Positions 1 to 64,000 of a stretch of 64,000 nt of DNA are shown piece by piece. Origin of the DNA: Photorhabdus khanii NC19. Lineage in GTDB: Bacteria > Pseudomonadota > Gammaproteobacteria > Enterobacterales > Enterobacteriaceae. Position numbers and translations under genes: made by a program. The notes under the pieces were generated by a model. It made no database searches, was not told where the DNA came from, and was given only the letters and a program-made list of their open reading frames with translations. Location of the stretch: positions 434,247-498,246 of the forward strand of contig NZ_AYSJ01000002.1 in assembly GCF_000517265.1 (NCBI RefSeq), in the 5' to 3' direction. The stretch's first letter is position 1. The number at the start of each line of letters is the position of its first letter.

Positions 1-167
1 TGCAGGTGGGTTCTTTTAAACTGCGTGGACAGCGTATTTTCCGTATGGCGCCTATTCACCATCATTATGAATTGAAAGGCTGGCCGGAACCGCGCGTTAT
101 CGTGCGTTTTTGGATTATTTCACTGATGTTAGTACTGATTGGCTTGGCAACATTGAAGGTACGTTAA
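1..167 (+). CDS. mraY: Phospho-N-acetylmuramoyl-pentapeptide-transferase, 3' end only
   Basis: Only the last 54 codons are present, open from position 3 to the TAA at 165-167. The tail contains the MraY signature segment [19 protein letters not shown] (the HHH motif of the active site loop) and a last hydrophobic helix. MraY makes lipid I on the inner membrane from UDP-MurNAc-pentapeptide and undecaprenyl phosphate. murD starts two bases after the stop, as expected in the dcw cluster. Confidence 0.95.
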
Positions 168-169
168 TC

Positions 170-1480
170 ATGGCAGATTATTTGGGTAAAAAAGTCGTCA
201 TTATTGGGTTGGGGCTGACGGGTCTCTCCTGTGTTGACTTTTTTATGGCGCGAGGTGTGATCCCCCTTGTGATGGATACCCGTGCAACACCGCCTGGCAG
301 AGATAACTTACCTGATGATGTTGAGTGTCATAGTGGAAGCCTGAATGCTGGCTGGTTGATGGATGCTGACTTGATTGTTGTAAGCCCAGGGATTGCTCTG
401 ACAACAGTCGAATTGCAGGCTGCGGCTAATGCAGGCATTGAAATTGTTGGCGATATCGAGTTGTTTTGTCGTGAAGCAACAGCACCGATAGTCGCAATTA
501 CAGGTTCTAATGGCAAAAGTACTGTCACCAGCCTGGTTGGTGAAATGGCGAAAGTGGCTAATTGGCAGGTGGGGGTGGGCGGTAATATTGGCCTTCCTGC
601 ATTAGAATTATTGAAGACATCCTGTCAGCTTTATGTTTTAGAACTTTCTAGCTTCCAGTTGGAAACCACATATAGCCTGAAAGCAGCGGCAGCTGCTGTG
701 CTTAATGTGACTGAAGACCATATGGACCGTTATCCGCAGGGCTTATCTCAGTACCGGGCAGCTAAATTGAGAATTTATCATCAGGCGAAGAGATGCGTTG
801 TGAATGCTCAGGATGCTCTGACATTACCTGAAACGGGTATGGACAGCCGTTGTATCAGCTTTGGTGTCGATTGTGGTGACTACCAGTTTGATAGTGAAAG
901 TGTACTTTTGAAAATCCACAACCAATTACTGCTGGCGACAGATGAAATTAAACTGACAGGGCGGCATAACTACGTCAATGGATTGGCTGCACTGGCGTTA
1001 GCCGATGCGGTTGGGATTCCCCGTAAAGCTAGTTTGGCGGCATTGAAAGTTTATCCGGGGCTTAACCATCGTTTCCAACTTGTCCATTTGAAGAATGGGG
1101 TGCGCTGGATTAACGATTCTAAGGCGACGAATGTTGGCAGTACGGAAGCGGCGCTTAATGGTCTGAAGGTGGATGGCACTCTTTATTTGTTGTTGGGGGG
1201 GGAGGGTAAGTCAGCAGACTTTTCACCGCTCAAGCCTTTTCTTAGTGGAAATAAAGTTCGGCTTTACTGCTTTGGCCTTGATGGGAAACGACTGACACAA
1301 CTCCGTCCAGAAATGGCGACATTGACTGAAACGATGGAACAGGCGATACGCGATATTGCACCGCGATTGGTTGCCGGCGACATGGTGCTGTTATCTCCTG
1401 CTTGTGCAAGCCTTGATCAGTTCCGTAATTTTGAACAGCGCGGTCATGAGTTTGCCCGTTTGGCAGAGGAGTTGGGCTGA
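170..1480 (+). CDS. murD: UDP-N-acetylmuramoyl-L-alanine--D-glutamate ligase
   Basis: 436 codons, close to the 438 of E. coli MurD. The enzyme adds D-glutamate to UDP-MurNAc-L-Ala in the cytoplasm, using ATP. Visible are an N-terminal Rossmann-like segment ([13 protein letters not shown]), the ATP P-loop ITGSNGKST of the Mur ligases, the [10 protein letters not shown] segment and the late NDSKATN motif. An in-frame ATG exists 60 bases upstream, but the start at 170 gives the family N-terminus ([12 protein letters not shown]) and lies just after the mraY stop. The stop overlaps the ftsW start by one base (TGATG), so translation is probably coupled. Confidence 0.97.
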
Positions 1481-2673
1481 TGTCTATTCCGGGGTTCAGT
1501 AGATTAAAAGACTGGGTTATTGGTGGTCGTGAAACTGATGTCACCAATATGGTGTTGTACGATCGCACACTGGTTTGGCTGACACTCGGATTGGGGATTA
1601 TCGGTTTTGTCATGGTGACTTCGGCATCAATGCCGGTTGGGCAGCGTCTTGCAGAAGATCCTTTTCTGTTTGCCAAACGTGATGCGATTTACCTATTGCT
1701 GGCTTTCGGGTTGTCATTAATCACACTACGTATTCCGATGAATTTCTGGCAGCGCTATAGCAACCTGATGCTGCTTATTTCCGTTATTCTGCTGCTGGTT
1801 GTGCTGGTGGTAGGAAGCTCAGTAAACGGTGCATCGCGTTGGATTGCTCTTGGGCCTTTGAGAATTCAGCCTGCTGAATTATCGAAACTTTCTTTGTTTT
1901 GCTATCTCGCCAGTTATTTGGTGCGCAAAGTAGAAGAAGTACGGAATAACTTCTGGGGATTCTGTAAGCCAATGGGCGTGATGGTCGTGTTGGCCGTATT
2001 ACTTTTGGCTCAGCCTGACCTGGGAACGGTGGTAGTGCTATTTGTAACAACATTAGCCATGTTATTTCTGGCGGGAGCAAAACTATGGCAGTTTCTGGCG
2101 ATTATTGGTTCAGGGGTATTCGCGGTAGTTTTGTTAATTATTGCTGAACCTTACCGTATACGCCGTGTAACTTCCTTTCTGGATCCCTGGGAAGATCCGT
2201 ATGGCAAAGGTTATCAGTTAACGCAATCTTTGATGGCTTTTGGTCGTGGGGAGTTTTTAGGGCAGGGGTTAGGAAATTCAGTACAGAAGCTGGCATACCT
2301 GCCGGAAGCACATACTGACTTTATTTTCTCTGTTTTGGCAGAAGAATTAGGTTACGTAGGTGTGGTTTTGGTGTTGTTAATGATATTCTTCGTCGCTTTT
2401 CGCGCGATGACTATAGGTCGTCGCGCATTGCAGATGGATCAGCGTTTTTCCGGTTTTCTGGCTTGTTCGATTGGTATCTGGTTCAGCTTTCAGGCTCTGG
2501 TTAATGTTGGGGCAGCTGCGGGTATGCTGCCGACTAAAGGGCTGACTTTACCTCTGATTAGTTACGGTGGTTCAAGTTTGCTGATTATGTCGACAGCTAT
2601 CGTATTGCTATTAAGAATTGATTTTGAAACACGCTTGGCAAAAGCACAGGCGTTTGTAAGGAGTCCACGATGA
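1480..2673 (+). CDS. ftsW: Peptidoglycan glycosyltransferase of the divisome, SEDS family
   Basis: 397 residues with about ten hydrophobic segments, a SEDS-family polytopic inner-membrane protein that polymerises septal glycan with FtsI. Family landmarks are the [11 protein letters not shown] loop, the QPDLGT motif and the late [16 protein letters not shown] segment. E. coli FtsW is 414 residues, the difference being mainly at the N-terminus. It overlaps murD by one base and murG by four (ATGA), so it belongs to one tightly coupled operon. Confidence 0.96.
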
Positions 2674-3737
2674 GTGGCAAAACCCGACGTTTGATGGTGA
2701 TGGCAGGTGGAACCGGAGGGCATGTCTTTCCGGGTCTGGCTGTGGCTCATCATTTAAAAGACCAAGGCTGGGAAGTTCGCTGGTTGGGAACAGCCGATCG
2801 CATGGAAGCTGATTTAGTGCCAAAACATGGCATTGAGATTGAATTTATTCAGATTTCTGGCCTGCGTGGTAAAGGGATCAAAGCACTGTTAGTCGCGCCG
2901 GCACGAATTTTCAAAGCAATTCGTCAGGCAAAGGCGATTATACGTCGTTATCAGCCAGATGTTGTGCTCGGAATGGGGGGATATGTTTCTGGTCCGGGTG
3001 GCATTGCTGCGTGGATGAGTGGCGTTCCGGTTGTCCTGCATGAACAGAATGGTATTGCCGGGCTGACAAATCGGTGGTTGGCGAAAATCGCGACAACTGT
3101 TTTACAGGCATTTCCCGGCGCATTTCCCAAAGCGCCTGTTGTTGGGAACCCGGTTCGCGAAGATGTGCTGGCATTACCCACACCTGAGCAACGTTTGGCA
3201 GGGCGTGAAGGCCCCATTCGGGTTCTGGTTGTTGGTGGCAGCCAGGGAGCGAGAATTCTGAACCAGACAATGCCTGAAATTGCTGCCCGTATGGGTGATA
3301 AAATTACTGTTTGGCATCAGACAGGTAAAGGGGCTAAAGAAAGTGTCCGGAATGCCTATAACAATTCAGTTAAATGCGAACATAAGATTACTGAATTTAT
3401 TGATGATATGGCGCAAGCTTATGCTTGGGCTGATCTGGTGATTTGCCGTTCTGGCGCGTTGACGGTTAGTGAAATAGCAGCGGCTGGATTACCTGGGATT
3501 TTTGTCCCATTTCAGCATAAAGATCGCCAGCAGTACTGGAATGCGTTACCACTGGAAAGGGCTGGCGCGGCAAAAATACTGGAACAACCACAATTTACGG
3601 TTGATGCAGTCATCGAATTATTAATTCAGTGGCAACGTCCACAATTGTTGAAAATGGCAGAGAAAGCCCGTTCAGCAGCAATTATTGATGCAACTGAGCG
3701 AGTATCGGCGGTATTAATCAATGCCGCGAAAAAATGA
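2670..3737 (+). CDS. murG: UDP-GlcNAc--undecaprenyl-pyrophosphoryl-MurNAc-pentapeptide GlcNAc transferase
   Basis: 355 residues, the usual size. MurG is a peripheral inner-membrane GT-B glycosyltransferase (family GT28) that turns lipid I into lipid II. The N-terminal glycine loop [10 protein letters not shown], the second loop [11 protein letters not shown], the LHEQNG segment and the C-terminal GGSQGA loop and [10 protein letters not shown] donor-binding helix are all present. It starts inside the ftsW stop (ATGA overlap). A 54-base gap separates it from murC. Confidence 0.97.
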
Positions 3738-3795
3738 TTCAGATCGTCTTAAACAGGACGGTGAAGTAAACCCATATAGTGAAGAAAAAACGTGA
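3721..3795 (+). other. 24-codon ORF bridging murG and murC
   Basis: An ATG at 3721 inside the end of murG opens a frame of 24 sense codons whose TGA (3793-3795) overlaps the GTG start of murC as GTGA. The peptide is hydrophilic (begins [11 protein letters not shown]). It may serve to deliver ribosomes to murC by termination-reinitiation. There is no strong Shine-Dalgarno sequence ahead of it, so it could also be chance. Confidence 0.3.
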
Positions 3796-5267
3796 ATACA
3801 CAACAATTGGCGAAATTAAGAGCTTTCGTGCCTGAGATGAGAAAAGTCAGGCATATCCACTTTGTCGGCATTGGTGGTGCTGGCATGGGGGGGATCGCCG
3901 AAGTGTTGGCTAATGAAGGTTATCAGATTAGTGGATCTGATTTGGCGCCAAATCCAGTCACTCGACAACTCACTAAACTGGGTGCTCAGATTTATTTTAA
4001 CCATCGTCCTGAAAATGTACTGGATGCCAGTGTTGTTGTGGCTTCAACCGCAATACAGGCGGATAACCCAGAAATTATCGCTGCGCGTGAAGCTCGAATT
4101 CCGGTCATTCGCAGAGCAGAGATGCTGGCAGAACTGATGCGCTACCGTCATGGTATTGCTATTGCCGGTACTCACGGCAAAACAACAACAACAGCGATGG
4201 TTTCCAGCATCTATGCACAGGCTGGCTTAGATCCCACTTTTGTTAATGGGGGTTTAGTTAAAGCCGCAGGAACACATGCCCGTCTTGGCAGCAGCCGCTA
4301 TTTAATTGCAGAAGCTGATGAAAGTGACGCTTCTTTTCTGCATTTACAGCCGATGGTGGCGGTAATTACCAATATCGAAGCGGACCATATGGATACCTAT
4401 CATGGTGACTTTGAAAACCTGAAACAGACATTTATCAACTTCCTGCACAACTTACCTTTTTACGGGCGTGCGGTGATGTGTATTGATGATCCGGTTGTCA
4501 AAGAGTTAATCCCCCGTGTGGGACGCTATATCACGACTTATGGCTTTAGTGAGGAAGCAGACGTACGTATCACTCATTATGAGCAAAAAGGGGCTCAGGG
4601 ATATTTTACTGTCAGTCGTCAAGATATGGCTGATCTAAAGGTCGTATTGAATGCACCGGGTCGCCATAATGCGCTGAATGCAGCAGCAGCAGTTGCTGTT
4701 GCGACTGAGGAAGGCATTTCTGGCAACCATATTCTGGCTGCGTTGGCAGGTTTTCAGGGTACCGGGCGTCGTTTTGATTTTCTGGGGAGTTTTTCTCTGA
4801 AACATGTTAACGGCAAAGAGGGCAGTGCAATGCTGGTTGATGATTATGGTCATCATCCAACGGAAGTGGATGCAACTGTTAAAGCAGCCCGTGCTGGTTG
4901 GCCGGATAAACGTATCGTGATGGTATTTCAGCCTCATCGTTATACCCGGACCCGTGATCTTTACGATGACTTTGCCAATGTATTGAATCAGGTCGATGTA
5001 TTACTGATGCTGGATGTTTACTCTGCTGGCGAAGCCGTTATTTCAGGGGCGGATAGCCGTTCGTTGTGCCGTACAATCCGTAGCCGCGGTAAGTTGGATC
5101 CCATTCTGGTATCTGATCCGGAAAAAGTAGCTGCTGTGTTGGCACAGGTATTGGACGGTAATGATTTAATTCTGGTTCAAGGTGCCGGGAATATCGGCAA
5201 AATAGCGCGTAATCTGGCTGAAACAAAATTACAGCCATCTTTGAATGAGGAAAAACACAATGGCTGA
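3792..5267 (+). CDS. murC: UDP-N-acetylmuramate--L-alanine ligase
   Basis: 491 residues with a GTG start, matching E. coli MurC (491). It adds L-alanine to UDP-MurNAc in the cytoplasm. The N-terminal [18 protein letters not shown] nucleotide-sugar loop, the P-loop [13 protein letters not shown], the [10 protein letters not shown] segment, [10 protein letters not shown] and the C-terminal HHPTEV motif are all visible. The GTG is used because the protein from there ([10 protein letters not shown]) aligns with the family start. Its 3' end overlaps the beginning of ddlB by 8 bases. Confidence 0.97.
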
Positions 5268-6180
5268 GAAAGTCGCGGTACTGTTGGGAGGAACTTCCGC
5301 TGAACGTGAAGTTTCACTGTTATCGGGACAAGCCGTGCTGGCTGGATTGAAAGAAGCAGGTATTAATGCATATCCGGTTGATACAAAAGATTTTCCTGTA
5401 ACTCAGCTGAAAGAGGCGGGGTTTGAGAAAGTCTTTATCGCGCTTCATGGGCGTGGTGGGGAAGACGGTACTTTGCAAGGTGTCTTAGAATTTTTGCAGT
5501 TGCCTTATACCGGTAGTGGCGTGATGGCTTCTGCATTATCGATGGATAAATTGCGGACAAAACAGTTATGGCAGGGGATCGGGCTAACTGTTTCACCTTA
5601 TGTTCCAATTAATTCTAAGCAATTTGAACAATTTACTGATTTGCAACTCAAAGAGTATATAGCCGATTTAGGTTTGCCATTAATTATTAAGCCAAGCCTG
5701 GAGGGTTCCAGTGTTGGAATGACTAAGGTGAACGAGATTTCAGAGTTGCGTGGTGCGCTGGAAACGGCATTTCGTTACGACACTGACTTGCTGGTAGAAA
5801 AATGGCTGTACGGCCCGGAATACACGGTAGCTATCCTCGGTGATACAGCTTTACCTTCTATTCGTATTCAACCCGCTGCTGTTTTTTATGACTATGATGC
5901 AAAATATCTGTCTGAGGAAACAAAGTATTTTTGTCCAAGTGGCTTAAGTGATGAAAAAGAGCAACAACTGACAGAACTGGCACTTAAAGCTTATAAGTCA
6001 GTTGGATGCAGCGGCTGGGGCCGGGTGGATATCATGATGGATACTGATGGTGGTTTCTATCTGCTGGAAGTGAATACTTCCCCAGGGATGACCAGTCATA
6101 GTCTGGTGCCGATGGCGGCACGTCAGGCCGGGTTAAGTTTTTCACAGTTGGTGGCAAAGATTCTGGAGTTGGCTGATTGA
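5260..6180 (+). CDS. ddlB: D-alanine--D-alanine ligase B
   Basis: 306 residues, identical in length to E. coli DdlB. It is an ATP-grasp enzyme forming D-Ala-D-Ala. The N-terminal [16 protein letters not shown] motif, the LHGRGGEDG segment, the [14 protein letters not shown]-binding loop and the C-terminal [14 protein letters not shown] metal-binding segment are complete. An in-frame ATG at 5245 would add five residues, but GAGGA at 5247-5251 sits at Shine-Dalgarno distance from 5260, which also gives the family N-terminus. Next gene ftsQ starts one base after the stop. Confidence 0.96.
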
Positions 6181-6181
6181 T

Positions 6182-6988
6182 ATGTCTCAAGCGGCCCTGA
6201 AAGTAAGGGAACGGGATAACGAAAATAACAGTTCCCGCCCCAGTAATGGCTCTTATTTGGCAGGGCTTATTTTCTTCCTGATGGTTCTTGGGACCATTGT
6301 TTGGGGGGGCTGGGCAGTCCTGAACTGGATGAAAGATGCTAATAGATTGCCTATTTCAAAACTAGTGGTAACGGGTGAGCGTCACTACACTACCAATGAT
6401 GCTATCCGGCAGGCAATTTTGTCATTAGGGCAACCGGGAACTTTCATGACGCAGGATGTGAATATTATTCAGCAACATATTGAACGGATGCCGTGGATCA
6501 GACAAGTCACTGTTCGTAAACAGTGGCCTGATGAACTGAGAATTCATCTGGTAGAATATGTTCCTTATGCGCGTTGGAATGACTCACAGATGCTGGATGC
6601 AGAAGGGCTGGTATTCAGTATACCGGCTGAATGGGAAGCTAAAAGTAGTTTTCCGATGCTTTATGGTCCACAAGGCAGCGAGAAAGAGGTACTGGATGGC
6701 TATCGGGCTATGGCTAAACTTCTTGCTGCCAATAAATTGAAACTGAAAGTGGCGGCAATGACTGCACGTCGCTCTTGGCAACTGACACTGGATAATGATA
6801 TCCGGCTGAAGTTGGGAAGAATGGATACAACAGGCCGTATTAAACGTTTTATCGAGCTTTATCCGCTGCTACAGCAGAACACAGAGAAAAGAGTAGATTA
6901 TGTGGATTTGCGTTATGACAGTGGTGCGGCGGTAGGTTGGGCACCTTTACTAATTGATGCTCCTAATGCCCGGGTCAATGGGCAATAA
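6182..6988 (+). CDS. ftsQ: Cell division protein FtsQ
   Basis: 268 residues against 276 in E. coli. It is a bitopic inner-membrane protein linking cytoplasmic and periplasmic divisome parts (FtsQBL). A short cytoplasmic N-terminus is followed by one transmembrane helix (about residues 23-45), then a POTRA domain beginning near [14 protein letters not shown] and a beta domain with the family end region [14 protein letters not shown]. It starts directly after ddlB, in the same operon. Confidence 0.95.
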
Positions 6989-7027
6989 ACAGTTACTGGC
7001 AATAATATAGAGGCAGGCAGAACAACA

Positions 7028-8284
7028 ATGATCAAATCGACGGACAGAAAATTAGTAGTTGGCCTTGAGATTGGCACAGCAAAGGTATCTGCCCTTGTTG
7101 GTGAAATTCTGCCCGATGGTATGGTTAATATTATCGGGGTGGGAAGCTGTCCATCCCGCGGTATGGATAAAGGCGGTGTAAACGACCTGGAATCGGTTGT
7201 TAAATGTGTACAGCGGGCTATCGATCAGGCTGAATTAATGGCGGATTGCCAAATTTCTTCTGTTTATCTGGCGTTATCTGGAAAACATATCAGTTGTCAG
7301 AATGAAATCGGGATGGTTCCTATTTCTGAAGAGGAAGTCACCCAGGAAGATGTAGACAATGTTGTTCACACTGCCAAATCCGTTCGTGTACGTGATGAAT
7401 ACCGGATTCTGCATGTTATTCCTCAAGAATATGCGATCGATTATCAGGAAGGCATTAAAAATCCGGTGGGACTTTCCGGCGTGCGTATGCAGGCGAAAGT
7501 TCACTTGATTACCTGCCATAATGATATGGCGAAAAATATTGCAAAAGCCGTTGAACGCTGTGGTTTAAAAGTCGACCAGCTTATTTTTTCCGGGCTGGCT
7601 GCCAGCTATGCTGTGTTGACTGAAGACGAGCGTGAACTGGGTGTTTGTGTGGTAGATATTGGCGGCGGGACGATGGATATTGCAGTGTATACCGGCGGAG
7701 CACTGCGTCATACCAAAGTCATCCCTTATGCAGGTAACGTCGTCACCAGCGATATTGCTTATGCCTTTGGTACTCCACCAAGTGATGCAGAAACGATAAA
7801 AGTACGCCACGGTTGTGCGCTAGGTTCGTTGGTTAGCAAAGATGAAAGTGTGGAGGTACCAAGTGTTGGTGGGCGCCCACCACGTAGCTTACAGCGCCAG
7901 ACACTGGCTGAGGTCATTGAGCCGCGTTACATCGAATTACTGAATTTAGTGAATGATGAAATCCTGCGATTGCAGGAACAGTTACGCCAGCAGGGTGTTA
8001 AACACCATCTGGCGGCGGGTATTGTCCTGACCGGTGGTGGTGCTCAGATTGATGGTTTGGCTGAATGTGCCCAGCGTGTATTCCACGCTCAGGTGCGTAT
8101 TGGTCAACCTCTTAATATTACTGGTCTGACGGACTATGCGCAGGAACCCTATTATTCAACAGCGGTGGGGTTGCTGCATTACGGAAAAGCCTCTCACCTT
8201 AATGGTGATGCGGATATTGAAAAACATGCTTCAGTGAGTCGCTGGTTTAAAAAAGTCAGTAGCTGGCTGAAAAAAGAGTTTTAA
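7028..8284 (+). CDS. ftsA: Cell division protein FtsA (actin-like membrane anchor of FtsZ)
   Basis: 418 residues (E. coli 420). It is an actin-fold ATPase that tethers FtsZ to the membrane and recruits downstream division proteins. Visible are the phosphate-1 loop [16 protein letters not shown], the phosphate-2 loop [14 protein letters not shown], the adenosine motif [11 protein letters not shown], and a C-terminal amphipathic membrane-targeting helix ([15 protein letters not shown]). A 39-base gap separates it from ftsQ and 64 bases from ftsZ. Confidence 0.97.
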
Positions 8285-8348
8285 TTTTATACAGAGACTG
8301 CATCTGTTTTTTTGGTCTCGATATAAAGGCATAAAGCGGAGAGAAACT

Positions 8349-9509
8349 ATGTTTGAACCAATAGAATTAACCAATGATGCGGTGATTAAGGTCATCGGTG
8401 TCGGCGGTGGCGGCGGTAACGCTGTTGAGCACATGGTGCGTGAGCGCATCGAAGGTGTTGAATTCTTTGCAGTAAATACGGATGCTCAGGCATTGCGTAA
8501 AACTGCTGTCGGCCAGACTATCCAGATTGGTAATGGTATTACTAAAGGTCTGGGGGCTGGTGCAAACCCGGAAGTTGGTCGTACTGCTGCGCAAGAGGAT
8601 CGTGATGCATTGCGCACTGCTCTTGATGGTGCGGATATGGTATTTATCGCTGCGGGTATGGGCGGTGGCACTGGCACTGGTGCAGCACCTGTGGTAGCTG
8701 AAATCGCAAAAGAGCTTGGGATTTTGACGGTTGCCGTCGTTACCAAACCTTTCAATTTTGAAGGTAAGAAACGTATGGCATTTGCTGAGCAAGGGATCAC
8801 TGAACTATCCAAACATGTGGATTCATTGATTACCATTCCTAATGACAAACTGCTGAAAGTTCTTGGCCGCGGTATTTCACTACTGGATGCTTTCGGGGCA
8901 GCGAATGACGTCTTGAAAGGAGCGGTTCAGGGTATTGCTGAACTGATCACACGTCCAGGTCTGATGAACGTTGACTTTGCTGACGTGCGTACCGTGATGT
9001 CTGAAATGGGCTACGCGATGATGGGGTCGGGTATTGCGCAGGGTGAAGACCGTGCGGAAGAAGCTGCTGAAATGGCGATTTCCAGCCCACTGCTGGAAGA
9101 TATCGACTTGTCAGGTGCTCGTGGTGTTCTGGTTAACATTACGGCTGGCTTTGATCTGCGTTTGGATGAGTTCGAAACTGTGGGTAACACTATTCGGGCA
9201 TTTGCATCGGATAATGCAACCGTCGTTATCGGTACCTCTCTGGATCCAGACATGAATGATGAATTGCGTGTGACTGTGGTTGCTACGGGTATTGGTATGG
9301 ATAAGCGCCCTGAAATTACGCTGGTTACCAATAAAGCATCTCAGTCAAGCGTAATGGAACACCGTCATCAGCAAATATCTGGCGGTATGTCTTCGCTGTC
9401 AGAAGAAAATAAACCCGCTGCAAAAGTGGTGAATGACCAAAGCGCACAAACTAGCAAGGAACCCGATTATTTGGATATTCCTGCATTTTTGCGTAAACAG
9501 GCCGATTAA
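8349..9509 (+). CDS. ftsZ: Cell division GTPase FtsZ
   Basis: 386 residues. It is the tubulin-like GTPase forming the Z ring. The tubulin signature [11 protein letters not shown] (near residue 105), the N-terminal [12 protein letters not shown] loop, the synergy loop [11 protein letters not shown] and the conserved C-terminal peptide [14 protein letters not shown], which binds FtsA, ZipA and ZapD, are all present. A variable linker of about 50 residues lies before the tail. A Shine-Dalgarno GGAGA lies just upstream. Confidence 0.98.
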
Positions 9510-9607
9510 TAGCTAAAAAATTGGATTCTCCGCTTTTTGTGCTAAACTCCCCCGCCAGCCATAGTGTATAGTGGTTGGCAGGATGGATAACATTGCGAGA
9601 TAAAATG

Positions 9608-10525
9608 ATGATCAAACAAAGGACACTTAAACGTATTGTTCAGGCGACTGGCGTCGGTTTGCACACCGGTAAGAAAGTCACGCTGACAATGCGCCCAGCA
9701 CCGGCTAACACCGGGGTCATCTATCGCCGCACTGACTTGAATCCACCGGTTGATTTTCCGGCAGATGCAAAATCCGTGCGTGATACTATGCTCTGTACTT
9801 GTCTGGTAAATGAGTATGACGTGCGAATCTCAACGGTCGAGCACCTGAATGCAGCGCTTGCAGGGCTGGGTATTGATAATATTATTATCGAAGTTGACGC
9901 GCCAGAAATTCCTATTATGGATGGCAGTGCCAGCCCGTTTGTTTTCCTGCTGTTGGATGCGGGTATTGAAGAGCTGAATACATCTAAAAAATTCCTGCGC
10001 ATTAAAGAAGCTGTGCGTGTGCAAGAGGGCGATAAGTGGGCAGAGATGACACCTTATAATGGTTTCAGTCTGGATTTCACTATTGACTTTAATCACCCTG
10101 CGATTGATTCAAGTTCTCAGCGTTACTGTCTGGATTTTTCAGCGGAAGCGTTTGTTCGCAAAATCAGTCGTGCGCGTACTTTCGGCTTTATGCGTGATAT
10201 TGAGTACTTACAATCTAAAGGCTTATGTTTAGGTGGCAGCTTTGATTGTGCGATTGTTGTTGATGACTACCGCGTACTTAATGAAGATGGCTTGCGTTTT
10301 GAAGACGAATTTGTCCGCCATAAAATGCTGGATGCAATTGGTGATCTGTTTATGTGTGGCTATAACATCATTGGCGCATTTACTGCGTTCAAATCTGGTC
10401 ACGCGCTGAACAATAAACTGCTCCAGGCAGTTTTGGCGCAAGAAAGTGCATGGGAACTGATCACTTTTGAAGATGAAGCTGAAATGCCGCTGGCTTTTCG
10501 TGCTCCATCAACTGTAATGGCATAA
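9608..10525 (+). CDS. lpxC: UDP-3-O-acyl-N-acetylglucosamine deacetylase
   Basis: 305 residues, same as E. coli LpxC. It is a zinc metalloamidase performing the committed step of lipid A synthesis. The zinc-site segments [17 protein letters not shown] (His near 79) and [14 protein letters not shown] are intact, as is the late GHALNNKLL. The frame is open upstream to 9575, and ATG codons exist at 9605 and 9608; 9608 gives the family start [12 protein letters not shown]. It lies downstream of ftsZ with a gap of 98 bases. Confidence 0.97.
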
Positions 10526-10615
10526 CGCTTAGTGTGCCAGAGGATAACTCAATGATGCATCTCAGTGGGTTATGCTATCAGTGATTTGGTTCTCGCTGAT
10601 GTTCTTTACTCAGCG

Positions 10616-11137
10616 TTAGTATTTCTTCTTAGCTGTGCTGGCACTCTCTCCGGCCAGTGCAGCTAATCGCTCTAATCTTTCCTTCAGCTTCTTAGGACTA
10701 CGATTCGCTAATATAATGAGTTCCTTAGCGCTTTCCTGACTTAACTGACGTATCGGTAAGGTTTTGTGATTGTCACTCGTTGTTTTTGCGAAGCTCTGCG
10801 CACTATTGTTATGCTTAATCATTAGTGATGGATTAATCCTAATGTCGATGGAAGACAATGATGGTAGAATTTCGCTTCTTAACGCAGAGAGTAACGTTGG
10901 CAGCTCGTAACGTAGTCTGGTCATCCAACTGGCGTTTCCTGCTTCCAGTACCAGAATTTGTTTGCGATAATTGGCGACCCGGCACCACTGATGTAATTGT
11001 GCGGGAAGTAGGCTGGTAACGGCTCGGTTAAGTTTTAACAACGCGATAGCACGTTGCTGGATAACATGTAGCGGGTTTTTCTCAACGGCAGCGGCGTCTT
11101 CAAAAAGAACATCTAATGATTGTGGGCGGCTATCGCG
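10616..11137 (-). CDS. DUF721 (DciA-like) protein
   Basis: About 173 residues from the ATG at 11137 (MRDSRPQSLDVLFED); the frame is open to 11251, but longer starts would run into secM. The first 100 residues carry the DUF721 pattern: a helix, LLPAQLHQWCRVANYRKQILVLEAGNAS in outline, then a WMTRLRYELPTLLSALR-type helix. The tail is basic and Lys/Arg-rich. In many bacteria DUF721 proteins are DciA, which helps load the replicative helicase DnaB. E. coli instead uses DnaC and has no gene here. Whether this copy still does that job is not shown. It is divergent from secM with only 35 bases between starts. Confidence 0.75.
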   Translation of the reverse strand, partial: RDSRPQSLDVLFEDAAAVEKNPLHVIQQRAIALLKLNRAVTSLLPAQLHQWCRVANYRKQILVLEAGNASWMTRLRYELPTLLSALRSEILPSLSSIDIRINPSLMIKHNNSAQSFAKTTSDNHKTLPIRQLSQESAKELIILANRSPKKLKERLERLAALAGESASTAKKKY

Positions 11138-11172
11138 CATAATAAAAATAGCTCCGATATGATGAAGGATTA

Positions 11173-11697
11173 ATGGGTATTCTAAATCTTTGGCGACAAT
11201 TTGGCAGAGGTTATTTCTGGTCACATCTGTTATTAGGGGTGGTTGCGGCAAGTATTGGCGTTCCTTCCATGTTCTCGGGTGTTACGGATAATATTCCGCA
11301 AACTAATACGTCACCCAGCCAGAGTTGGCAAAATCAGGCTCTATCGGCTTTTGATAACCTGTTCTCATTGCAAAATGTTCAACGTCAGCCTGCCAATGGT
11401 GTTAATTACTGGCAACAACATGCTGTACGCAATGTTATCCGGCAGCTTTCTTTTGCTTTTTCTGTTTCCCAGCCTATGAGCAATGAAACAGCAAAACAAA
11501 GTACCCGGTTAAGCTCTTCCTGTATTCAGCAGCTTGTGCTGGAAACGCTGAATGCATTGTTAATTAGGGAACCTGAGCCACCTGAGCCGGTTTCAGATAT
11601 ACAGTTTCTGACTGTTACACCACAATCTTCTCATACCCTGGTGTTTTGGATTGCCAAAGCTCAAGGTATTCGTGCAGGCCCTGCTGCTTACCTCTGA
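11173..11697 (+). CDS. secM: Secretion monitor SecM, variant arrest peptide
   Basis: 174 residues. SecM is a short exported protein whose translation stalls inside the ribosome when secretion is slow, exposing the secA ribosome binding site. The N-terminus (MGILNLWRQFGRGYFWSHLL then VVAASIGVPS) is the long signal sequence of the family. The C-terminal stall motif WI-AKAQ-GIRAGP is at about residues 159-170, followed by only four residues. The E. coli motif FxxxxWIxxxxGIRAGP has Phe five positions before the Trp; here that position is His154, and a Phe lies directly before the Trp. secA follows 82 bases later. Confidence 0.93.
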   Translation: MGILNLWRQFGRGYFWSHLLLGVVAASIGVPSMFSGVTDNIPQTNTSPSQSWQNQALSAFDNLFSLQNVQRQPANGVNYWQQHAVRNVIRQLSFAFSVSQPMSNETAKQSTRLSSSCIQQLVLETLNALLIREPEPPEPVSDIQFLTVTPQSSHTLVFWIAKAQGIRAGPAAYL

Positions 11698-11779
11698 ATC
11701 TTCGTTTTTTTATAAATTTCGAAATAAATAACTATTTGCTGGCTGCGAGATAGCAGCCTTATCTGAGATGTAACTAACT

Positions 11780-14491
11780 ATGCTGATTAAATTATTAACT
11801 AAGGTTTTTGGTAGTCGTAATGATCGTACACTGCGTCGCATGCGTAAAGTTGTTGATGTCATCAACCGCATGGAACCCGAATTTGAAAAATTGTCTGATG
11901 AAGAGTTGAAGGGTAAAACAGTCGAATTCCGTACTCGTTTGGAAAAAGGTGAATTGCTGGAGAATTTGTTACCTGAAGCATTTGCAACAGTACGCGAAGC
12001 GAGTAAACGTGTATTTGCTATGCGTCATTTTGACGTTCAATTACTGGGTGGTATGGTTCTGAATGAGCGTTGTATTGCTGAGATGCGTACTGGTGAAGGT
12101 AAAACACTCACAGCGACTTTGCCTGCTTATTTGAATGCACTAACTGGACGTGGTGTTCACGTAGTCACCGTGAATGATTATCTGGCACAGCGTGACGCTG
12201 AAAATAACCGTCCATTGTTTGAATTTCTGGGGTTGAGTGTGGGCATCAACCTGCCAGGTATGCCTGCACCCGCTAAACGCGAAGCATATGCGGCGGATAT
12301 TACCTACGGCACTAACAATGAATATGGCTTTGACTATCTTCGTGACAACATGGCATTTAGCCCGGAAGAGCGTGTTCAGCGTAAACTGCATTATGCGCTG
12401 GTGGATGAGGTTGACTCCATTCTGATTGACGAAGCGCGTACCCCATTGATTATTTCTGGCCCGGCTGAAGACAGCTCTGAACTTTATATCAAGGTCAATA
12501 AGCTGATCCCCAAACTGATTCGTCAGGAAAAAGAAGATTCAGAGACTTTCCAAGGAGAAGGCCACTTTTCTGTTGATGAGAAGTCCCGTCAGGTTAACTT
12601 GACAGAACGCGGTCTGGTTTTGGTTGAGCAATTGTTGGTGGAAGCGAAATTGATGGAAGAAGGTGAATCTCTGTATTCACCCACTAACATCATGTTGATG
12701 CACCATGTTACTGCTGCCCTGCGCGCCCATGCTCTGTTTACCCGTGATGTTGACTACATTGTGAAAGAGGGTGAAGTCATTATTGTCGATGAACATACTG
12801 GCCGTACTATGCAGGGGCGTCGCTGGTCTGATGGGTTGCATCAGGCTGTCGAAGCTAAAGAAGGTGTAGAAATTCAGAATGAAAACCAAACTCTGGCTTC
12901 GATTACTTTCCAAAACTACTTCCGTCTGTATGAAAAACTGGCCGGTATGACCGGTACGGCTGATACAGAAGCATTTGAGTTCAGCTCCATTTATAAGCTC
13001 GATACCATTGTGGTGCCGACAAACCGCCCAATGATCCGCAGTGATTTGCCGGATCTGGTTTATATGACCGAAGCTGAAAAAATTGAAGCTATCATTGAAG
13101 ATATCCGCGAACGTACCAGTAAGGGGCAGCCAGTATTGGTGGGAACGATTTCTATTGAAAAATCTGAACTGGTTGCCCGTGAGCTGACGAAAGCCGGTAT
13201 TGAGCACAACGTACTTAACGCTAAATTCCACGCAATGGAAGCGGATATTATTGCTCAGGCGGGTCAGGCGAGTGCGGTAACTATTGCGACTAACATGGCT
13301 GGTCGTGGTACAGATATTGTGCTGGGTGGTAGCTGGCAGGCTGAAATTGCTAAATTGCCGGAACCAACAGACGCTCAGATTGAAGAGATTAAAACTGCAT
13401 GGCAGGAGCGCCATGATATCGTTCTGGCTGCGGGTGGTTTGCACATCATTGGTACCGAGCGTCATGAGTCCCGTCGTATCGATAATCAGTTACGTGGGCG
13501 TTCTGGTCGTCAGGGAGATGCCGGCTCATCTCGTTTCTATTTGTCAATGGAAGATTCACTGATGCGTATTTTTGCATCTGATCGTGTCACTGGCATGATG
13601 CGTAAACTGGGTATGAAACCCGGTGAGGCGATTGAGCATCCGTGGGTAACCAAAGCTATCGCCAATGCTCAACGTAAAGTAGAAAGCCGTAACTTCGATA
13701 TACGCAAACAATTGCTGGAATACGATGATGTTGCTAACGATCAGCGTCGTGCTATTTATGCTCAACGTAACGATTTGCTGGATGTCAGTGATGTTAGTGA
13801 AACTATTAGCAGTATTCGTGAAGATGTATTTAAAGCAACTATTGATGCTTATATTCCGCCTCAATCTTTGGAAGAGATGTGGGATGTAGAAGGCTTGCAG
13901 CAGCGTTTAATGGCTGATTTTGATTTGGAGCTACCGATCAAAGAGTGGTTGGATAAAGAGCCTGATCTACACGAAGAAACTTTACGTGAGCGTATCCTTG
14001 AACAGGCTGTTGAAATCTATAAACGTAAAGAAGAGATTGTCAGTACTGAAATGATGCGTAACTTCGAGAAAGGTATCATGTTGCAGACGCTGGATATGTT
14101 GTGGAAAGAGCATCTGGCAGCAATGGATTACCTGCGTCAAGGTATCCATCTGCGTGGCTATGCTCAGAAAGATCCAAAACAAGAATATAAGCGTGAATCT
14201 TTCGCTATGTTTGCAAACATGCTGGAGTCGCTGAAATATGAAGTGATTAGCACATTGAGTAAAGTTCAGGTGAGATTGCCGGAAGAGGTAGAGGCTCTGG
14301 AGCAACAACGTCGTGCGGAAGCTGAACGTTTGGCAGGACAACAGCAATTAAGCCACGAAGTTGAAAAAGGTGCATTAATGTCTAAAACAGAAGCTCAGAT
14401 TGCCAGTGGTGCTCGTAAAGTGGGTCGTAATGATCCTTGTCCTTGTGAGTCGGGTAAAAAGTATAAACATTGCCACGGGCGCTTGCAGTAA
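11780..14491 (+). CDS. secA: Preprotein translocase ATPase SecA
   Basis: 903 residues (E. coli 901). It is the motor ATPase driving unfolded proteins through SecYEG. Walker [13 protein letters not shown] near residue 102, Walker [16 protein letters not shown], the [10 protein letters not shown] helicase motif, the preprotein cross-linking domain, the arm region and the C-terminal zinc-binding [14 protein letters not shown] used for SecB contact are all present. It is cotranscribed with secM, whose stalling regulates its translation. A hairpin terminator follows the stop. Confidence 0.98.
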
Positions 14492-14497
14492 TGATGA

Positions 14498-14520
14498 AAA
14501 GGCGGGAAACCGCCTTTTTA
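14498..14520 (+). terminator. Rho-independent terminator after secA
   Basis: A GC-rich stem AAGGCGG / CCGCCTT with a GAAA loop followed by a short T run lies seven bases after the secA stop. The shape is a classic intrinsic terminator with a stable tetraloop. Confidence 0.9.
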
Positions 14521-14608
14521 CTGTTAGCTTTAAGTGGGTAACTTTGGATGTGAACCTTGATTGTGGGTTGCTTAGTAACTGAAACGAAGAAATGAAGATG
14601 ATAGTGAT

Positions 14609-15001
14609 ATGGAAAAGAAACACCTGTATATAGCCGCTGGGATAATTAGAAACTCACGACATGAAATTTTTATTACTCAGCGTCATGCTGATACTCATAT
14701 GGGCGGTTTTTGGGAATTTCCTGGCGGGAAAGTCGAAAAAAAGGAAACATCTGAACAGGCTTTAGTGCGTGAGTTACAGGAAGAGGTTGGTATTACTGCT
14801 ACTCATTATGAATTGGTAAAAACGGTTGAACATGATTTTCCTGACAGGCTGATTACCCTGTATTTCTTCTTGGTGGATGGATGGGAGAATGAACCTTTCG
14901 GCAAAGAAGGGCAACTTTCCCGGTGGGTATTACAGAAAGATTTAATTGCTGACGAATTCCCACCCGCTAATCGCAGCATTGTTGCATTACTGACTGCTTG
15001 A
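14609..15001 (+). CDS. mutT: 8-oxo-dGTP diphosphatase MutT
   Basis: 130 residues (E. coli 129). It is a Nudix hydrolase cleansing 8-oxo-dGTP from the nucleotide pool to avoid A:T to C:G transversions. The Nudix box is complete (G-x5-E-x7-RELQEE-x-GI, about residues 37-59), preceded by GGFWEFPGGKVE. It lies downstream of secA, as in E. coli, but behind a terminator and with its own leader. Confidence 0.95.
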   Translation: MEKKHLYIAAGIIRNSRHEIFITQRHADTHMGGFWEFPGGKVEKKETSEQALVRELQEEVGITATHYELVKTVEHDFPDRLITLYFFLVDGWENEPFGKEGQLSRWVLQKDLIADEFPPANRSIVALLTA

Positions 15002-15006
15002 ATTGC

Positions 15007-15038
15007 AAATAGCCGCATTATGATTAACGCGGCTATTT
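15007..15038. terminator. Bidirectional terminator between mutT and yacG
   Basis: A perfect ten-base inverted repeat AAATAGCCGC / GCGGCTATTT with a 12-base loop sits between the convergent stops of mutT and yacG. A-rich left and T-rich right flanks suit termination in both directions. Confidence 0.85.
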
Positions 15039-15039
15039 A

Positions 15040-15243
15040 TTATTGTTCCGGTTGTTCACTCCAATCGTCACTATCGGAGTCTTCACTTTGGCTTGGTATC
15101 CGTTTCTCTTCATTTGCCCACTCGCCTAAATCAATTAACTGGCAGCGTTTACTACAAAATGGGCGGTATGGACTTACTTCTCCCCAAACTACATTTTTAC
15201 CGCATATTGGGCACTCAATCATCAATAATTCAGACATAATCAC
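15040..15243 (-). CDS. yacG: DNA gyrase inhibitor YacG (zinc-finger protein)
   Basis: 67 residues. A four-cysteine zinc site is visible as CPICGK near residue 11 and [13 protein letters not shown] near residue 32, followed by an acidic C-terminal tail (SEDSDSDDW). In E. coli YacG binds GyrB and inhibits gyrase. It lies immediately downstream of zapD, in the coaE-zapD-yacG order seen in E. coli. Confidence 0.93.
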
Positions 15244-15267
15244 TCTCCTGATAACTCGCTTGTCATG

Positions 15268-16023
15268 TTAGCAGCATGCTAGTTCAAATGGTAAATGAAT
15301 GGGCACGGATCCTTGTTCACTATTCAATGGTAAAAAGCGGATAGCAAAGCGGGTTTTGTGACCGGAAATTTGAGGAAATAGTAAAGGTTTTAATGGTAAA
15401 CGTAATCTCAGTAAATCTGCACCTTCTGCCGTATCCTGATGAAAACCGTTTTTACTGATCTCAGAACGGAAAATAGCAGATTGGCGAATGAGTTCTAAAA
15501 TACTTTCTAGCGCTTGTTGGAGTGGTAGCAAGCTATCAATCCAGAAGGAAACCATTTTATCTCTTTCTGACTGTGGTAAGTGAAGCCATAAATGCAAGGT
15601 GGGTAGATCAAAACCACAACAGCCACTTGGAATACTGAGGCGCTGGCGCACCATACTGATAATTTTATCTTCTTTAAGGGATTGCCCGAGCCGTGGTGCT
15701 TTGCTTAATGCAGCAGCCCGATCTTTCAATTTTAATCTGAAACTATTGACGATATTAACATCAACATCAGGTATTTCAGCCCATTGTTTTAATTTTGCCT
15801 GTTGGCGTTCTAACTCTTTTAGCAATTCTGACCGTACTTCCCCCCGTTCCAGAACTTCAAGTAGTTCAGCAACCGTGCGGAAGAAGGCGAGGCTGCTTGC
15901 CAGTGAGTCTAAGTGGCGTTGGCTGGTGAGTTGGTGTAAGGAGGATTCAATTCGCAACCATGATCGCATTTTTTCGTTTAGTGGGTGTTCAAAAATGATT
16001 GTAGAAGTTGTGTCACTCATCAT
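15268..16023 (-). CDS. zapD: Z-ring-associated protein ZapD
   Basis: 251 residues (E. coli ZapD 247). It cross-links FtsZ filaments by binding the FtsZ C-terminal peptide. The N-terminus [17 protein letters not shown] and the internal [16 protein letters not shown] segment are family hallmarks. Two adjacent ATGs (16023 and 16020) could start it; AGGA lies upstream of both. The 5' end overlaps coaE by 11 bases. Confidence 0.94.
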
Positions 16024-16636
16024 GATTATCCTGTCTGGCTGATTCAGCTAATCTTAAATATTGTTGATGTAGTTCGGCGACACGAGGAGCAATTGCCTGT
16101 ACGTTATCATGATTTGAGATAACGTCATCGGCATAAGCCAGTCTTTCACTACGGGATGCTTGTGCGGCCAAAATATTTTCGACTTGTTGGTAGCTAATAC
16201 CATCACGGGTAGCTACCCGGCTGATTTGTACTTCAGGTGAAACGTCAACGACAAGGATCCGATTTGCCAGATGCCCTGCATTATTTTCGACTAATAATGG
16301 AATAACCCAAATAACATAAGGTGCAATTATCTGTTCTAATTGCCGTCTGGTTTCTTGACGTATCAGAGGATGAAGGAGTTGATTAACCCACTGTTTTTCT
16401 TGTTTATTTGTGAAAATTTTCTGGCGCAACAGTGTCCGGTTAAGACTGCCGTCTGGCATCAATATGTCATGACCAAAGTGTTCTGTAATGGCTTGTAAAG
16501 CAGGTGTTCCAGGAGCAACGACTTCTCTGGCAATAATATCTGCATCAACAAGAGGAACACCGAGAGCGGCAAAAGCGTTGGCGATAGTGGTCTTACCGCT
16601 GCCAATCCCACCTGTGAGTGCAATAATATAAGTCAT
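16013..16636 (-). CDS. coaE: Dephospho-CoA kinase
   Basis: 207 residues (E. coli 206). It catalyses the last step of coenzyme A synthesis, phosphorylating the 3'-OH of dephospho-CoA. The P-loop [14 protein letters not shown] at the N-terminus and the [12 protein letters not shown] segment are intact. It is the first gene of coaE-zapD-yacG; guaC, its upstream neighbour in E. coli, is absent here. Confidence 0.95.
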
Positions 16637-16728
16637 CCTATCCCTTCATATTACTTGATAGTATTTCGGGATTGTAACCGAAAAGGGGGCAGATGACCTA
16701 GAGGCAAAACTATAGAATCGCTTTTACT

Positions 16729-17928
16729 TCAAGTGAGTACCGTACCTAGCTGAAAAATAGGTAAATACATTGCGAGCAATAGTATACCGACAATAGCGGC
16801 TATTATGACTATAAGTATTGGTTCTAGTAACTGAGTCATATTATCAGAAATTTCCAATGCTTGTTGTTGGTACCAGTTGGCGAGATTTCCCAATAACAGT
16901 TCCAGATTACCAGATTCTTCTCCAACACTGACAAACTGTTGACACAGTGCAGGAAAACAAGATTGTTGCTTCAGTGTTTCACTCATTGGTATCCCTTGAT
17001 TAATTTGGACTCGTAAGAATTTGGTCGCTTTTAAAAAGACTGGGTGATTTATTGATGCAATAGCACTGTCTAACCCTGCGGTGAGTGTCAGGCCGGCTTT
17101 TTGTGTCATAAACAAAATATGAAAAAGTTGCCCTAGTTGCTGACAACTAATTAAGTTCGCAATAACGGGTAAACGTAATATCAGATTTTTCTCACGGATA
17201 ATCCATATCGTATGGCGTTGGCGTAATTGCAGGTAAAATAGGAATAGTGTTATTAACCCAATAGCGCTATAGACACCATATTGAATCAGCCAATTGGAAA
17301 CCATTAGTAAAGTGCGGGTCAGCAGAGGAAGTTGTGCGTCAAATGAATGATAAATATGTTCAAATTCAGGTAAGACAAAAATCAGCATCAATAAAATAAT
17401 GATGCTGGCAACAACAGTAATAATCAGAGGATAGCGTAGTGCTTTTGTTATTTTTTTCTGCAATGTGTCTTGTTGTTCCTGTTGTTTAACCAATAATTGG
17501 CAGCAGATTTCTAATTGCCCGGTTAGTTCTCCAACAGCAATGAGTTGGCAAAATAAAGGTGGAAAGAGAAATGGATAATTCTTTAATGAGGTGGAGAGTG
17601 ATTCTCCGCGAGTAATTTTCTTACTAATATCTGACAATACACAATGCCATAATGGATTGTCACATTCACGAATAAGAATATTCAGGCAATTCAGTAATGG
17701 CATTCCTGATGATAATAGTGTTGACAATTGACGAATAAAATTCAGGCGGTAGGCAATCTGTTGTTGGTGGTAAAATATCCATTTATCACATTTTATATTA
17801 TAAGGTTGCAATCCAGCATGGATAAGTTGCTGATATAAAGCTTTCCGGTTATCACATAGTGATTTACCTTTTGATATTTCGCCTTTATTGTTAACTGCTT
17901 GCCAATTATAAAGATAATGAATTTTCAT
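16729..17928 (-). CDS. hofC: Type IV pilus-type inner-membrane platform protein (GspF/PilC family)
   Basis: 399 residues in the GspF/PilC fold: two repeats of a cytoplasmic helical domain, each followed by transmembrane segments (about residues 170-195, 215-235 and 370-395). Phrases typical of the family are QLSTLLSSGMPLLNCL in the first half and ESGNLELLLGNLANWYQQ in the second. Position after hofB and ppdD matches E. coli hofC. Start and hofB stop abut or overlap by one base. Function in E. coli is unproven. Confidence 0.9.
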   Translation of the reverse strand: MKIHYLYNWQAVNNKGEISKGKSLCDNRKALYQQLIHAGLQPYNIKCDKWIFYHQQQIAYRLNFIRQLSTLLSSGMPLLNCLNILIRECDNPLWHCVLSDISKKITRGESLSTSLKNYPFLFPPLFCQLIAVGELTGQLEICCQLLVKQQEQQDTLQKKITKALRYPLIITVVASIIILLMLIFVLPEFEHIYHSFDAQLPLLTRTLLMVSNWLIQYGVYSAIGLITLFLFYLQLRQRHTIWIIREKNLILRLPVIANLISCQQLGQLFHILFMTQKAGLTLTAGLDSAIASINHPVFLKATKFLRVQINQGIPMSETLKQQSCFPALCQQFVSVGEESGNLELLLGNLANWYQQQALEISDNMTQLLEPILIVIIAAIVGILLLAMYLPIFQLGTVLT

Positions 17929-19373
17929 TACGCTTCCTGCCCTATGACCTGGTAAATTTCTTCCAGTGTAGTAATCCCTTGTTCTACTAATAAAATACCG
18001 GATGAAAGTAAGGTGTCTTTTCTTTGCTCCATAATAATCTTTTGTACATTTTTTGGGTTATTTTCTGATAATACTTGTTGAATTTCATGTGTTATTTCCA
18101 AAAATTCATAAATAGCCGTTCGGCCATAGTAGCCAGAAAAACAATGTTCGCAACCGACGGCTAGCCATTGCCTGATAAATAAAGAATTATTTCCAATATT
18201 AATAATCGTTTCTTCTGTTTGTTGATTGCGGCAATGAAGACATAATTTTCTGACAAGCCGTTGGGCGATAATTAATTTGATACAAGACGCTGCCATATAA
18301 CCTGAAATACCCAGATTCTGTAGGCGGGATAATGTATCTACAGTAGAATTAGTATGTAATGTAGAAAGCACTAAATGGCCTGTTTGTGCTGCTTTTACTG
18401 AGATTTCGGCTGTTTCGCTGTCACGAATTTCTCCTACCATGATAATATCTGGATCCTGTCGTAATAATGCCCGTAATACTTTGGCAAAATTGAGTTCAAT
18501 TTTACTGTTCGTTTGTGTCTGATTAATGCCGTTAAGTGGGATTTCAACGGGATCCTCTACACTGCAAATGTTCTTTTTATTTTTATTTAGATATTGTAAG
18601 CAGCTATATAAGGTTACTGTTTTTCCACTGCCCGTTGGGCCGGTAACTAAAATCATTCCTTGTGGTAATGCTAGTTTTTGTCGGAGCTGATTTAATAATT
18701 GATCAGGAATACCTAATTGATCCAGAGACAGTTGCCGCATGGTATTTAATATCCTGAGCACAACTTTTTCTCCATGTATTGTTGGCAGGGTGGCCATACG
18801 GATAGCGTAGTTGTGCCGAGCGTCATACCAATCAAATTGTCCATCCTGAGGTAGTCGTTTTTCAGCAATATTCAATTTCGCCATTATTTTAAGACGTGCG
18901 GCAATACTTGCATTCATTTGAGGAGATGGAGGGGACAAGGGATGTAATGCGCCATCAACCCGGATACGAATCCGATAACCTTGCTGGAATGGTTCAAAAT
19001 GAATATCAGATGCACGCCGTTGAATTGCAGTTAATAAAATTTGATTAATAAGTTGAATGATTGGTGCGTCATTATCATCTGCATTGATATCAGTTGTGGT
19101 GGGTAATAAAGATGCCTCCTCCTCGGGTAAATGGCTGAGTGAAACATTTTGGTGTAATATTGATTCAATTTTCGCTAGCGGCCAAATCTCTATATTAACG
19201 ATACACCCGGAAATAAAGCGTAATGCTGCCAGTAAATCATCATTGGGTAATTCGCTGCTGGCAATTGTTATTGTATTATCATCTTTTTTTATAACAACAG
19301 ATTGATGGCGCTGACAAATGTCATGAATTTCTCTTTCCATTAATATGGTTTCTGCTGCCGAAAGTGAGTTCAT
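17928..19373 (-). CDS. hofB: Type IV pilus-type assembly ATPase (GspE/PilB family)
   Basis: 481 residues from the ATG at 19373, which has AGGAAG at good spacing; the frame is open to 19439. It is a hexameric ATPase powering pilin polymerisation. Walker A GPTGSGKTVTLYS, the Asp box, Walker B QDPDIIMVGEIRDSETAEI and the TGHLVLSTLHTN histidine box are present. The tetracysteine zinc site is present as CLHC and CEHC, so the protein appears functional. Confidence 0.93.
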   Translation of the reverse strand: MNSLSAAETILMEREIHDICQRHQSVVIKKDDNTITIASSELPNDDLLAALRFISGCIVNIEIWPLAKIESILHQNVSLSHLPEEEASLLPTTTDINADDNDAPIIQLINQILLTAIQRRASDIHFEPFQQGYRIRIRVDGALHPLSPPSPQMNASIAARLKIMAKLNIAEKRLPQDGQFDWYDARHNYAIRMATLPTIHGEKVVLRILNTMRQLSLDQLGIPDQLLNQLRQKLALPQGMILVTGPTGSGKTVTLYSCLQYLNKNKKNICSVEDPVEIPLNGINQTQTNSKIELNFAKVLRALLRQDPDIIMVGEIRDSETAEISVKAAQTGHLVLSTLHTNSTVDTLSRLQNLGISGYMAASCIKLIIAQRLVRKLCLHCRNQQTEETIINIGNNSLFIRQWLAVGCEHCFSGYYGRTAIYEFLEITHEIQQVLSENNPKNVQKIIMEQRKDTLLSSGILLVEQGITTLEEIYQVIGQEA

Positions 19374-19414
19374 TGTTACTTCCTGTGTAAATAGATATTT
19401 ATAAGGGTGATGAA

Positions 19415-19840
19415 TTAGAATTTGAATACTTCCTGACAACGGTTCTTTAATGAACTATTTGGCGCTTCACATTTATTAATCCATCTGGTCGTACTTGTTT
19501 GTGTATTTTGTGTCGGATTCAAAATAACCCTGAGGTCTTTCAGGCTTTGCTGACCATTAATGGTGATTTCTCCATCTTTAACTGAAATGCTTCCGATATA
19601 TCGGCTATTATGGTGACTGGGAATTGATACTGATCCTGAGTTGCAGCCTTTAAAATCTTCAGTTTCAAAACTGCAAAGTTCTATACCTGATTTATAAGGT
19701 ACAATAGCTTGTAACATATCTGTTAAGGCTGCTTTCTGAATATATCCCTGATAACTGGGAATACCAATAGCACTTAAGATGGAAATTATGGCAATAGCAA
19801 CCATAATTTCCATTAGAGTAAATCCTTGTTGTTGGTTCAT
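19415..19840 (-). CDS. ppdD: Type IV pilin precursor PpdD
   Basis: 141 residues from the ATG at 19840, preceded by GGAG. A short leader MNQQQG is followed by the prepilin cleavage site and the methylated hydrophobic helix FTLMEIMVAIAIISILSAIG with Glu at mature position 5. Four Cys in the body (C-terminal pair near residues 123 and 134) could form the usual disulphides. It heads the ppdD-hofB-hofC operon. No prepilin peptidase is encoded in the window. Confidence 0.93.
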   Translation of the reverse strand: MNQQQGFTLMEIMVAIAIISILSAIGIPSYQGYIQKAALTDMLQAIVPYKSGIELCSFETEDFKGCNSGSVSIPSHHNSRYIGSISVKDGEITINGQQSLKDLRVILNPTQNTQTSTTRWINKCEAPNSSLKNRCQEVFKF

Positions 19841-20040
19841 CTTTTTCTCCGTGTTGTTGTATTGCGACATAAATAATGAAGGAAAGAGAAAAAAATAAAA
19901 CAGGATATATAGAGGTTATGGAGTTAGCTCGAAAAAAGATTTTTGGATTGCAATATTTTCAGAAATATTTACGGTGGTGTTCGCAACTCTGTGAGTTATG
20001 GATTGCTGATTTACACCACCATCAATATTATTGTTGATGT

Positions 20041-20967
<927 letters not shown>

Positions 20968-21038
20968 TTAACATGCTACCCTGTTGTGTAGCGAACAACT
21001 ACTATCTTGGTTTTGTCATCAGATTGAATGAGTAAAAA

Positions 21039-21244
21039 ATGCGGTTGCATGAGGGGCGAAGTTTGGTGGCCTTTATCTTGAGCAATTCTTCACTGGGACA
21101 TTGAATACAGCAGGTGATTTAGGCGGGAATATCTGGATATAAAAGAGCATATCACTGGTCATAATGATATTGTTGCGGGAAGAAAAACAGATCTTTGGAC
21201 CTTATTTCGATTGGACACATTATCAGCAATTGTTGCAGGAGTAG
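21039..21244 (+). pseudogene. ampD: Remnant of ampD (1,6-anhydro-N-acetylmuramyl-L-alanine amidase)
   Basis: No open frame survives, but pieces of AmpD can be read in order in shifting frames. MRLHEG begins at 21039; QFFTGTLNTAGD is read from 21083 (compare the family segment LFTGTID); YLDIKEHITGHNDIVAGRKTD is read from 21127, matching the C-terminal zinc-site block TGHCDI-x4-RKTDPG. One extra base after KTD throws the frame, and PYFDWTHYQQLLQE resumes in another frame up to the TAG at 21242-21244. Most of the middle is deleted. Position between nadC and ampE is that of ampD in E. coli. Confidence 0.88.
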
Positions 21245-21250
21245 TAAAGA

Positions 21251-22105
21251 ATGACCCTCTTTATACTGTTGTTAGTGTTGGCGTGGGAACGAGTGTTTAA
21301 AATGGGTGAACATTGGCAATTGGATCATCGCCTTGAGCCATTTTTTATCAATATGAAGTCTTTTTCACTACGCAAAAGCTTATTAATGACGTTAATAGTC
21401 ATGTTACTTACATGGCTACTGGTTGAAATGCTTGATGATTTTATATTTGGCATCTTTGAACTGATTTTATGGGTGTTGATTTGTTTGCTATGCATAGGTG
21501 CGGGGCGCTTACGGCATGATTATCGTGAATATTTTCGTATTGTTCATCAGGGTGACAGGGAGCTGTTAAGAGAACATCTCGCTCGTCTCACCATCATTCA
21601 TGGCTTACCCTCTGATGCCAGTAAAGAAAATGAGTTACGGGAGATGCAAAATGCGCTTCTATGGATAAATTTTCGTTATTATCTGGCACCGATTTTTTGG
21701 TTGATTGTGGCAGGTCAATTAGGGCCGGTTGCTTTGATGGGATATTGTTTCTTAAGAGCTTATCAGGGGTGGTTGGCACAATATGGTACGCCACTTCAGC
21801 GCGCGCAATCTGGTGTTGATAGTCTGTTGAACTGGCTGGACTGGATCCCTGCTCGTCTGGCTGGAATTGCTTATGCCTTATTAGGGCATGGTGAGCGGGC
21901 TTTACCGGCGTGGGTTGCCTCTCTTAGCGATTTGAGAACTTCACAATATAAAGTGGTATGCCAGCTTGCTCAGTTTTCATTAAGCCGCGAACCCCATCTT
22001 GACGCAATTCTAACGCCTGTTGCAGCGGTGACATTGGCGAAAAAGGTGACTTTTTCTATCATTGTCGTGGTTGCCTTTCTGACAATTTATGGCGCATTGG
22101 TTTGA
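21251..22105 (+). CDS. ampE: Inner-membrane protein AmpE
   Basis: 284 residues, same as E. coli AmpE, with several transmembrane segments (residues about 1-13, 45-85, 140-165, 262-282). Typical pieces are LFILLLVLAWERVFKMGEHW at the N-terminus and FWLIVAGQLGPVALMGYCF. It is a predicted sensor or partner in AmpC beta-lactamase induction, related in fold to CobD. It stays intact although its partner ampD directly upstream is destroyed. Confidence 0.93.
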   Translation: MTLFILLLVLAWERVFKMGEHWQLDHRLEPFFINMKSFSLRKSLLMTLIVMLLTWLLVEMLDDFIFGIFELILWVLICLLCIGAGRLRHDYREYFRIVHQGDRELLREHLARLTIIHGLPSDASKENELREMQNALLWINFRYYLAPIFWLIVAGQLGPVALMGYCFLRAYQGWLAQYGTPLQRAQSGVDSLLNWLDWIPARLAGIAYALLGHGERALPAWVASLSDLRTSQYKVVCQLAQFSLSREPHLDAILTPVAAVTLAKKVTFSIIVVVAFLTIYGALV

Positions 22106-22138
22106 TTTGTTTGTAGTCTCAATAGCTTAATTATCTAT

Positions 22139-22172
22139 AAAGGGAGCTGTGTAAATGGTTCCTTTTTTCTTT
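22139..22172 (+). terminator. Probable terminator after ampE
   Basis: AAAGGGA pairs imperfectly with a TTCCTTT arm 12 bases on, followed by a long T-rich tract. It lies 35 bases after ampE and ends the nadC/ampE region before an accessory stretch. From 22173 to 22333 I see only AT-rich DNA with no gene. Confidence 0.6.
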
Positions 22173-22333
22173 TCTATCAATAAATTAATTATATCTTTCA
22201 ACTATAATCACGATGATTTATACATCATTCTGGGTAATGTTCTGTTTATTTCATGATAAAAACTTATTGTAATACGATAACTTTTAAAGTACTTTAGCGA
22301 GAGTTTAGTTGAACATGTATATGGAATGACACA

Positions 22334-22912
22334 ATGTGTGGTAAACAGGAGTTTGTAACGAATCCCAGAATCAAGCTACTCAGCTTTCTGGCTATTATTA
22401 TTGCTGCTGTTATGGCAATTGGTGATATGGGGTTCCATATTGCGTCTTGGTCGTTATGGCATGATACCACTCGTCAAGCTGTTCTTCAGGCATATAGCGA
22501 TCTGATGCCTGCATTAATTGCAAAAGGATTTAAGCAATCTTTATTAAGTGAGGTGCTTTATATCTCGCTGGATACAATACCTCTAATCATATCAACTGTT
22601 TCTTATGTATTAATCGGAATTTTATTTTTCCGGCTTGCTAAAGGTGAAATATGGAGTAACCGTAATATTTCCGCTTCATGTATTATTGGTTTCCTGATGA
22701 TTCTGGAGCAACTACTTTACCCTGTGATTAATACATTACAAGGAATGGCGTTATCTGTGGATTTAGTAAAAGGACAGCGGGTATTTAGTTTCTCGTTTGG
22801 CGTTAATTCAGAGTCTCTATTTATTATTATGTTTGGTGTATTCCTTCTAATATTTAGCCTAATTATGCACGAATCAAAGAAAATAAGCGATGAACAACGT
22901 TATTTTATCTGA
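22334..22912 (+). CDS. DUF2975-type four-helix membrane protein
   Basis: 192 residues with four hydrophobic helices (about 14-35, 75-98, 110-130, 158-180). Organisation and pairing with a very small HTH regulator 8 bases downstream are typical of DUF2975 proteins. Function is unknown. The assignment rests on topology and on the neighbouring regulator, not on a catalytic motif. Confidence 0.65.
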   Translation: MCGKQEFVTNPRIKLLSFLAIIIAAVMAIGDMGFHIASWSLWHDTTRQAVLQAYSDLMPALIAKGFKQSLLSEVLYISLDTIPLIISTVSYVLIGILFFRLAKGEIWSNRNISASCIIGFLMILEQLLYPVINTLQGMALSVDLVKGQRVFSFSFGVNSESLFIIMFGVFLLIFSLIMHESKKISDEQRYFI

Positions 22913-22920
22913 GAATCATC

Positions 22921-23142
22921 ATGAGTATTATAATAAGATTGGATGTGATCTTAGCGAAAAGGAAAGTAAAGTCTAAAGAATTGGCTGCAATTATCGGTAT
23001 TACTGAGCAAAATTTATCATTGTTGAAAAATGGTAAGATAAAAGGTATCCGTATTGATACGCTGGAAAAAATTTGTAAATATTTACAATGCCAGCCTGGG
23101 GATATATTGGAGTATGTAGAAGATGAAGAGGATAACAGCTAA
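22921..23142 (+). CDS. Small XRE/Cro-type HTH regulator (YozG-like)
   Basis: 73 residues, almost entirely one helix-turn-helix domain: SKELAAIIGITEQNLSLLKNGK then IRIDTLEKICKYLQCQPGDILEY. This end pattern is typical of the small YozG-like Cro/CI-type repressors that sit after DUF2975 genes. It probably controls its own two-gene unit. The spacing suggests translation coupling with the upstream gene. Confidence 0.85.
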   Translation: MSIIIRLDVILAKRKVKSKELAAIIGITEQNLSLLKNGKIKGIRIDTLEKICKYLQCQPGDILEYVEDEEDNS

Positions 23143-23207
23143 TTAAGTCACTGTGGGTCTTTTTGTATCTTGTAAGATGGAACTTAACATTAATTAGTTT
23201 TAAATGC

Positions 23208-23402
23208 ATGAAAATATCACTTATTTCATGCTTTTTATCTAGCTTATTATTCCTAAGTGTTCACGGAGCACCAATAAAGACAATTTTTTCCAGTAATGAA
23301 GGGATATTTTACTCTATAGGGAAATATTGTTCTGATATCCCATGGAATGCCAGAAAGATAAAATGCATATGTAGATATTACTTACTCGATCGTAAGAAGT
23401 AA
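23208..23402 (+). CDS. Possible small secreted protein
   Basis: 64 residues from an internal ATG at 23208 (MKISLISCFLSSLLFLSVHG), giving a signal peptide with cleavage near SVHGA. The mature part is about 45 residues with four Cys. No family is recognised. The ribosome binding site is poor and the frame is open further upstream to 23163, so the call is weak. It sits among other small exported proteins, which is the main reason to list it. Confidence 0.4.
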   Translation: MKISLISCFLSSLLFLSVHGAPIKTIFSSNEGIFYSIGKYCSDIPWNARKIKCICRYYLLDRKK

Positions 23403-23474
23403 TCTCTCTTTTTATATGGTTTTTTATTTAAGTTAAATTTTTATAATATATACGGAAAATTAAGGATGTTAAGA

Positions 23475-23747
23475 ATGAATAAATTTCTCATTGCTTTATT
23501 ATCAATATTTGTGATTACGGGATGTTCCACGCCACAGTTAAGTGATGCTTATATTTCAACCTGTGGTTATCTTGAATGTAATGTTAAAGATATAATTTCG
23601 GGTGAAGAAGTCAAAGTCAATACCCCGCATCCTGTGCCTGATTTTGATAAAAACACATCAATCCAAGACAGACAAATTATACAATCTGGTGGAAGGCCAT
23701 CTTTTGAAAAAGAGAGTTACCGTATTAGGGGAACTTTTAAATTCTAA
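23475..23747 (+). CDS. Small lipoprotein
   Basis: 90 residues from the ATG at 23475, which has AAGGA at good distance. The N-terminus MNKFLIALLSIFVITGCSTP is a lipoprotein signal with lipobox ITGC. The mature part is about 75 residues, hydrophilic, with no recognised domain. It lies 47 bases before a second lipoprotein gene, so the two may be cotranscribed. Confidence 0.7.
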   Translation: MNKFLIALLSIFVITGCSTPQLSDAYISTCGYLECNVKDIISGEEVKVNTPHPVPDFDKNTSIQDRQIIQSGGRPSFEKESYRIRGTFKF

Positions 23748-23794
23748 TTTAGTTTCCCTGATTATTTTCTTTAGTTTTATTTGAGGCATTTTTT

Positions 23795-24163
23795 ATGAAT
23801 TCCATAAAAAAAATCACCATTATTTCTTTAATTATATTATTTACTTTATTAACTGGTTGTACATCGTGGGAAAAACCAGGAGCAACTCAGTTTGAGAGAG
23901 ACAGGGACTACGCTGAATGTAGAGAAATAGGTTATTCTCGTTTTTCACCAGACTGGACCAGCGAAGTTGTTCATTCTTTCGAGAAGCAACATCTCCCTTG
24001 TGTAAATAAGGACGAGAAGGAAGACAAATCTTGTGGGAATTACATTATTGTGCCAAAAGCTGAAGTTAATCGTTGGGATAAAAATGAATCTGCAAGGCGT
24101 TGGGTCATTTCCTCCTGTATGCATAAAAAAGGGTGGCATGAAGAAACCCGCTATTGGTTTTAA
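23795..24163 (+). CDS. Small lipoprotein with conserved Cys
   Basis: 122 residues with lipoprotein signal MNSIKKITIISLIILFTLLTGCTS (lipobox LTGC). The mature portion has the pattern WEKPGATQFERDRDYAEC and four further Cys, ending SSCMHKKGWHEETRYWF. This resembles small periplasmic lipoproteins of unknown function that are common in accessory regions of Enterobacterales. It is probably anchored in the outer membrane, since Thr then Ser follow the lipid Cys and no Asp is at +2. Confidence 0.75.
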   Translation: MNSIKKITIISLIILFTLLTGCTSWEKPGATQFERDRDYAECREIGYSRFSPDWTSEVVHSFEKQHLPCVNKDEKEDKSCGNYIIVPKAEVNRWDKNESARRWVISSCMHKKGWHEETRYWF

Positions 24164-24326
24164 TATAGTACGTTTTTCCATCAGCAAGAGTTATGTAGGA
24201 CTTTTGCTGGTGGTTCCTCACATATTTTGCAAATATTCCTTTCTGATCACAGGTTTTAGCCATTCCGTTTTGCTGATTTGAGCTACATTTATAATCTAAT
24301 GGAATCGTCGTTGTGTTTAAAGTCAA
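24105..24326 (-). CDS. Possible small ORF converging on the lipoprotein gene
   Basis: 73 codons. The stretch KCSSNQQNGMAKTCDQKGIFAKYV then YITLADGKTYYIKTNSG reads like real protein, but the last 20 residues are antisense to the end of the neighbouring lipoprotein gene. It could be a short gene or a relic of an exported protein. No family is recognised. From 24327 to 24582 only AT-rich DNA is seen. Confidence 0.3.
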   Translation of the reverse strand: MTLNTTTIPLDYKCSSNQQNGMAKTCDQKGIFAKYVRNHQQKSYITLADGKTYYIKTNSGFLHATLFYAYRRK

Positions 24327-24582
24327 TAAGTGATGATTTGGTATCTATACTTTTTAAATAAATACTCAACTATTTCTTTGCTGTAACGATTCATTATATC
24401 TATTTATACGTTTCAAAAGGTTAGGTTCAAAGATTATTGTAGAGGATTTATTTGCCTATTAGTTATCAATTTTTGCTAATTTTTAAAAAAAATTGTTAAA
24501 ATTTGCAGGTTTTTATGATTTAGCTCAAGGTCTTTATGGACAGCTGGTGAATACTTTGTTACTTTTATGGCCCTGTAGTTTA

Positions 24583-24599
24583 AATTGGTATTACCAATT
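24583..24599. promoter_or_regulatory. PdhR operator
   Basis: AATTGGTATTACCAATT is a perfect 17-base palindrome matching the PdhR consensus ATTGGTnnnACCAAT. It lies 53 bases before the pdhR start codon, placing it in the promoter of pdhR-aceEF-lpd. PdhR bound here would repress the operon until pyruvate releases it. Confidence 0.92.
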
Positions 24600-24652
24600 G
24601 ACTCCGGTAGGGACCGAAGCAATGTTTATCCATTAACTGGCTTACAGTAAAT

Positions 24653-25417
24653 ATGGCTTATAGCAAAATCCGCCAACCAAAATTATCAGATGTTATTGAG
24701 CAGCGTCTCGAGCATCTCATCCTTGAAGGATCTTTACGTCCAGGGGAGAAATTGCCACCTGAACGTGAGTTGGCGAAACAGTTTGATGTGTCACGCCCTT
24801 CACTGCGCGAAGCTATTCAACGGTTAGAATCCAAAGGTTTTCTCTTGCGCCGTCAGGGTGGGGGAACATTTGTTCAGAGTAACTTATGGCAAAGTTTCAG
24901 TGATCCATTGGCACAACTGCTGGCTGGTCATCCAGAATCTCAGTTTGATCTCCTTGAAACCCGCCACGCTTTGGAAGGTATCGCAGCCTATTACGCGGCA
25001 TTGCGTGGGACTGACGAAAATTTTGAACGCATTCGGGAACATCACCTGATTATTCAACAAGCACAGCAAAGTGGCGATGTTAATGCTGAGTCCGATGCTG
25101 TTCTGCAATATCAGCTCGTTGTTACCGAAGCGGCGCATAATGTGGTTCTCCTTCATTTATTGCGTTGTATGGCTCCTATGCTGGAACAAAATATCCGGCA
25201 GAATTTTGAGTTTCTGTATACCCGTCGGGAAATGCTGACTGCGGTCAGCGATCATCGAACGAAAATTTTTGAAGCTATTATGGCGAGGCAACCAGAGAAA
25301 GCCCGTGAGGCTTCCCACCGCCATTTAGCCTTTATTGAAGATGTTTTATTGGATCTCAGCCGTGAGCATACCCGCCGAGAGCGATCACTACGACGTCTTC
25401 AACAGCATCAGGAATAG
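24653..25417 (+). CDS. pdhR: Pyruvate dehydrogenase complex repressor PdhR
   Basis: 254 residues, same as E. coli. It is a GntR/FadR-family regulator: an N-terminal winged HTH ([31 protein letters not shown], then the wing RRQGGGTFV) and a C-terminal FCD helical ligand domain that senses pyruvate. It is autoregulated through the operator upstream. aroP, its upstream neighbour in E. coli, is replaced here by the small-lipoprotein island. Confidence 0.96.
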
Positions 25418-25505
25418 AATTAGCTGTGTAGATCTTGAGTTTGCTGCGTCTGTACAGCTAAGTTGAGTCCCTTTACTGAGGGCGCTAGCGGCAACAACAG
25501 TGAGG

Positions 25506-25561
25506 GCCTATCTTCCAGTCATGACCGGCTGAACGTCAAAGGGTATGACGGGAAGATAGGC
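25506..25561 (+). promoter_or_regulatory. Long hairpin in the pdhR-aceE intergenic region
   Basis: GCCTATCTTCC (25506-25516) is the exact complement of GGAAGATAGGC (25551-25561), and pairing continues inward with GTCAT/ATGAC after one mismatch. The loop is about 15-20 bases. There is no T run, so it is more likely an mRNA-stability or processing structure, or an attenuator, than a terminator. It lies 44 bases before aceE. Confidence 0.6.
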
Positions 25562-25605
25562 TCCAAAACAATCATTAGAAACAGATAACAGATAAGGAAT
25601 ACACC

Positions 25606-28269
25606 ATGTCAGACATTTTGAAAAATGACGTGGATCCGATCGAAACTCGCGACTGGTTACAGGCGATCGAATCGGTCATCCGTGAAGAGGGTGTTGAGCG
25701 TGCCCAGTTCCTGATTGATCAGGTATTAAACGAAGCACGTAAAGGTGGCGTGAATGTTGCGGCAGGTGCTGCTAACCGCGATTATATCAACACCATTGCT
25801 GTTGAGGATGAGCCTGCTTACCCTGGCAACCTGGAGCTGGAGCGCCGTATTCGCTCTGCTATTCGCTGGAATGCTGTGATGGCTGTTTTGCGGGCATCCA
25901 AAAAAGATCTGGAATTAGGTGGTCATATGGCTTCATTCCAGTCTTCAGCAACTATGTATGAAGTTTGTTTCAACCACTTCTTCCGTGCCCGTAATGAAAA
26001 TGACGGCGGTGATTTGGTTTATTTCCAAGGTCACATCTCTCCGGGCGTCTACGCGCGTGCTTTCCTTGAGGGCCGCCTGACTGAAGAGCAGATGAATAAT
26101 TTCCGTCAGGAAATTCATGGTAACGGTCTGTCTTCTTATCCGCATCCAAAATTGATGCCTGAATTCTGGCAATTCCCGACGGTTTCAATGGGATTGGGGC
26201 CAATTGGTGCTATCTACCAGGCTAAGTTCCTGAAATATCTGGAACACCGTGGTTTGAAAGACACCTCCAAGCAAACCGTTTACGCATTCCTGGGTGACGG
26301 TGAAATGGATGAGCCGGAATCCAAAGGTGCGATTACTATCGCAACCCGTGAGAAGCTGGATAATCTGGTATTTGTTATCAACTGTAACCTGCAACGCCTG
26401 GATGGTCCGGTTACGGGTAATGGCAAAATCGTTAACGAGCTGGAAGGTATCTTCAACGGTGCGGGCTGGCAGGTTCTTAAAGTTCTTTGGGGTGAGCGTT
26501 GGGATGAGTTGCTGCGTAAAGATACCAGCGGTAAATTGATCCAACTGATGAACGAAACTCTGGACGGCGATTACCAGACGTTCAAATCCAAAAATGGTGC
26601 TTATGTCCGTGAGCATTTCTTCGGCCGTTACCCAGAAACGACAGAATTAGTCAAAGATATGACTGATGATCAGATTTGGGCGCTGAACCGTGGTGGTCAC
26701 GATCCTAAGAAAGTATTTGCTGCCTTGAAAAAAGCGCAGGAAACCACCGGAAAACCAACTGTTATCCTGTCTCAGACCATCAAAGGTTACGGTATGGGTG
26801 ATACGGCTGAAGGCAAAAACATTGCTCATCAGGTTAAGAAGATGAATATGGAAGGCGTTCGCCATTTCCGTGATCGTTTCAATGTCCCTGTTGCTGATGA
26901 GCAAATCGAAAACTTGCCATATGTGACTTTCGATAAAGACTCTGAAGAGTATAAATACCTGCATGAACGTCGTGCAGCGCTTGGTGGTTATTTGCCAAGC
27001 CGTCGTACTCATTTTGAAGAGAAGCTGGAACTACCAACGCTGGAAGATTTTGGTGCATTGCTGGAAGAACAAAACAAAGAGATTTCTACCACTATCGCTT
27101 TTGTTCGTGCACTGAATGTGATGTTAAAGAACAAGTCAATCAAAGATCGTCTGGTTCCAATCATTGCCGACGAAGCGCGTACCTTCGGTATGGAAGGTCT
27201 GTTCCGTCAGATTGGTATCTACAGCGCTAATGGTCAGCAGTATACTCCGCAGGACCGTGAGCAGGTGGCTTACTATAAAGAAGACGCGAAAGGCCAGATC
27301 CTGCAAGAAGGTATTAATGAACTGGGTGCAGGTTCATCATGGCTGGCAGCGGCGACTTCTTACAGCACCAACAACCTGCCAATGATTCCGTTCTACATCT
27401 ACTACTCTATGTTCGGGTTCCAGCGTATTGGCGACCTGTGCTGGGCAGCCGGTGACCAACAGGCTCGTGGCTTCCTGATCGGCGGTACTTCAGGTCGTAC
27501 AACCCTGAATGGTGAAGGTCTGCAACACGAAGATGGTCATAGTCACATTCAATCTCTGACTATTCCTAACTGCATCTCTTACGATCCGGCGTTTGCTTAT
27601 GAAGTGGCTGTGATTATGCATGACGGTTTGGAGCGTATGTATGGTGAGAAACAAGAGAACATTTACTACTACATCACCACGCTGAACGAAAATTACCACA
27701 TGCCGGCGATGCCACAAGGTGCAGAAGAAGGTATCCGTAAAGGTATCTACAAACTGGAAAGCCTGGAAGGTAGCAAAGGTAAAGTTCAGTTGTTAGGTTC
27801 TGGTTCTATCCTGCGTCATGTTCGTGAAGCCGCGCAGATTCTGGCTAACGATTATGGTGTGGGTTCTGACGTGTACAGCGTCACTTCATTCACTGAACTG
27901 GCGCGTGATGGTCAGGATTGTGAACGTTGGAATATGTTGCACCCAACAGAAACGCCACGCGTACCTTATGTTGCTCAGATCATGAATGAAGCACCGGCAG
28001 TGGCTTCTACTGACTACATGAAACTGTTCGCAGAACAAATTCGTAACTTCATCCCTGCAAGCGAATTCCGCGTATTGGGTACTGATGGTTTCGGTCGTTC
28101 TGACAGCCGTGAAAACCTGCGTCATCATTTTGAAGTTGATGCTTCCTACGTAGTAATTGCTGCTCTGGGTGAGCTGGCTAAACGTGGTGAAATTGATGTG
28201 AATGTTGTGGAAGAAGCAATCAAGAAATACAACATTAATCCAGAAAAAGTTAACCCGCGTTTGGCATAA
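25606..28269 (+). CDS. aceE: Pyruvate dehydrogenase E1 component (homodimeric)
   Basis: 887 residues, same as E. coli AceE. It decarboxylates pyruvate with thiamine diphosphate and reductively acetylates the lipoyl groups of AceF. The ThDP-binding block GDGEMDEPESKGAI followed about 30 residues later by a NCNLQRLDGPV segment is visible, as is the GTSGRTTLNGEGLQHEDGHS loop. It is followed 13 bases later by aceF. Confidence 0.98.
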   Translation: MSDILKNDVDPIETRDWLQAIESVIREEGVERAQFLIDQVLNEARKGGVNVAAGAANRDYINTIAVEDEPAYPGNLELERRIRSAIRWNAVMAVLRASKKDLELGGHMASFQSSATMYEVCFNHFFRARNENDGGDLVYFQGHISPGVYARAFLEGRLTEEQMNNFRQEIHGNGLSSYPHPKLMPEFWQFPTVSMGLGPIGAIYQAKFLKYLEHRGLKDTSKQTVYAFLGDGEMDEPESKGAITIATREKLDNLVFVINCNLQRLDGPVTGNGKIVNELEGIFNGAGWQVLKVLWGERWDELLRKDTSGKLIQLMNETLDGDYQTFKSKNGAYVREHFFGRYPETTELVKDMTDDQIWALNRGGHDPKKVFAALKKAQETTGKPTVILSQTIKGYGMGDTAEGKNIAHQVKKMNMEGVRHFRDRFNVPVADEQIENLPYVTFDKDSEEYKYLHERRAALGGYLPSRRTHFEEKLELPTLEDFGALLEEQNKEISTTIAFVRALNVMLKNKSIKDRLVPIIADEARTFGMEGLFRQIGIYSANGQQYTPQDREQVAYYKEDAKGQILQEGINELGAGSSWLAAATSYSTNNLPMIPFYIYYSMFGFQRIGDLCWAAGDQQARGFLIGGTSGRTTLNGEGLQHEDGHSHIQSLTIPNCISYDPAFAYEVAVIMHDGLERMYGEKQENIYYYITTLNENYHMPAMPQGAEEGIRKGIYKLESLEGSKGKVQLLGSGSILRHVREAAQILANDYGVGSDVYSVTSFTELARDGQDCERWNMLHPTETPRVPYVAQIMNEAPAVASTDYMKLFAEQIRNFIPASEFRVLGTDGFGRSDSRENLRHHFEVDASYVVIAALGELAKRGEIDVNVVEEAIKKYNINPEKVNPRLA

Positions 28270-28282
28270 GAGGTAAAGATCA

Positions 28283-29878
28283 ATGACTATCAAAATCAAC
28301 GTACCGGATATCGGTGCAGATGAAGTTGAAGTCACCGAAATCATGGTGAAAGTTGGCGATACAGTGGAAGCTGAACAATCGCTGATCACGGTAGAAGGTG
28401 ATAAGGCTTCGATGGAAGTTCCATCCCCTCAGGCGGGTGTTGTTAAAGAAATCATCGTTGCGGTTGGCGATAAAGTTGAAACCGGCAAGCTGATTATGAT
28501 TTTTGCTTCCGCAGAGGGCGCTGTAGACGCTGCACCTGCTGAGGAATCAGCGGCGATGCCATTATCCTCTCGTATGGCAGAACCAGAACCTGTGGTTTCT
28601 GCGGCCAGAGATGTTCATGTACCCGATATCGGCGGTGATGAAGTTGAAGTGACCGAAGTGATGGTCAAAGAAGGCGATACGGTTACAGCAGAACAGTCAC
28701 TGATCACCGTAGAAGGCGATAAAGCCTCTATGGAAGTACCGGCACCGTTCGCCGGTACGGTTAAAGAGATTAAAATCAAGGCCGGTGATAAAGTGAAAAC
28801 CGGTTCTATGATCATGGTATTCGAAGTGGTGGGTGCAGCACCTGCACCTGTGGCTTCTGCTCCGGCTCCAGTGGCTGAACCTGAGAAAGCTATTCCTGTT
28901 CTGGAGAGCAGAAGCAGCTTTGCAGAAGAAGATAAAAACGATTTCATTGAAAATAGTGCTTATGTTCACGCAACGCCGGTGATCCGTCGTCTGGCGCGTG
29001 AATTCGGCGTTAACTTGGCTAAAGTGAAAGGTTCAGGTCGTAAAAACCGTATTCTGCGTGAAGACGTTCAGTCTTACGTGAAAGACGCGATTAAACGTGC
29101 TGAATCTGCGCCTGCATCAGCCGGTGGCGGTCTGCCGGGTATGTTGCCTTGGCCGAAAGTTGATTTCAGCAAATTTGGTGAAATTGAAGAAGTTGAACTG
29201 GGTCGTATCCAGAAAATTTCGGGTGCTAACCTGAGCCGTAACTGGATGATGATCCCACATGTTACACAGTTCGACGAAACAGACATCACTGAGGTTGAAA
29301 ACTTCCGTAAACAGCAGAATCAGGAAGCTGAGAAGAAACAGCTTGGCGTGAAGATTACCCCATTGGTGTTCATCATGAAAGCGGTAGCAAAAGCATTGGA
29401 AGAGATGCCGCGTTTTAACAGCTCTATCTCGGCAGATGGTCAGAAACTGACGCTGAAAAAATACATCAACATTGGTGTGGCAGTTGACACACCTAATGGT
29501 TTGGTGGTTCCGGTGTTCCGTGACGTCAATAAGAAAGGCATCATTGACTTATCCCGCGAGCTGACAGAGATGTCTAAGAAAGCCCGCGCAGGTAAACTGA
29601 CTGCATCTGATATGCAGGGTGGATGCTTTACTATTTCAAGCCTGGGCGGTATCGGTGGCACAGCATTTACGCCAATCGTTAACGCACCGGAAGTGGCTAT
29701 CCTTGGCGTATCCCGTTCATCCATGAAGCCGGTCTGGAATGGTAAAGAGTTTGTACCACGCCTGATGTTGCCTATGTCACTCTCCTTCGATCACCGAGTG
29801 ATCGATGGTGCTGATGGTGCACGTTTCATTACATTTATTAATCATGCAATGAGCGATATCCGTCGTCTGGTGATGTAA
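28283..29878 (+). CDS. aceF: Dihydrolipoamide acetyltransferase (E2), two lipoyl domains
   Basis: 531 residues against 630 in E. coli. Two lipoyl domains are present instead of three, each with the GDKASMEVP motif (lipoylated Lys41 and Lys147). Ala/Pro-rich linkers follow, then a peripheral subunit-binding domain ([24 protein letters not shown]) and the catalytic domain ending with [15 protein letters not shown]. It transfers acetyl groups to CoA. The shorter form is a known natural variation between genera; nothing suggests damage. Confidence 0.97.
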
Positions 29879-29885
29879 TCTCAAA

Positions 29886-29904
29886 GGCCGGCCATGTGCC
29901 GGCC
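29886..29904 (+). terminator. Strong hairpin after aceF
   Basis: GGCCGGC and GCCGGCC form a perfect 7-base GC stem with a 5-base loop, 8 bases after the aceF stop. The T tract following is interrupted, so it may only partly terminate, or may mark an RNA processing boundary before lpdA. Confidence 0.65.
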
Positions 29905-30085
29905 TGATTGTTATTGTTGTGGCAGGGAAACCGCTTGCATCTGGTTGGTTTGTTGCGAGTTCTGTCACGTTAACGCGCTTTTCAGGTTATTAACAATTCT
30001 GTAAACTGCTCGCGGTGTGTAGGTCCCGGTGGAATATATCGTTTTTTGGCGTCTGACCCGCCGGACAAACAATTAAGAGGTCATG

Positions 30086-31513
30086 ATGAGTACTGAAATT
30101 AAAACCCAGGTTGTGGTGCTTGGGGCAGGTCCAGCAGGGTATTCTGCTGCTTTTCGTTGCGCGGATTTAGGTTTGGAAACCGTCCTGGTGGAACGTTACT
30201 CTACCTTAGGTGGTGTTTGTCTTAACGTGGGTTGTATCCCTTCTAAGGCATTGCTTCATGTAGCAAAAGTTATTGAAGAAGCTAAAGCTCTGGCAAATCA
30301 CGGTATCGTTTTTGGTGAGCCAAAAACCGATATCGAAAAAGTCCGTGTCTGGAAAGAAAAAGTTATCAATCAGCTGACCGGTGGTCTGGCTGGTATGGCT
30401 AAAGGCCGCAAAGTTAAAGTTGTTAATGGTGTTGGTAAATTTACCGGTGCTAACACGCTGGTTGTTGAAGGTGAAGGTGGCGCAACAACGATTAATTTTG
30501 ATAATGCCATTATTGCCGCAGGTTCCCGTCCTATCCAATTACCATTCATCCCTCATGATGACCCTCGCGTATGGGATTCTACTGATGCACTGGCGCTGAC
30601 AACGGTTCCTGGGCGTCTGTTGGTGATGGGCGGCGGTATCATCGGTCTGGAAATGGGAACTGTTTACCACGCTCTGGGTTCTCAGATTGATGTCGTTGAA
30701 ATGTTGGATCAGGTTATTCCTGCGGCTGACAAAGATGTGGTGAAAGTATTCACCAAGCGTATCAGCAAACAATTCAACCTGATGCTGGAAACGAAAGTGA
30801 CTGTAGTAGAAGCCAAAGAAGAGGGTATCTACGTCACGATGGAAGGTAAAAACGCACCGGCAGAACCACAGCGTTATGACGCGGTTCTGGTTGCTATCGG
30901 TCGTGTACCTAACGGTAAGATGATGGATGCGGGTAAAGCGGGTGTTGAAGTTGATGACCGTGGCTTTATCCAGGTTGATAAGCAAATGCGTACCAATGTA
31001 CCGCACATTTTTGCTATCGGTGACATCGTTGGTCAGCCAATGCTGGCGCATAAAGGTGTTCACGAAGGCCACGTTGCGGCTGAAGTTATTTCTGGTAAGA
31101 AACACTACTTCGATCCAAAAGTTATCCCATCCATTGCTTACACTGAACCAGAAGTTGCATGGGTTGGCCTGACTGAAAAAGAAGCGAAAGAGCAAGGTAT
31201 CAGCTATGAAACAGCGACCTTCCCATGGGCTGCTTCTGGCCGTGCGATCGCTTCTGATTGTGCTGACGGTATGACCAAACTGATTTTCGATAAAGAAAGT
31301 AACCGTATTATCGGTGGTGCCATTGTAGGTACTAACGGTGGTGAACTGCTGGGTGAAATCGGTCTGGCAATTGAAATGGGTTGTGATGCAGAAGATATCG
31401 CGTTGACTATCCATGCTCACCCAACGTTGCATGAATCTGTCGGTCTGGCGGCTGAAATCTTTGAAGGCAGTATTACTGACTTGCCAAATGCTAAGGCAAA
31501 GAAAAAGAAATAA
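30086..31513 (+). CDS. lpdA: Dihydrolipoamide dehydrogenase (E3)
   Basis: 475 residues from the second of two adjacent Met codons (MSTEIKTQVVVLGAGPAG), the family start; E. coli Lpd has 474. It is a FAD flavoprotein reoxidising lipoyl groups for the pyruvate and 2-oxoglutarate dehydrogenases and glycine cleavage. The FAD motif GAGPAGYSAA, redox disulphide GGVCLNVGCIPSK, NAD-binding GGGIIGLEMG and the C-terminal HAHPTLHE catalytic His are intact. A 207-base gap with a hairpin separates it from aceF, so it may have its own promoter. Confidence 0.98.
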   Translation: MSTEIKTQVVVLGAGPAGYSAAFRCADLGLETVLVERYSTLGGVCLNVGCIPSKALLHVAKVIEEAKALANHGIVFGEPKTDIEKVRVWKEKVINQLTGGLAGMAKGRKVKVVNGVGKFTGANTLVVEGEGGATTINFDNAIIAAGSRPIQLPFIPHDDPRVWDSTDALALTTVPGRLLVMGGGIIGLEMGTVYHALGSQIDVVEMLDQVIPAADKDVVKVFTKRISKQFNLMLETKVTVVEAKEEGIYVTMEGKNAPAEPQRYDAVLVAIGRVPNGKMMDAGKAGVEVDDRGFIQVDKQMRTNVPHIFAIGDIVGQPMLAHKGVHEGHVAAEVISGKKHYFDPKVIPSIAYTEPEVAWVGLTEKEAKEQGISYETATFPWAASGRAIASDCADGMTKLIFDKESNRIIGGAIVGTNGGELLGEIGLAIEMGCDAEDIALTIHAHPTLHESVGLAAEIFEGSITDLPNAKAKKKK

Positions 31514-31543
31514 TTTCTTAAATTGCCTGATGTAATCAACTAA

Positions 31544-31573
31544 GCGGCTTTCATTTATGGAAGCCGTTTTTTT
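31544..31573 (+). terminator. Rho-independent terminator after lpdA
   Basis: CGGCTTTC pairs with GGAAGCCG (one G-T pair) across a 6-base loop, followed by a run of seven T. It lies 30 bases after the lpdA stop and closes the pdhR-aceEF-lpdA unit. Confidence 0.9.
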
Positions 31574-31773
31574 ATTCCTGGTATGACCTGTTCAAAAAAA
31601 TAGGGCATAAAAAGTGTGGTTTTTGTGGGTGCTACTGGCAAAAATTAGCGGAATAATCTGCTTTAATAGCGTTATCTACTGCTAATTCAGAATATTACTA
31701 TCAGTTAATGTTACTTTTATGTGAACGAATTAACATCGTATTCAAATTTTGGTATGCTGGGTGCCCGAAGCTC

Positions 31774-31802
31774 GGCATAACTTGAACTGATTAGGTTATG
31801 CC
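31774..31802 (+). promoter_or_regulatory. Hairpin in the acnB upstream region
   Basis: GGCATAAC (31774-31781) and GTTATGCC (31795-31802) form a perfect 8-base stem with a 13-base loop, 158 bases before the acnB start. It has no T run. It may lie in the acnB leader. The rest of 31574-31959 holds no gene that I can see. Confidence 0.4.
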
Positions 31803-31959
31803 GGCAATCCTCTGACCTGGCACCCGGAACCATAACTAACAGCCTGTCCCAGTGGGCGTTGCGTTATTGTTGCGAAAACACAATAGCCTGATGATACAGG
31901 TTCTAAGGCGGGTGCAGACAGCCGGGTAGATAAATGACAATGAGAGCGAGGAGAAAGTC

Positions 31960-34557
31960 GTGCTAGAAGAATACCGCAAGCACGTAGCCGAGCGTGCAGC
32001 CCAAGGTGTCGTCCCTAAGCCATTGGACGCGACGCAAGCGGCGGCGCTGGTTGAGTTACTGAAGAGCCCACCAAAAGGTGAAGAAGATTTCCTGTTAGAT
32101 CTACTGATTAACCGTGTTCCCCCTGGTGTTGATGAAGCGGCATATGTAAAAGCCGGTTTTCTTGCCGCCATTGTAAAAGGTGAAACCACTTCACCGCTCA
32201 TCACGCCAGAAAAAGCGGTTGAACTGCTTGGAACTATGCAGGGTGGTTATAACATTCATCCCCTGATTGATGCTCTGGATAATGAAAAACTGGCTCCCAT
32301 TGCAGCTAAAGCGCTCTCTCATACTTTGTTGATGTTTGACAACTTCTATGATGTAGAAGAAAAAGCGAAAGCCGGTAATCCACAAGCCAAACAAATTATG
32401 CACTCTTGGGCGGATGCGCAGTGGTATCTGGGACGTCCTGAACTGGCAGAAAAAATCACAGTAACTGTATTTAAAGTGACTGGTGAAACAAATACGGATG
32501 ACTTATCTCCTGCGCAGGATGCATGGTCACGTCCTGATATTCCATTGCATGCTCTGGCTATGCTGAAAAATGCCCGTGAAGGTATAGAACCTGATCAAGC
32601 TGGCATCGTTGGCCCAATCAAACAGATTGAAGAACTGAATAAGAAAGGCCACCCGTTGGCTTATGTAGGCGATGTGGTTGGTACCGGTTCTTCCCGTAAG
32701 TCAGCCACTAACTCAGTGCTGTGGTTTATGGGCGAAGATATCCCATTTGTGCCAAACAAGCGCGGTGGTGGCGTTGTTTTGGGCGGTAAAATTGCGCCAA
32801 TCTTCTTCAATACCATGGAAGATGCTGGTGCATTGCCCATTGAAATAGATGTTAATAAGCTGAATATGGGTGATGTGATTGATATCTATCCCTATAAAGG
32901 CGAAGTACGCAATCACCAAACCAATGAATTATTGGCTGAATTTGAACTGAAAACCGATGTGTTGCTGGATGAAGTTCGCGCGGGTGGTCGTATTCCACTG
33001 ATTATTGGTCGTGGTTTAACCAGTAAGGCTCGTGAGTCACTTGGTTTACCGCAAAGTGATGTATTCCGTCAGGCGAAAGCGGTTGAGAAAAGTAACCGTG
33101 GTTTCTCCTTAGCTCAGAAAATGGTTGGCCGGGCATGTGGCACTGTGGGTATTCGTCCGAGTGAATATTGTGAACCTAAAATGACCTCCGTTGGTTCTCA
33201 GGATACTACCGGTCCAATGACCCGTGATGAGCTGAAAGACCTGGCATGCTTGGGCTTCTCTGCGGATTTGGTGATGCAGTCATTCTGCCATACGGCTGCT
33301 TATCCTAAGCCGGTTGACGTCACTACTCACCATACTTTGCCGGATTTCATCATGAACCGTGGTGGTGTTTCCCTGCGTCCGGGTGACGGCATCATTCACT
33401 CATGGCTAAACCGTATGTTGTTGCCTGATACCGTAGGTACGGGTGGTGATTCTCATACCCGTTTCCCGATAGGTATTTCCTTCCCGGCAGGTTCTGGTTT
33501 GGTGGCGTTTGCGGCTGCGACGGGTGTAATGCCTTTGGACATGCCTGAATCTGTGCTGGTTCGTTTTAAAGGACAAATGCAGCCCGGTATCACTTTACGT
33601 GATTTGGTACATGCAATTCCTTACTATGCGATTCAGCAAGGTCTTCTGACCGTTGAGAAGAAAGGTAAGAAAAACATCTTCTCTGGCCGTATTCTTGAAA
33701 TCGAAGGTTTGCCAGATTTGAAAGTTGAGCAGGCATTTGAGCTTGCGGATGCTTCGGCAGAACGCTCTGCGGCAGGTTGTACGATTAAACTGGATAAAGC
33801 GCCGATTATCGAATATCTGCAATCTAATATTGTATTGCTGAAATGGATGATTGCTGAAGGTTATGGTGACCGCCGTACACTGGAACGTCGTGTAACGGGC
33901 ATGGAAAGCTGGCTGAAAGATCCTCAATTGCTGGAAGCCGATGCTGATGCGGAATACGCCGCAGTTATAGAAATTGATTTGGCTGAAATCAAAGAGCCAA
34001 TTCTGTGTGCACCGAATGATCCGGATGATGCGCGTTTGCTGTCTGATGTGGCTAACAGCAAAATTGATGAAGTCTTTATCGGTTCTTGCATGACTAACAT
34101 TGGTCACTTCCGTGCTGCTGGTAAATTATTGGATCAGCATAAAGGCCAATTGCCAACTCGCTTGTGGGTTGCTCCACCAACCAAGATGGATGCGGCTCAA
34201 CTCACTGAAGAGGGTTATTACAGCATCTTTGGTAAGAGTGGGGCACGGATTGAAATACCGGGTTGTTCCTTGTGTATGGGTAATCAGGCACGTGTTGCTG
34301 ACGGTGTAACGGTGGTTTCTACTTCAACCCGTAACTTCCCGAACCGTTTAGGAACGGGAGCGAACGTCTATCTGGCATCGGCTGAACTGGCTGCGGTGGC
34401 TTCTCTGTTGGGACGTCTGCCTACGCCAGAAGAATATCAGCAATTTATGGATAAAGTTGATGAGACAGCAGAAGATACCTACCGTTATCTCAACTTTGAC
34501 CAATTGAATCAATACACTGAAAAAGCGGATGATGTGATATTCCAAACTGCGGTGTAA
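31960..34557 (+). CDS. acnB: Aconitate hydratase B / 2-methylisocitrate dehydratase
   Basis: 865 residues, same as E. coli AcnB, with GTG start after GAGGAG. It isomerises citrate to isocitrate with a 4Fe-4S cluster. The HEAT-like N-terminal domain (first about 160 residues) is followed by the swivel domain and the catalytic domains; the three cluster Cys lie in the segments [10 protein letters not shown] and CSLCMGNQA. Apo-AcnB binds its own mRNA in E. coli. It lies downstream of lpdA with an intervening terminator. Confidence 0.97.
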
Positions 34558-34586
34558 TTCTGGTATATTGCAATTACTCGTAAAAC

Positions 34587-34611
34587 ATGGGAGGTAAAAA
34601 CCTCCCATTTC
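34587..34611 (+). terminator. Terminator after acnB
   Basis: ATGGGAGGT and ACCTCCCAT form a perfect 9-base stem with an A-rich loop, 30 bases after the acnB stop and followed by TT. It is a plausible intrinsic terminator. Confidence 0.8.
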
Positions 34612-34982
34612 AAAGACAGTTGTTAAAAAAAGCCGTTTTTTATCTGTCAGCATGGTTTTAAAATCTGGAAAAAATGGTAAGCGTATCATGAAAAAACAGG
34701 TAAAAACTTTAATCATTAAAGGTAAAAATAAGTGATTAAGGGTTTTTTAAAGCAGGTAAAAAATTCGATGTTATACCGATATTGGAAGAGAAAACGTTAG
34801 GAAAAACGAACTTTAAGTCGATTAACAATTTGATAAAATGACAGGATTAATCCAATAACAAAAACATGAGATTATATTAAAACATTTAACAGGGTTAATC
34901 GCATTAAGCAATATTTGTTACGTCGATCACTGATTAGTAAATCGTTATTTTCTGGCGATGTAAATACTTTCCTTAAGATTAT
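34612..34982. other. Gene-free AT-rich stretch with repeated GGTAAAAA words
   Basis: No coding region is seen. The octamer GGTAAAAA recurs three times between 34698 and 34762, a fourth copy being in the acnB terminator. Some may be SD-like or random in AT-rich DNA. It separates acnB from the minus-strand Dabb gene. Confidence 0.4.
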
Positions 34983-35282
34983 CTAGGCTACTTCATAATC
35001 AAAGACTACGATATCCTCGATAGAATCCATAATGAGCTCTTTTAGTTTGTCATGCGCTGGATGAGACAGATAGTTTGAAAGAGTTTTATGATCATAAAAT
35101 GTCATTGTGACCGCGTGTGTAAAACCTTTGTTCTTGTTTTCACTACTGATATTATTTCCCCACTCAACAGAAAAAATACCTTTGATTTGATGCTGTATGG
35201 AAATAAAGGCCTCTTTTATCGCCGCTAATTGTTGTTCTTTTATATCGGATGTGAATTTTAACAAAAGGATATGCCGTATCAT
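34983..35282 (-). CDS. Dabb (stress-responsive A/B barrel) domain protein
   Basis: 99 residues that form one Dabb domain: start MIRHILLLKFTSD, central VEWGNNISSENKNKGFTHAVTMTFYDH, and end YLSHPAHDKLKELIMDSIEDIVVFDYE. This pattern is that of dimeric ferredoxin-like alpha/beta barrel proteins of the Dabb family. Some members are enzymes or stress proteins; no function can be given for this one. It is a single minus-strand gene between acnB and yacL. Confidence 0.85.
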   Translation of the reverse strand: MIRHILLLKFTSDIKEQQLAAIKEAFISIQHQIKGIFSVEWGNNISSENKNKGFTHAVTMTFYDHKTLSNYLSHPAHDKLKELIMDSIEDIVVFDYEVA

Positions 35283-35445
35283 ACATGGTTCCTGAAAGTG
35301 TTTTTTTCTCCAGACAAGATAGAAAATAAATAGCTGTATTGCAATATTCTTGAATGTATCTCATCAATCAGAGGCAAAACGTTCGATTTTGCTGTTTTTG
35401 TTTCCCTGAGATATTATTAATGAAGAGAACGCACCGGAGGTAATG

Positions 35446-35817
35446 ATGGACTACGAATTTTTGCTGGGTGTCACTGGGCAGGTGACTAGCCGATTCTCAA
35501 TGGATCACGAAGCTATTGGTCAGTGGCTGAATGAAGAGGTTAAAGGTGACTTGACTGTGCTGGATAAGATCACCACAGCGCTGGCTGAAATCAAGGGCAG
35601 TGAACGCCAATGGCAACTTGTGGGTCATGAATATACGCTGCTAATGGATGACGAAGAAGTTATGGTTCGTGCTAATCAGCTTGAGTTTGAAACTGATGAG
35701 ATGGAAGAGGGCATGAGTTATTACGATAATGAAAGTCTGGCTTTTTGTGGTACCAAGGATTTTATTGATATGTTGTCCGATTATCGGGATTTTATTTTGC
35801 GAAAAAACGACTGGTAA
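35446..35817 (+). CDS. yacL: UPF0231 protein YacL
   Basis: 123 residues from the second Met ([13 protein letters not shown]), with GGAGG five bases upstream. The segments [32 protein letters not shown] and [17 protein letters not shown] identify the YacL family. Function is unknown. In E. coli it lies next to acnB, as here, but speD and speE do not follow. Confidence 0.93.
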
Positions 35818-35951
35818 TCATTTGTATATAAACCAGAATAATTTTCTGGCGCGATAGGTTTTTTTCTTGCTATCGATACCTGCTATGAAGAATAGCAATT
35901 AGGTAATTTTGTTAATTATAGTTGAATAGCTAAATAATCAAGGTGGTTTTA

Positions 35952-36824
35952 ATGGAAGATATCAGTCTGTCTGGTGGTATTAATGAGGCTACAAGCTGGT
36001 TTATTAATCATCAGGACTTAATCATTCAGTATCTGGTCAATATGGTTGCTGCTGTTCTGATCCTTGTATTGGGATTGATGGCGGCAAAATTAATCAGCAA
36101 AGGTGTGAAAAGAGTTATGTCGTTGCGTGGCATTGATATAACTGTGTCAGATTTTCTGGCTGCGATTGTCCGTTATTCGGTAATGGCGTTCACGGTTATT
36201 GCTGTTTTGGGCAAATTAGGGGTTCAGACAGCTTCGGTGATTGCGGTTATCGGTGCTGCGGGTTTAGCCGTTGGTTTGGCTTTACAGGGTTCTTTATCCA
36301 ACTTTGCCGCAGGCGTGTTATTGGTGGCGTTCCGGCCAATCCGTGCCGGTGAATATGTTATTTTGGGCGCAGTTGAAGGTACTGTGGTTCAGGTGCAGAT
36401 TTTCTCTACAACATTGCGTACAGCCGATGACAAAATTATTGTTATCCCGAATGGGAAAATTATTGCAGATAATGTGATTAATACCAGTCGTGAACCGAAT
36501 CGTCGGACGCAAATAATGGTCGGTGTTGCCTATAATGCGGATATTGATGAAGTCAAAAAAGTGTTGGGTGATGTTATTGCGGCAGACAGTCGTATTCAGC
36601 ATGATAGCGGCGTGACAATCCGTTTGCATGAAATGGCACCTTCTTCGTTGAATTTTGTTGTGCGTGTATGGACGACCAATGGTGATGCTTGGGACGTTTA
36701 TTGGGATTTGATGGAAAACTTTAAACGTACATTGGATAAACACAATATCGGTATTCCTTACCCGCAAATGGATGTTTATTTACATCAAAATCAGGTTGTG
36801 GCTCAAAATAAAATGAGCGGTTAG
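35952..36824 (+). CDS. mscS: Small-conductance mechanosensitive channel MscS
   Basis: 290 residues from [16 protein letters not shown], with AAGG upstream (frame open three codons earlier). It is a homoheptameric inner-membrane channel releasing solutes on hypo-osmotic shock. Three transmembrane helices are visible at about 25-55, 65-90 and 95-130; the pore helix is the Gly/Ala-rich [20 protein letters not shown]. The cytoplasmic beta domain and cage end with [10 protein letters not shown]. This gene begins the second E. coli-like synteny block. A GC hairpin (CCGCGCC/GGCGCGG) at 36884-36903 lies beyond the stop. Confidence 0.95.
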
Positions 36825-36933
36825 TCAAATGATAGATTTGGTGATAATCACCCAGGTTATAAGCTTTTGCCTATAAATTCGTGCCGCGCCGTGAATGGCG
36901 CGGGCGATCCAAGCCTATTCCGCCAGGTTTATT

Positions 36934-37314
36934 TTATTGACATAAGGTATCAAAATTGTTTTTAACAAAATCATCGTTGATATCTTTTGTCAGCGCTATT
37001 TTTTTGCTGTCGGGCAAGCAAAGTACAGCAGTTAAAACACTTGAATCGTATAAATTAATATCGGCAGCGACGGTCCCGTTACCTTTTTCACCTTGTACTT
37101 TAAGGATAAAGCGTTCACAGCCTTTTTTACATAAGAAAGGTTGATAATTACTGAGTTCTACATCGGTAATATTTGCTGTACCAATATAGTATTCAATTAT
37201 TTCAGATTGGTTTAATGTTTCTTCAACATCATTCCGAAGTAAATAGTAGCTTCTGATAGTGAGTGCAGTAATAATAATGATCGCGAACAACATGAAACCC
37301 GTAATTTTTTTCAA
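36934..37314 (-). CDS. Membrane-anchored small protein with TTG start and SD repeat
   Basis: 126 residues. One N-terminal hydrophobic helix (about residues 6-23) is followed by a periplasmic-looking domain with four Cys (LCKKGC, VLCLPD and the C-terminal LCQ). No family is recognised. The TTG start at 37314 is chosen because AAGAGG lies five bases upstream; an ATG seven codons later is the alternative. Upstream lie seven exact AAGAGG copies. It is an insertion between mscS and argO, which are adjacent in E. coli. Confidence 0.65.
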   Translation of the reverse strand: MKKITGFMLFAIIIITALTIRSYYLLRNDVEETLNQSEIIEYYIGTANITDVELSNYQPFLCKKGCERFILKVQGEKGNGTVAADINLYDSSVLTAVLCLPDSKKIALTKDINDDFVKNNFDTLCQ

Positions 37315-37319
37315 AATAA

Positions 37320-37361
37320 CCTCTTCCTCTTCCTCTTCCTCTTCCTCTTCCTCTTCCTCTT
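37320..37361. repeat. Seven tandem copies of the hexamer CCTCTT (AAGAGG on the minus strand)
   Basis: The 42 bases consist of seven exact copies of CCTCTT. On the strand of the neighbouring minus gene this reads as seven successive AAGAGG Shine-Dalgarno-like words, the nearest being five bases from the TTG start. A simple-sequence tract of this type can gain or lose copies by slippage without altering the SD-to-start spacing. Confidence 0.97.
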
Positions 37362-37573
37362 ATAGAATTAATCGATTAATTAATGTCTTAAGTGTGTATT
37401 TGCCTAATTTTCTTTGAATTAACTAAAAGTTTTTCCTGTAACAGCCGGTTTTTTAGCTGATTATTAAAATTTCTTATGATCGATTAGCAGCATTTATTTC
37501 CTCTAATGAGCTATTCTTTTTAATATTCTGAACATTGGAAGAGCAAAGTGAATAATTATTGAGGAGTTTTTTT

Positions 37574-38197
37574 ATGTTATCGACATTTTTGCAGGGTTTT
37601 TTTCTCAGTGCTGCAATGATTTTGCCTCTTGGTCCACAAAATGCCTTTGTTATGCAGCAAGGGAGCCGAAGACAATTCCATATGATGAGTGCCACTTTGT
37701 GTGCTATCAGCGATGGTTTTCTGATTGGTGCCGGCGTATTTGGAGGGAGTGCATTGCTTGGTCAGTCAACTTTACTACTGCAATTTGTCACTTGGGGAGG
37801 GGTTGCTTTTTTATTGTGGTATGGTTGGAGAGCTTTTCGTGTGGCTCTGCTTGCGAATGCAGAACTCACACAGACTGGTAATATGGTGAGCAGTCGCTGG
37901 AGAGTAATTGCGATTATCTTTGCTGTCACTTGGTTAAATCCACATGTCTATCTGGATACTCTGGTTATACTGGGAAGTATTGGTAGTCAATTATCTTCAG
38001 AACTCAGGCCTTGGTTTACTTTTGGTGCTGCAAGCGCTTCCATTAGCTGGTTTTTTGCTCTGGCATTCCTCGCTGCTTGGTTTTCCCCGGTACTGAGTAA
38101 GCCACGTTCTCAACGAATTATTAATGGATTTATCTGTATTGTCATGTGGTATATAGCTTGGCAACTTGCTAAACAGGGATTGATAATTTCTGGTTAA
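37574..38197 (+). CDS. argO: Arginine exporter ArgO (LysE family)
   Basis: 207 residues from the ATG at 37574, preceded by GAGGAG (the frame also has a TTG at 37559). It is a LysE-family inner-membrane exporter of arginine, with five to six hydrophobic segments; the LysE hallmark [13 protein letters not shown] is near residue 20 and [13 protein letters not shown] is midway. In E. coli it is activated by ArgP, whose gene is two genes downstream here. Confidence 0.95.
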
Positions 38198-38311
38198 CCT
38201 GGACACTTTTTTTGCATACAGTGTGTGTGTTAGTGTTTTATTTATCCCATGCATGTTTCGGTTTTTCCGGGGATAAACTCTTTTTTTGACAGATTTTCTA
38301 CGGAGGTTGTG

Positions 38312-39034
38312 GTGAAATTAAAATCATTAGGGTTGGCTGCAATGTTAAGTGCAGGAGGCGTACCTCTCTCTGCGCAGGCAGCTGATTTACCCGTGGTCCC
38401 TCATATTGTGACTTCTGGTAATGCGGTAATTAAAGCAGAACCGGATATGGCAACATTGATGATTAACGTCGATATTTCTGCCAAAGATGCTTCTGGTGCT
38501 AAAAAACAGGTTGATGAGCTTGTTGCTAAGTATTTTGATTTTCTAAAAGAGAATGGTATTGAAAAGAAAGATATTAATGCGGCGAATCTGCGTACTCAAC
38601 CTGACTATGAGTATGACAGAGAATCCGATAAGTCTGTGCTAAAAGGTTATCGTGCAATCCGTTCGGTGGAAGTGAAGGTTCGTAAGTTGGATCATCTTAA
38701 TATTTTGCTTGATGGCGCATTAAAAGCGGGTTTGAATGAGATCTCATCCGTTCAGTTTGGTGTGGACGATCCACAAAAATATCGTGATGAAGCCCGACAG
38801 AAAGCTATTCAGAATGCGATTGAGCAGGCTGATGTGTTAGCGAAAGGCTTTAACAGTAAACTTGGCCCGATATACAGCATCAATTATCGAGCGCCAGATA
38901 TTTCCTATATGAAATACCGCAATAATGATGTTGTGCTGGCAGGAAGTGCGGCTGCTGGCGTGGGAGAAACTTACCAACAGGACACCATCAGCTTTAGCGA
39001 TCAGGTTGATGTTGTGTTTGAGTTAAAACCTTAA
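38312..39034 (+). CDS. yggE: SIMPL-domain (DUF541) periplasmic protein YggE
   Basis: 240 residues from a GTG at 38312 with GGAGG upstream, giving a signal peptide [24 protein letters not shown]. The mature part has the SIMPL domain: [47 protein letters not shown] and the C-terminal DQVDVVFEL. In E. coli YggE is linked to oxidative stress. It overlaps the tail of argP by four bases, convergently. Confidence 0.93.
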
Positions 39035-39933
39035 TCCGTGTCATCCTGTCTTAACATCTGACGCCCAATTTTCAACAGGGCGTCAGTCACTTTTTTCATG
39101 GTTCTGCTTTCCGGTGCGAAACGATGCCAATAGAGCATCCGGCGCTGACATAAACCCGGTGTCAGGTCGAGCAGTTTGCCCTTTTTCAGTTCCTGATCAA
39201 TTTGTAAATGAGGGATCATACAACAGGTAGAACCCTGTTTTGCCAGTTGCACAAAAGCTTCAGATGAGTTGACGATATGGCATGGAACACTGCCCGGCGA
39301 TAAATCGAAGTTCTGTTGTAAAAATGCCTGATGCATATCATCCAGGTGATCGAATGCTACTGCAGGTGCCTTCAGTAGTGCTGAACGGGTAACCCCATTT
39401 GGAAAATATCGGGTAGCAAATTCTGGTGACGCAACAAACAGGTAATCCAATGCCCCTAGTTTATCGACCAGACAACCAGGTAATGGTTGTGGTTGAATAC
39501 TGACTGCACCAACGACTTCACCTCTTCTTAATTGTTCTTGAGTACGGGTTTCATCTTCAACCTGAATATTCAGCCGAATCGGTAAATCACCGAGCACTGG
39601 GTGTAATGCCGGTAACAGCCAGGTAGCCAGGCTATCGGCGTTAACTGCCAGTGAAAGCAGCAGTGGAGTATCTGTACCCGATTCATCGCCTAACCATTGT
39701 TCTTCCAGTAATTCTACTTGATGCAGTAGCGCCAGCAGCTTTTGCCCTTGTTCGGTGGGGCGTGGAGGAACGGTGCGCACTAACAGAGGCTGACCGAACA
39801 GATTTTCCAACTGCTTGATACGTTGGGAAACTGCGGATTGAGTGATACAGAGTTTCTGGGCTGCGCGTTCGAAACCACGCTCACGGATCACAGCATCCAA
39901 GGCTTGCAGTGTTCGGTAATCAGGGCGTTTCAT
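39031..39933 (-). CDS. argP: LysR-type regulator ArgP (IciA)
   Basis: 300 residues from [18 protein letters not shown], the family start; the frame is open six codons earlier. The N-terminal winged HTH ([23 protein letters not shown]) is followed by a substrate-binding-like domain that senses lysine and arginine. It activates argO and other amino-acid genes. GGAGA precedes the chosen ATG. It is convergent with yggE and divergent from the ORF at 40078. Confidence 0.95.
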
Positions 39934-40077
39934 TACAGAAAGATTCTCCATTGATTGTTCTGCATAGCACTATGCCATATTTTTCCGGTGGATGAGGCAA
40001 ATTATCTGGTGTGCCATAAATCCTGTCTTATCAATGATAGCCGATACTGGTACTGGGCTCATCTCCAGCTTGAATAG

Positions 40078-40518
40078 ATGTTGTTGATTAGTGGCCTTAT
40101 TAACTGGGAATATTATATTACAGAAGTGAGCAATCGTGATAACTGCTTCAGCTTGTGTATAAAGTTTGTCACATCAAGGGAACCTCTCCAAGTTGAGTTT
40201 GTTCCAGCTGGAGCCGCTTTATCTACATACGATCTGAACGATAAGAGCTTTAACATTTATGTGCTAGAAAACTTTGTTAAGGATACTGAAAATCACCCAT
40301 TGAGAAGAAAAATGCTTTTGTATACTCTGTATACGACATTGATTTTCATGAATATGGTTGATGGTGAAATTGTAAGGATCCATGAACCAGTTGAGGATAA
40401 AATAGCTTACTATTGTTCGTTTGGTTTTGAGCTGGAGCGTTGTGGATATGTGATGTCATGTGACATCAAAACGTTAATCGAAAAGGTGAAGAGCAGGTCC
40501 GAGAGTTTAGCTCTTTGA
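40078..40518 (+). CDS. Hypothetical protein, possible truncated acetyltransferase-like domain
   Basis: 146 residues, no clear family. The C-terminal part (KIAYYCSFGFELERCGYVM) resembles the end of a GNAT fold, where a Tyr-x5-GF pattern is common, but no acetyl-CoA loop is visible. No good Shine-Dalgarno sequence precedes the ATG. It may be a small orphan gene inserted between argP and rpiA, or a fragment. Confidence 0.45.
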   Translation: MLLISGLINWEYYITEVSNRDNCFSLCIKFVTSREPLQVEFVPAGAALSTYDLNDKSFNIYVLENFVKDTENHPLRRKMLLYTLYTTLIFMNMVDGEIVRIHEPVEDKIAYYCSFGFELERCGYVMSCDIKTLIEKVKSRSESLAL

Positions 40519-40628
40519 TAGTTAGTATCTGGATGCGTACTATAATGTTCAGGCAGAGCAACTGTTTTTTCATATTTGTCCTGCATGATGAATCAATTTA
40601 GTCATAAAGTTGCCTTAGCGGTGTTGCT

Positions 40629-40790
40629 ATGAAAGCACAAAAAGAACCGATGTTCGATACTGTTCAAACCTACAAAAAGGCTGGAGAATCCTTAGATTTC
40701 CTAATGAAAGTAGGTCCAGCTTTGGAAGAGAAAGCGCAGGCACCGAGCCAGGAGAAGCAAGGTCGTCATCGCAGCAAAGCGGCTGCATAA
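40629..40790 (+). CDS. Small hydrophilic protein of 53 residues
   Basis: The frame ATG 40629 to TAA 40788-40790 encodes MKAQKEPMFDTVQTYKKAGE then SLDFLMKVGPALEEKAQAPS and a basic end (QGRHRSKAAA). The composition is protein-like, and a clear terminator follows. I do not recognise the family. The lack of a strong SD keeps confidence moderate. Confidence 0.5.
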   Translation: MKAQKEPMFDTVQTYKKAGESLDFLMKVGPALEEKAQAPSQEKQGRHRSKAAA

Positions 40791-40808
40791 ATATCAGTCT
40801 TTTTGTAG

Positions 40809-40830
40809 CCCGCCTTATGGCGGGTTCTTT
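40809..40830 (+). terminator. Rho-independent terminator
   Basis: CCCGCC and GGCGGG pair across a TTAT loop, followed by TTCTTT. It lies 18 bases after the 53-codon frame, which supports that frame being transcribed. Confidence 0.85.
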
Positions 40831-40952
40831 AATCACTCAATATTAATTCTCATGATTTACCACATGCCGTTTAATTGCAGTTTCTTTGTTGTTGTCAATG
40901 TTTATACTAGCTGACAGGCTTTCCTTGTAACTGATATAGGTTGTGAATTGAT

Positions 40953-41612
40953 ATGACTCAGGACGAACTGAAAAAAGCAGTAGGTTGGGCAGCGCTCGAA
41001 TTTGTCACTCCCGGAACGATTGTCGGTGTGGGGACGGGTTCAACGGCTTCGCATTTTATTGATGCTCTTGGCTCGATTAAAGACCAGATTGAAGGGGCTG
41101 TATCCAGCTCTGAGGCTTCTACCGAAAAACTAAAAAGCCTGGGAATTCCTGTATTCGACTGTAATGAAGTGGATTCCCTTGATCTTTATGTTGATGGCGC
41201 CGATGAAATCAATGGCAATATGCAGATGATTAAAGGCGGTGGTGCCGCATTGACTCGCGAAAAAATTATTTCTGCAATAGCGAAGAAATTCATTTGTATT
41301 GTTGATTCTTCTAAGAACGTTGATGTATTGGGTAAATTCCCTTTACCGGTTGAAGTGATCCCAATGGCTCGTTCATATGTTGCCCGTGAATTGATTAAAT
41401 TGGGCGGTTTACCAGAATATCGCCAGAATGTTGTGACTGATAACGGTAATGTGATCCTGGATGTGCATAATTTAGCAATTCTCGATCCTGTTGAGTTAGA
41501 GAATAAAATTAATCGTATTGCCGGTGTCGTCACTGTCGGTCTGTTTGCTAACCGTGGTGCGGATGTTGTATTGATGGGAACATTAGATGGTGTGAAAACC
41601 ATCACTAAATAA
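40953..41612 (+). CDS. rpiA: Ribose-5-phosphate isomerase A
   Basis: 219 residues, same as E. coli RpiA. It interconverts ribose-5-phosphate and ribulose-5-phosphate. The phosphate loop [13 protein letters not shown], the catalytic DGADEI segment and the [11 protein letters not shown] block are intact. It lies upstream of serA, as in E. coli. Confidence 0.97.
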
Positions 41613-41624
41613 TATTGCTCACAG

Positions 41625-41656
41625 AGGGCGGAACCTTTCGCCCTTAAAAATTTTTT
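41625..41656 (+). terminator. Terminator after rpiA
   Basis: AGGGCG and CGCCCT form a 6-base stem with an 8-base loop, then A-run and TTTTTT. It lies 13 bases after the rpiA stop. The 233 bases from here to serA are AT-rich, presumably the serA promoter; no site is assigned. Confidence 0.85.
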
Positions 41657-41889
41657 ACTTTTAATAATAAGTGAAAATTTAGTGATATATCTCACTTATC
41701 TGATTATTAGATAATCTAAATTCTGACTTTATTCTTCTTCATATCATTTTATTCCGCACAATAATTATTTTATTAAGACTTATTTGGTAGGAATAGCAAT
41801 CGTTTGTATTGCTGTGTCTGTTTTTTTTGTTATGTTGAGAGAATGAATCTTAAATGTAATGAAAATTGACGTAACAATAGGCAGGGTAA

Positions 41890-43131
41890 ATGGTTAAGGT
41901 ATCTCTGGAAAAAGACAAGATTAAATTTTTGCTATTAGAAGGTGTACATCAGAGCACGGTGGAAAACCTGCGGGGAGCAGGCTATAGCAATATTGAATAT
42001 CATAAAGGGGCGTTAGATTCTCAGGCGTTAAAAGAGGCAATTCGTGATGCCCATTTTGTTGGCATCCGTTCTCACACACAATTGACAGAAGATATTTTCC
42101 AGGCAGCAGAAAAATTGGTTGCTGTGGGGTGTTTCTGTATCGGTACCAATCAGGTTGATCTGAAAGCCGCTGCCAAACGGGGTATCCCCGTCTTTAATGC
42201 GCCATTTTCTAATACTCGCTCTGTTGCAGAGATGGTACTTGGTGAGTTGTTGTTACTACTGCGCCGTATTCCTTTAGCGAATGCTAAAGCGCATCGTGGC
42301 GTATGGGATAAACAGGCTAAGGGCTGTTATGAAGTGCGCGGTAAAAAACTGGGTATTATCGGTTATGGTCATATTGGTACTCAGCTGGGTATTTTGGCTG
42401 AAAATATTGGTATGGATGTTTACTTCTACGATATTGAGAACAAACTGCCATTAGGTAACGCTCATCAGATTCGTCATTTATCAGAATTACTGAATATGAG
42501 TGATGTGGTCAGTTTACACGTACCAGAAACGCCATCAACGAAGAATATGATGGGGACGCAGGAACTGGCATTGATGAAACCGGGTTCTATCCTAATTAAT
42601 GCTTCACGCGGAACGGTGGTGGATATTCCGGCATTGTGTGAAGCACTGGAAAGTGAACACTTGTCCGGTGCGGCTGTGGATGTATTCCCGGTTGAACCCG
42701 CGACCAATAATGATCCGTTTGAGTCGCCTTTGCTTAAATTTGATAACGTATTGCTGACTCCGCATATCGGTGGTTCTACACAGGAAGCGCAGGAAAACAT
42801 TGGTTATGAAGTGGCAGGAAAGTTAGCGAAGTATTCTGATAATGGTTCTACCTTATCAGCAGTCAACTTCCCGGAAGTTTCTCTTCCTGCTCATGCTGAT
42901 GATACCAATCGGTTTTTACATATTCACGAAAATCGTCCAGGTATATTGAATAGTATTAACCAAGTGTTTGCTGCACAGGATATTAATATCGCTGCTCAGT
43001 ACCTGCGTACCAGCGGGGATATGGGATATGTGGTGATTGATATTGTGACTGAGAACCCAGCTCAGGCTGAAATGGTATTTCAGGAACTGAAAGCTTTGCC
43101 GGGTACTATCCGTTCTCGCCTGCTGTACTGA
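41890..43131 (+). CDS. serA: D-3-phosphoglycerate dehydrogenase
   Basis: 413 residues (E. coli 410). It is the first step of serine synthesis, feedback-inhibited by serine. The NAD-binding LGIIGYGHIGTQLG, the catalytic region with NASRGTVVD, EPAT and HIGGST, and the C-terminal ACT domain beginning HENRPGILNSINQVF are all present, ending with the family LLY. Serine made here feeds the glycine cleavage genes downstream through one-carbon metabolism. Confidence 0.97.
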   Translation: MVKVSLEKDKIKFLLLEGVHQSTVENLRGAGYSNIEYHKGALDSQALKEAIRDAHFVGIRSHTQLTEDIFQAAEKLVAVGCFCIGTNQVDLKAAAKRGIPVFNAPFSNTRSVAEMVLGELLLLLRRIPLANAKAHRGVWDKQAKGCYEVRGKKLGIIGYGHIGTQLGILAENIGMDVYFYDIENKLPLGNAHQIRHLSELLNMSDVVSLHVPETPSTKNMMGTQELALMKPGSILINASRGTVVDIPALCEALESEHLSGAAVDVFPVEPATNNDPFESPLLKFDNVLLTPHIGGSTQEAQENIGYEVAGKLAKYSDNGSTLSAVNFPEVSLPAHADDTNRFLHIHENRPGILNSINQVFAAQDINIAAQYLRTSGDMGYVVIDIVTENPAQAEMVFQELKALPGTIRSRLLY

Positions 43132-43150
43132 TTATTTTGCTACGCCGTAA

Positions 43151-43180
43151 ATGGGCGCATTATGTAAGGTGCCCATTTTT
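43151..43180 (+). terminator. Terminator between serA and fau
   Basis: ATGGGC and GCCCAT pair around an internal GC pair and a loop, followed by five or six T. It lies 20 bases after serA and touches the stop of the convergent fau gene. Confidence 0.85.
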
Positions 43181-43776
43181 TACTGCCATTGCCAGATTTT
43201 TTCGGGAGTGATGATTTCTGGTAATGGGATATCCCACTCGGCTGAAGGTAATGTATCGACTAATTGGCAGTTATGAGCCAGGCCAATCGGATAGAAATTT
43301 TTTTGTTGCCATTGGCTCAATGTACGATCGTAAAAGCCACCTCCCATTCCAAGTCGCTGTCCTGTGCGGTCGAAAGCAACCAGCGGGATCATCATGATAT
43401 CCAGCTCAGATAAGGGTAAGAGCTGCTGAACATCCAGTGGTGGCTCTTCTATATTGAAACGATTTCTAACAAGCAACGTATTTGGTTGATAGTTTAAAAA
43501 CAGCAGATGGTGGCGACTGAAAGGGTGCAATACAGGTAAATAGATCTGTTTGTTTTGTTGCCAGAGTTGGTTGATTAGTGGTCGGGTATCAAGTTCACCA
43601 TCAAATGAAAGAAATAGTGCAATTTTATTGGCTTGGTGAATTCTGGGGTGGTTGACAACTTTTTCTGCGGCTTGGTTTGCAAAAAGGGCTTGTTGCTCAG
43701 GGGTTAGCTCACGGCGTTGCTGGCGTATTTTCTTTCTGATGTTTTGCCTGAGTGATAACAGGGGAGCTGATGGCAT
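43180..43776 (-). CDS. fau: 5-formyltetrahydrofolate cyclo-ligase
   Basis: 198 residues. It recycles 5-formyl-THF to 5,10-methenyl-THF with ATP. The family pieces LFLSFDGELDTRPLI and MIPLVAFDRTGQRLGMGGGFYDRTL are present. It sits just downstream of the 6S RNA gene and is cotranscribed with it in E. coli; the same order is kept here. Confidence 0.94.
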   Translation of the reverse strand: MPSAPLLSLRQNIRKKIRQQRRELTPEQQALFANQAAEKVVNHPRIHQANKIALFLSFDGELDTRPLINQLWQQNKQIYLPVLHPFSRHHLLFLNYQPNTLLVRNRFNIEEPPLDVQQLLPLSELDIMMIPLVAFDRTGQRLGMGGGFYDRTLSQWQQKNFYPIGLAHNCQLVDTLPSAEWDIPLPEIITPEKIWQWQ

Positions 43777-43815
43777 GGAACCTGACCTGTTAATGCGAGC
43801 AATGATTAAAATTGA

Positions 43816-44001
43816 GGGTTCTCCAAGATGCCGTTACAGGTAGTAACCCTTGAACCCTAGGTTCAAGGTGAACGCAGCGTCGCATCCTTAAGGCTTCTCG
43901 GACGGACCGAGCATGCACACCGGCTGCGGAGCACTACATTCTATCATGTATGAAATATCGGCTCAGGGGACTTTCCCCGTTCACGAACATCTCAGAGAAA
44001 T
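43816..44001 (-). ncRNA. ssrS: 6S RNA
   Basis: About 186 bases on the minus strand. Its 5' end ATTTCTCTGAGATGTTCG, the central block GTCCCCTGAGCCGATATTTC, the GCATGCTCGGTCCGTCCGAG segment and the GGTTCAAGGGTTAC segment near the 3' end closely match E. coli 6S RNA. The ends pair to close the long hairpin, with a central bubble mimicking an open promoter. It binds sigma-70 RNA polymerase in stationary phase. Position between zapA and fau is conserved. Confidence 0.96.
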
Positions 44002-44118
44002 TTATTCAGTGCTTACGCTTACTAAGCAACTTTATGTAACCTATTGTATAAAACTAAACACAGAAAGCAACTAATTATCGAATGATTCACTCACTAATGC
44101 ATGATTTATCAATAGAAT

Positions 44119-44448
44119 TCATTCATTTGATGCAATAGTACGCTCAGTGATGCGACCTTGCTCCACTAATGCTTGTTCTATAGTCTGTTGAAGCATCTTT
44201 ATTTTTTGTTCCATATTGTAAGCATAGTCACGGGTTTTCACTTTTTCTTGTGCCAGCTCATGACAGACATTCAGTGCCACAATAAAAACCAGTTGTTCAG
44301 TATTGGTTACTCTGGTGCGTTCTTTTAAATCTTCTAAACGTTGTTCAAGTTCCACCGCGGCAGCCAGCAATGCTTCTTTTTGCTCTGATGGACAATTGAC
44401 ACGTAATGACCGCCCAAAAATCTGGATATCTACTGGTTGTGCAGACAT
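44119..44448 (-). CDS. zapA: Cell division protein ZapA
   Basis: 109 residues from [20 protein letters not shown], the same length as E. coli ZapA; the frame is open further upstream. It stabilises the Z ring by bundling FtsZ. An N-terminal globular head is followed by a long coiled coil ([13 protein letters not shown] then [20 protein letters not shown]). It is divergent from ygfB and upstream of 6S RNA. Confidence 0.95.
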
Positions 44449-44631
44449 GACCCCTTCCTGACTTATTACTGCGTCCTGGCTCTCATTCCTGATAGGATAA
44501 AGCAAGACGCCAATCATTACAGTGCGATACCGACAGACAACTCACGATTAGCTATGGCTGTTGTCTGGTATAGCGACTCCCCTTGGTGGTAGCATAGCAT
44601 GAACTTACACCGTCAACGATGACCAATACAC

Positions 44632-45207
44632 ATGTCTATACAGAATTCATTACCAGATTATCAATCTTTTGACAAAATATTGCATCAGCAGTCAGTGGCG
44701 CTGACAGCGGCTGAGATGCATGGGTTGATTAGTGGCTTACTGTGCGGTGGTAACCGTGATAGTAGTTGGCAAGCTTTAGTTCATGATTTAGCCAATGATG
44801 GACTGGCTTTTTCCCATCCATTAGCTCAACAATTGCGTGAATTACGTGAAATTACATTTGAATCATTGGATGACAGTCATTTTGCATTCCATTTATTGTT
44901 GCCCGATGAGGAAGATAATGTGTTTGAACGGGCAGATGCCCTGGCTGGATGGGTAAACCATTTCTTATTGGGATTGGGTGTCGCGCAACCAAAGTTCACA
45001 GATAAAAAAGAGGTCAGTGAGATTGTGGGTGATTTGCGTAATATCGGTCTGCTTGGCTATGAAGAAGGCGATGATCAAGAAGAGCTGGCTCAGGCATTGG
45101 AAGAAGTTCTTGAGTATGTGCGGGTTGCTGCGCAGCTTTGCTATATCGCTTTTACTCAGCCTAAAGCGGTTTCAATTGCAAAAAATGATAAGCCAACATT
45201 GCATTAA
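44632..45207 (+). CDS. ygfB: YgfB/YecA family (UPF0149) protein
   Basis: 191 residues, all-helical. The N-terminal [17 protein letters not shown] and the central FLLGLG segment are UPF0149 hallmarks. The function in this organism is unknown; in Pseudomonas aeruginosa YgfB influences AmpD-related ampC expression. It precedes pepP, as in E. coli. Confidence 0.93.
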
Positions 45208-45255
45208 TTGCTGTTTATTGAACTCAAAATAATTAACTAAGTCGCAGGAGAGGGT

Positions 45256-46572
45256 ATGATCAAACAAGAATATTTATCCCGCCGTCAGGCTTTACTGGCA
45301 AAAATGGCACCGGCTAGCGCAGCGATTATTTTTTCTGCCCCGCCTGCACCACGAAATTCGGATAATGAATATCCCTATCGCCAGTACAGCGATTTCCTTT
45401 ATTTGACTGGATTCAATGAACCGGAAGCTGTGCTGATATTAATCAAAAGTGATGATACGCATAATCATAGTATTCTTTTTAATCGAACACGTGACTTAAC
45501 GGCGGAAATTTGGTTTGGCCGCCGTCTTGGACAAGAAGCGGCACCAGAGAAACTGGGCATTGACCGGGCTTTGCCTTTTGATGATATCCAGGAAGAGCTT
45601 TATCAGCTGTTAAATGGTTTGGATGTGGTTTATCACGCACAGGGTGAATTTGCCTATGCGGATGAAATAGTCTTCCAGGCGCTGGATACACTGAGAAAAG
45701 GCGGTCGCCGTAATCTTTCAGCCCCTTTAACGATAACTGACTGGCGTCCTTGGGTACACGAAATGCGGTTGTTCAAATCCAAGGCAGAAATTGAAATGAT
45801 GCGCCGGGCAGGTGAAATCAGCGCACAGGCACATACGCGTGCGATGAAGGCTTGTCGCCCCGGCATGTTTGAATATCAACTGGAAGCTGAAATTCATCAC
45901 GAATTTACGCATCAGGGTGCACGTTATCCTTCTTACAATACGATTGTAGGGAGTGGTGAAAATGGCTGTATTCTGCACTACACCGAGAATGAAAGCCGGA
46001 TGAAAGAGGGTGATCTGGTGCTGATTGATGCAGGTTGTGAATATCTGGGTTATGCCGGAGATATCACCCGTACTTTCCCGGTGAATGGCAAGTTCAGCCG
46101 TGCCCAGCGTGAAATCTACGATATCGTACTGAAAACACTGAAGGTTTCATTGGAATTGTATAAACCGGGCACCAGCATCAACAAAGTAACAGAACATGTT
46201 GTGCGGATTATGGTGGAAGAGCTGGTGAAACTGGGCATTATGCACGGTGAGGTTGAACATTTAATCGAAACCAAAGCCTATCGCCAGTTCTTTATGCATG
46301 GCCTCAGTCATTGGTTGGGGCTGGATGTGCATGATGTTGGGCACTATGGCGTAGAGCGTGATCGCATTCTGGAACCGGGAATGGTATTAACGGTTGAACC
46401 CGGGTTGTATATTGCACCGGATGCTGATGTGGCGCTGGAATATCGTGGTATCGGTATCCGTATTGAAGATGACATTTTGATCACTGAAACCGGTAACGAA
46501 AACCTGACAGCCAGTGTGATTAAAGAAGCTGATGAGATTGAAGCTCTGATGGCGAAAGCAAAACAGGGTTAA
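45256..46572 (+). CDS. pepP: Xaa-Pro aminopeptidase
   Basis: 438 residues (E. coli PepP 441). It is a dinuclear manganese M24B peptidase that removes N-terminal residues ahead of proline. Metal-ligand segments are visible: LIDAGCEYLGYAGDITRTFP, HGLSHWLGLDVHDVG, VEPGLYI and GIGIRIEDD. It is followed by ubiH after 8 bases, probably cotranscribed. Confidence 0.96.
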   Translation: MIKQEYLSRRQALLAKMAPASAAIIFSAPPAPRNSDNEYPYRQYSDFLYLTGFNEPEAVLILIKSDDTHNHSILFNRTRDLTAEIWFGRRLGQEAAPEKLGIDRALPFDDIQEELYQLLNGLDVVYHAQGEFAYADEIVFQALDTLRKGGRRNLSAPLTITDWRPWVHEMRLFKSKAEIEMMRRAGEISAQAHTRAMKACRPGMFEYQLEAEIHHEFTHQGARYPSYNTIVGSGENGCILHYTENESRMKEGDLVLIDAGCEYLGYAGDITRTFPVNGKFSRAQREIYDIVLKTLKVSLELYKPGTSINKVTEHVVRIMVEELVKLGIMHGEVEHLIETKAYRQFFMHGLSHWLGLDVHDVGHYGVERDRILEPGMVLTVEPGLYIAPDADVALEYRGIGIRIEDDILITETGNENLTASVIKEADEIEALMAKAKQG

Positions 46573-46580
46573 GTTAAGGT

Positions 46581-47768
46581 ATGAACGTGATTATCGTTGG
46601 AGGGGGCATGACCGGCGCGACACTTGCGCTGGCGATATCTTCCCTGAGCAAGGGGCGGATTCATGTTTCCCTGATTGAAGCAGCAGAGCCGGAGCAGAAG
46701 CACCCCGGCTTTGATGCCAGAGCGATAGCGCTGGCTTACGGTACGTGTCAGCGTTTACAACAGATAGGGGTTTGGTCTGCTCTGGAAGATTATGTGATAC
46801 CAATAACTCACGTTCATGTTAGTGACCGTGGTCATGCAGGGTTTGTGAACCTTTATGCAAAAGAATATCACATTCCGGCTTTAGGCAATGTTGTCGAACT
46901 GTATGATGCAGGTAAATGCTTGTTCGGCTTACTGAAAAATGCTCCCGGTGTGACACTGTATTGTCCATCCAAGGTTCTGACCGTTGAAAGAACGATGTCA
47001 TCAGTGACTGTTACCCTGGACAGTGGCGATCAACTGCAAGGTGAATTGCTGGTCGCCGCAGATGGCAGTCATTCCGCGATTGGTCAAGCCTGCAATATTC
47101 AGTGGCAACAGCACCCTTATGAACAGATTGCCGTGATTACTAATGTGCTGACGTCAGAGCATCCACAGGGCAGGGCATTTGAACGTTTCACAGAATATGG
47201 CCCACTGGCTCTGCTACCAATGTCTGGGGGGCGGAGTTCACTGGTATGGTGCCATCATTTGGATCGGCGAAAGGAAATAGCTGGCTGGAATAATGAGCAG
47301 TTTCTGAGGCAGTTACAGCGGGCATTTGGCTGGCGATTGGGCAAAATGTTGGAAACCGGCTGGCGCCACAGTTATCCACTCACACTATCCACTGCAAATC
47401 AACAAGTCAGCCACCGATTGGCGCTGGTGGGTAATGCTGCACAAACATTACATCCGATTGCCGGTCAGGGTTTTAATCTTGGTATGCGCGATGTGATGAC
47501 ACTAGCTCAGATTGTTTCTGAGGCTTTTGCGGCTGGTCAGGATATTGGTGCTTACCCGGTTTTGGCTAATTATCAGCAGCAACGGATTTTAGATCGGGAA
47601 AATACCATTGGTATTACTGATGGATTGATACGGATATTTGCCAATCGTTATTTTCCATTAAGAGTTGGGCGCAATCTTGGCTTGATGGCGATGGAAAAAT
47701 TCTCTCCTGTGCGGGATATACTGGCCCGCAGACTCTGGGCTGGGTCGCCCAAAGATAACCGCAGATAA
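46581..47768 (+). CDS. ubiH: 2-octaprenyl-6-methoxyphenol hydroxylase
   Basis: 395 residues. It is a flavin monooxygenase of ubiquinone synthesis. The FAD motif IVGGGMTGATLALA, the VAADGSHS segment and the second FAD motif LVGNAAQTLHPIAGQGFN are present. It is downstream of pepP and followed 28 bases later by a paralogous hydroxylase, ubiI. Confidence 0.95.
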   Translation: MNVIIVGGGMTGATLALAISSLSKGRIHVSLIEAAEPEQKHPGFDARAIALAYGTCQRLQQIGVWSALEDYVIPITHVHVSDRGHAGFVNLYAKEYHIPALGNVVELYDAGKCLFGLLKNAPGVTLYCPSKVLTVERTMSSVTVTLDSGDQLQGELLVAADGSHSAIGQACNIQWQQHPYEQIAVITNVLTSEHPQGRAFERFTEYGPLALLPMSGGRSSLVWCHHLDRRKEIAGWNNEQFLRQLQRAFGWRLGKMLETGWRHSYPLTLSTANQQVSHRLALVGNAAQTLHPIAGQGFNLGMRDVMTLAQIVSEAFAAGQDIGAYPVLANYQQQRILDRENTIGITDGLIRIFANRYFPLRVGRNLGLMAMEKFSPVRDILARRLWAGSPKDNRR

Positions 47769-47796
47769 AGCAGACAAAATAAGAGGACGTTATATT

Positions 47797-49029
47797 ATGC
47801 AATCATTTGATGTGGTTATCGCTGGTGGCGGTATGGTAGGTTTGGCGCTTGCCTGTGGCTTACAGGGCAGTGGTTTGCGGGTGGCTGTGGTAGAAAGCTA
47901 TCCGCCTGCTCAATCGGTTTCTGCCGGAGAAGAGTATGCTTTGCGGGTTTCTGCAATTAATGCTGCCAGTGAGCGCCTGTTACAGCATCTTGGCGTGTGG
48001 CAACAGATTTTGGATATGCGTGCCAGCCCTTATCAGGGAATAGAAGTCTGGGACCGGGATAGCTTTGGTCGCATTCGGTTCAGTGCGGCTGAATATGGCC
48101 TGGAATATCTTGGTCATATCATTGAAAACCGGGTTATTCGTGAGATGTTATGGAAAAAAGCAGAAAGCCTGTCGGATGTGACCATGTTGACGCCAGCGGC
48201 TTTGCAACAGATTGCCTGGGGAGAAAATGAAGCTTTCATGACATTATCCGATGGTCGCATGTTAACAGCCCGTTTAGTGGTTGGTGCTGATGGCGCTCAT
48301 TCATGGTTGCGTCAACATGCTGATATCCCCTTGACATTCTGGGATTATGAACATCATGCGTTGGTGGCGACGATTCGGACCGAAGAGCCTCATGGCAGTG
48401 TTGCCCGTCAGGTCTTTTATGGTGATGGCATTCTGGCGTTTCTGCCTCTTGCTGATCCACATTTATGTTCTATCGTCTGGTCACTGCCGGGTGACGCTGC
48501 AGATCAGTACAAACAGCTTGATAACACGCTGTTCGACCAGCAACTGGCGGTGGATTTTGATATGCGTCTTGGTCAGTGTGAGCTGATCAGTGAACGCCAG
48601 ACAATTCCACTGACTGGTCGTTATGCCCGTAACTTTGCCGCTCATCGTCTGGCCTTAGTGGGAGACGCTGCTCATACCATTCATCCATTGGCAGGGCAGG
48701 GCGTGAATCTGGGCTTTATGGATGTGGCTGAACTTATAGGTGAATTGCGTCGTCTGCATTGTCAGGGGAAAGATATTGGTCAACACTTTTATTTACGTCG
48801 TTATGAACGCCGTCGTAAACATAGTGCCGCTGTCATGCTGGCTGGAATGCAAGGGTTTCGTCAGTTGTTCGACGGCAATAATCCAGTGAAAAAATTTTTG
48901 CGGGATGTTGGGTTATCGCTGGCAGACAATTTACCCGGAATTAAACCGCCATTGCTTCGTCAGGCAATGGGGTTGAATGACTTACCGGGCTGGCTCTCTT
49001 CTCCGCCCTCTTCAGCTGAAAAAATCTAA
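47797..49029 (+). CDS. ubiI: 2-octaprenylphenol hydroxylase (UbiI/VisC)
   Basis: 410 residues, paralogue of the preceding gene. Motifs are IAGGGMVGLALACGL, VVGADGAHSW and LVGDAAHTIHPLAGQGVN. In E. coli this enzyme hydroxylates C5 of the ubiquinone ring. It ends the pepP-ubiH-ubiI run. Confidence 0.95.
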   Translation: MQSFDVVIAGGGMVGLALACGLQGSGLRVAVVESYPPAQSVSAGEEYALRVSAINAASERLLQHLGVWQQILDMRASPYQGIEVWDRDSFGRIRFSAAEYGLEYLGHIIENRVIREMLWKKAESLSDVTMLTPAALQQIAWGENEAFMTLSDGRMLTARLVVGADGAHSWLRQHADIPLTFWDYEHHALVATIRTEEPHGSVARQVFYGDGILAFLPLADPHLCSIVWSLPGDAADQYKQLDNTLFDQQLAVDFDMRLGQCELISERQTIPLTGRYARNFAAHRLALVGDAAHTIHPLAGQGVNLGFMDVAELIGELRRLHCQGKDIGQHFYLRRYERRRKHSAAVMLAGMQGFRQLFDGNNPVKKFLRDVGLSLADNLPGIKPPLLRQAMGLNDLPGWLSSPPSSAEKI

Positions 49030-49387
49030 TTTAGCTTCTTCTTATCAATTATTTTTTCTCATGTATTGCTGAAATATGGATAGGTGATTTTATTCATATT
49101 TCAGTGAGCTCTTAATGGAAAATGTGTGTTTTCTAAAGTTAATTGTTCATTTTGAGTATTATGGCTCATTTTAATAGTTAAAAATTCTGCATACTCATAG
49201 CATGTTTTTTTGTTGTTACTGAATTGGACCCTATTTTTACTTATGGTTCATTTTTGTTTTCAGTGATAACTTTTATGTTAAGACATCGTTTGCGTCGCGT
49301 TTTTTAGCCGCTTTTTGTTCATGATTCACAGTAGCTGTCGGTTAATACGCGGTATGTTTTCATGTAGGAAATGAAAAGAGGGAAATA
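49030..49387. other. Intergenic region upstream of gcvT
   Basis: 358 bases, AT-rich, no ORF. It should carry the gcv promoter, controlled in E. coli by GcvA, Lrp and PurR. I do not see a riboswitch fold or a clear operator. AGAGGG lies 5-10 bases before the gcvT ATG as the ribosome binding site. Confidence 0.5.
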
Positions 49388-50482
49388 ATGGCAAAACACA
49401 CTCCATTGTATGACCAGCATCTGGCCTGCGGTGCGCGCATGGTAGATTTTCATGGCTGGATGATGCCTTTGCATTACGGTTCACAAATGGATGAGCATCA
49501 CACTGTCCGCACTGATGCTGGCATGTTTGATGTTTCCCACATGACGATTGTGGATCTGCATGGTACTGGCTGCCGTGATTTCCTGCGTTATTTGCTGGCA
49601 AATGACATTGCTAAACTGACAGAAAAAGGCAAAGCCTTATACACTGGGATGCTTAATGCTTCTGGTGGTGTCATTGATGACCTGATTGTTTACTACTTTA
49701 GCAATGATTTTTATCGGATGGTGGTCAATTCTGCGACCCGAGAGAAAGATCTGGCCTGGATCAATGAACATGCTGCCAATTACCCGGTTGATATTCAGGT
49801 ACGTGATGATCTGGCGTTGATTGCTGTTCAGGGGCCTGAAGCTCAGGCAAAAGTACAGTCTCTGCTGAATGATCAACAAAAACAGGCTATTGCCGGAATG
49901 AAACCATTCTTTGGTGTTCAGGCTGGTGATCTGTTTATCGCAACAACGGGTTATACCGGCGAAGCGGGCTATGAAGTGGCGATGCCAAAAGAGCAGTCAG
50001 CCGATTTCTGGCAAAAACTGCTTAGTGTCGGCGTTAAGCCCGCAGGGTTAGGTGCCCGTGATACTTTGCGACTTGAAGCGGGTATGAACCTCTATGGACA
50101 GGAAATGGATGAAACCCTTTCTCCACTGGCAGCCAATATGGGCTGGACAATCGCCTGGAAACCAGAAGATCGCCAGTTTATAGGCCGTGAAGCGCTGGAA
50201 AAACAGCGTGAAGATGGCACTGAACAGTTGGTTGGCTTGGTGATGAGAGAAAAAGGTGTATTACGTGGTGGTTTGACGGTCAGTTTTACCGATGAAGCGG
50301 GCACCTTACACACTGGTGTTATTACCAGCGGTACATTCTCCCCAACATTAGGATTCAGTATTGCCCTTGCCCGTGTACCACAAGGGATTGGTGAACAGGC
50401 AATTGTACAAATCCGCAATCGTGAGATGCCGGTTCAGGTAGTCAAACCCAATTTTGTACGGGCGGGTAAACCTCTCGTATAG
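49388..50482 (+). CDS. gcvT: Glycine cleavage system T protein (aminomethyltransferase)
   Basis: 364 residues, same as E. coli. It transfers the methylene group from the lipoyl arm of GcvH to tetrahydrofolate, releasing ammonia. Family segments are [37 protein letters not shown], and the later [11 protein letters not shown] and [10 protein letters not shown]. It is first gene of gcvTHP. Confidence 0.97.
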
Positions 50483-50589
50483 TCTAATAACTTAATGAAT
50501 AAATAGTACCCTATCTCAGTAATCGTAATTGGGCAGGAAAACAAAATAGCCTAATGAGATAAGTTCTAAGATTGAAGGAGACAATAGTG

Positions 50590-50982
50590 ATGAGTAATGT
50601 ACCCACAGAGTTAAAATATGCTGAATCACATGAGTGGGTTCGTGCAGAAGGCAATGGTGAATACACTGTAGGTATTACCGAGCATGCGCAGGAGCTATTA
50701 GGTGATATGGTTTTTGTTGATTTGCCAGAAGTCGGTGATGAAATCAATTTTGGTGATGAATGTGCCGTTGTTGAATCGGTAAAAGCCGCTTCTGATATTT
50801 ACGCGCCATTGAGTGGTGAAGTGATTGCTGTTAATGAAGCCTTGAATGATGCTCCTGAATTGGTTAACAGCGAGCCTTATAACGAAGGTTGGCTGTTCCG
50901 CATTAAAGCCTCTGATGAGAGTGAATTGGCGAATTTGCTGGATGCCGCAGGATATCAGGCACTTCTGGACGAAGAAGAATAA
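50590..50982 (+). CDS. gcvH: Glycine cleavage system H protein (lipoyl carrier)
   Basis: 130 residues from [17 protein letters not shown]; the frame is open six codons earlier, but GAAGGAG gives good spacing to either Met. The lipoylated Lys lies in [14 protein letters not shown] near residue 65. It carries the aminomethyl group between GcvP and GcvT and hydrogens to Lpd. Confidence 0.96.
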
Positions 50983-50994
50983 TAAGCCCACTGT

Positions 50995-51028
50995 CGCCCT
51001 GTTTCACATCATGAGCAGGGCGTTTTTA
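50995..51028 (+). terminator. Hairpin between gcvH and gcvP
   Basis: CGCCCTG and CAGGGCG pair across a 14-base loop, followed by TTTTTA. It could attenuate transcription into gcvP, 42 bases downstream, rather than end the operon. Confidence 0.75.
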
Positions 51029-51069
51029 TTTGTATGCCATTTCTGGCCAGCTTCAGGAATCAGTAACAA

Positions 51070-53946
51070 ATGACCCAAACATTAAGTCAACTCGAGAACC
51101 AGGGCGAGTTTATCCGCCGTCATATAGGCTCTTCCACCGAACAGCAGAAAGAGATGCTGGCGACAGTCGGGGCAAGTTCCCTCAATGAGTTAACACAGAA
51201 AATTGTTCCCCGCGATATCGCGTTACCAGCGCCACCCGATGTGGGCGGTGGTGCAACTGAACAGCAAGCACTGGCTGAACTGAAAGCCATTGCCAGCCAG
51301 AATAAGCGTTACCAATCCTATATTGGTATGGGTTATGTACCTTCTGTCCTGCCACCGGTTATTTTGCGCAACTTATTGGAAAACCCTGGCTGGTACACCG
51401 CTTATACTCCTTATCAACCGGAAGTTTCTCAAGGGCGTCTTGAATCACTGCTGAATTTCCAGCAAGTGACGATCGACCTGACAGGTTTGGATCTTGCCTC
51501 TGCATCTTTGTTGGATGAAGCCACTGCGGCGGCGGAAGCCATGGCAATGGCAAAACGTGCCAGCAAACTGAAAAACGCTGATCGTTTCTTTGTTGCTGAT
51601 GATATACACCCTCAAACATTGGATGTTGTCCGTACCCGCGCTGAAACCTTTGGTTTTGATGTGATTGTAGATAAAGCAGAAAAAGCCCTGGAACTGGAAG
51701 GTGTATTTGGTGTGTTGTTGCAACAGGTGGGGACAAAAGGTGAAATTCATGATTACACCGACCTGATCGCACAACTGAAACAACGCAAAATCATTATCTG
51801 CGTTGCCGCTGACTTGATGGCGCTGGTGTTGCTGACTGCACCGGGCAAACAAGGGGCGGATGTGGTGTTTGGTTCTGCTCAACGCTTTGGTGTACCGATG
51901 GGTTATGGCGGCCCTCATGCCGCATTTTTTGCTTGCCGTGATGAATTCAAACGTTCTATGCCGGGACGTATTATCGGCGTTTCCCGTGATGCGGCGGGTA
52001 ATACCGCACTGCGCATGGCAATGCAGACCCGTGAGCAGCATATCCGCCGTGAGAAAGCCAACTCCAACATCTGTACCTCGCAGGTCTTGTTGGCAAACAT
52101 CGCGGGGATGTATGCGGTATATCACGGTTCGAAAGGACTGAAACGCATTGCCGGCCGCATTCATCGTCTGACTGACATTCTGGCTGCTGGGTTACAGCAA
52201 GCCGGATTTACTCTGCGCTACAAAACTTGGTTTGACACCTTGACCGTTGAAGTTGCCGATAAAGCTGCGGTACTGGCACGGGCAGACAAAGCGGAAATCA
52301 ACTTGCGTAGCGATATTCACGGCGCAGTGGGTATCACATTGAGTGAAACCACCAGCCGAGATGATTTGGTCAAATTGTTCTCTGTACTGACAGGTACAGA
52401 TAGCAAGCTGGATGTTGAGGCACTGGATGAGAATGTGATAGCGGAAAGCCAATCCATTCCTGCATCAATGTTGCGCAATGATGACATCCTCCAGCATCCG
52501 AATTTCAACCGCTATCACAGCGAAACAGATATGATGCGTTATATGCATCGCCTTGAACGCAAAGATCTGGCACTGAATCAGGCTATGATCCCGCTGGGTT
52601 CTTGCACCATGAAACTCAATGCTGCGGCAGAAATGTTACCGATCTCCTGGCCTGAATTTAATCAGCTGCATCCATTCTGTCCGCCAGAGCAGGCGCAGGG
52701 TTATCAGCAGATGATAAGCCAGTTATCTCACTGGCTGGTTCAATTAACAGGTTATGATGCCGTTTGTATGCAGCCAAACTCTGGTGCGCAGGGCGAATAT
52801 GCAGGTCTGCTTGCTATTCGTCGTTACCACGAAAGCCGTGGAGAAGAGGATCGTCATATCTGCTTGATCCCCAGTTCTGCTCATGGCACCAACCCGGCTT
52901 CGGCGCATATGGCGGGTATGACTGTGGTGGTGGTGAGTTGTGATAAAGAGGGCAACATCGATCTGGCGGACCTGCGCGAAAAAGCGGAAAAATCCGGTAA
53001 TGAGCTTTCCTGCATCATGGTGACCTACCCATCAACACATGGCGTATATGAAGAAACTATCCGTCAGGTGTGCGAAATCATTCATCAGTATGGTGGTCAG
53101 GTTTACCTTGATGGTGCGAATATGAACGCACAGGTTGGAATCACTGCGCCCGGTTTTATCGGCGCTGATGTTTCGCACCTCAACCTGCACAAAACATTTT
53201 GCATCCCACATGGCGGTGGCGGTCCAGGTATGGGGCCGATTGGCGTAAAAGCGCATTTAGCGCCGTTCTTGCCGGGGCACTCAGTGGTTCAAATGGATGG
53301 TCTTACTGAACAGAGAGCGGTCTCTGCTGCGCCGTTTGGCAGCGCCTCCATTCTGCCTATTAGCTGGATGTATATCCGAATGATGGGTTCGCAAGGGCTG
53401 AAACAGGCAAGTCAGGTGGCGATCTTGAATGCCAACTATATCGCTGCTCGCCTGAAAAATGATTATGACGTGCTGTATACCGGCCATAACGGCTATGTAG
53501 CGCATGAATGTATTCTGGATATTCGGCCACTGAAAGAAGCGTTTGGTATCAGTGAAATGGATATTGCCAAGCGTTTGGTTGACTATGGTTTCCATGCGCC
53601 CACGATGTCATTCCCGGTTGCCGGCACACTGATGGTGGAACCAACAGAATCAGAAAGCAAAGTGGAAATTGATCGCTTTGTCGATGCCATGCTGTCAATC
53701 CGTGCTGAAATTAACAAAGTTGCGCAAGGTGAATGGTCATTGGAAGATAACCCATTGGTCAATGCGCCTCACGTACAAACTGAACTGGCTTCTGACTGGA
53801 ACCATAATTACAGCCGTGAAATTGCCGTTTTTCCAACCGCAGAAACCAAAGCCAATAAATATTGGCCTGCCGTTAAACGCCTTGATGATGTTTACGGTGA
53901 TCGTAATCTGCATTGTTCCTGCGTACCTGTCAGTGATTATCAATAA
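51070..53946 (+). CDS. gcvP: Glycine dehydrogenase (decarboxylating), P protein
   Basis: 958 residues (E. coli 957). It is a PLP enzyme decarboxylating glycine onto lipoyl-GcvH. Two homologous halves are fused; the PLP lysine lies in [15 protein letters not shown] in the second half, and the glycine-rich [10 protein letters not shown] and [11 protein letters not shown] segments are present. It ends the backbone operon; the accessory island begins directly after it. Confidence 0.97.
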
Positions 53947-53961
53947 TCACTAAATAATGTG

Positions 53962-53990
53962 GCAACACCGGTATAATTACTGGTGTTGCT
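53962..53990 (+). terminator. Hairpin after gcvP
   Basis: GCAACACC and GGTGTTGC, extended by GTA/TAC around the loop, form a stable stem 15 bases after the gcvP stop. The following bases are only moderately T-rich. Confidence 0.6.
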
Positions 53991-53997
53991 ATTATCT

Positions 53998-54173
53998 CTA
54001 TTGATTGCAATTTTCCTGATACAGGCTTCAACACCGGGTGTGAACTAACTCCGATGTACTCCTTTATCCACAATTCCGTCGTGAGTTCAACAATAGGCCC
54101 TGCCATTAATGGCGGCAGTTTTACGGATAATCTGCAAACCGCGTTATTAAACAATATAGGTAGCCAGATTTAA
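53998..54173 (+). pseudogene. Fragment of a filamentous haemagglutinin/CdiA-type protein (DUF637 region)
   Basis: A frame without start or upstream continuation reads MYSFIHNSVVSSTIGPAING and then GSFTDNLQTALLNNIGSQI to the TAA at 54171-54173 (the ATG is at 54054). The core AINGGSFTDNLQTALLNN matches the conserved segment seen in the DUF637 region of haemagglutinin/CdiA proteins. Only about 55 codons remain, so it is debris of a large exoprotein gene. Confidence 0.6.
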
Positions 54174-54235
54174 TCTATTTATCAGGGATTCCACACTCCA
54201 CTTATTCTACATTTACCTAACCTGCCATAACCATT
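54168..54235. repeat. Direct repeat R1, copy 1
   Basis: ATTTAATCTATTTATCAGG up to ACCTAACCTGCCATAACCATT; the last 28 bases (54208-54235) are identical to 56701-56728, and the rest matches with a few changes. The homology with copy 2 stops at the base after CCATT. Confidence 0.85.
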
Positions 54236-54453
54236 TAAAAGCACGAAAATAGAGATATTAAAGCTTTTATATATAACTATAAGTACAGATTTTTTAAAAT
54301 ACGTTAATTAACCTGAACTTTGCTTAAGAAGGAAATTAAAGTATCTGAGATACGATCAACGTTTTTGTCAAAGAAAATTCAAGACATCTCAGTCCGCTTG
54401 GTTTTTTGCTTAATATTTCTTCAATATAAAAGAAAGTATGCTACCATTCACCG

Positions 54454-55356
54454 ATGAAGAGAAAAAATACACCAACGCCACATGACGCTGTTTTTAAACA
54501 GTTTTTAGGTCATATTGATACTGCCAGAGACTTTTTGGAGATACATTTGCCTGCGACATTACGGGCAGTTTGTGATCTGGATACACTGCGGTTGGAATCA
54601 GGGTCGTTTATTGAGGATAATCTGCGCGCGCATTATTCTGATATCCTGTATTCGCTAAAAACAGCGCAGGGTGACGGATACGTATATTGCGTGATCGAAC
54701 ACCAAAGTTCCCCGGACAAGATGATGGCATTCCGGCTGATGCGATACGGTATTTCCGCAATGCAACGGCATCTGGAGCAGGGACATGAAAAATTGCCGCT
54801 GGTCATTCCGGTGTTGTTCTATCACGGGAAAATACAGCCGTATCCCTGGAGTACCAGTTGGCTCGATTGCTTTGATGCTCCGACCATGGCGAAGGAAATC
54901 TATTCCGGTGCATTCCCGCTGGTAGATGTGACGGTAATCCCGGATGATAAAATTCTGACGCATAAACGGGTTGCGCTACTGGAAATGGTGCAAAAGCATA
55001 TCCGGCAGCGTGATATGGCGGAGCTGCTGCAAGAGTTAGTCATACTGCTGACGTATGATTACTATACAGATGAACAGCTAAAAAGCGTGCTAAACTACTT
55101 ATTACAGGTGGGAGATACCGCCGATCCAGAGGGTTTTATCCGGCGACTGGCAGAACAGTCCCCGAAGTATGAGGAGGTACTGATGACAATAGCACAGAAA
55201 CTGGAGCAGAAAGGGCGTCAGGAAGGATTGCAGGAAGGCGAAAAACGGGGGATTCTGAAAGTCGCGTGGGCGATGATCGACATGGGTATCGACCGTGAAA
55301 CGATAATGAAAACTACCGGGTTGACTCAGAACGAACTTGAGCAAATACGCCACTAA
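54454..55356 (+). CDS. Rpn family PD-(D/E)XK nuclease / recombination-promoting protein (YhgA-like)
   Basis: 300 residues, an intact member of the YhgA-like/Rpn family. The N-terminus PHDAVFKQFL, the catalytic region YSDILYSL (Asp63) and VIEHQSSPDKMMAFRLMRYG (Glu82, Gln84), and the C-terminal EGLQEGEKRG then RETIMKTTGLTQNELEQIR repeats are typical. Rpn proteins are DNA endonucleases that promote RecA-independent recombination; some act in phage defence. It lies alone between copies of AT-rich repeats, with a broken copy of its 3' end just downstream. Confidence 0.93.
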   Translation: MKRKNTPTPHDAVFKQFLGHIDTARDFLEIHLPATLRAVCDLDTLRLESGSFIEDNLRAHYSDILYSLKTAQGDGYVYCVIEHQSSPDKMMAFRLMRYGISAMQRHLEQGHEKLPLVIPVLFYHGKIQPYPWSTSWLDCFDAPTMAKEIYSGAFPLVDVTVIPDDKILTHKRVALLEMVQKHIRQRDMAELLQELVILLTYDYYTDEQLKSVLNYLLQVGDTADPEGFIRRLAEQSPKYEEVLMTIAQKLEQKGRQEGLQEGEKRGILKVAWAMIDMGIDRETIMKTTGLTQNELEQIRH

Positions 55357-55412
55357 CTCGTATTGAGAGTTCTTAATCAGTATTCAACGATTTATGTTAA
55401 AAGAGGATCTTA

Positions 55413-55436
55413 CGGTGACTGTCAGAACAGTCACCG
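55413..55436 (+). terminator. Perfect 10-bp hairpin after the Rpn gene
   Basis: CGGTGACTGT pairs exactly with ACAGTCACCG across a CAGA loop, 56 bases after the stop. There is no T run, so its role as a terminator is uncertain; it directly precedes the remnant described next. Confidence 0.6.
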
Positions 55437-55440
55437 AAGT

Positions 55441-55542
55441 ATGAGTACCGACCGTGAAACGGTGATGAAAATTATCGGACTGGGCTTGAATAAATGTCCG
55501 ACAAACTTACTGTTGATACGTTATCGGCATAAAAATGCGTGA
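55441..55542 (+). pseudogene. Remnant of the 3' end of a second Rpn gene
   Basis: From 55441 the frame reads MSTDRETVMKIIGLGLNK, which matches the C-terminal repeat of the intact Rpn protein (MGIDRETIMKTTGLTQNE). It then diverges to a TGA at 55540-55542. It shows that at least two Rpn copies once stood here. Confidence 0.75.
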
Positions 55543-55670
55543 GTCAATGCACGAAACGCATAGAAGCGGCACATTTACATTCCAAGCGATAAGACCGAGT
55601 CTGAATCTACGTGCTTCTGAAATCTCTGTTCTTAAGCAGAGCTGAGGTTAATTAAATTTACTCGAAATCT

Positions 55671-56266
55671 ATTAACCATTAACAGAAAACTTAAAATAAA
55701 TCAGAGAGAAAAAGAATATTATCCGAAAAAACATAAAGTGGTATCTTTATACCACCAAGCTATTTACGGGTTGATTTATGAAGATAAAATACAGTAGGGT
55801 AACTTATAAAAACTGCTCAGGATTACCAGTAAAACAGTGTCAGTAAAGATAAAGCAAGTATGATTAACGTTGATTAAATGTAAAACACAATATACCATAA
55901 TGATTAAAATTAATAAAAATCAAGTGTTAAAAGCAGTAAAAACAACGGCTAAAACCTTATTATACCGATTAAAACCAGAGGTTAAAAAATGGCTTTTAAT
56001 AACAGTTTAAAACCAGCCTATCATAAATCTATCAGTGAAAAATAAGAAAAATAATTGGCTTTATTAATATATATTCCCGTAAAAAAGGATAAATAAAAAT
56101 ATATAATAGATTAATCAGACAGTATATTTAAAAAAAGAATCCGGCTTTAATGACGCTTTTAATCGGAGGAGTGAATTTTTTCATCAACCAGTTAAATAAT
56201 CATTAATGAACAATGGAAATAATGCAATCCGTAAAAAAATCATTTAACTGAACATGAACTGGATAA
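55671..56266. repeat. AT-rich imperfect direct repeat R2, copy 1
   Basis: About 0.6 kb. Aligned landmarks shared with copy 2 are GAATATTRTCCGAAAAAACAT, GCTCAGGATT/ACTCAGGATT, GTATGATTARCGTTGATTAAA, CCAGAGGTTAAAAAATGG and CAGTTAAATAATCATT. No ORF of note. Function unknown. Confidence 0.8.
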
Positions 56267-56662
56267 CTTACAGGGCCATTAAATACATCCGTTTAAACTT
56301 GGTTTTACACTATCTTATCCCGTTTAATAGCATTGCTTTTCTACCGTTTTATTTAAGCCATGCCTCTTTTTATATCTTAAATGTGTTTTAACGCTAAAAT
56401 AAATTCATATCGTTATTTTTTCAAGCTATTTTCGTTATTTATTAACGCTTAAATACCTGTTTAATCATGGCTAATTAATTCGCCAGACTTTTCACTATTG
56501 TTGATATAATAAGGCGTTATTAAATTAGTTTACCGATTTATTTAAACATCATTTAAATGGATGTCGATCGGCAAGTTAGCTACGGGTAAAGAACAGACGT
56601 CTATTAATGCCAGATTTTGAAAAGGTACAGAGTAGCCCAAAAGGGCTTATTCCCTATCATAT
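56267..56662. other. AT-rich spacer between the repeat copies, no gene seen
   Basis: About 0.4 kb rich in TTAA and TTTAAA words, no convincing ORF on either strand. A small hairpin AGCCC-AAAA-GGGCT lies near 56635-56650 just before R1 copy 2. Confidence 0.5.
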
Positions 56663-56728
56663 TTAATGTATTTATCAGCGATGTTATCCTCTGCTTATTT
56701 TACATTTACCTAACCTGCCATAACCATT
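56663..56728. repeat. Direct repeat R1, copy 2
   Basis: Matches R1 copy 1; the final 28 bases (56701-56728) are identical. Here R1 runs directly into R2, without the 1.4 kb Rpn segment that separates them in the first copy. Confidence 0.85.
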
Positions 56729-57231
56729 AAAATAAAGTTAAAAATAAATCAACGAAAAAAAGAATATTGTCCGAAAAAACATAAAAGGGTATTTTATACC
56801 ATCAAGTGAAAACTACTCAGGATTGTTGGTAAAACAGCGTCAATAAAGATAAAAAGTGAGTATGATTAGCGTTGATTAAACTTAACAAAAAACAGACATT
56901 AAATGTGGTAAAAACAATGGTTAAAACTTCATACCAGTTAAAACCAGAGGTTAAAAAATGGTTTTTAATAACAGTTTAAAACCTGCCCATCATAAATCCA
57001 TAAGTGAAAATGAAAAAAATAATCTGCTTTATTAATGTTTATATGCCCCGTAAAAAAAGATAAATAAAAATGTTAATCGGTTAATCATACAATCTATTTT
57101 TAAAAAGGAACCAACGTTAATAACGTTTTCAATCGGGGAGTGAATTTTTTATCAGACAGTTAAATAATCATTCATAAAAAACAGGAATAACAATATCCGT
57201 AAATAAATGATTTAATTGAATACGAACTTAT
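56719..57231. repeat. AT-rich imperfect direct repeat R2, copy 2
   Basis: About 0.5 kb, collinear with 55671-56266 at roughly three quarters identity or better by eye, with small deletions. It ends 57 bases before the stop of the minus-strand small membrane protein. Confidence 0.8.
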
Positions 57232-57287
57232 TTACTCGTAGAGTAATTATGTTGCACTTATTATGCTAAATCGCCAAGTAATATCTA

Positions 57288-57695
57288 TTAATTTTTCTCT
57301 ACTGAAACCATAATGGTACGTTCTGTGTCATTTTGTTTTATCTTTATCAAAATATTACCCTTATGCCAATCATTATCCTCTTTTCTTAGAAAACCTGTAT
57401 TTTCAATGTAATTTATTATTTCTATTTTACGATTTGGATTGACATTAAAAAATACAACCTCGTTAATCATTGGTTTTGTTCCATCTGGTGAATCGTAATA
57501 AATAACATAATCACTTGAAATAAGTGGCATCACTTTAATTTCATCAAAAGTAAACATGTTATATTTAATGAAATCATTTTTCGTATATGAAAAATTAACA
57601 TTCACAAATAAAATAGGGATAATTGAAATTACTCCCAAACAAACCAATATAATAAATGTTCTCTTTATAAAATTATTCAATTTCAATGCCAACAT
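57288..57695 (-). CDS. Small membrane-anchored protein, candidate immunity protein
   Basis: 135 residues with one N-terminal transmembrane helix (about residues 13-33, FIILVCLGVISIIPILFVNV), the rest probably periplasmic. It starts inside the end of the DUF4056-like gene (23-base overlap), so the two are cotranslated. No family is recognised. AT content and rare-codon look (many ATA, AAT) differ from the backbone genes. Its pairing with an upstream enzyme-like gene resembles effector-immunity pairs, which is an inference. Confidence 0.6.
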   Translation of the reverse strand: MLALKLNNFIKRTFIILVCLGVISIIPILFVNVNFSYTKNDFIKYNMFTFDEIKVMPLISSDYVIYYDSPDGTKPMINEVVFFNVNPNRKIEIINYIENTGFLRKEDNDWHKGNILIKIKQNDTERTIMVSVEKN

Positions 57696-58359
57696 TTCTT
57701 TCTACACCTATGTTATATCTAGTCATATCTTTAATATGTATTAATATTTGACTTTTGTCTATATCAGTTATGGGGGATATAGTGTTCAGAAATTCTGGTA
57801 AAGACGAATAATAAGGCCTGGCGTTATTAGGGTATTTTTCAGGATCGGGGAATAACAAAGGCTTGAACATTTTATTTTTATATTTACCTATAGGACCATA
57901 GTAATCCCACCGTTTTAATGCGTCACTTTTACTGACAGGGTTAAGCCGAGGTAAATAGTCTATTTGATTTATAGCCTGATAAAAACCAAGTAAGTTAGAA
58001 ACCAAATCTTCACCACTATATCCACTATCCGTGTACCAGTTAAAAGGAAAGGAGTCCTGATGAGCTTCAAATAAATGGCTTGTATACATCATAATAGTCA
58101 GTGCAACTCTCTGCTTATCATGTAAAGACAACCCTTTCCTCACTCTCCATTTTGTCATTTTAGACGTTCCGTATTTCAACCCTAACCCCATATATTGTGT
58201 GTATCTAATAGTAAAATAAGACTCCTTAGTGTCATCCCCTGAATTTATAGCAGCCATGAGCTTTCTGGCATCATCTCCTTTAGCATGACCGGCATCTACC
58301 CATCCCGACTTTTCGGTATAAACCAACCTCCCTCTTTCTATATCACTTCTCTTGCTCAT
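57673..58359 (-). CDS. DUF4056-like protein, candidate effector
   Basis: 228 residues, with AGGAG before the ATG. The start LVYTEKSGWVDAGHAKGDDARKL and the central segment SGEDLVSNLLGFYQAI resemble DUF4056 proteins, where a conserved Gly-(Phe/Trp)-(Ile/Val)-Asp-x2-His and a (Ser)-x-Glu-Asp-Leu-x-Ser-Asn-Leu-Leu-Gly occur. Conserved His27-region and Glu/Asp could be an active site. No signal peptide. It overlaps the small membrane gene downstream. Codon use is AT-rich, suggesting horizontal acquisition. Confidence 0.55.
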   Translation of the reverse strand: MSKRSDIERGRLVYTEKSGWVDAGHAKGDDARKLMAAINSGDDTKESYFTIRYTQYMGLGLKYGTSKMTKWRVRKGLSLHDKQRVALTIMMYTSHLFEAHQDSFPFNWYTDSGYSGEDLVSNLLGFYQAINQIDYLPRLNPVSKSDALKRWDYYGPIGKYKNKMFKPLLFPDPEKYPNNARPYYSSLPEFLNTISPITDIDKSQILIHIKDMTRYNIGVERNVGIEIE

Positions 58360-58394
58360 GAGTACTCCTGTGATTTAGTTGGCGGTTATCGAAG

Positions 58395-58502
58395 CTATTC
58401 GGTCACTGCTCCTGCCACTAGGTGTAACGATTTGCGTTTAAAATCGGATCGACCTGCATTTATCCCCAAATTAACTGCAACTGACGGCGCAGCAAACCCA
58501 AG
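58395..58502 (-). pseudogene. Short C-terminal fragment of an unknown protein
   Basis: A 35-codon open frame without start, read on the minus strand as LGFAAPSVAVNLGINAGRSD then FKRKSLHLVAGAVTE and stop, lies just upstream of the DUF4056-like gene. It looks like the tail of a larger, GC-richer gene. A related 27-base sequence recurs at 58625-58651, suggesting duplication of this gene end. Confidence 0.35.
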
Positions 58503-59326
58503 TTAATTGTCAATGAAAATCGCTCCGCCAATAGTACAAAAAACATCCGTTGTTGAGACTAGAGAACGATATCTTCAATGTGGAAAAATAAAAGAGAAAC
58601 GAGTCACAGGATAATCTGAAAAATTAGCGATTATCTCAACTATCCGGTCACTCCCCATAATAGTCAATTTCGGTATAATAACATTTGTCTCTATCTTATA
58701 TATTTTGGTGAAAATGATGTAAAATATAAATTTAAAAAAACACCTTTCTTGAGAATTTTTGTTTTTTTTATTGAAGAATAAAAGGTATTTAGAATATTGT
58801 TCCCCGTAACAATGCGAATATGAATTGTTTTTATTTTATACTGAAAACATTTATATGATTTTTTTATTTATAATATAAGACTAAATTTATTTGACAGTTT
58901 TGTATTTGGTGACTATTGTTCTCTCCTGATTAGCAAATGTTATTGCCAATCTAATAATATCATTTGTTATTATTTCTTTTAAATAGAAATAGTATACTTA
59001 AGAAATAATTTAATTTATTGTTTTTATTTGATTTTTTTAAATTGTAACTTTTGTTAAATTAATTTTTATGGGTGATTATATTTTTCTGATAATGAATTGA
59101 AACTGTTTCTAATGTGATAATTTATTATCGCATGTTTGTTTTTAAATTTAGCATCAATATGAGTGTGATTCGTCATTTTAATTACTGATGAATATAGGGT
59201 TATTTTTTTACCATGGATGTAAAGCAGTAAAAATATCCTCACTGTAAGAGGGTAATAATTATTTATCCGTCATTGTTGACAAAATATTTAAAATAAATTG
59301 GCCATAGGCCATACAGGAGTAAATAA
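58503..59326. other. Very AT-rich region upstream of the biosynthetic operon
   Basis: 824 bases without a credible ORF. From about 58700 the DNA is extremely AT-rich with long T and A tracts. It must contain the promoter of the operon at 59327 and is a good target for H-NS-type silencing. Directly before the start codon are the imperfect repeat GGCCATAGGCCAT (59302-59314) and AGGAG (59316-59320). Confidence 0.55.
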
Positions 59327-60760
59327 ATGAAATACGACTTTATTGTCGTTGGTTCAGGCGCAATTGCTGGTTCAATTGCTTATGAATTAGCAAGCAGAAA
59401 TCTTTCGGTTTGTAGGGTTGGAAGTACTGATCGAACCAATGCCGCTTCTAAAGCAGCAGGTGCGATGAATGGTTGTTTTGGCGAAATTACCAGTGGCTTA
59501 TTAGCGAGTGAACACGGTAAGCTGAAATTGAATATGGATTGTATTTCCAAAGAGCTTTGGCCTGCCTGGGCGCAACGGTTAGCTGACTCTTCTGGTGATA
59601 GGCGATCGCTGTTCACCGCTCAAGGGACTCATGTGATACTGAATACTGCCGGGATGGAAGAGATTGATAGTGTTAATTATGACGCTATTGAACAAACCCT
59701 GAACGAATATGCAGCCCCTTATGAAACCGTTGATCCGCGTGAAATTGAATGGTTAAAGCCTAACGATCTGGTGCGTCCGCTTCGTGCTTTATATATTCCT
59801 GATGAACATGCTCTGGATTCGCATTTATTGCTGGAAAAGCTGGATGCGGCATTGGTTGCTGAAGGTGGCGTTCTCAAAGATGAGAATGTTAAGAGTGTAC
59901 TGATTGAAGACGGTTTAGCCATTGGCGTCGAATTGCTCAGTGGTGAGCGTTTAATGGCGGATAAGGTGGTGGTTGCTGCCGGTGTGCACTCGTTGGATCT
60001 GTTATCTAATGTCCCTTCTGTTGTTCGGCAGATCCCGCCGATATTTGCCGGCTATGGGGTATCTATTTTGGTCAAGATGCCAAAAGGCAGAGAATTGCCG
60101 ACGTCGGTGATTCGAACTCCTAACCGGGCATTTGCTTGTGGGCTGCATTGTGTACCCCGTGGTGATGGTGTTCTGTATCTGGGTGCGACAAATATTCTGT
60201 CTGAAAAACCACGCAGTCAGGCGCTGATTTCTGATGTGCAGTTCCTGCTGGATTGTGCGTTAGATCAGTTGGATATTAACTTACATGATGCTGAGATCCT
60301 TTCAATCCAGGTCGGTAACCGGCCAATCCCTGCTGATGGGTTCCCGTTAATTGGTGAATGTGGCGTGAATGGCCTTTGGCTGGCTACCGGGACTTACCGT
60401 GATGGCTTACATCAGTCACCGTTACTGGCAGATTATGTTGCTAATGCGTTGACTGGAATAGAAAATACGCAAATTAACCTGGATTCCTTCAACCCGGTTC
60501 GTCCTCCGTTAGTGGGTTTCTCTCGTGAAGTGATGGCTAAAGAAACCGTCCAGCAAATGCTTGCCACAGGTTACGAATATCGCTGGGATATCAAACCTTA
60601 TTGGTTGCCATTGCTGAATGAAGGCATGACACGTAATTATCAGGATTTGATTGAGTCTCTTCACCCTCAGTTTACACCACCGCCAGAACTGGTTGCTTTC
60701 TCTTATATTTATGAATCCATGCGTGAACGGTTACGTAGTTACTATGAGGCATGGTCATGA
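59327..60760 (+). CDS. FAD-dependent oxidoreductase, DAO/glycine-oxidase type
   Basis: 477 residues with AGGAG upstream. The N-terminus FIVVGSGAIAGSIAYELASR is a Rossmann FAD motif (the last Gly of GxGxxG shifted by one), and NAASKAAGAM is typical of the DAO fold. Near residue 335, NRPIPADGFPLIGECGVNGLWLATG-type spacing matches the C-terminal FAD segment of D-amino-acid and glycine oxidases. About 100 extra C-terminal residues (from NPVRPP) are unlike ThiO. It probably oxidises an amine or amino-acid intermediate. First gene of the operon; it overlaps the methyltransferase by four bases. Confidence 0.85.
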   Translation: MKYDFIVVGSGAIAGSIAYELASRNLSVCRVGSTDRTNAASKAAGAMNGCFGEITSGLLASEHGKLKLNMDCISKELWPAWAQRLADSSGDRRSLFTAQGTHVILNTAGMEEIDSVNYDAIEQTLNEYAAPYETVDPREIEWLKPNDLVRPLRALYIPDEHALDSHLLLEKLDAALVAEGGVLKDENVKSVLIEDGLAIGVELLSGERLMADKVVVAAGVHSLDLLSNVPSVVRQIPPIFAGYGVSILVKMPKGRELPTSVIRTPNRAFACGLHCVPRGDGVLYLGATNILSEKPRSQALISDVQFLLDCALDQLDINLHDAEILSIQVGNRPIPADGFPLIGECGVNGLWLATGTYRDGLHQSPLLADYVANALTGIENTQINLDSFNPVRPPLVGFSREVMAKETVQQMLATGYEYRWDIKPYWLPLLNEGMTRNYQDLIESLHPQFTPPPELVAFSYIYESMRERLRSYYEAWS

Positions 60761-61608
60761 ATTCTTCGCTAAAAGATCAGGCTGCTATTGATAAGGCCAG
60801 GGAATTACTGTCAGGAGCGGGTGTTTGGGATGTGGAAACCGATCTTGATTGCCTGATTGACCGTTATCTGGAAAGGCGCTGTCAGGATCGCGCCCGTGAT
60901 GAATTTATGCTTGCGGTTCATGAGCGCTGTAACCGGATCCCTCTTGGGCATATTGTCGGCATTGCGGATTTTGATGAACTGCCTTTGGTGGTCGGTACGG
61001 GGGTATTTATTCCGCGTCCTCATAGCCAGATTATCCATAAATGGCTGGAGAATGAACATGAAGTACCTCAGGGATCAGGGGTTCTGGATTTATGTTCGGG
61101 GAGTGGTGCTATTGGTTTAGCCATCGCTAAACGTCGCCCGGATTTAAAGGTCACTTGTGTTGAATATGACGACATCGCTTTTCAATACCTGACACGCAAT
61201 ATCAACCGGTTAGCGAGCTGGGAGATTAAAGTCGATGCATTAAAAGCCGATTTACGGGATTGGCAGGCATTTTCGCAATTTAACGGGTCGGTGGCGTTAA
61301 TTGTCGCTAATCCACCTTACGTTCCAGAGCAGCAGACAATATTACCAGAGTGGGAGGAGCATCATCCTTATGTGTCGGTGTATTCCGGGGATGATGGGCT
61401 AGATTTAACGCGGTTGATTATCAAACAAGCCAAACAGTTACTGCAATCAAATGGCTGGTTGGTCATCGAACATGGTGAAAGTCAGGAGGGGAGCGTCAGA
61501 ACATTATTTTCAGACGCCGGTTTTTCCTTGATACGAACAATTATTGATGAAGAGATTTCTGACACAACAGGCAGTTCGGTAATCACTGTAGGTTGTCAGC
61601 TCATTTGA
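60757..61608 (+). CDS. PrmC/HemK-type SAM methyltransferase
   Basis: 283 residues from the ATG that overlaps the previous stop (ATGA) and has GAGG upstream; an ATG two codons earlier is possible. PrmC-like features in order are RIPLGHIVG, VFIPRPHSQ, the SAM loop VLDLCSGSGAIGLAIAKRRP and the NPPY motif VANPPYVPEQQ near residue 185. Housekeeping PrmC methylates glutamine in release factors and sits beside prfA; this copy is inside a metabolite operon, so it may N-methylate a small molecule or protein-bound substrate. That is inference. Confidence 0.88.
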   Translation: MNSSLKDQAAIDKARELLSGAGVWDVETDLDCLIDRYLERRCQDRARDEFMLAVHERCNRIPLGHIVGIADFDELPLVVGTGVFIPRPHSQIIHKWLENEHEVPQGSGVLDLCSGSGAIGLAIAKRRPDLKVTCVEYDDIAFQYLTRNINRLASWEIKVDALKADLRDWQAFSQFNGSVALIVANPPYVPEQQTILPEWEEHHPYVSVYSGDDGLDLTRLIIKQAKQLLQSNGWLVIEHGESQEGSVRTLFSDAGFSLIRTIIDEEISDTTGSSVITVGCQLI

Positions 61609-61632
61609 ATTCAGACAGTTGGAGTCTAGATA

Positions 61633-62907
61633 ATGGATGTAAAACAGAAGCAGGATTGGATGACGATTCGTAAGTCACGGACCACCGGCGCCTTAGCGCA
61701 AGCTATTGATGAAGGTTTGACCAGTTTCACGGTGGTAGAACGTCAAGGTAAGCAAATTACGACAGAAGAAGGCAAAGTTTTTACGGAATTTGTTTCCTGC
61801 TCTTATTTGGGATTAGAACATCATCCTGCGTTAATTGAGGCAGCAAATCAGGCAATGGCCCGGACAGGGATTCATTTGTCATCGTCCCGTGGTGCGATGC
61901 GCCCGCAATATTTGAGGCAACTAGAGGAACTGCTGGAAGAAATTTATCAAGGTGGCTCTGTTGCTGTTTTCACTTCCACCAGTAACGTTCACCTGGGTGT
62001 ATTGCCGTTATTGGGCAGTGGTTCTTTACCTAACTATCCACTTACCCGGCCAGTACATTGGTTGATGGATAAAACGGCTCATGCGTCTATGCAGGTATTA
62101 CGCGGTATTCTCGAACAGTTCGGGCCAGTATCGCGGGTCGATAGTGCGGATGAACAGTCGGTACAGCAAGCTTTGCAAAACTGCGGAGAGGATCAGCGTA
62201 CCCCTGTCCTGCTGATTGATGGTATTGGCTCAATGAATGGCTTGATTCCGGTGGCAGAATTAACCCGAAAATTGGCTGCTGCCGGAGGTTATGTCTATGT
62301 CGATGATGCTCATGGTATTTCCATTGTAGGGCGTCATGGTGCAGGTTACGCCTTTGCTGCACTTGACCATATTTTGCCATCTAACCTCATATTGGCAGGT
62401 TCGTTATCCAAAGCATTTGGTGGTGCGGGCGGTTTTGTGGTTGTTGCGGGTGCCGATGATATTGAAGTGATTAGTACCCTGGCTAATCCTCTGGTTTTTG
62501 GTCATTCGATTATGGTGCCGATGTTGGCCGCTAACGTTGCCGCAGCAAAACTTCATCTTAGCCTTGAAATAGAAATCCGCCAGGAACAGCTATGGAAGAA
62601 CGTTAATTTGTTTGATTCCCTGACGGGTAACAGCCTGATGAATGCCGGTGTGCAATCTCCTGTTCGTGGTGCTTTATTCGAAAATGAAGCTGAAGGTCTT
62701 GAAGCTGCACGTCTGCTGCGCGACAACGGCATCTTATTGTTCCCGGTATTTTATCCACTCGTCCAGGATGGCAATGCCATGTTGCGTTTTGCCTTCTCCA
62801 GTGAGCATAAGGAGAGTGAAATCAGTCATTTAGTAAATACCTTATTCAAAATACGGGAAAAAGGGCTGAATTGGTCTGAGCCACAAGCCATAGCTCCACA
62901 GGTATAA
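61633..62907 (+). CDS. Alpha-oxoamine synthase-type PLP enzyme (KBL/BioF family)
   Basis: 424 residues. The order of motifs is that of 2-amino-3-ketobutyrate CoA ligase and 8-amino-7-oxononanoate synthase: SCSYLGLEHHP near 55, DKTAHAS (His150 to stack on PLP), YVDDAHGISIVGRHGAGY (Asp224, His227), and the PLP lysine in AGSLSKAFGGAGG (Lys260). Members condense an amino acid with an acyl thioester, losing CO2. Lack of housekeeping partners (bio or tdh) and presence of pap-type genes argue for secondary metabolism. An exact substrate cannot be read. Confidence 0.85.
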   Translation: MDVKQKQDWMTIRKSRTTGALAQAIDEGLTSFTVVERQGKQITTEEGKVFTEFVSCSYLGLEHHPALIEAANQAMARTGIHLSSSRGAMRPQYLRQLEELLEEIYQGGSVAVFTSTSNVHLGVLPLLGSGSLPNYPLTRPVHWLMDKTAHASMQVLRGILEQFGPVSRVDSADEQSVQQALQNCGEDQRTPVLLIDGIGSMNGLIPVAELTRKLAAAGGYVYVDDAHGISIVGRHGAGYAFAALDHILPSNLILAGSLSKAFGGAGGFVVVAGADDIEVISTLANPLVFGHSIMVPMLAANVAAAKLHLSLEIEIRQEQLWKNVNLFDSLTGNSLMNAGVQSPVRGALFENEAEGLEAARLLRDNGILLFPVFYPLVQDGNAMLRFAFSSEHKESEISHLVNTLFKIREKGLNWSEPQAIAPQV

Positions 62908-62950
62908 GTGACATAGATTTATTGATGAAAATGATTGAAATAAACCAGTA

Positions 62951-63307
62951 ATGAAGACCAAATATATGACTCAATCAATAATAGATAAGCAGGACATATT
63001 GCAACCTCATAGGGAATCTCTGGATGTGATTAATATGCAGATATTGGCGCTTCTTTCTGAACGTATGCAGATCTGTATGAAAATCGCTGAGATAAAAGCG
63101 GAACAGGATATTCCGATGATGCAGCCACAACGTATTACCTCGTTATTGGCTATATTGAGGGATAAGTCAACGGATTTTGGGTTACGGCCTGAATACACTG
63201 AATCAATATTTCAACGGGTTATTGAAGAAACCTGCCATCGAGAAGAAGAGCTGATTGATCAGTTGCTACACGAGAAAGCAAAGAATAATGAAAATACTGC
63301 TCATTGA
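62951..63307 (+). CDS. papB: AroQ-type chorismate mutase, possibly 4-amino-4-deoxychorismate mutase
   Basis: 118 residues (Met at 62951 or 62966 could start). An all-helical AroQ domain covers HRESLDVINMQILALLSERM to the C-terminal helix. Aligned to E. coli chorismate mutase numbering, Arg11, Arg28, Lys39 and Arg51 are kept, but Asp48 is Gln and Glu52 is Ile; Glu52 contacts the C4 hydroxyl of chorismate. The next gene is PabA-like, as in papABC clusters of chloramphenicol and pristinamycin producers, so 4-amino-4-deoxychorismate may be the substrate. It overlaps that gene by 20 bases. Confidence 0.72.
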   Translation: MKTKYMTQSIIDKQDILQPHRESLDVINMQILALLSERMQICMKIAEIKAEQDIPMMQPQRITSLLAILRDKSTDFGLRPEYTESIFQRVIEETCHREEELIDQLLHEKAKNNENTAH

Positions 63308-64000
63308 TAATTATGATTCTTTTACGCAAAACATTGCTCAATATCTGTATGAAGTTACCGGGAGTGTGCCATCTGTCGTCACCAATTCTCTGACTTATGA
63401 AGCGCTGGCGATAGACAATTATGATGCTGTCGTGCTTTCTCCAGGGCCAGGGCATCCGGCTGAAAACAGCGATTTTGGTGTCTGTGCTGAGGTCATTGCC
63501 CGCGCCGAAATCCCATTATTGGGTATTTGCCTCGGCCATCAGGGAATTAGCCTGGCATTTGGTGGTTTTGTCGAACATGCACCTAATCCGGTGCATGGTT
63601 ATCGCAGTCGCATCAGGAATACCGGGGAAGGGTTATTCCTCGGTTTGCCTGAGCAATTTGAAGTGGTCAGGTACCACTCGCTGGTCTGTACCCGGCTGCC
63701 GGACAATCTTAAATGTACTGCCTGGACTGATGATGGCTTAATTATGGCAATTGAACACACCCAAAGACCGATTTGGGGTGTTCAGTTTCATCCTGAGTCG
63801 ATTGATTCTGAATATGGGCGTGAATTACTGAGTAATTTTGTTCGTATAGCAAAGACGTATAAAGAAAATAACGGGCAGGATATTACCGCTCAGAATCAGT
63901 GTATTTCTGCCAATGAAGCTTATCTGGCGGTGGGCGGAAAGCCGCATCTCAACCTGAATTACCGTGAATGTCAGAGCATCATCGATCCTGAATCTCTGTT
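63288..64000 (+). CDS. papA: PabA-PabB type 4-amino-4-deoxychorismate synthase, N-terminal part
   Basis: Open from ATG 63288 to the window end (237 codons visible, 3' end missing). Residues 1-190 are a class I glutamine amidotransferase: LLIDNYDSFT, SPGPGHP (51-57), catalytic Cys81 in GICLGHQ, His168 and Glu170 in GVQFHPES. The frame continues without stop past residue 190 with AYLAVGGKPHLNLNYRE, so it is fused to another domain, presumably chorismate-binding. Glutaminase-first order fits PapA/PabAB fusions, not PhzE. An anthranilate-synthase type product cannot be excluded. Confidence 0.85.
   Translation, partial: MKILLIDNYDSFTQNIAQYLYEVTGSVPSVVTNSLTYEALAIDNYDAVVLSPGPGHPAENSDFGVCAEVIARAEIPLLGICLGHQGISLAFGGFVEHAPNPVHGYRSRIRNTGEGLFLGLPEQFEVVRYHSLVCTRLPDNLKCTAWTDDGLIMAIEHTQRPIWGVQFHPESIDSEYGRELLSNFVRIAKTYKENNGQDITAQNQCISANEAYLAVGGKPHLNLNYRECQSIIDPESL

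Follow-up and report, generated by a model that had tools for sequence, protein, structure and literature searches.

Photorhabdus is an insect-killing bacterium. An insect-induced operon of Photorhabdus luminescens TT01, plu3567-plu3561, was listed gene by gene in 2008 and, in the accessible part of that report, was held to make "a thus far unknown antibiotic" (PMC2422844). p-Aminophenylalanine (PAPA) and N-methyl-PAPA were later attributed to the same operon in the accessible part of a further paper (PMC10764021), and a papB-papA-papC set of P. fluorescens yields PAPA when placed in E. coli (PMC4863162).

In the 64,000-nucleotide stretch of the Photorhabdus khanii NC19 genome analysed here (the window), an operon at the right end is the ortholog of plu3567-plu3561 and hence already described. 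As far as the accessible part of the 2008 report goes, the seven gene types and their order are identical to those of the "PAPA operon" of TT01, no difference in the gene list was found and a promoter motif region is likewise common to both (PMC2422844). The initial annotation had proposed a 4-aminophenylalanine-like unit, an idea that agrees with the PAPA and N-methyl-PAPA published for the ortholog (PMC10764021, accessible part). It had also known of no described pathway with this set and had named a known described cluster as grounds for rejection; plu3567-plu3561, in print since 2008, contradicts the first point and is a cluster of the kind named in the second (PMC2422844, accessible part). 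Our literature search, with most subscription papers lying outside its reach, returned no named final product for the operon.

Organization and conservation of the operon

Five plus-strand genes lie at 59327..64000, in the layout that the initial annotation had described. Upstream of them, the sequence at 59259..59285 (plus strand) matches a promoter motif that responds to insects and is given for plu3567 in Table 1 of PMC2422844 (accessible part). The first gene (59327..60760; plu3567 ortholog) encodes a 477 amino acid FAD enzyme of the Pfam DAO family. It is followed by a HemK-family methyltransferase gene (60757..61608, 283 amino acids; plu3566 ortholog) for which an alternative ATG at 60751 would give 285 amino acids, a PLP alpha-oxoamine synthase gene (61633..62907, 424 amino acids; plu3565 ortholog), a papB-like gene for an AroQ-type mutase (62951..63307, 118 amino acids; plu3564 ortholog) and a papA-like PabA-PabB fusion gene (plu3563 ortholog; 689 amino acids in total), which runs from 63288 to the window end at 64000 and on to 65357. 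The gene overlaps reported initially were borne out: the FAD and methyltransferase genes share 4 bases when the second in-frame ATG (60757) is taken as start (10 with the first), and papB and papA share 20 (63288-63307).

Genome DNA past 64000, where positions are given as L002 position + 57753, supplies the rest of the set. The PabB-type domain of the fusion is completed, and a papC-like gene of the prephenate dehydrogenase type (65354-66226) lies directly after papA, as had been predicted, followed by an MFS exporter gene (ATG at 66249, end at 67781) and a terminator-like hairpin (67791-67815, a consensus match only); no trp genes follow.

The order of all seven genes is identical in 11 of the 11 other genomes of the genus that were fetched. 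Among 13 Photorhabdus copies, the aligned parts contain no internal stops, median pairwise dN/dS per gene is 0.05-0.18, and the promoter motif is recognizable, with differences, 5' of the FAD gene. The lowest dN/dS values of the set belong to the FAD gene (0.050) and the oxoamine synthase gene (0.069). With order kept within the genus, reading frames intact and dN/dS low, the seven-gene arrangement is more than chance.

The FAD enzyme resembles the N-formimidoyl synthase Orf1

The best PDB match of the FAD enzyme is Orf1 (342 bits, residues 3-473 of 477, 40% identity over the full length), a solved glycine-dependent N-formimidoyl synthase whose functional residues are known (PMC10156733). The homology takes in an extra C-terminal part that is missing from glycine oxidases, which score at most 55.8 bits in the same PDB comparison. 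A plain ThiO glycine oxidase was rejected on this ground and on the NCBIfam equivalog score (121.1 against a cut-off of 250.8). Orf1 residues A54, G55, A56, M57, C281, H284, Y294, T298, R342, R368 and E426 are kept; counterparts in the FAD enzyme include C271 (the NOS cysteine), E417, A44, G45, A46, M47, H274, Y284, R332 and R358. In the acceptor site, F279, R306, F316, T423 and W435 of Orf1 are kept and E313 is replaced by Asp, and six residues are changed (S310L, E312S, E434Y, M438L, T466A and F470I), so that the residue comparison does not recover an aminoglycoside/streptothricin acceptor site as in Orf1. By sequence, the FAD enzyme is an Orf1-type N-formimidoyl synthase, predicted to pass a glycine-derived CH=NH group on to an amine. 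For Orf1 itself, 15N-glycine, 1-13C-glycine and 2-13C,15N-glycine reportedly shift the product by +1, +0 and +2 Da, respectively (PMC10156733). The "oxidase" of the initial label is narrowed accordingly by homology and residues.

The oxoamine synthase, methyltransferase and pap proteins

The oxoamine synthase scores 491 bits with NCBIfam PRK07505 (cut-off 342) and carries the motifs SLSKAFGG, with the PLP lysine, and DKTAHASM; PLP lysine and subfamily score both identify an alpha-oxoamine synthase. Among its nearest solved sequences is Alb29 (8xha, E 6.7e-39). According to the accessible part of PMC11906848, Alb29 reportedly uses L-glutamate, which we counted in favour of the pathway proposed below, and ThAOS variants rejected L-Phe, L-Tyr and L-Glu, which we counted against it. 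The counterpart of the ThAOS residue for amino-acid size differs between two printed alignments. Since no acyl-CoA ligase domain is present in any of the seven proteins (Pfam), PAPA fits better as the amino-acid partner than as the acyl donor.

The methyltransferase contains NPPY and scores 127.5 bits with hemK_fam (cut-off 115.5); a plain PrmC release-factor methyltransferase was rejected, as the PrmC equivalog score of 178 stays below 199.1. The papA product scores 349.2 bits with NCBIfam pabB (cut-off 328.4) and contains the PIKGT motif (PIKGTRPRG); its trpE_most score is 317.9 against a cut-off of 517.7. Exact PIKGTRPRG is present in 37 of 56 papA rows of other loci, and 8 rows, some of them partial, lack even a looser PIKGT form. 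The papB product belongs to the AroQ-type mutase fold family (Pfam CM_2, 73.1 bits, cut-off 27), with a substrate that is predicted only, and its NCBIfam CM-like score (61.9) lies below the cut-off of 73.35. The papC product is a TyrA-family dehydrogenase (Pfam PDH_C, 29.1, cut-off 22). According to PMC1173090, PapC enzymes can be told by a missing histidine, the one that corresponds to His197 of E. coli TyrA. This histidine is kept in 52 of 53 aligned papC rows, that of the window operon included, with one gap; the finding counts against the proposed pathway, and because it is contrary to the published mark we use the name "PapC-like".

Occurrence beyond Photorhabdus

Loci were examined for the best 80 of 193 FAD-enzyme relatives. 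Among these 80, loci with all seven genes come from Pseudomonas, one Xenorhabdus, Vibrio, Photobacterium and Paucimonas; actinomycetes have the set in rearranged or extended form, and in some loci luxR/luxI precede it. Gammaproteobacteria and some actinomycetes share the set but not its gene order, which speaks for the proposed pathway; FAD genes that stand alone in some genomes speak against it. Of the 80 loci, 53 have an oxoamine synthase gene in the neighbourhood of the FAD gene; 52 of these also contain at least one pap gene, and the remaining one is a truncated contig. Across the 54 loci with any oxoamine-synthase match, the acceptor/adduct-side positions 279, 298, 313, 316, 423 and 435 are invariant, and solo Xenorhabdus FAD copies deviate at 313 (6/9) and 423 (9/9). 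That the cysteine is conserved across the 80 loci is in part a product of the search itself, because NRAFACGL was a search peptide. Phylum samples of 398 genomes, searched for the FAD enzyme at E 1e-30 and for the oxoamine synthase at E 1e-50, yielded only the window's own genome, which shows the rarity of the two. A megablast search of plasmids gave no match to the operon.

Proposed pathway and alternatives

The operon makes PAPA and probably converts it into a small exported molecule. PapA, PapB and the PapC-like enzyme would convert chorismate to 4-aminophenylpyruvate, which a housekeeping aminotransferase would turn into PAPA; the HemK-family enzyme would then N-methylate the aniline nitrogen. 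The oxoamine synthase would condense (N-methyl)PAPA with an acyl-CoA to an alpha-aminoketone and CO2. The FAD enzyme would oxidize glycine and pass the formimidoyl group (CH=NH) via Cys271 to an amine acceptor, for which the alpha-amine of the aminoketone is the likeliest candidate, and the MFS protein would export the product. For PAPA and N-methyl-PAPA the basis is literature and homology, and for glycine-derived formimidoyl transfer it is residue conservation; we infer PAPA as substrate of the oxoamine synthase, the acyl donor, the acceptor, export and an antibiotic role. Taken as one scheme, these steps are the account to which we lean.

An oxoamine synthase beside a predicted formimidoyl synthase suggests an N-formimidoylated alpha-aminoketone, which could close to an imidazole. 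In such a so far unrecorded route, the amine of the aminoketone would receive a glycine-derived CH=NH via the cysteine NOS adduct, and the resulting amidine would condense with the adjacent ketone under loss of water to a 4-(aminobenzyl)-5-alkylimidazole; we put this forward tentatively, as a doubtful extension. With acetyl-CoA as donor, the computed [M+H]+ is 188.1182 (C11H13N3), or 202.1339 (C12H15N3) when N-methylated. If true, imidazoles would arise from the same cassette in Photorhabdus, Pseudomonas and vibrios, with longer relatives in actinomycetes, and by a new enzyme logic.

The output might instead be only PAPA and N-methyl-PAPA for GameXPeptides E-H, assembled by a distant NRPS, with the FAD enzyme and oxoamine synthase giving side products or serving other substrates. 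Exactly these two compounds are attributed to the operon in the accessible part of PMC10764021, and the exporter and methyltransferase fit, but the FAD and oxoamine synthase genes are the most constrained ones in Photorhabdus, and Pseudomonas, Vibrio and others retain the complete set; we judge this reading rather unlikely. Similarly improbable in our view is a transfer of the formimidoyl group by the FAD enzyme to the aniline nitrogen or to PAPA itself, giving an acyclic amidine, with the oxoamine synthase in a separate branch or acting later. Orf1 acts on several amines (PMC10156733), and a Lysinibacillus locus has the FAD, methyltransferase, pap and MFS genes with no oxoamine synthase in locus or genome at E 1e-35, so that formimidoyl transfer may do without an aminoketone, a point that also counts against the proposed pathway. 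Acceptor-side residues, however, track the presence of the oxoamine synthase, a point weakened by related rows.

A duplicated primary-metabolism set that provides anthranilate, folate or tyrosine and is joined by accessory genes is highly improbable. Every pap enzyme has relatives in primary metabolism and PapC retains the TyrA histidine, yet the TrpE score, PIKGT and a separate TyrA-like gene elsewhere in the genome speak against these assignments, and such a set leaves no place for the FAD enzyme, oxoamine synthase and efflux gene, the first two of which are confined to the window's own genome in the phylum samples. An amiclenomycin/stravidin-like product was likewise rejected, as no result here supports it.

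Comparison with known systems

The operon itself is known; new here are the Orf1-type reading of the FAD gene, the wide recurrence of the set and the pairing of formimidoyl and oxoamine chemistry. For an insect-switched operon whose gene list has been public since 2008, the "unknown antibiotic" of the accessible part of that report (PMC2422844) now becomes predicted masses. The accessible part of the account of plu3567-plu3561 mentions neither formimidoyl chemistry nor a changed acceptor, nor any occurrence in other phyla. Occurrence in Pseudomonas, vibrios, a Xenorhabdus and, rearranged, in actinomycetes, in some cases behind luxR/luxI, suggests a community-used molecule.

Alb29 (albogrisin) and KtmB (ketomemicin) are, like the window enzyme, PLP oxoamine synthases of natural-product pathways, but identity is low and the accessible part of PMC11906848 mentions no formimidoyl synthase alongside either. 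Orf1 (BD-12) and Fsm14 (fortimicin) share full-length homology and catalytic residues, the NOS cysteine included, with the FAD enzyme, whereas the six acceptor-site residues are altered in the latter and aminoglycoside genes are absent from the operon; on our reading, its first gene codes for a formimidoyl synthase of the NOS-cysteine type whose acceptor site differs, close to an oxoamine synthase gene. With the papA/papB/papC sets of pristinamycin and chloramphenicol producers and P. fluorescens, the operon has in common an ADC synthase fusion, an AroQ mutase and a TyrA-like dehydrogenase; in contrast to those sets, its PapC keeps the histidine, and an oxoamine synthase and a predicted formimidoyl synthase are added.

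Organization and conservation of the operon

The window (bases 434247-498246, contig 2 of the 5.23 Mb genome) contains five plus-strand genes at 59327..64000, and these genes and both overlaps proposed in the initial annotation were confirmed on the sequence. The annotation had suggested that they build a 4-aminophenylalanine-like unit, which a PabB domain and a prephenate-dehydrogenase-type papC in the DNA beyond 64000 would support. In that DNA, the last gene continues as a 689-aa PabA-PabB fusion; after it come a gene for a TyrA-family dehydrogenase of 290 aa, an MFS gene and, last, a terminator-like hairpin. The seven-gene order was identical in all 11 other Photorhabdus genomes fetched. 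Photorhabdus tasmaniensis and P. thracensis encode FAD enzymes with 98% identity to that of the window, which places the host in the same genus. Across 13 Photorhabdus copies the aligned parts contain no stops, and median pairwise dN/dS was 0.050 (FAD), 0.069 (oxoamine synthase), 0.085 (MFS), 0.086 (papA), 0.113 (methyltransferase), 0.154 (papC) and 0.182 (papB). Directly 3' of the operon, past the window, lie a transposase-like gene and, judged by eye, a putative two-partner-secretion transporter gene (both within 10440-13614 of locus L002). Also past the window (L003, 10543-19015), at least three neighbouring genes encode glycine/asparagine-rich 'GGNGG' proteins with a common N-terminal part.

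p-Aminophenylalanine genes

The PabA-PabB fusion passed the pabB cut-off, missed the TrpE cut-offs and contains PIKGT, in agreement with the proposed PapA-like synthase, and the mutase is of the AroQ type by domain profile. The papB-papA-papC genes of P. fluorescens SBW25 make p-aminophenylalanine (PAPA) in E. coli (PMC4863162). The described mark of PapC is the absence of a histidine equivalent to E. coli 197 (PMC1173090). Because the operon's dehydrogenase keeps this histidine (His in 52 of 53 aligned rows and one gap, excluding rows with fewer than 150 aligned residues), we refer to it as PapC-like. Either the mark, which derives from few sequences, fails in this branch, or the substrate differs; since production of PAPA and N-methyl-PAPA has been credited to the operon (PMC10764021, 2023), failure of the mark is favoured. 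The assignment of PAPA formation and N-methylation is based on literature and homology.

A predicted N-formimidoyl synthase

The best PDB sequence match to the FAD enzyme was Orf1 from BD-12, a glycine-dependent N-formimidoyl synthase (342 bits, residues 3-473), versus at most 55.8 bits for glycine oxidases. Orf1 oxidises glycine at FAD, captures the glycine imine on Cys281 as an N-O-S adduct and then transfers CH=NH to an amine (PMC10156733). In Orf1 numbering, verified against a published peptide, the window protein retains A54, G55, A56, M57, F279, C281, H284, Y294, T298, R306, F316, R342, R368, T423, E426 and W435; E313 is Asp, and S310, E312, E434, M438, T466 and F470 are replaced. As catalytic residues are retained and six acceptor-site residues replaced, the enzyme probably keeps the Orf1 chemistry with a different acceptor, formimidoyl transfer being predicted from these residues.

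Distribution of the cassette

A genome-collection scan with two conserved peptides identified 193 FAD-enzyme relatives, the best 80 of which were kept; neighbouring genes were counted when the match covered at least 30% of the query and lay within 12 kb of the FAD gene. Among these best 80 of 193, all seven genes were near the FAD gene in 37 loci (Photorhabdus, one Xenorhabdus, Pseudomonas, Photobacterium, Vibrio and Paucimonas), the oxoamine synthase in 53 and at least one pap gene in 55. The Xenorhabdus with the full set, sp. IM139775 (L050), has the seven genes at 53-78% identity. In the same 80, the FAD, methyltransferase and oxoamine-synthase genes occur together in five Streptomyces loci and one Rathayibacter, with pap genes some kb downstream and in some also upstream on the other strand. 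In S. nanshensis (L087), the pap genes are separated from the other three by genes for an MFS protein, an amino-acid ligase of the ATP-grasp type and a PaaK-like, AMP-binding protein, with GNAT and class II DAHP synthase genes nearby. In Lentzea, Actinocrispum, Nocardiopsis and other Streptomyces, the pap genes come first, then the oxoamine synthase and then the FAD gene. A GNAT acetyltransferase adjoins actinomycete cassettes L087 (by Pfam) and L091, L094, L099, L103 and L107 (by eye, first 50 residues), and could confer self-resistance via N-acetylation. In Lysinibacillus, the oxoamine synthase was absent from both locus and genome. A sample of 398 Pseudomonadota genomes yielded each of the two enzymes, FAD enzyme and oxoamine synthase, only once, in the window's own genome. 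Over 50 loci, pairwise identities of the two enzymes correlated with a Spearman coefficient of 0.918, across 1225 pairs that are not independent. On Agrobacterium tumefaciens plasmid pAtCFBP5499c (L121, 11983-18829), a 39% FAD-enzyme relative lies among dehydrogenases and an 'anthranilate synthase family protein', perhaps another formimidoyl pathway.

Clustering over 23 loci placed LuxI-like genes before the operon in L069, L070, L071 and L076 and LuxR-like genes in L070, L071, L076, L082 and L084; Pfam was run on L070 and L084 only. In Photobacterium (L070), both types lie directly 5' of the operon and were Pfam-confirmed.

Acceptor pocket and oxoamine synthase

Nine Xenorhabdus loci from eight genomes among the best 80 of 193 relatives carry a solo FAD gene (L067, L068, L072-L075, L077, L078 and L102, at about 10000-11430), none with pap genes. 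PapC matches in these genomes reached only 26-29% and lie in frames 383-406 aa long, which is what TyrA would be expected to give; one of these genomes, X. budapestensis, has a distant oxoamine-synthase relative (31%). Positions 279, 298, 313, 316, 423 and 435 are invariant across the 54 loci with any oxoamine-synthase hit (the 53 plus a fragment in L065). The solo copies agree with these loci at four of the six; 313 differs in six of the nine and 423 in all. With acceptor-side residues changed and pap genes absent, the solo enzymes probably target some other amine. Within a single branch of actinomycetes, nine loci with the oxoamine synthase are uniform at 423 and 466 and those without it are mixed, and the oxoamine-synthase label requires seven changes on the FAD tree. 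These patterns, drawn from related rows, are only suggestive of an acceptor that depends on the oxoamine synthase.

Oxoamine synthases form alpha-aminoketones. In the proposed route, the amine of such a product would be N-formimidoylated to an amidine adjoining the ketone, and the two would close to an imidazole, which is reasonable chemistry. We infer the oxoamine-synthase substrates, the acceptor, ring closure, export and the antibiotic role. Domain profiles found no acyl-CoA ligase among the seven operon proteins, which favours PAPA as the amino-acid partner of the oxoamine synthase over PAPA as its acyl donor. Alb29, among the nearest solved relatives of the synthase, reportedly takes L-glutamate together with acyl-CoAs as substrates (PMC11906848). 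Variants of ThAOS, another oxoamine synthase, accepted none of L-Phe, L-Tyr and L-Glu (PMC11906848), which would argue against PAPA as the substrate. Another cluster (L035, 9131-14514; G000 contig 13, 33000-52000) holds a second oxoamine-synthase-like gene, which is broken (41% to that of the operon), together with genes for an O-methyltransferase and a 322-aa protein, an MFS-like gene and a weak match to AMP-binding proteins.

Comparison with described systems

A literature search, which misses most subscription papers, found no final product of the operon. The initial annotation named no described pathway with this gene set, but the same seven annotations are listed for plu3567-plu3561 of Photorhabdus luminescens TT01 in PMC2422844 (2008), one of them reading 'similar to N-formimidoyl fortimicin A synthase'. 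That paper reports 3.8-fold induction and cells that were fluorescent after insect passage and not in complex medium, and proposes as product 'a thus far unknown antibiotic'; the promoter motif printed there is recognisable at 59259-59285 of the window. The gene set is already in print.
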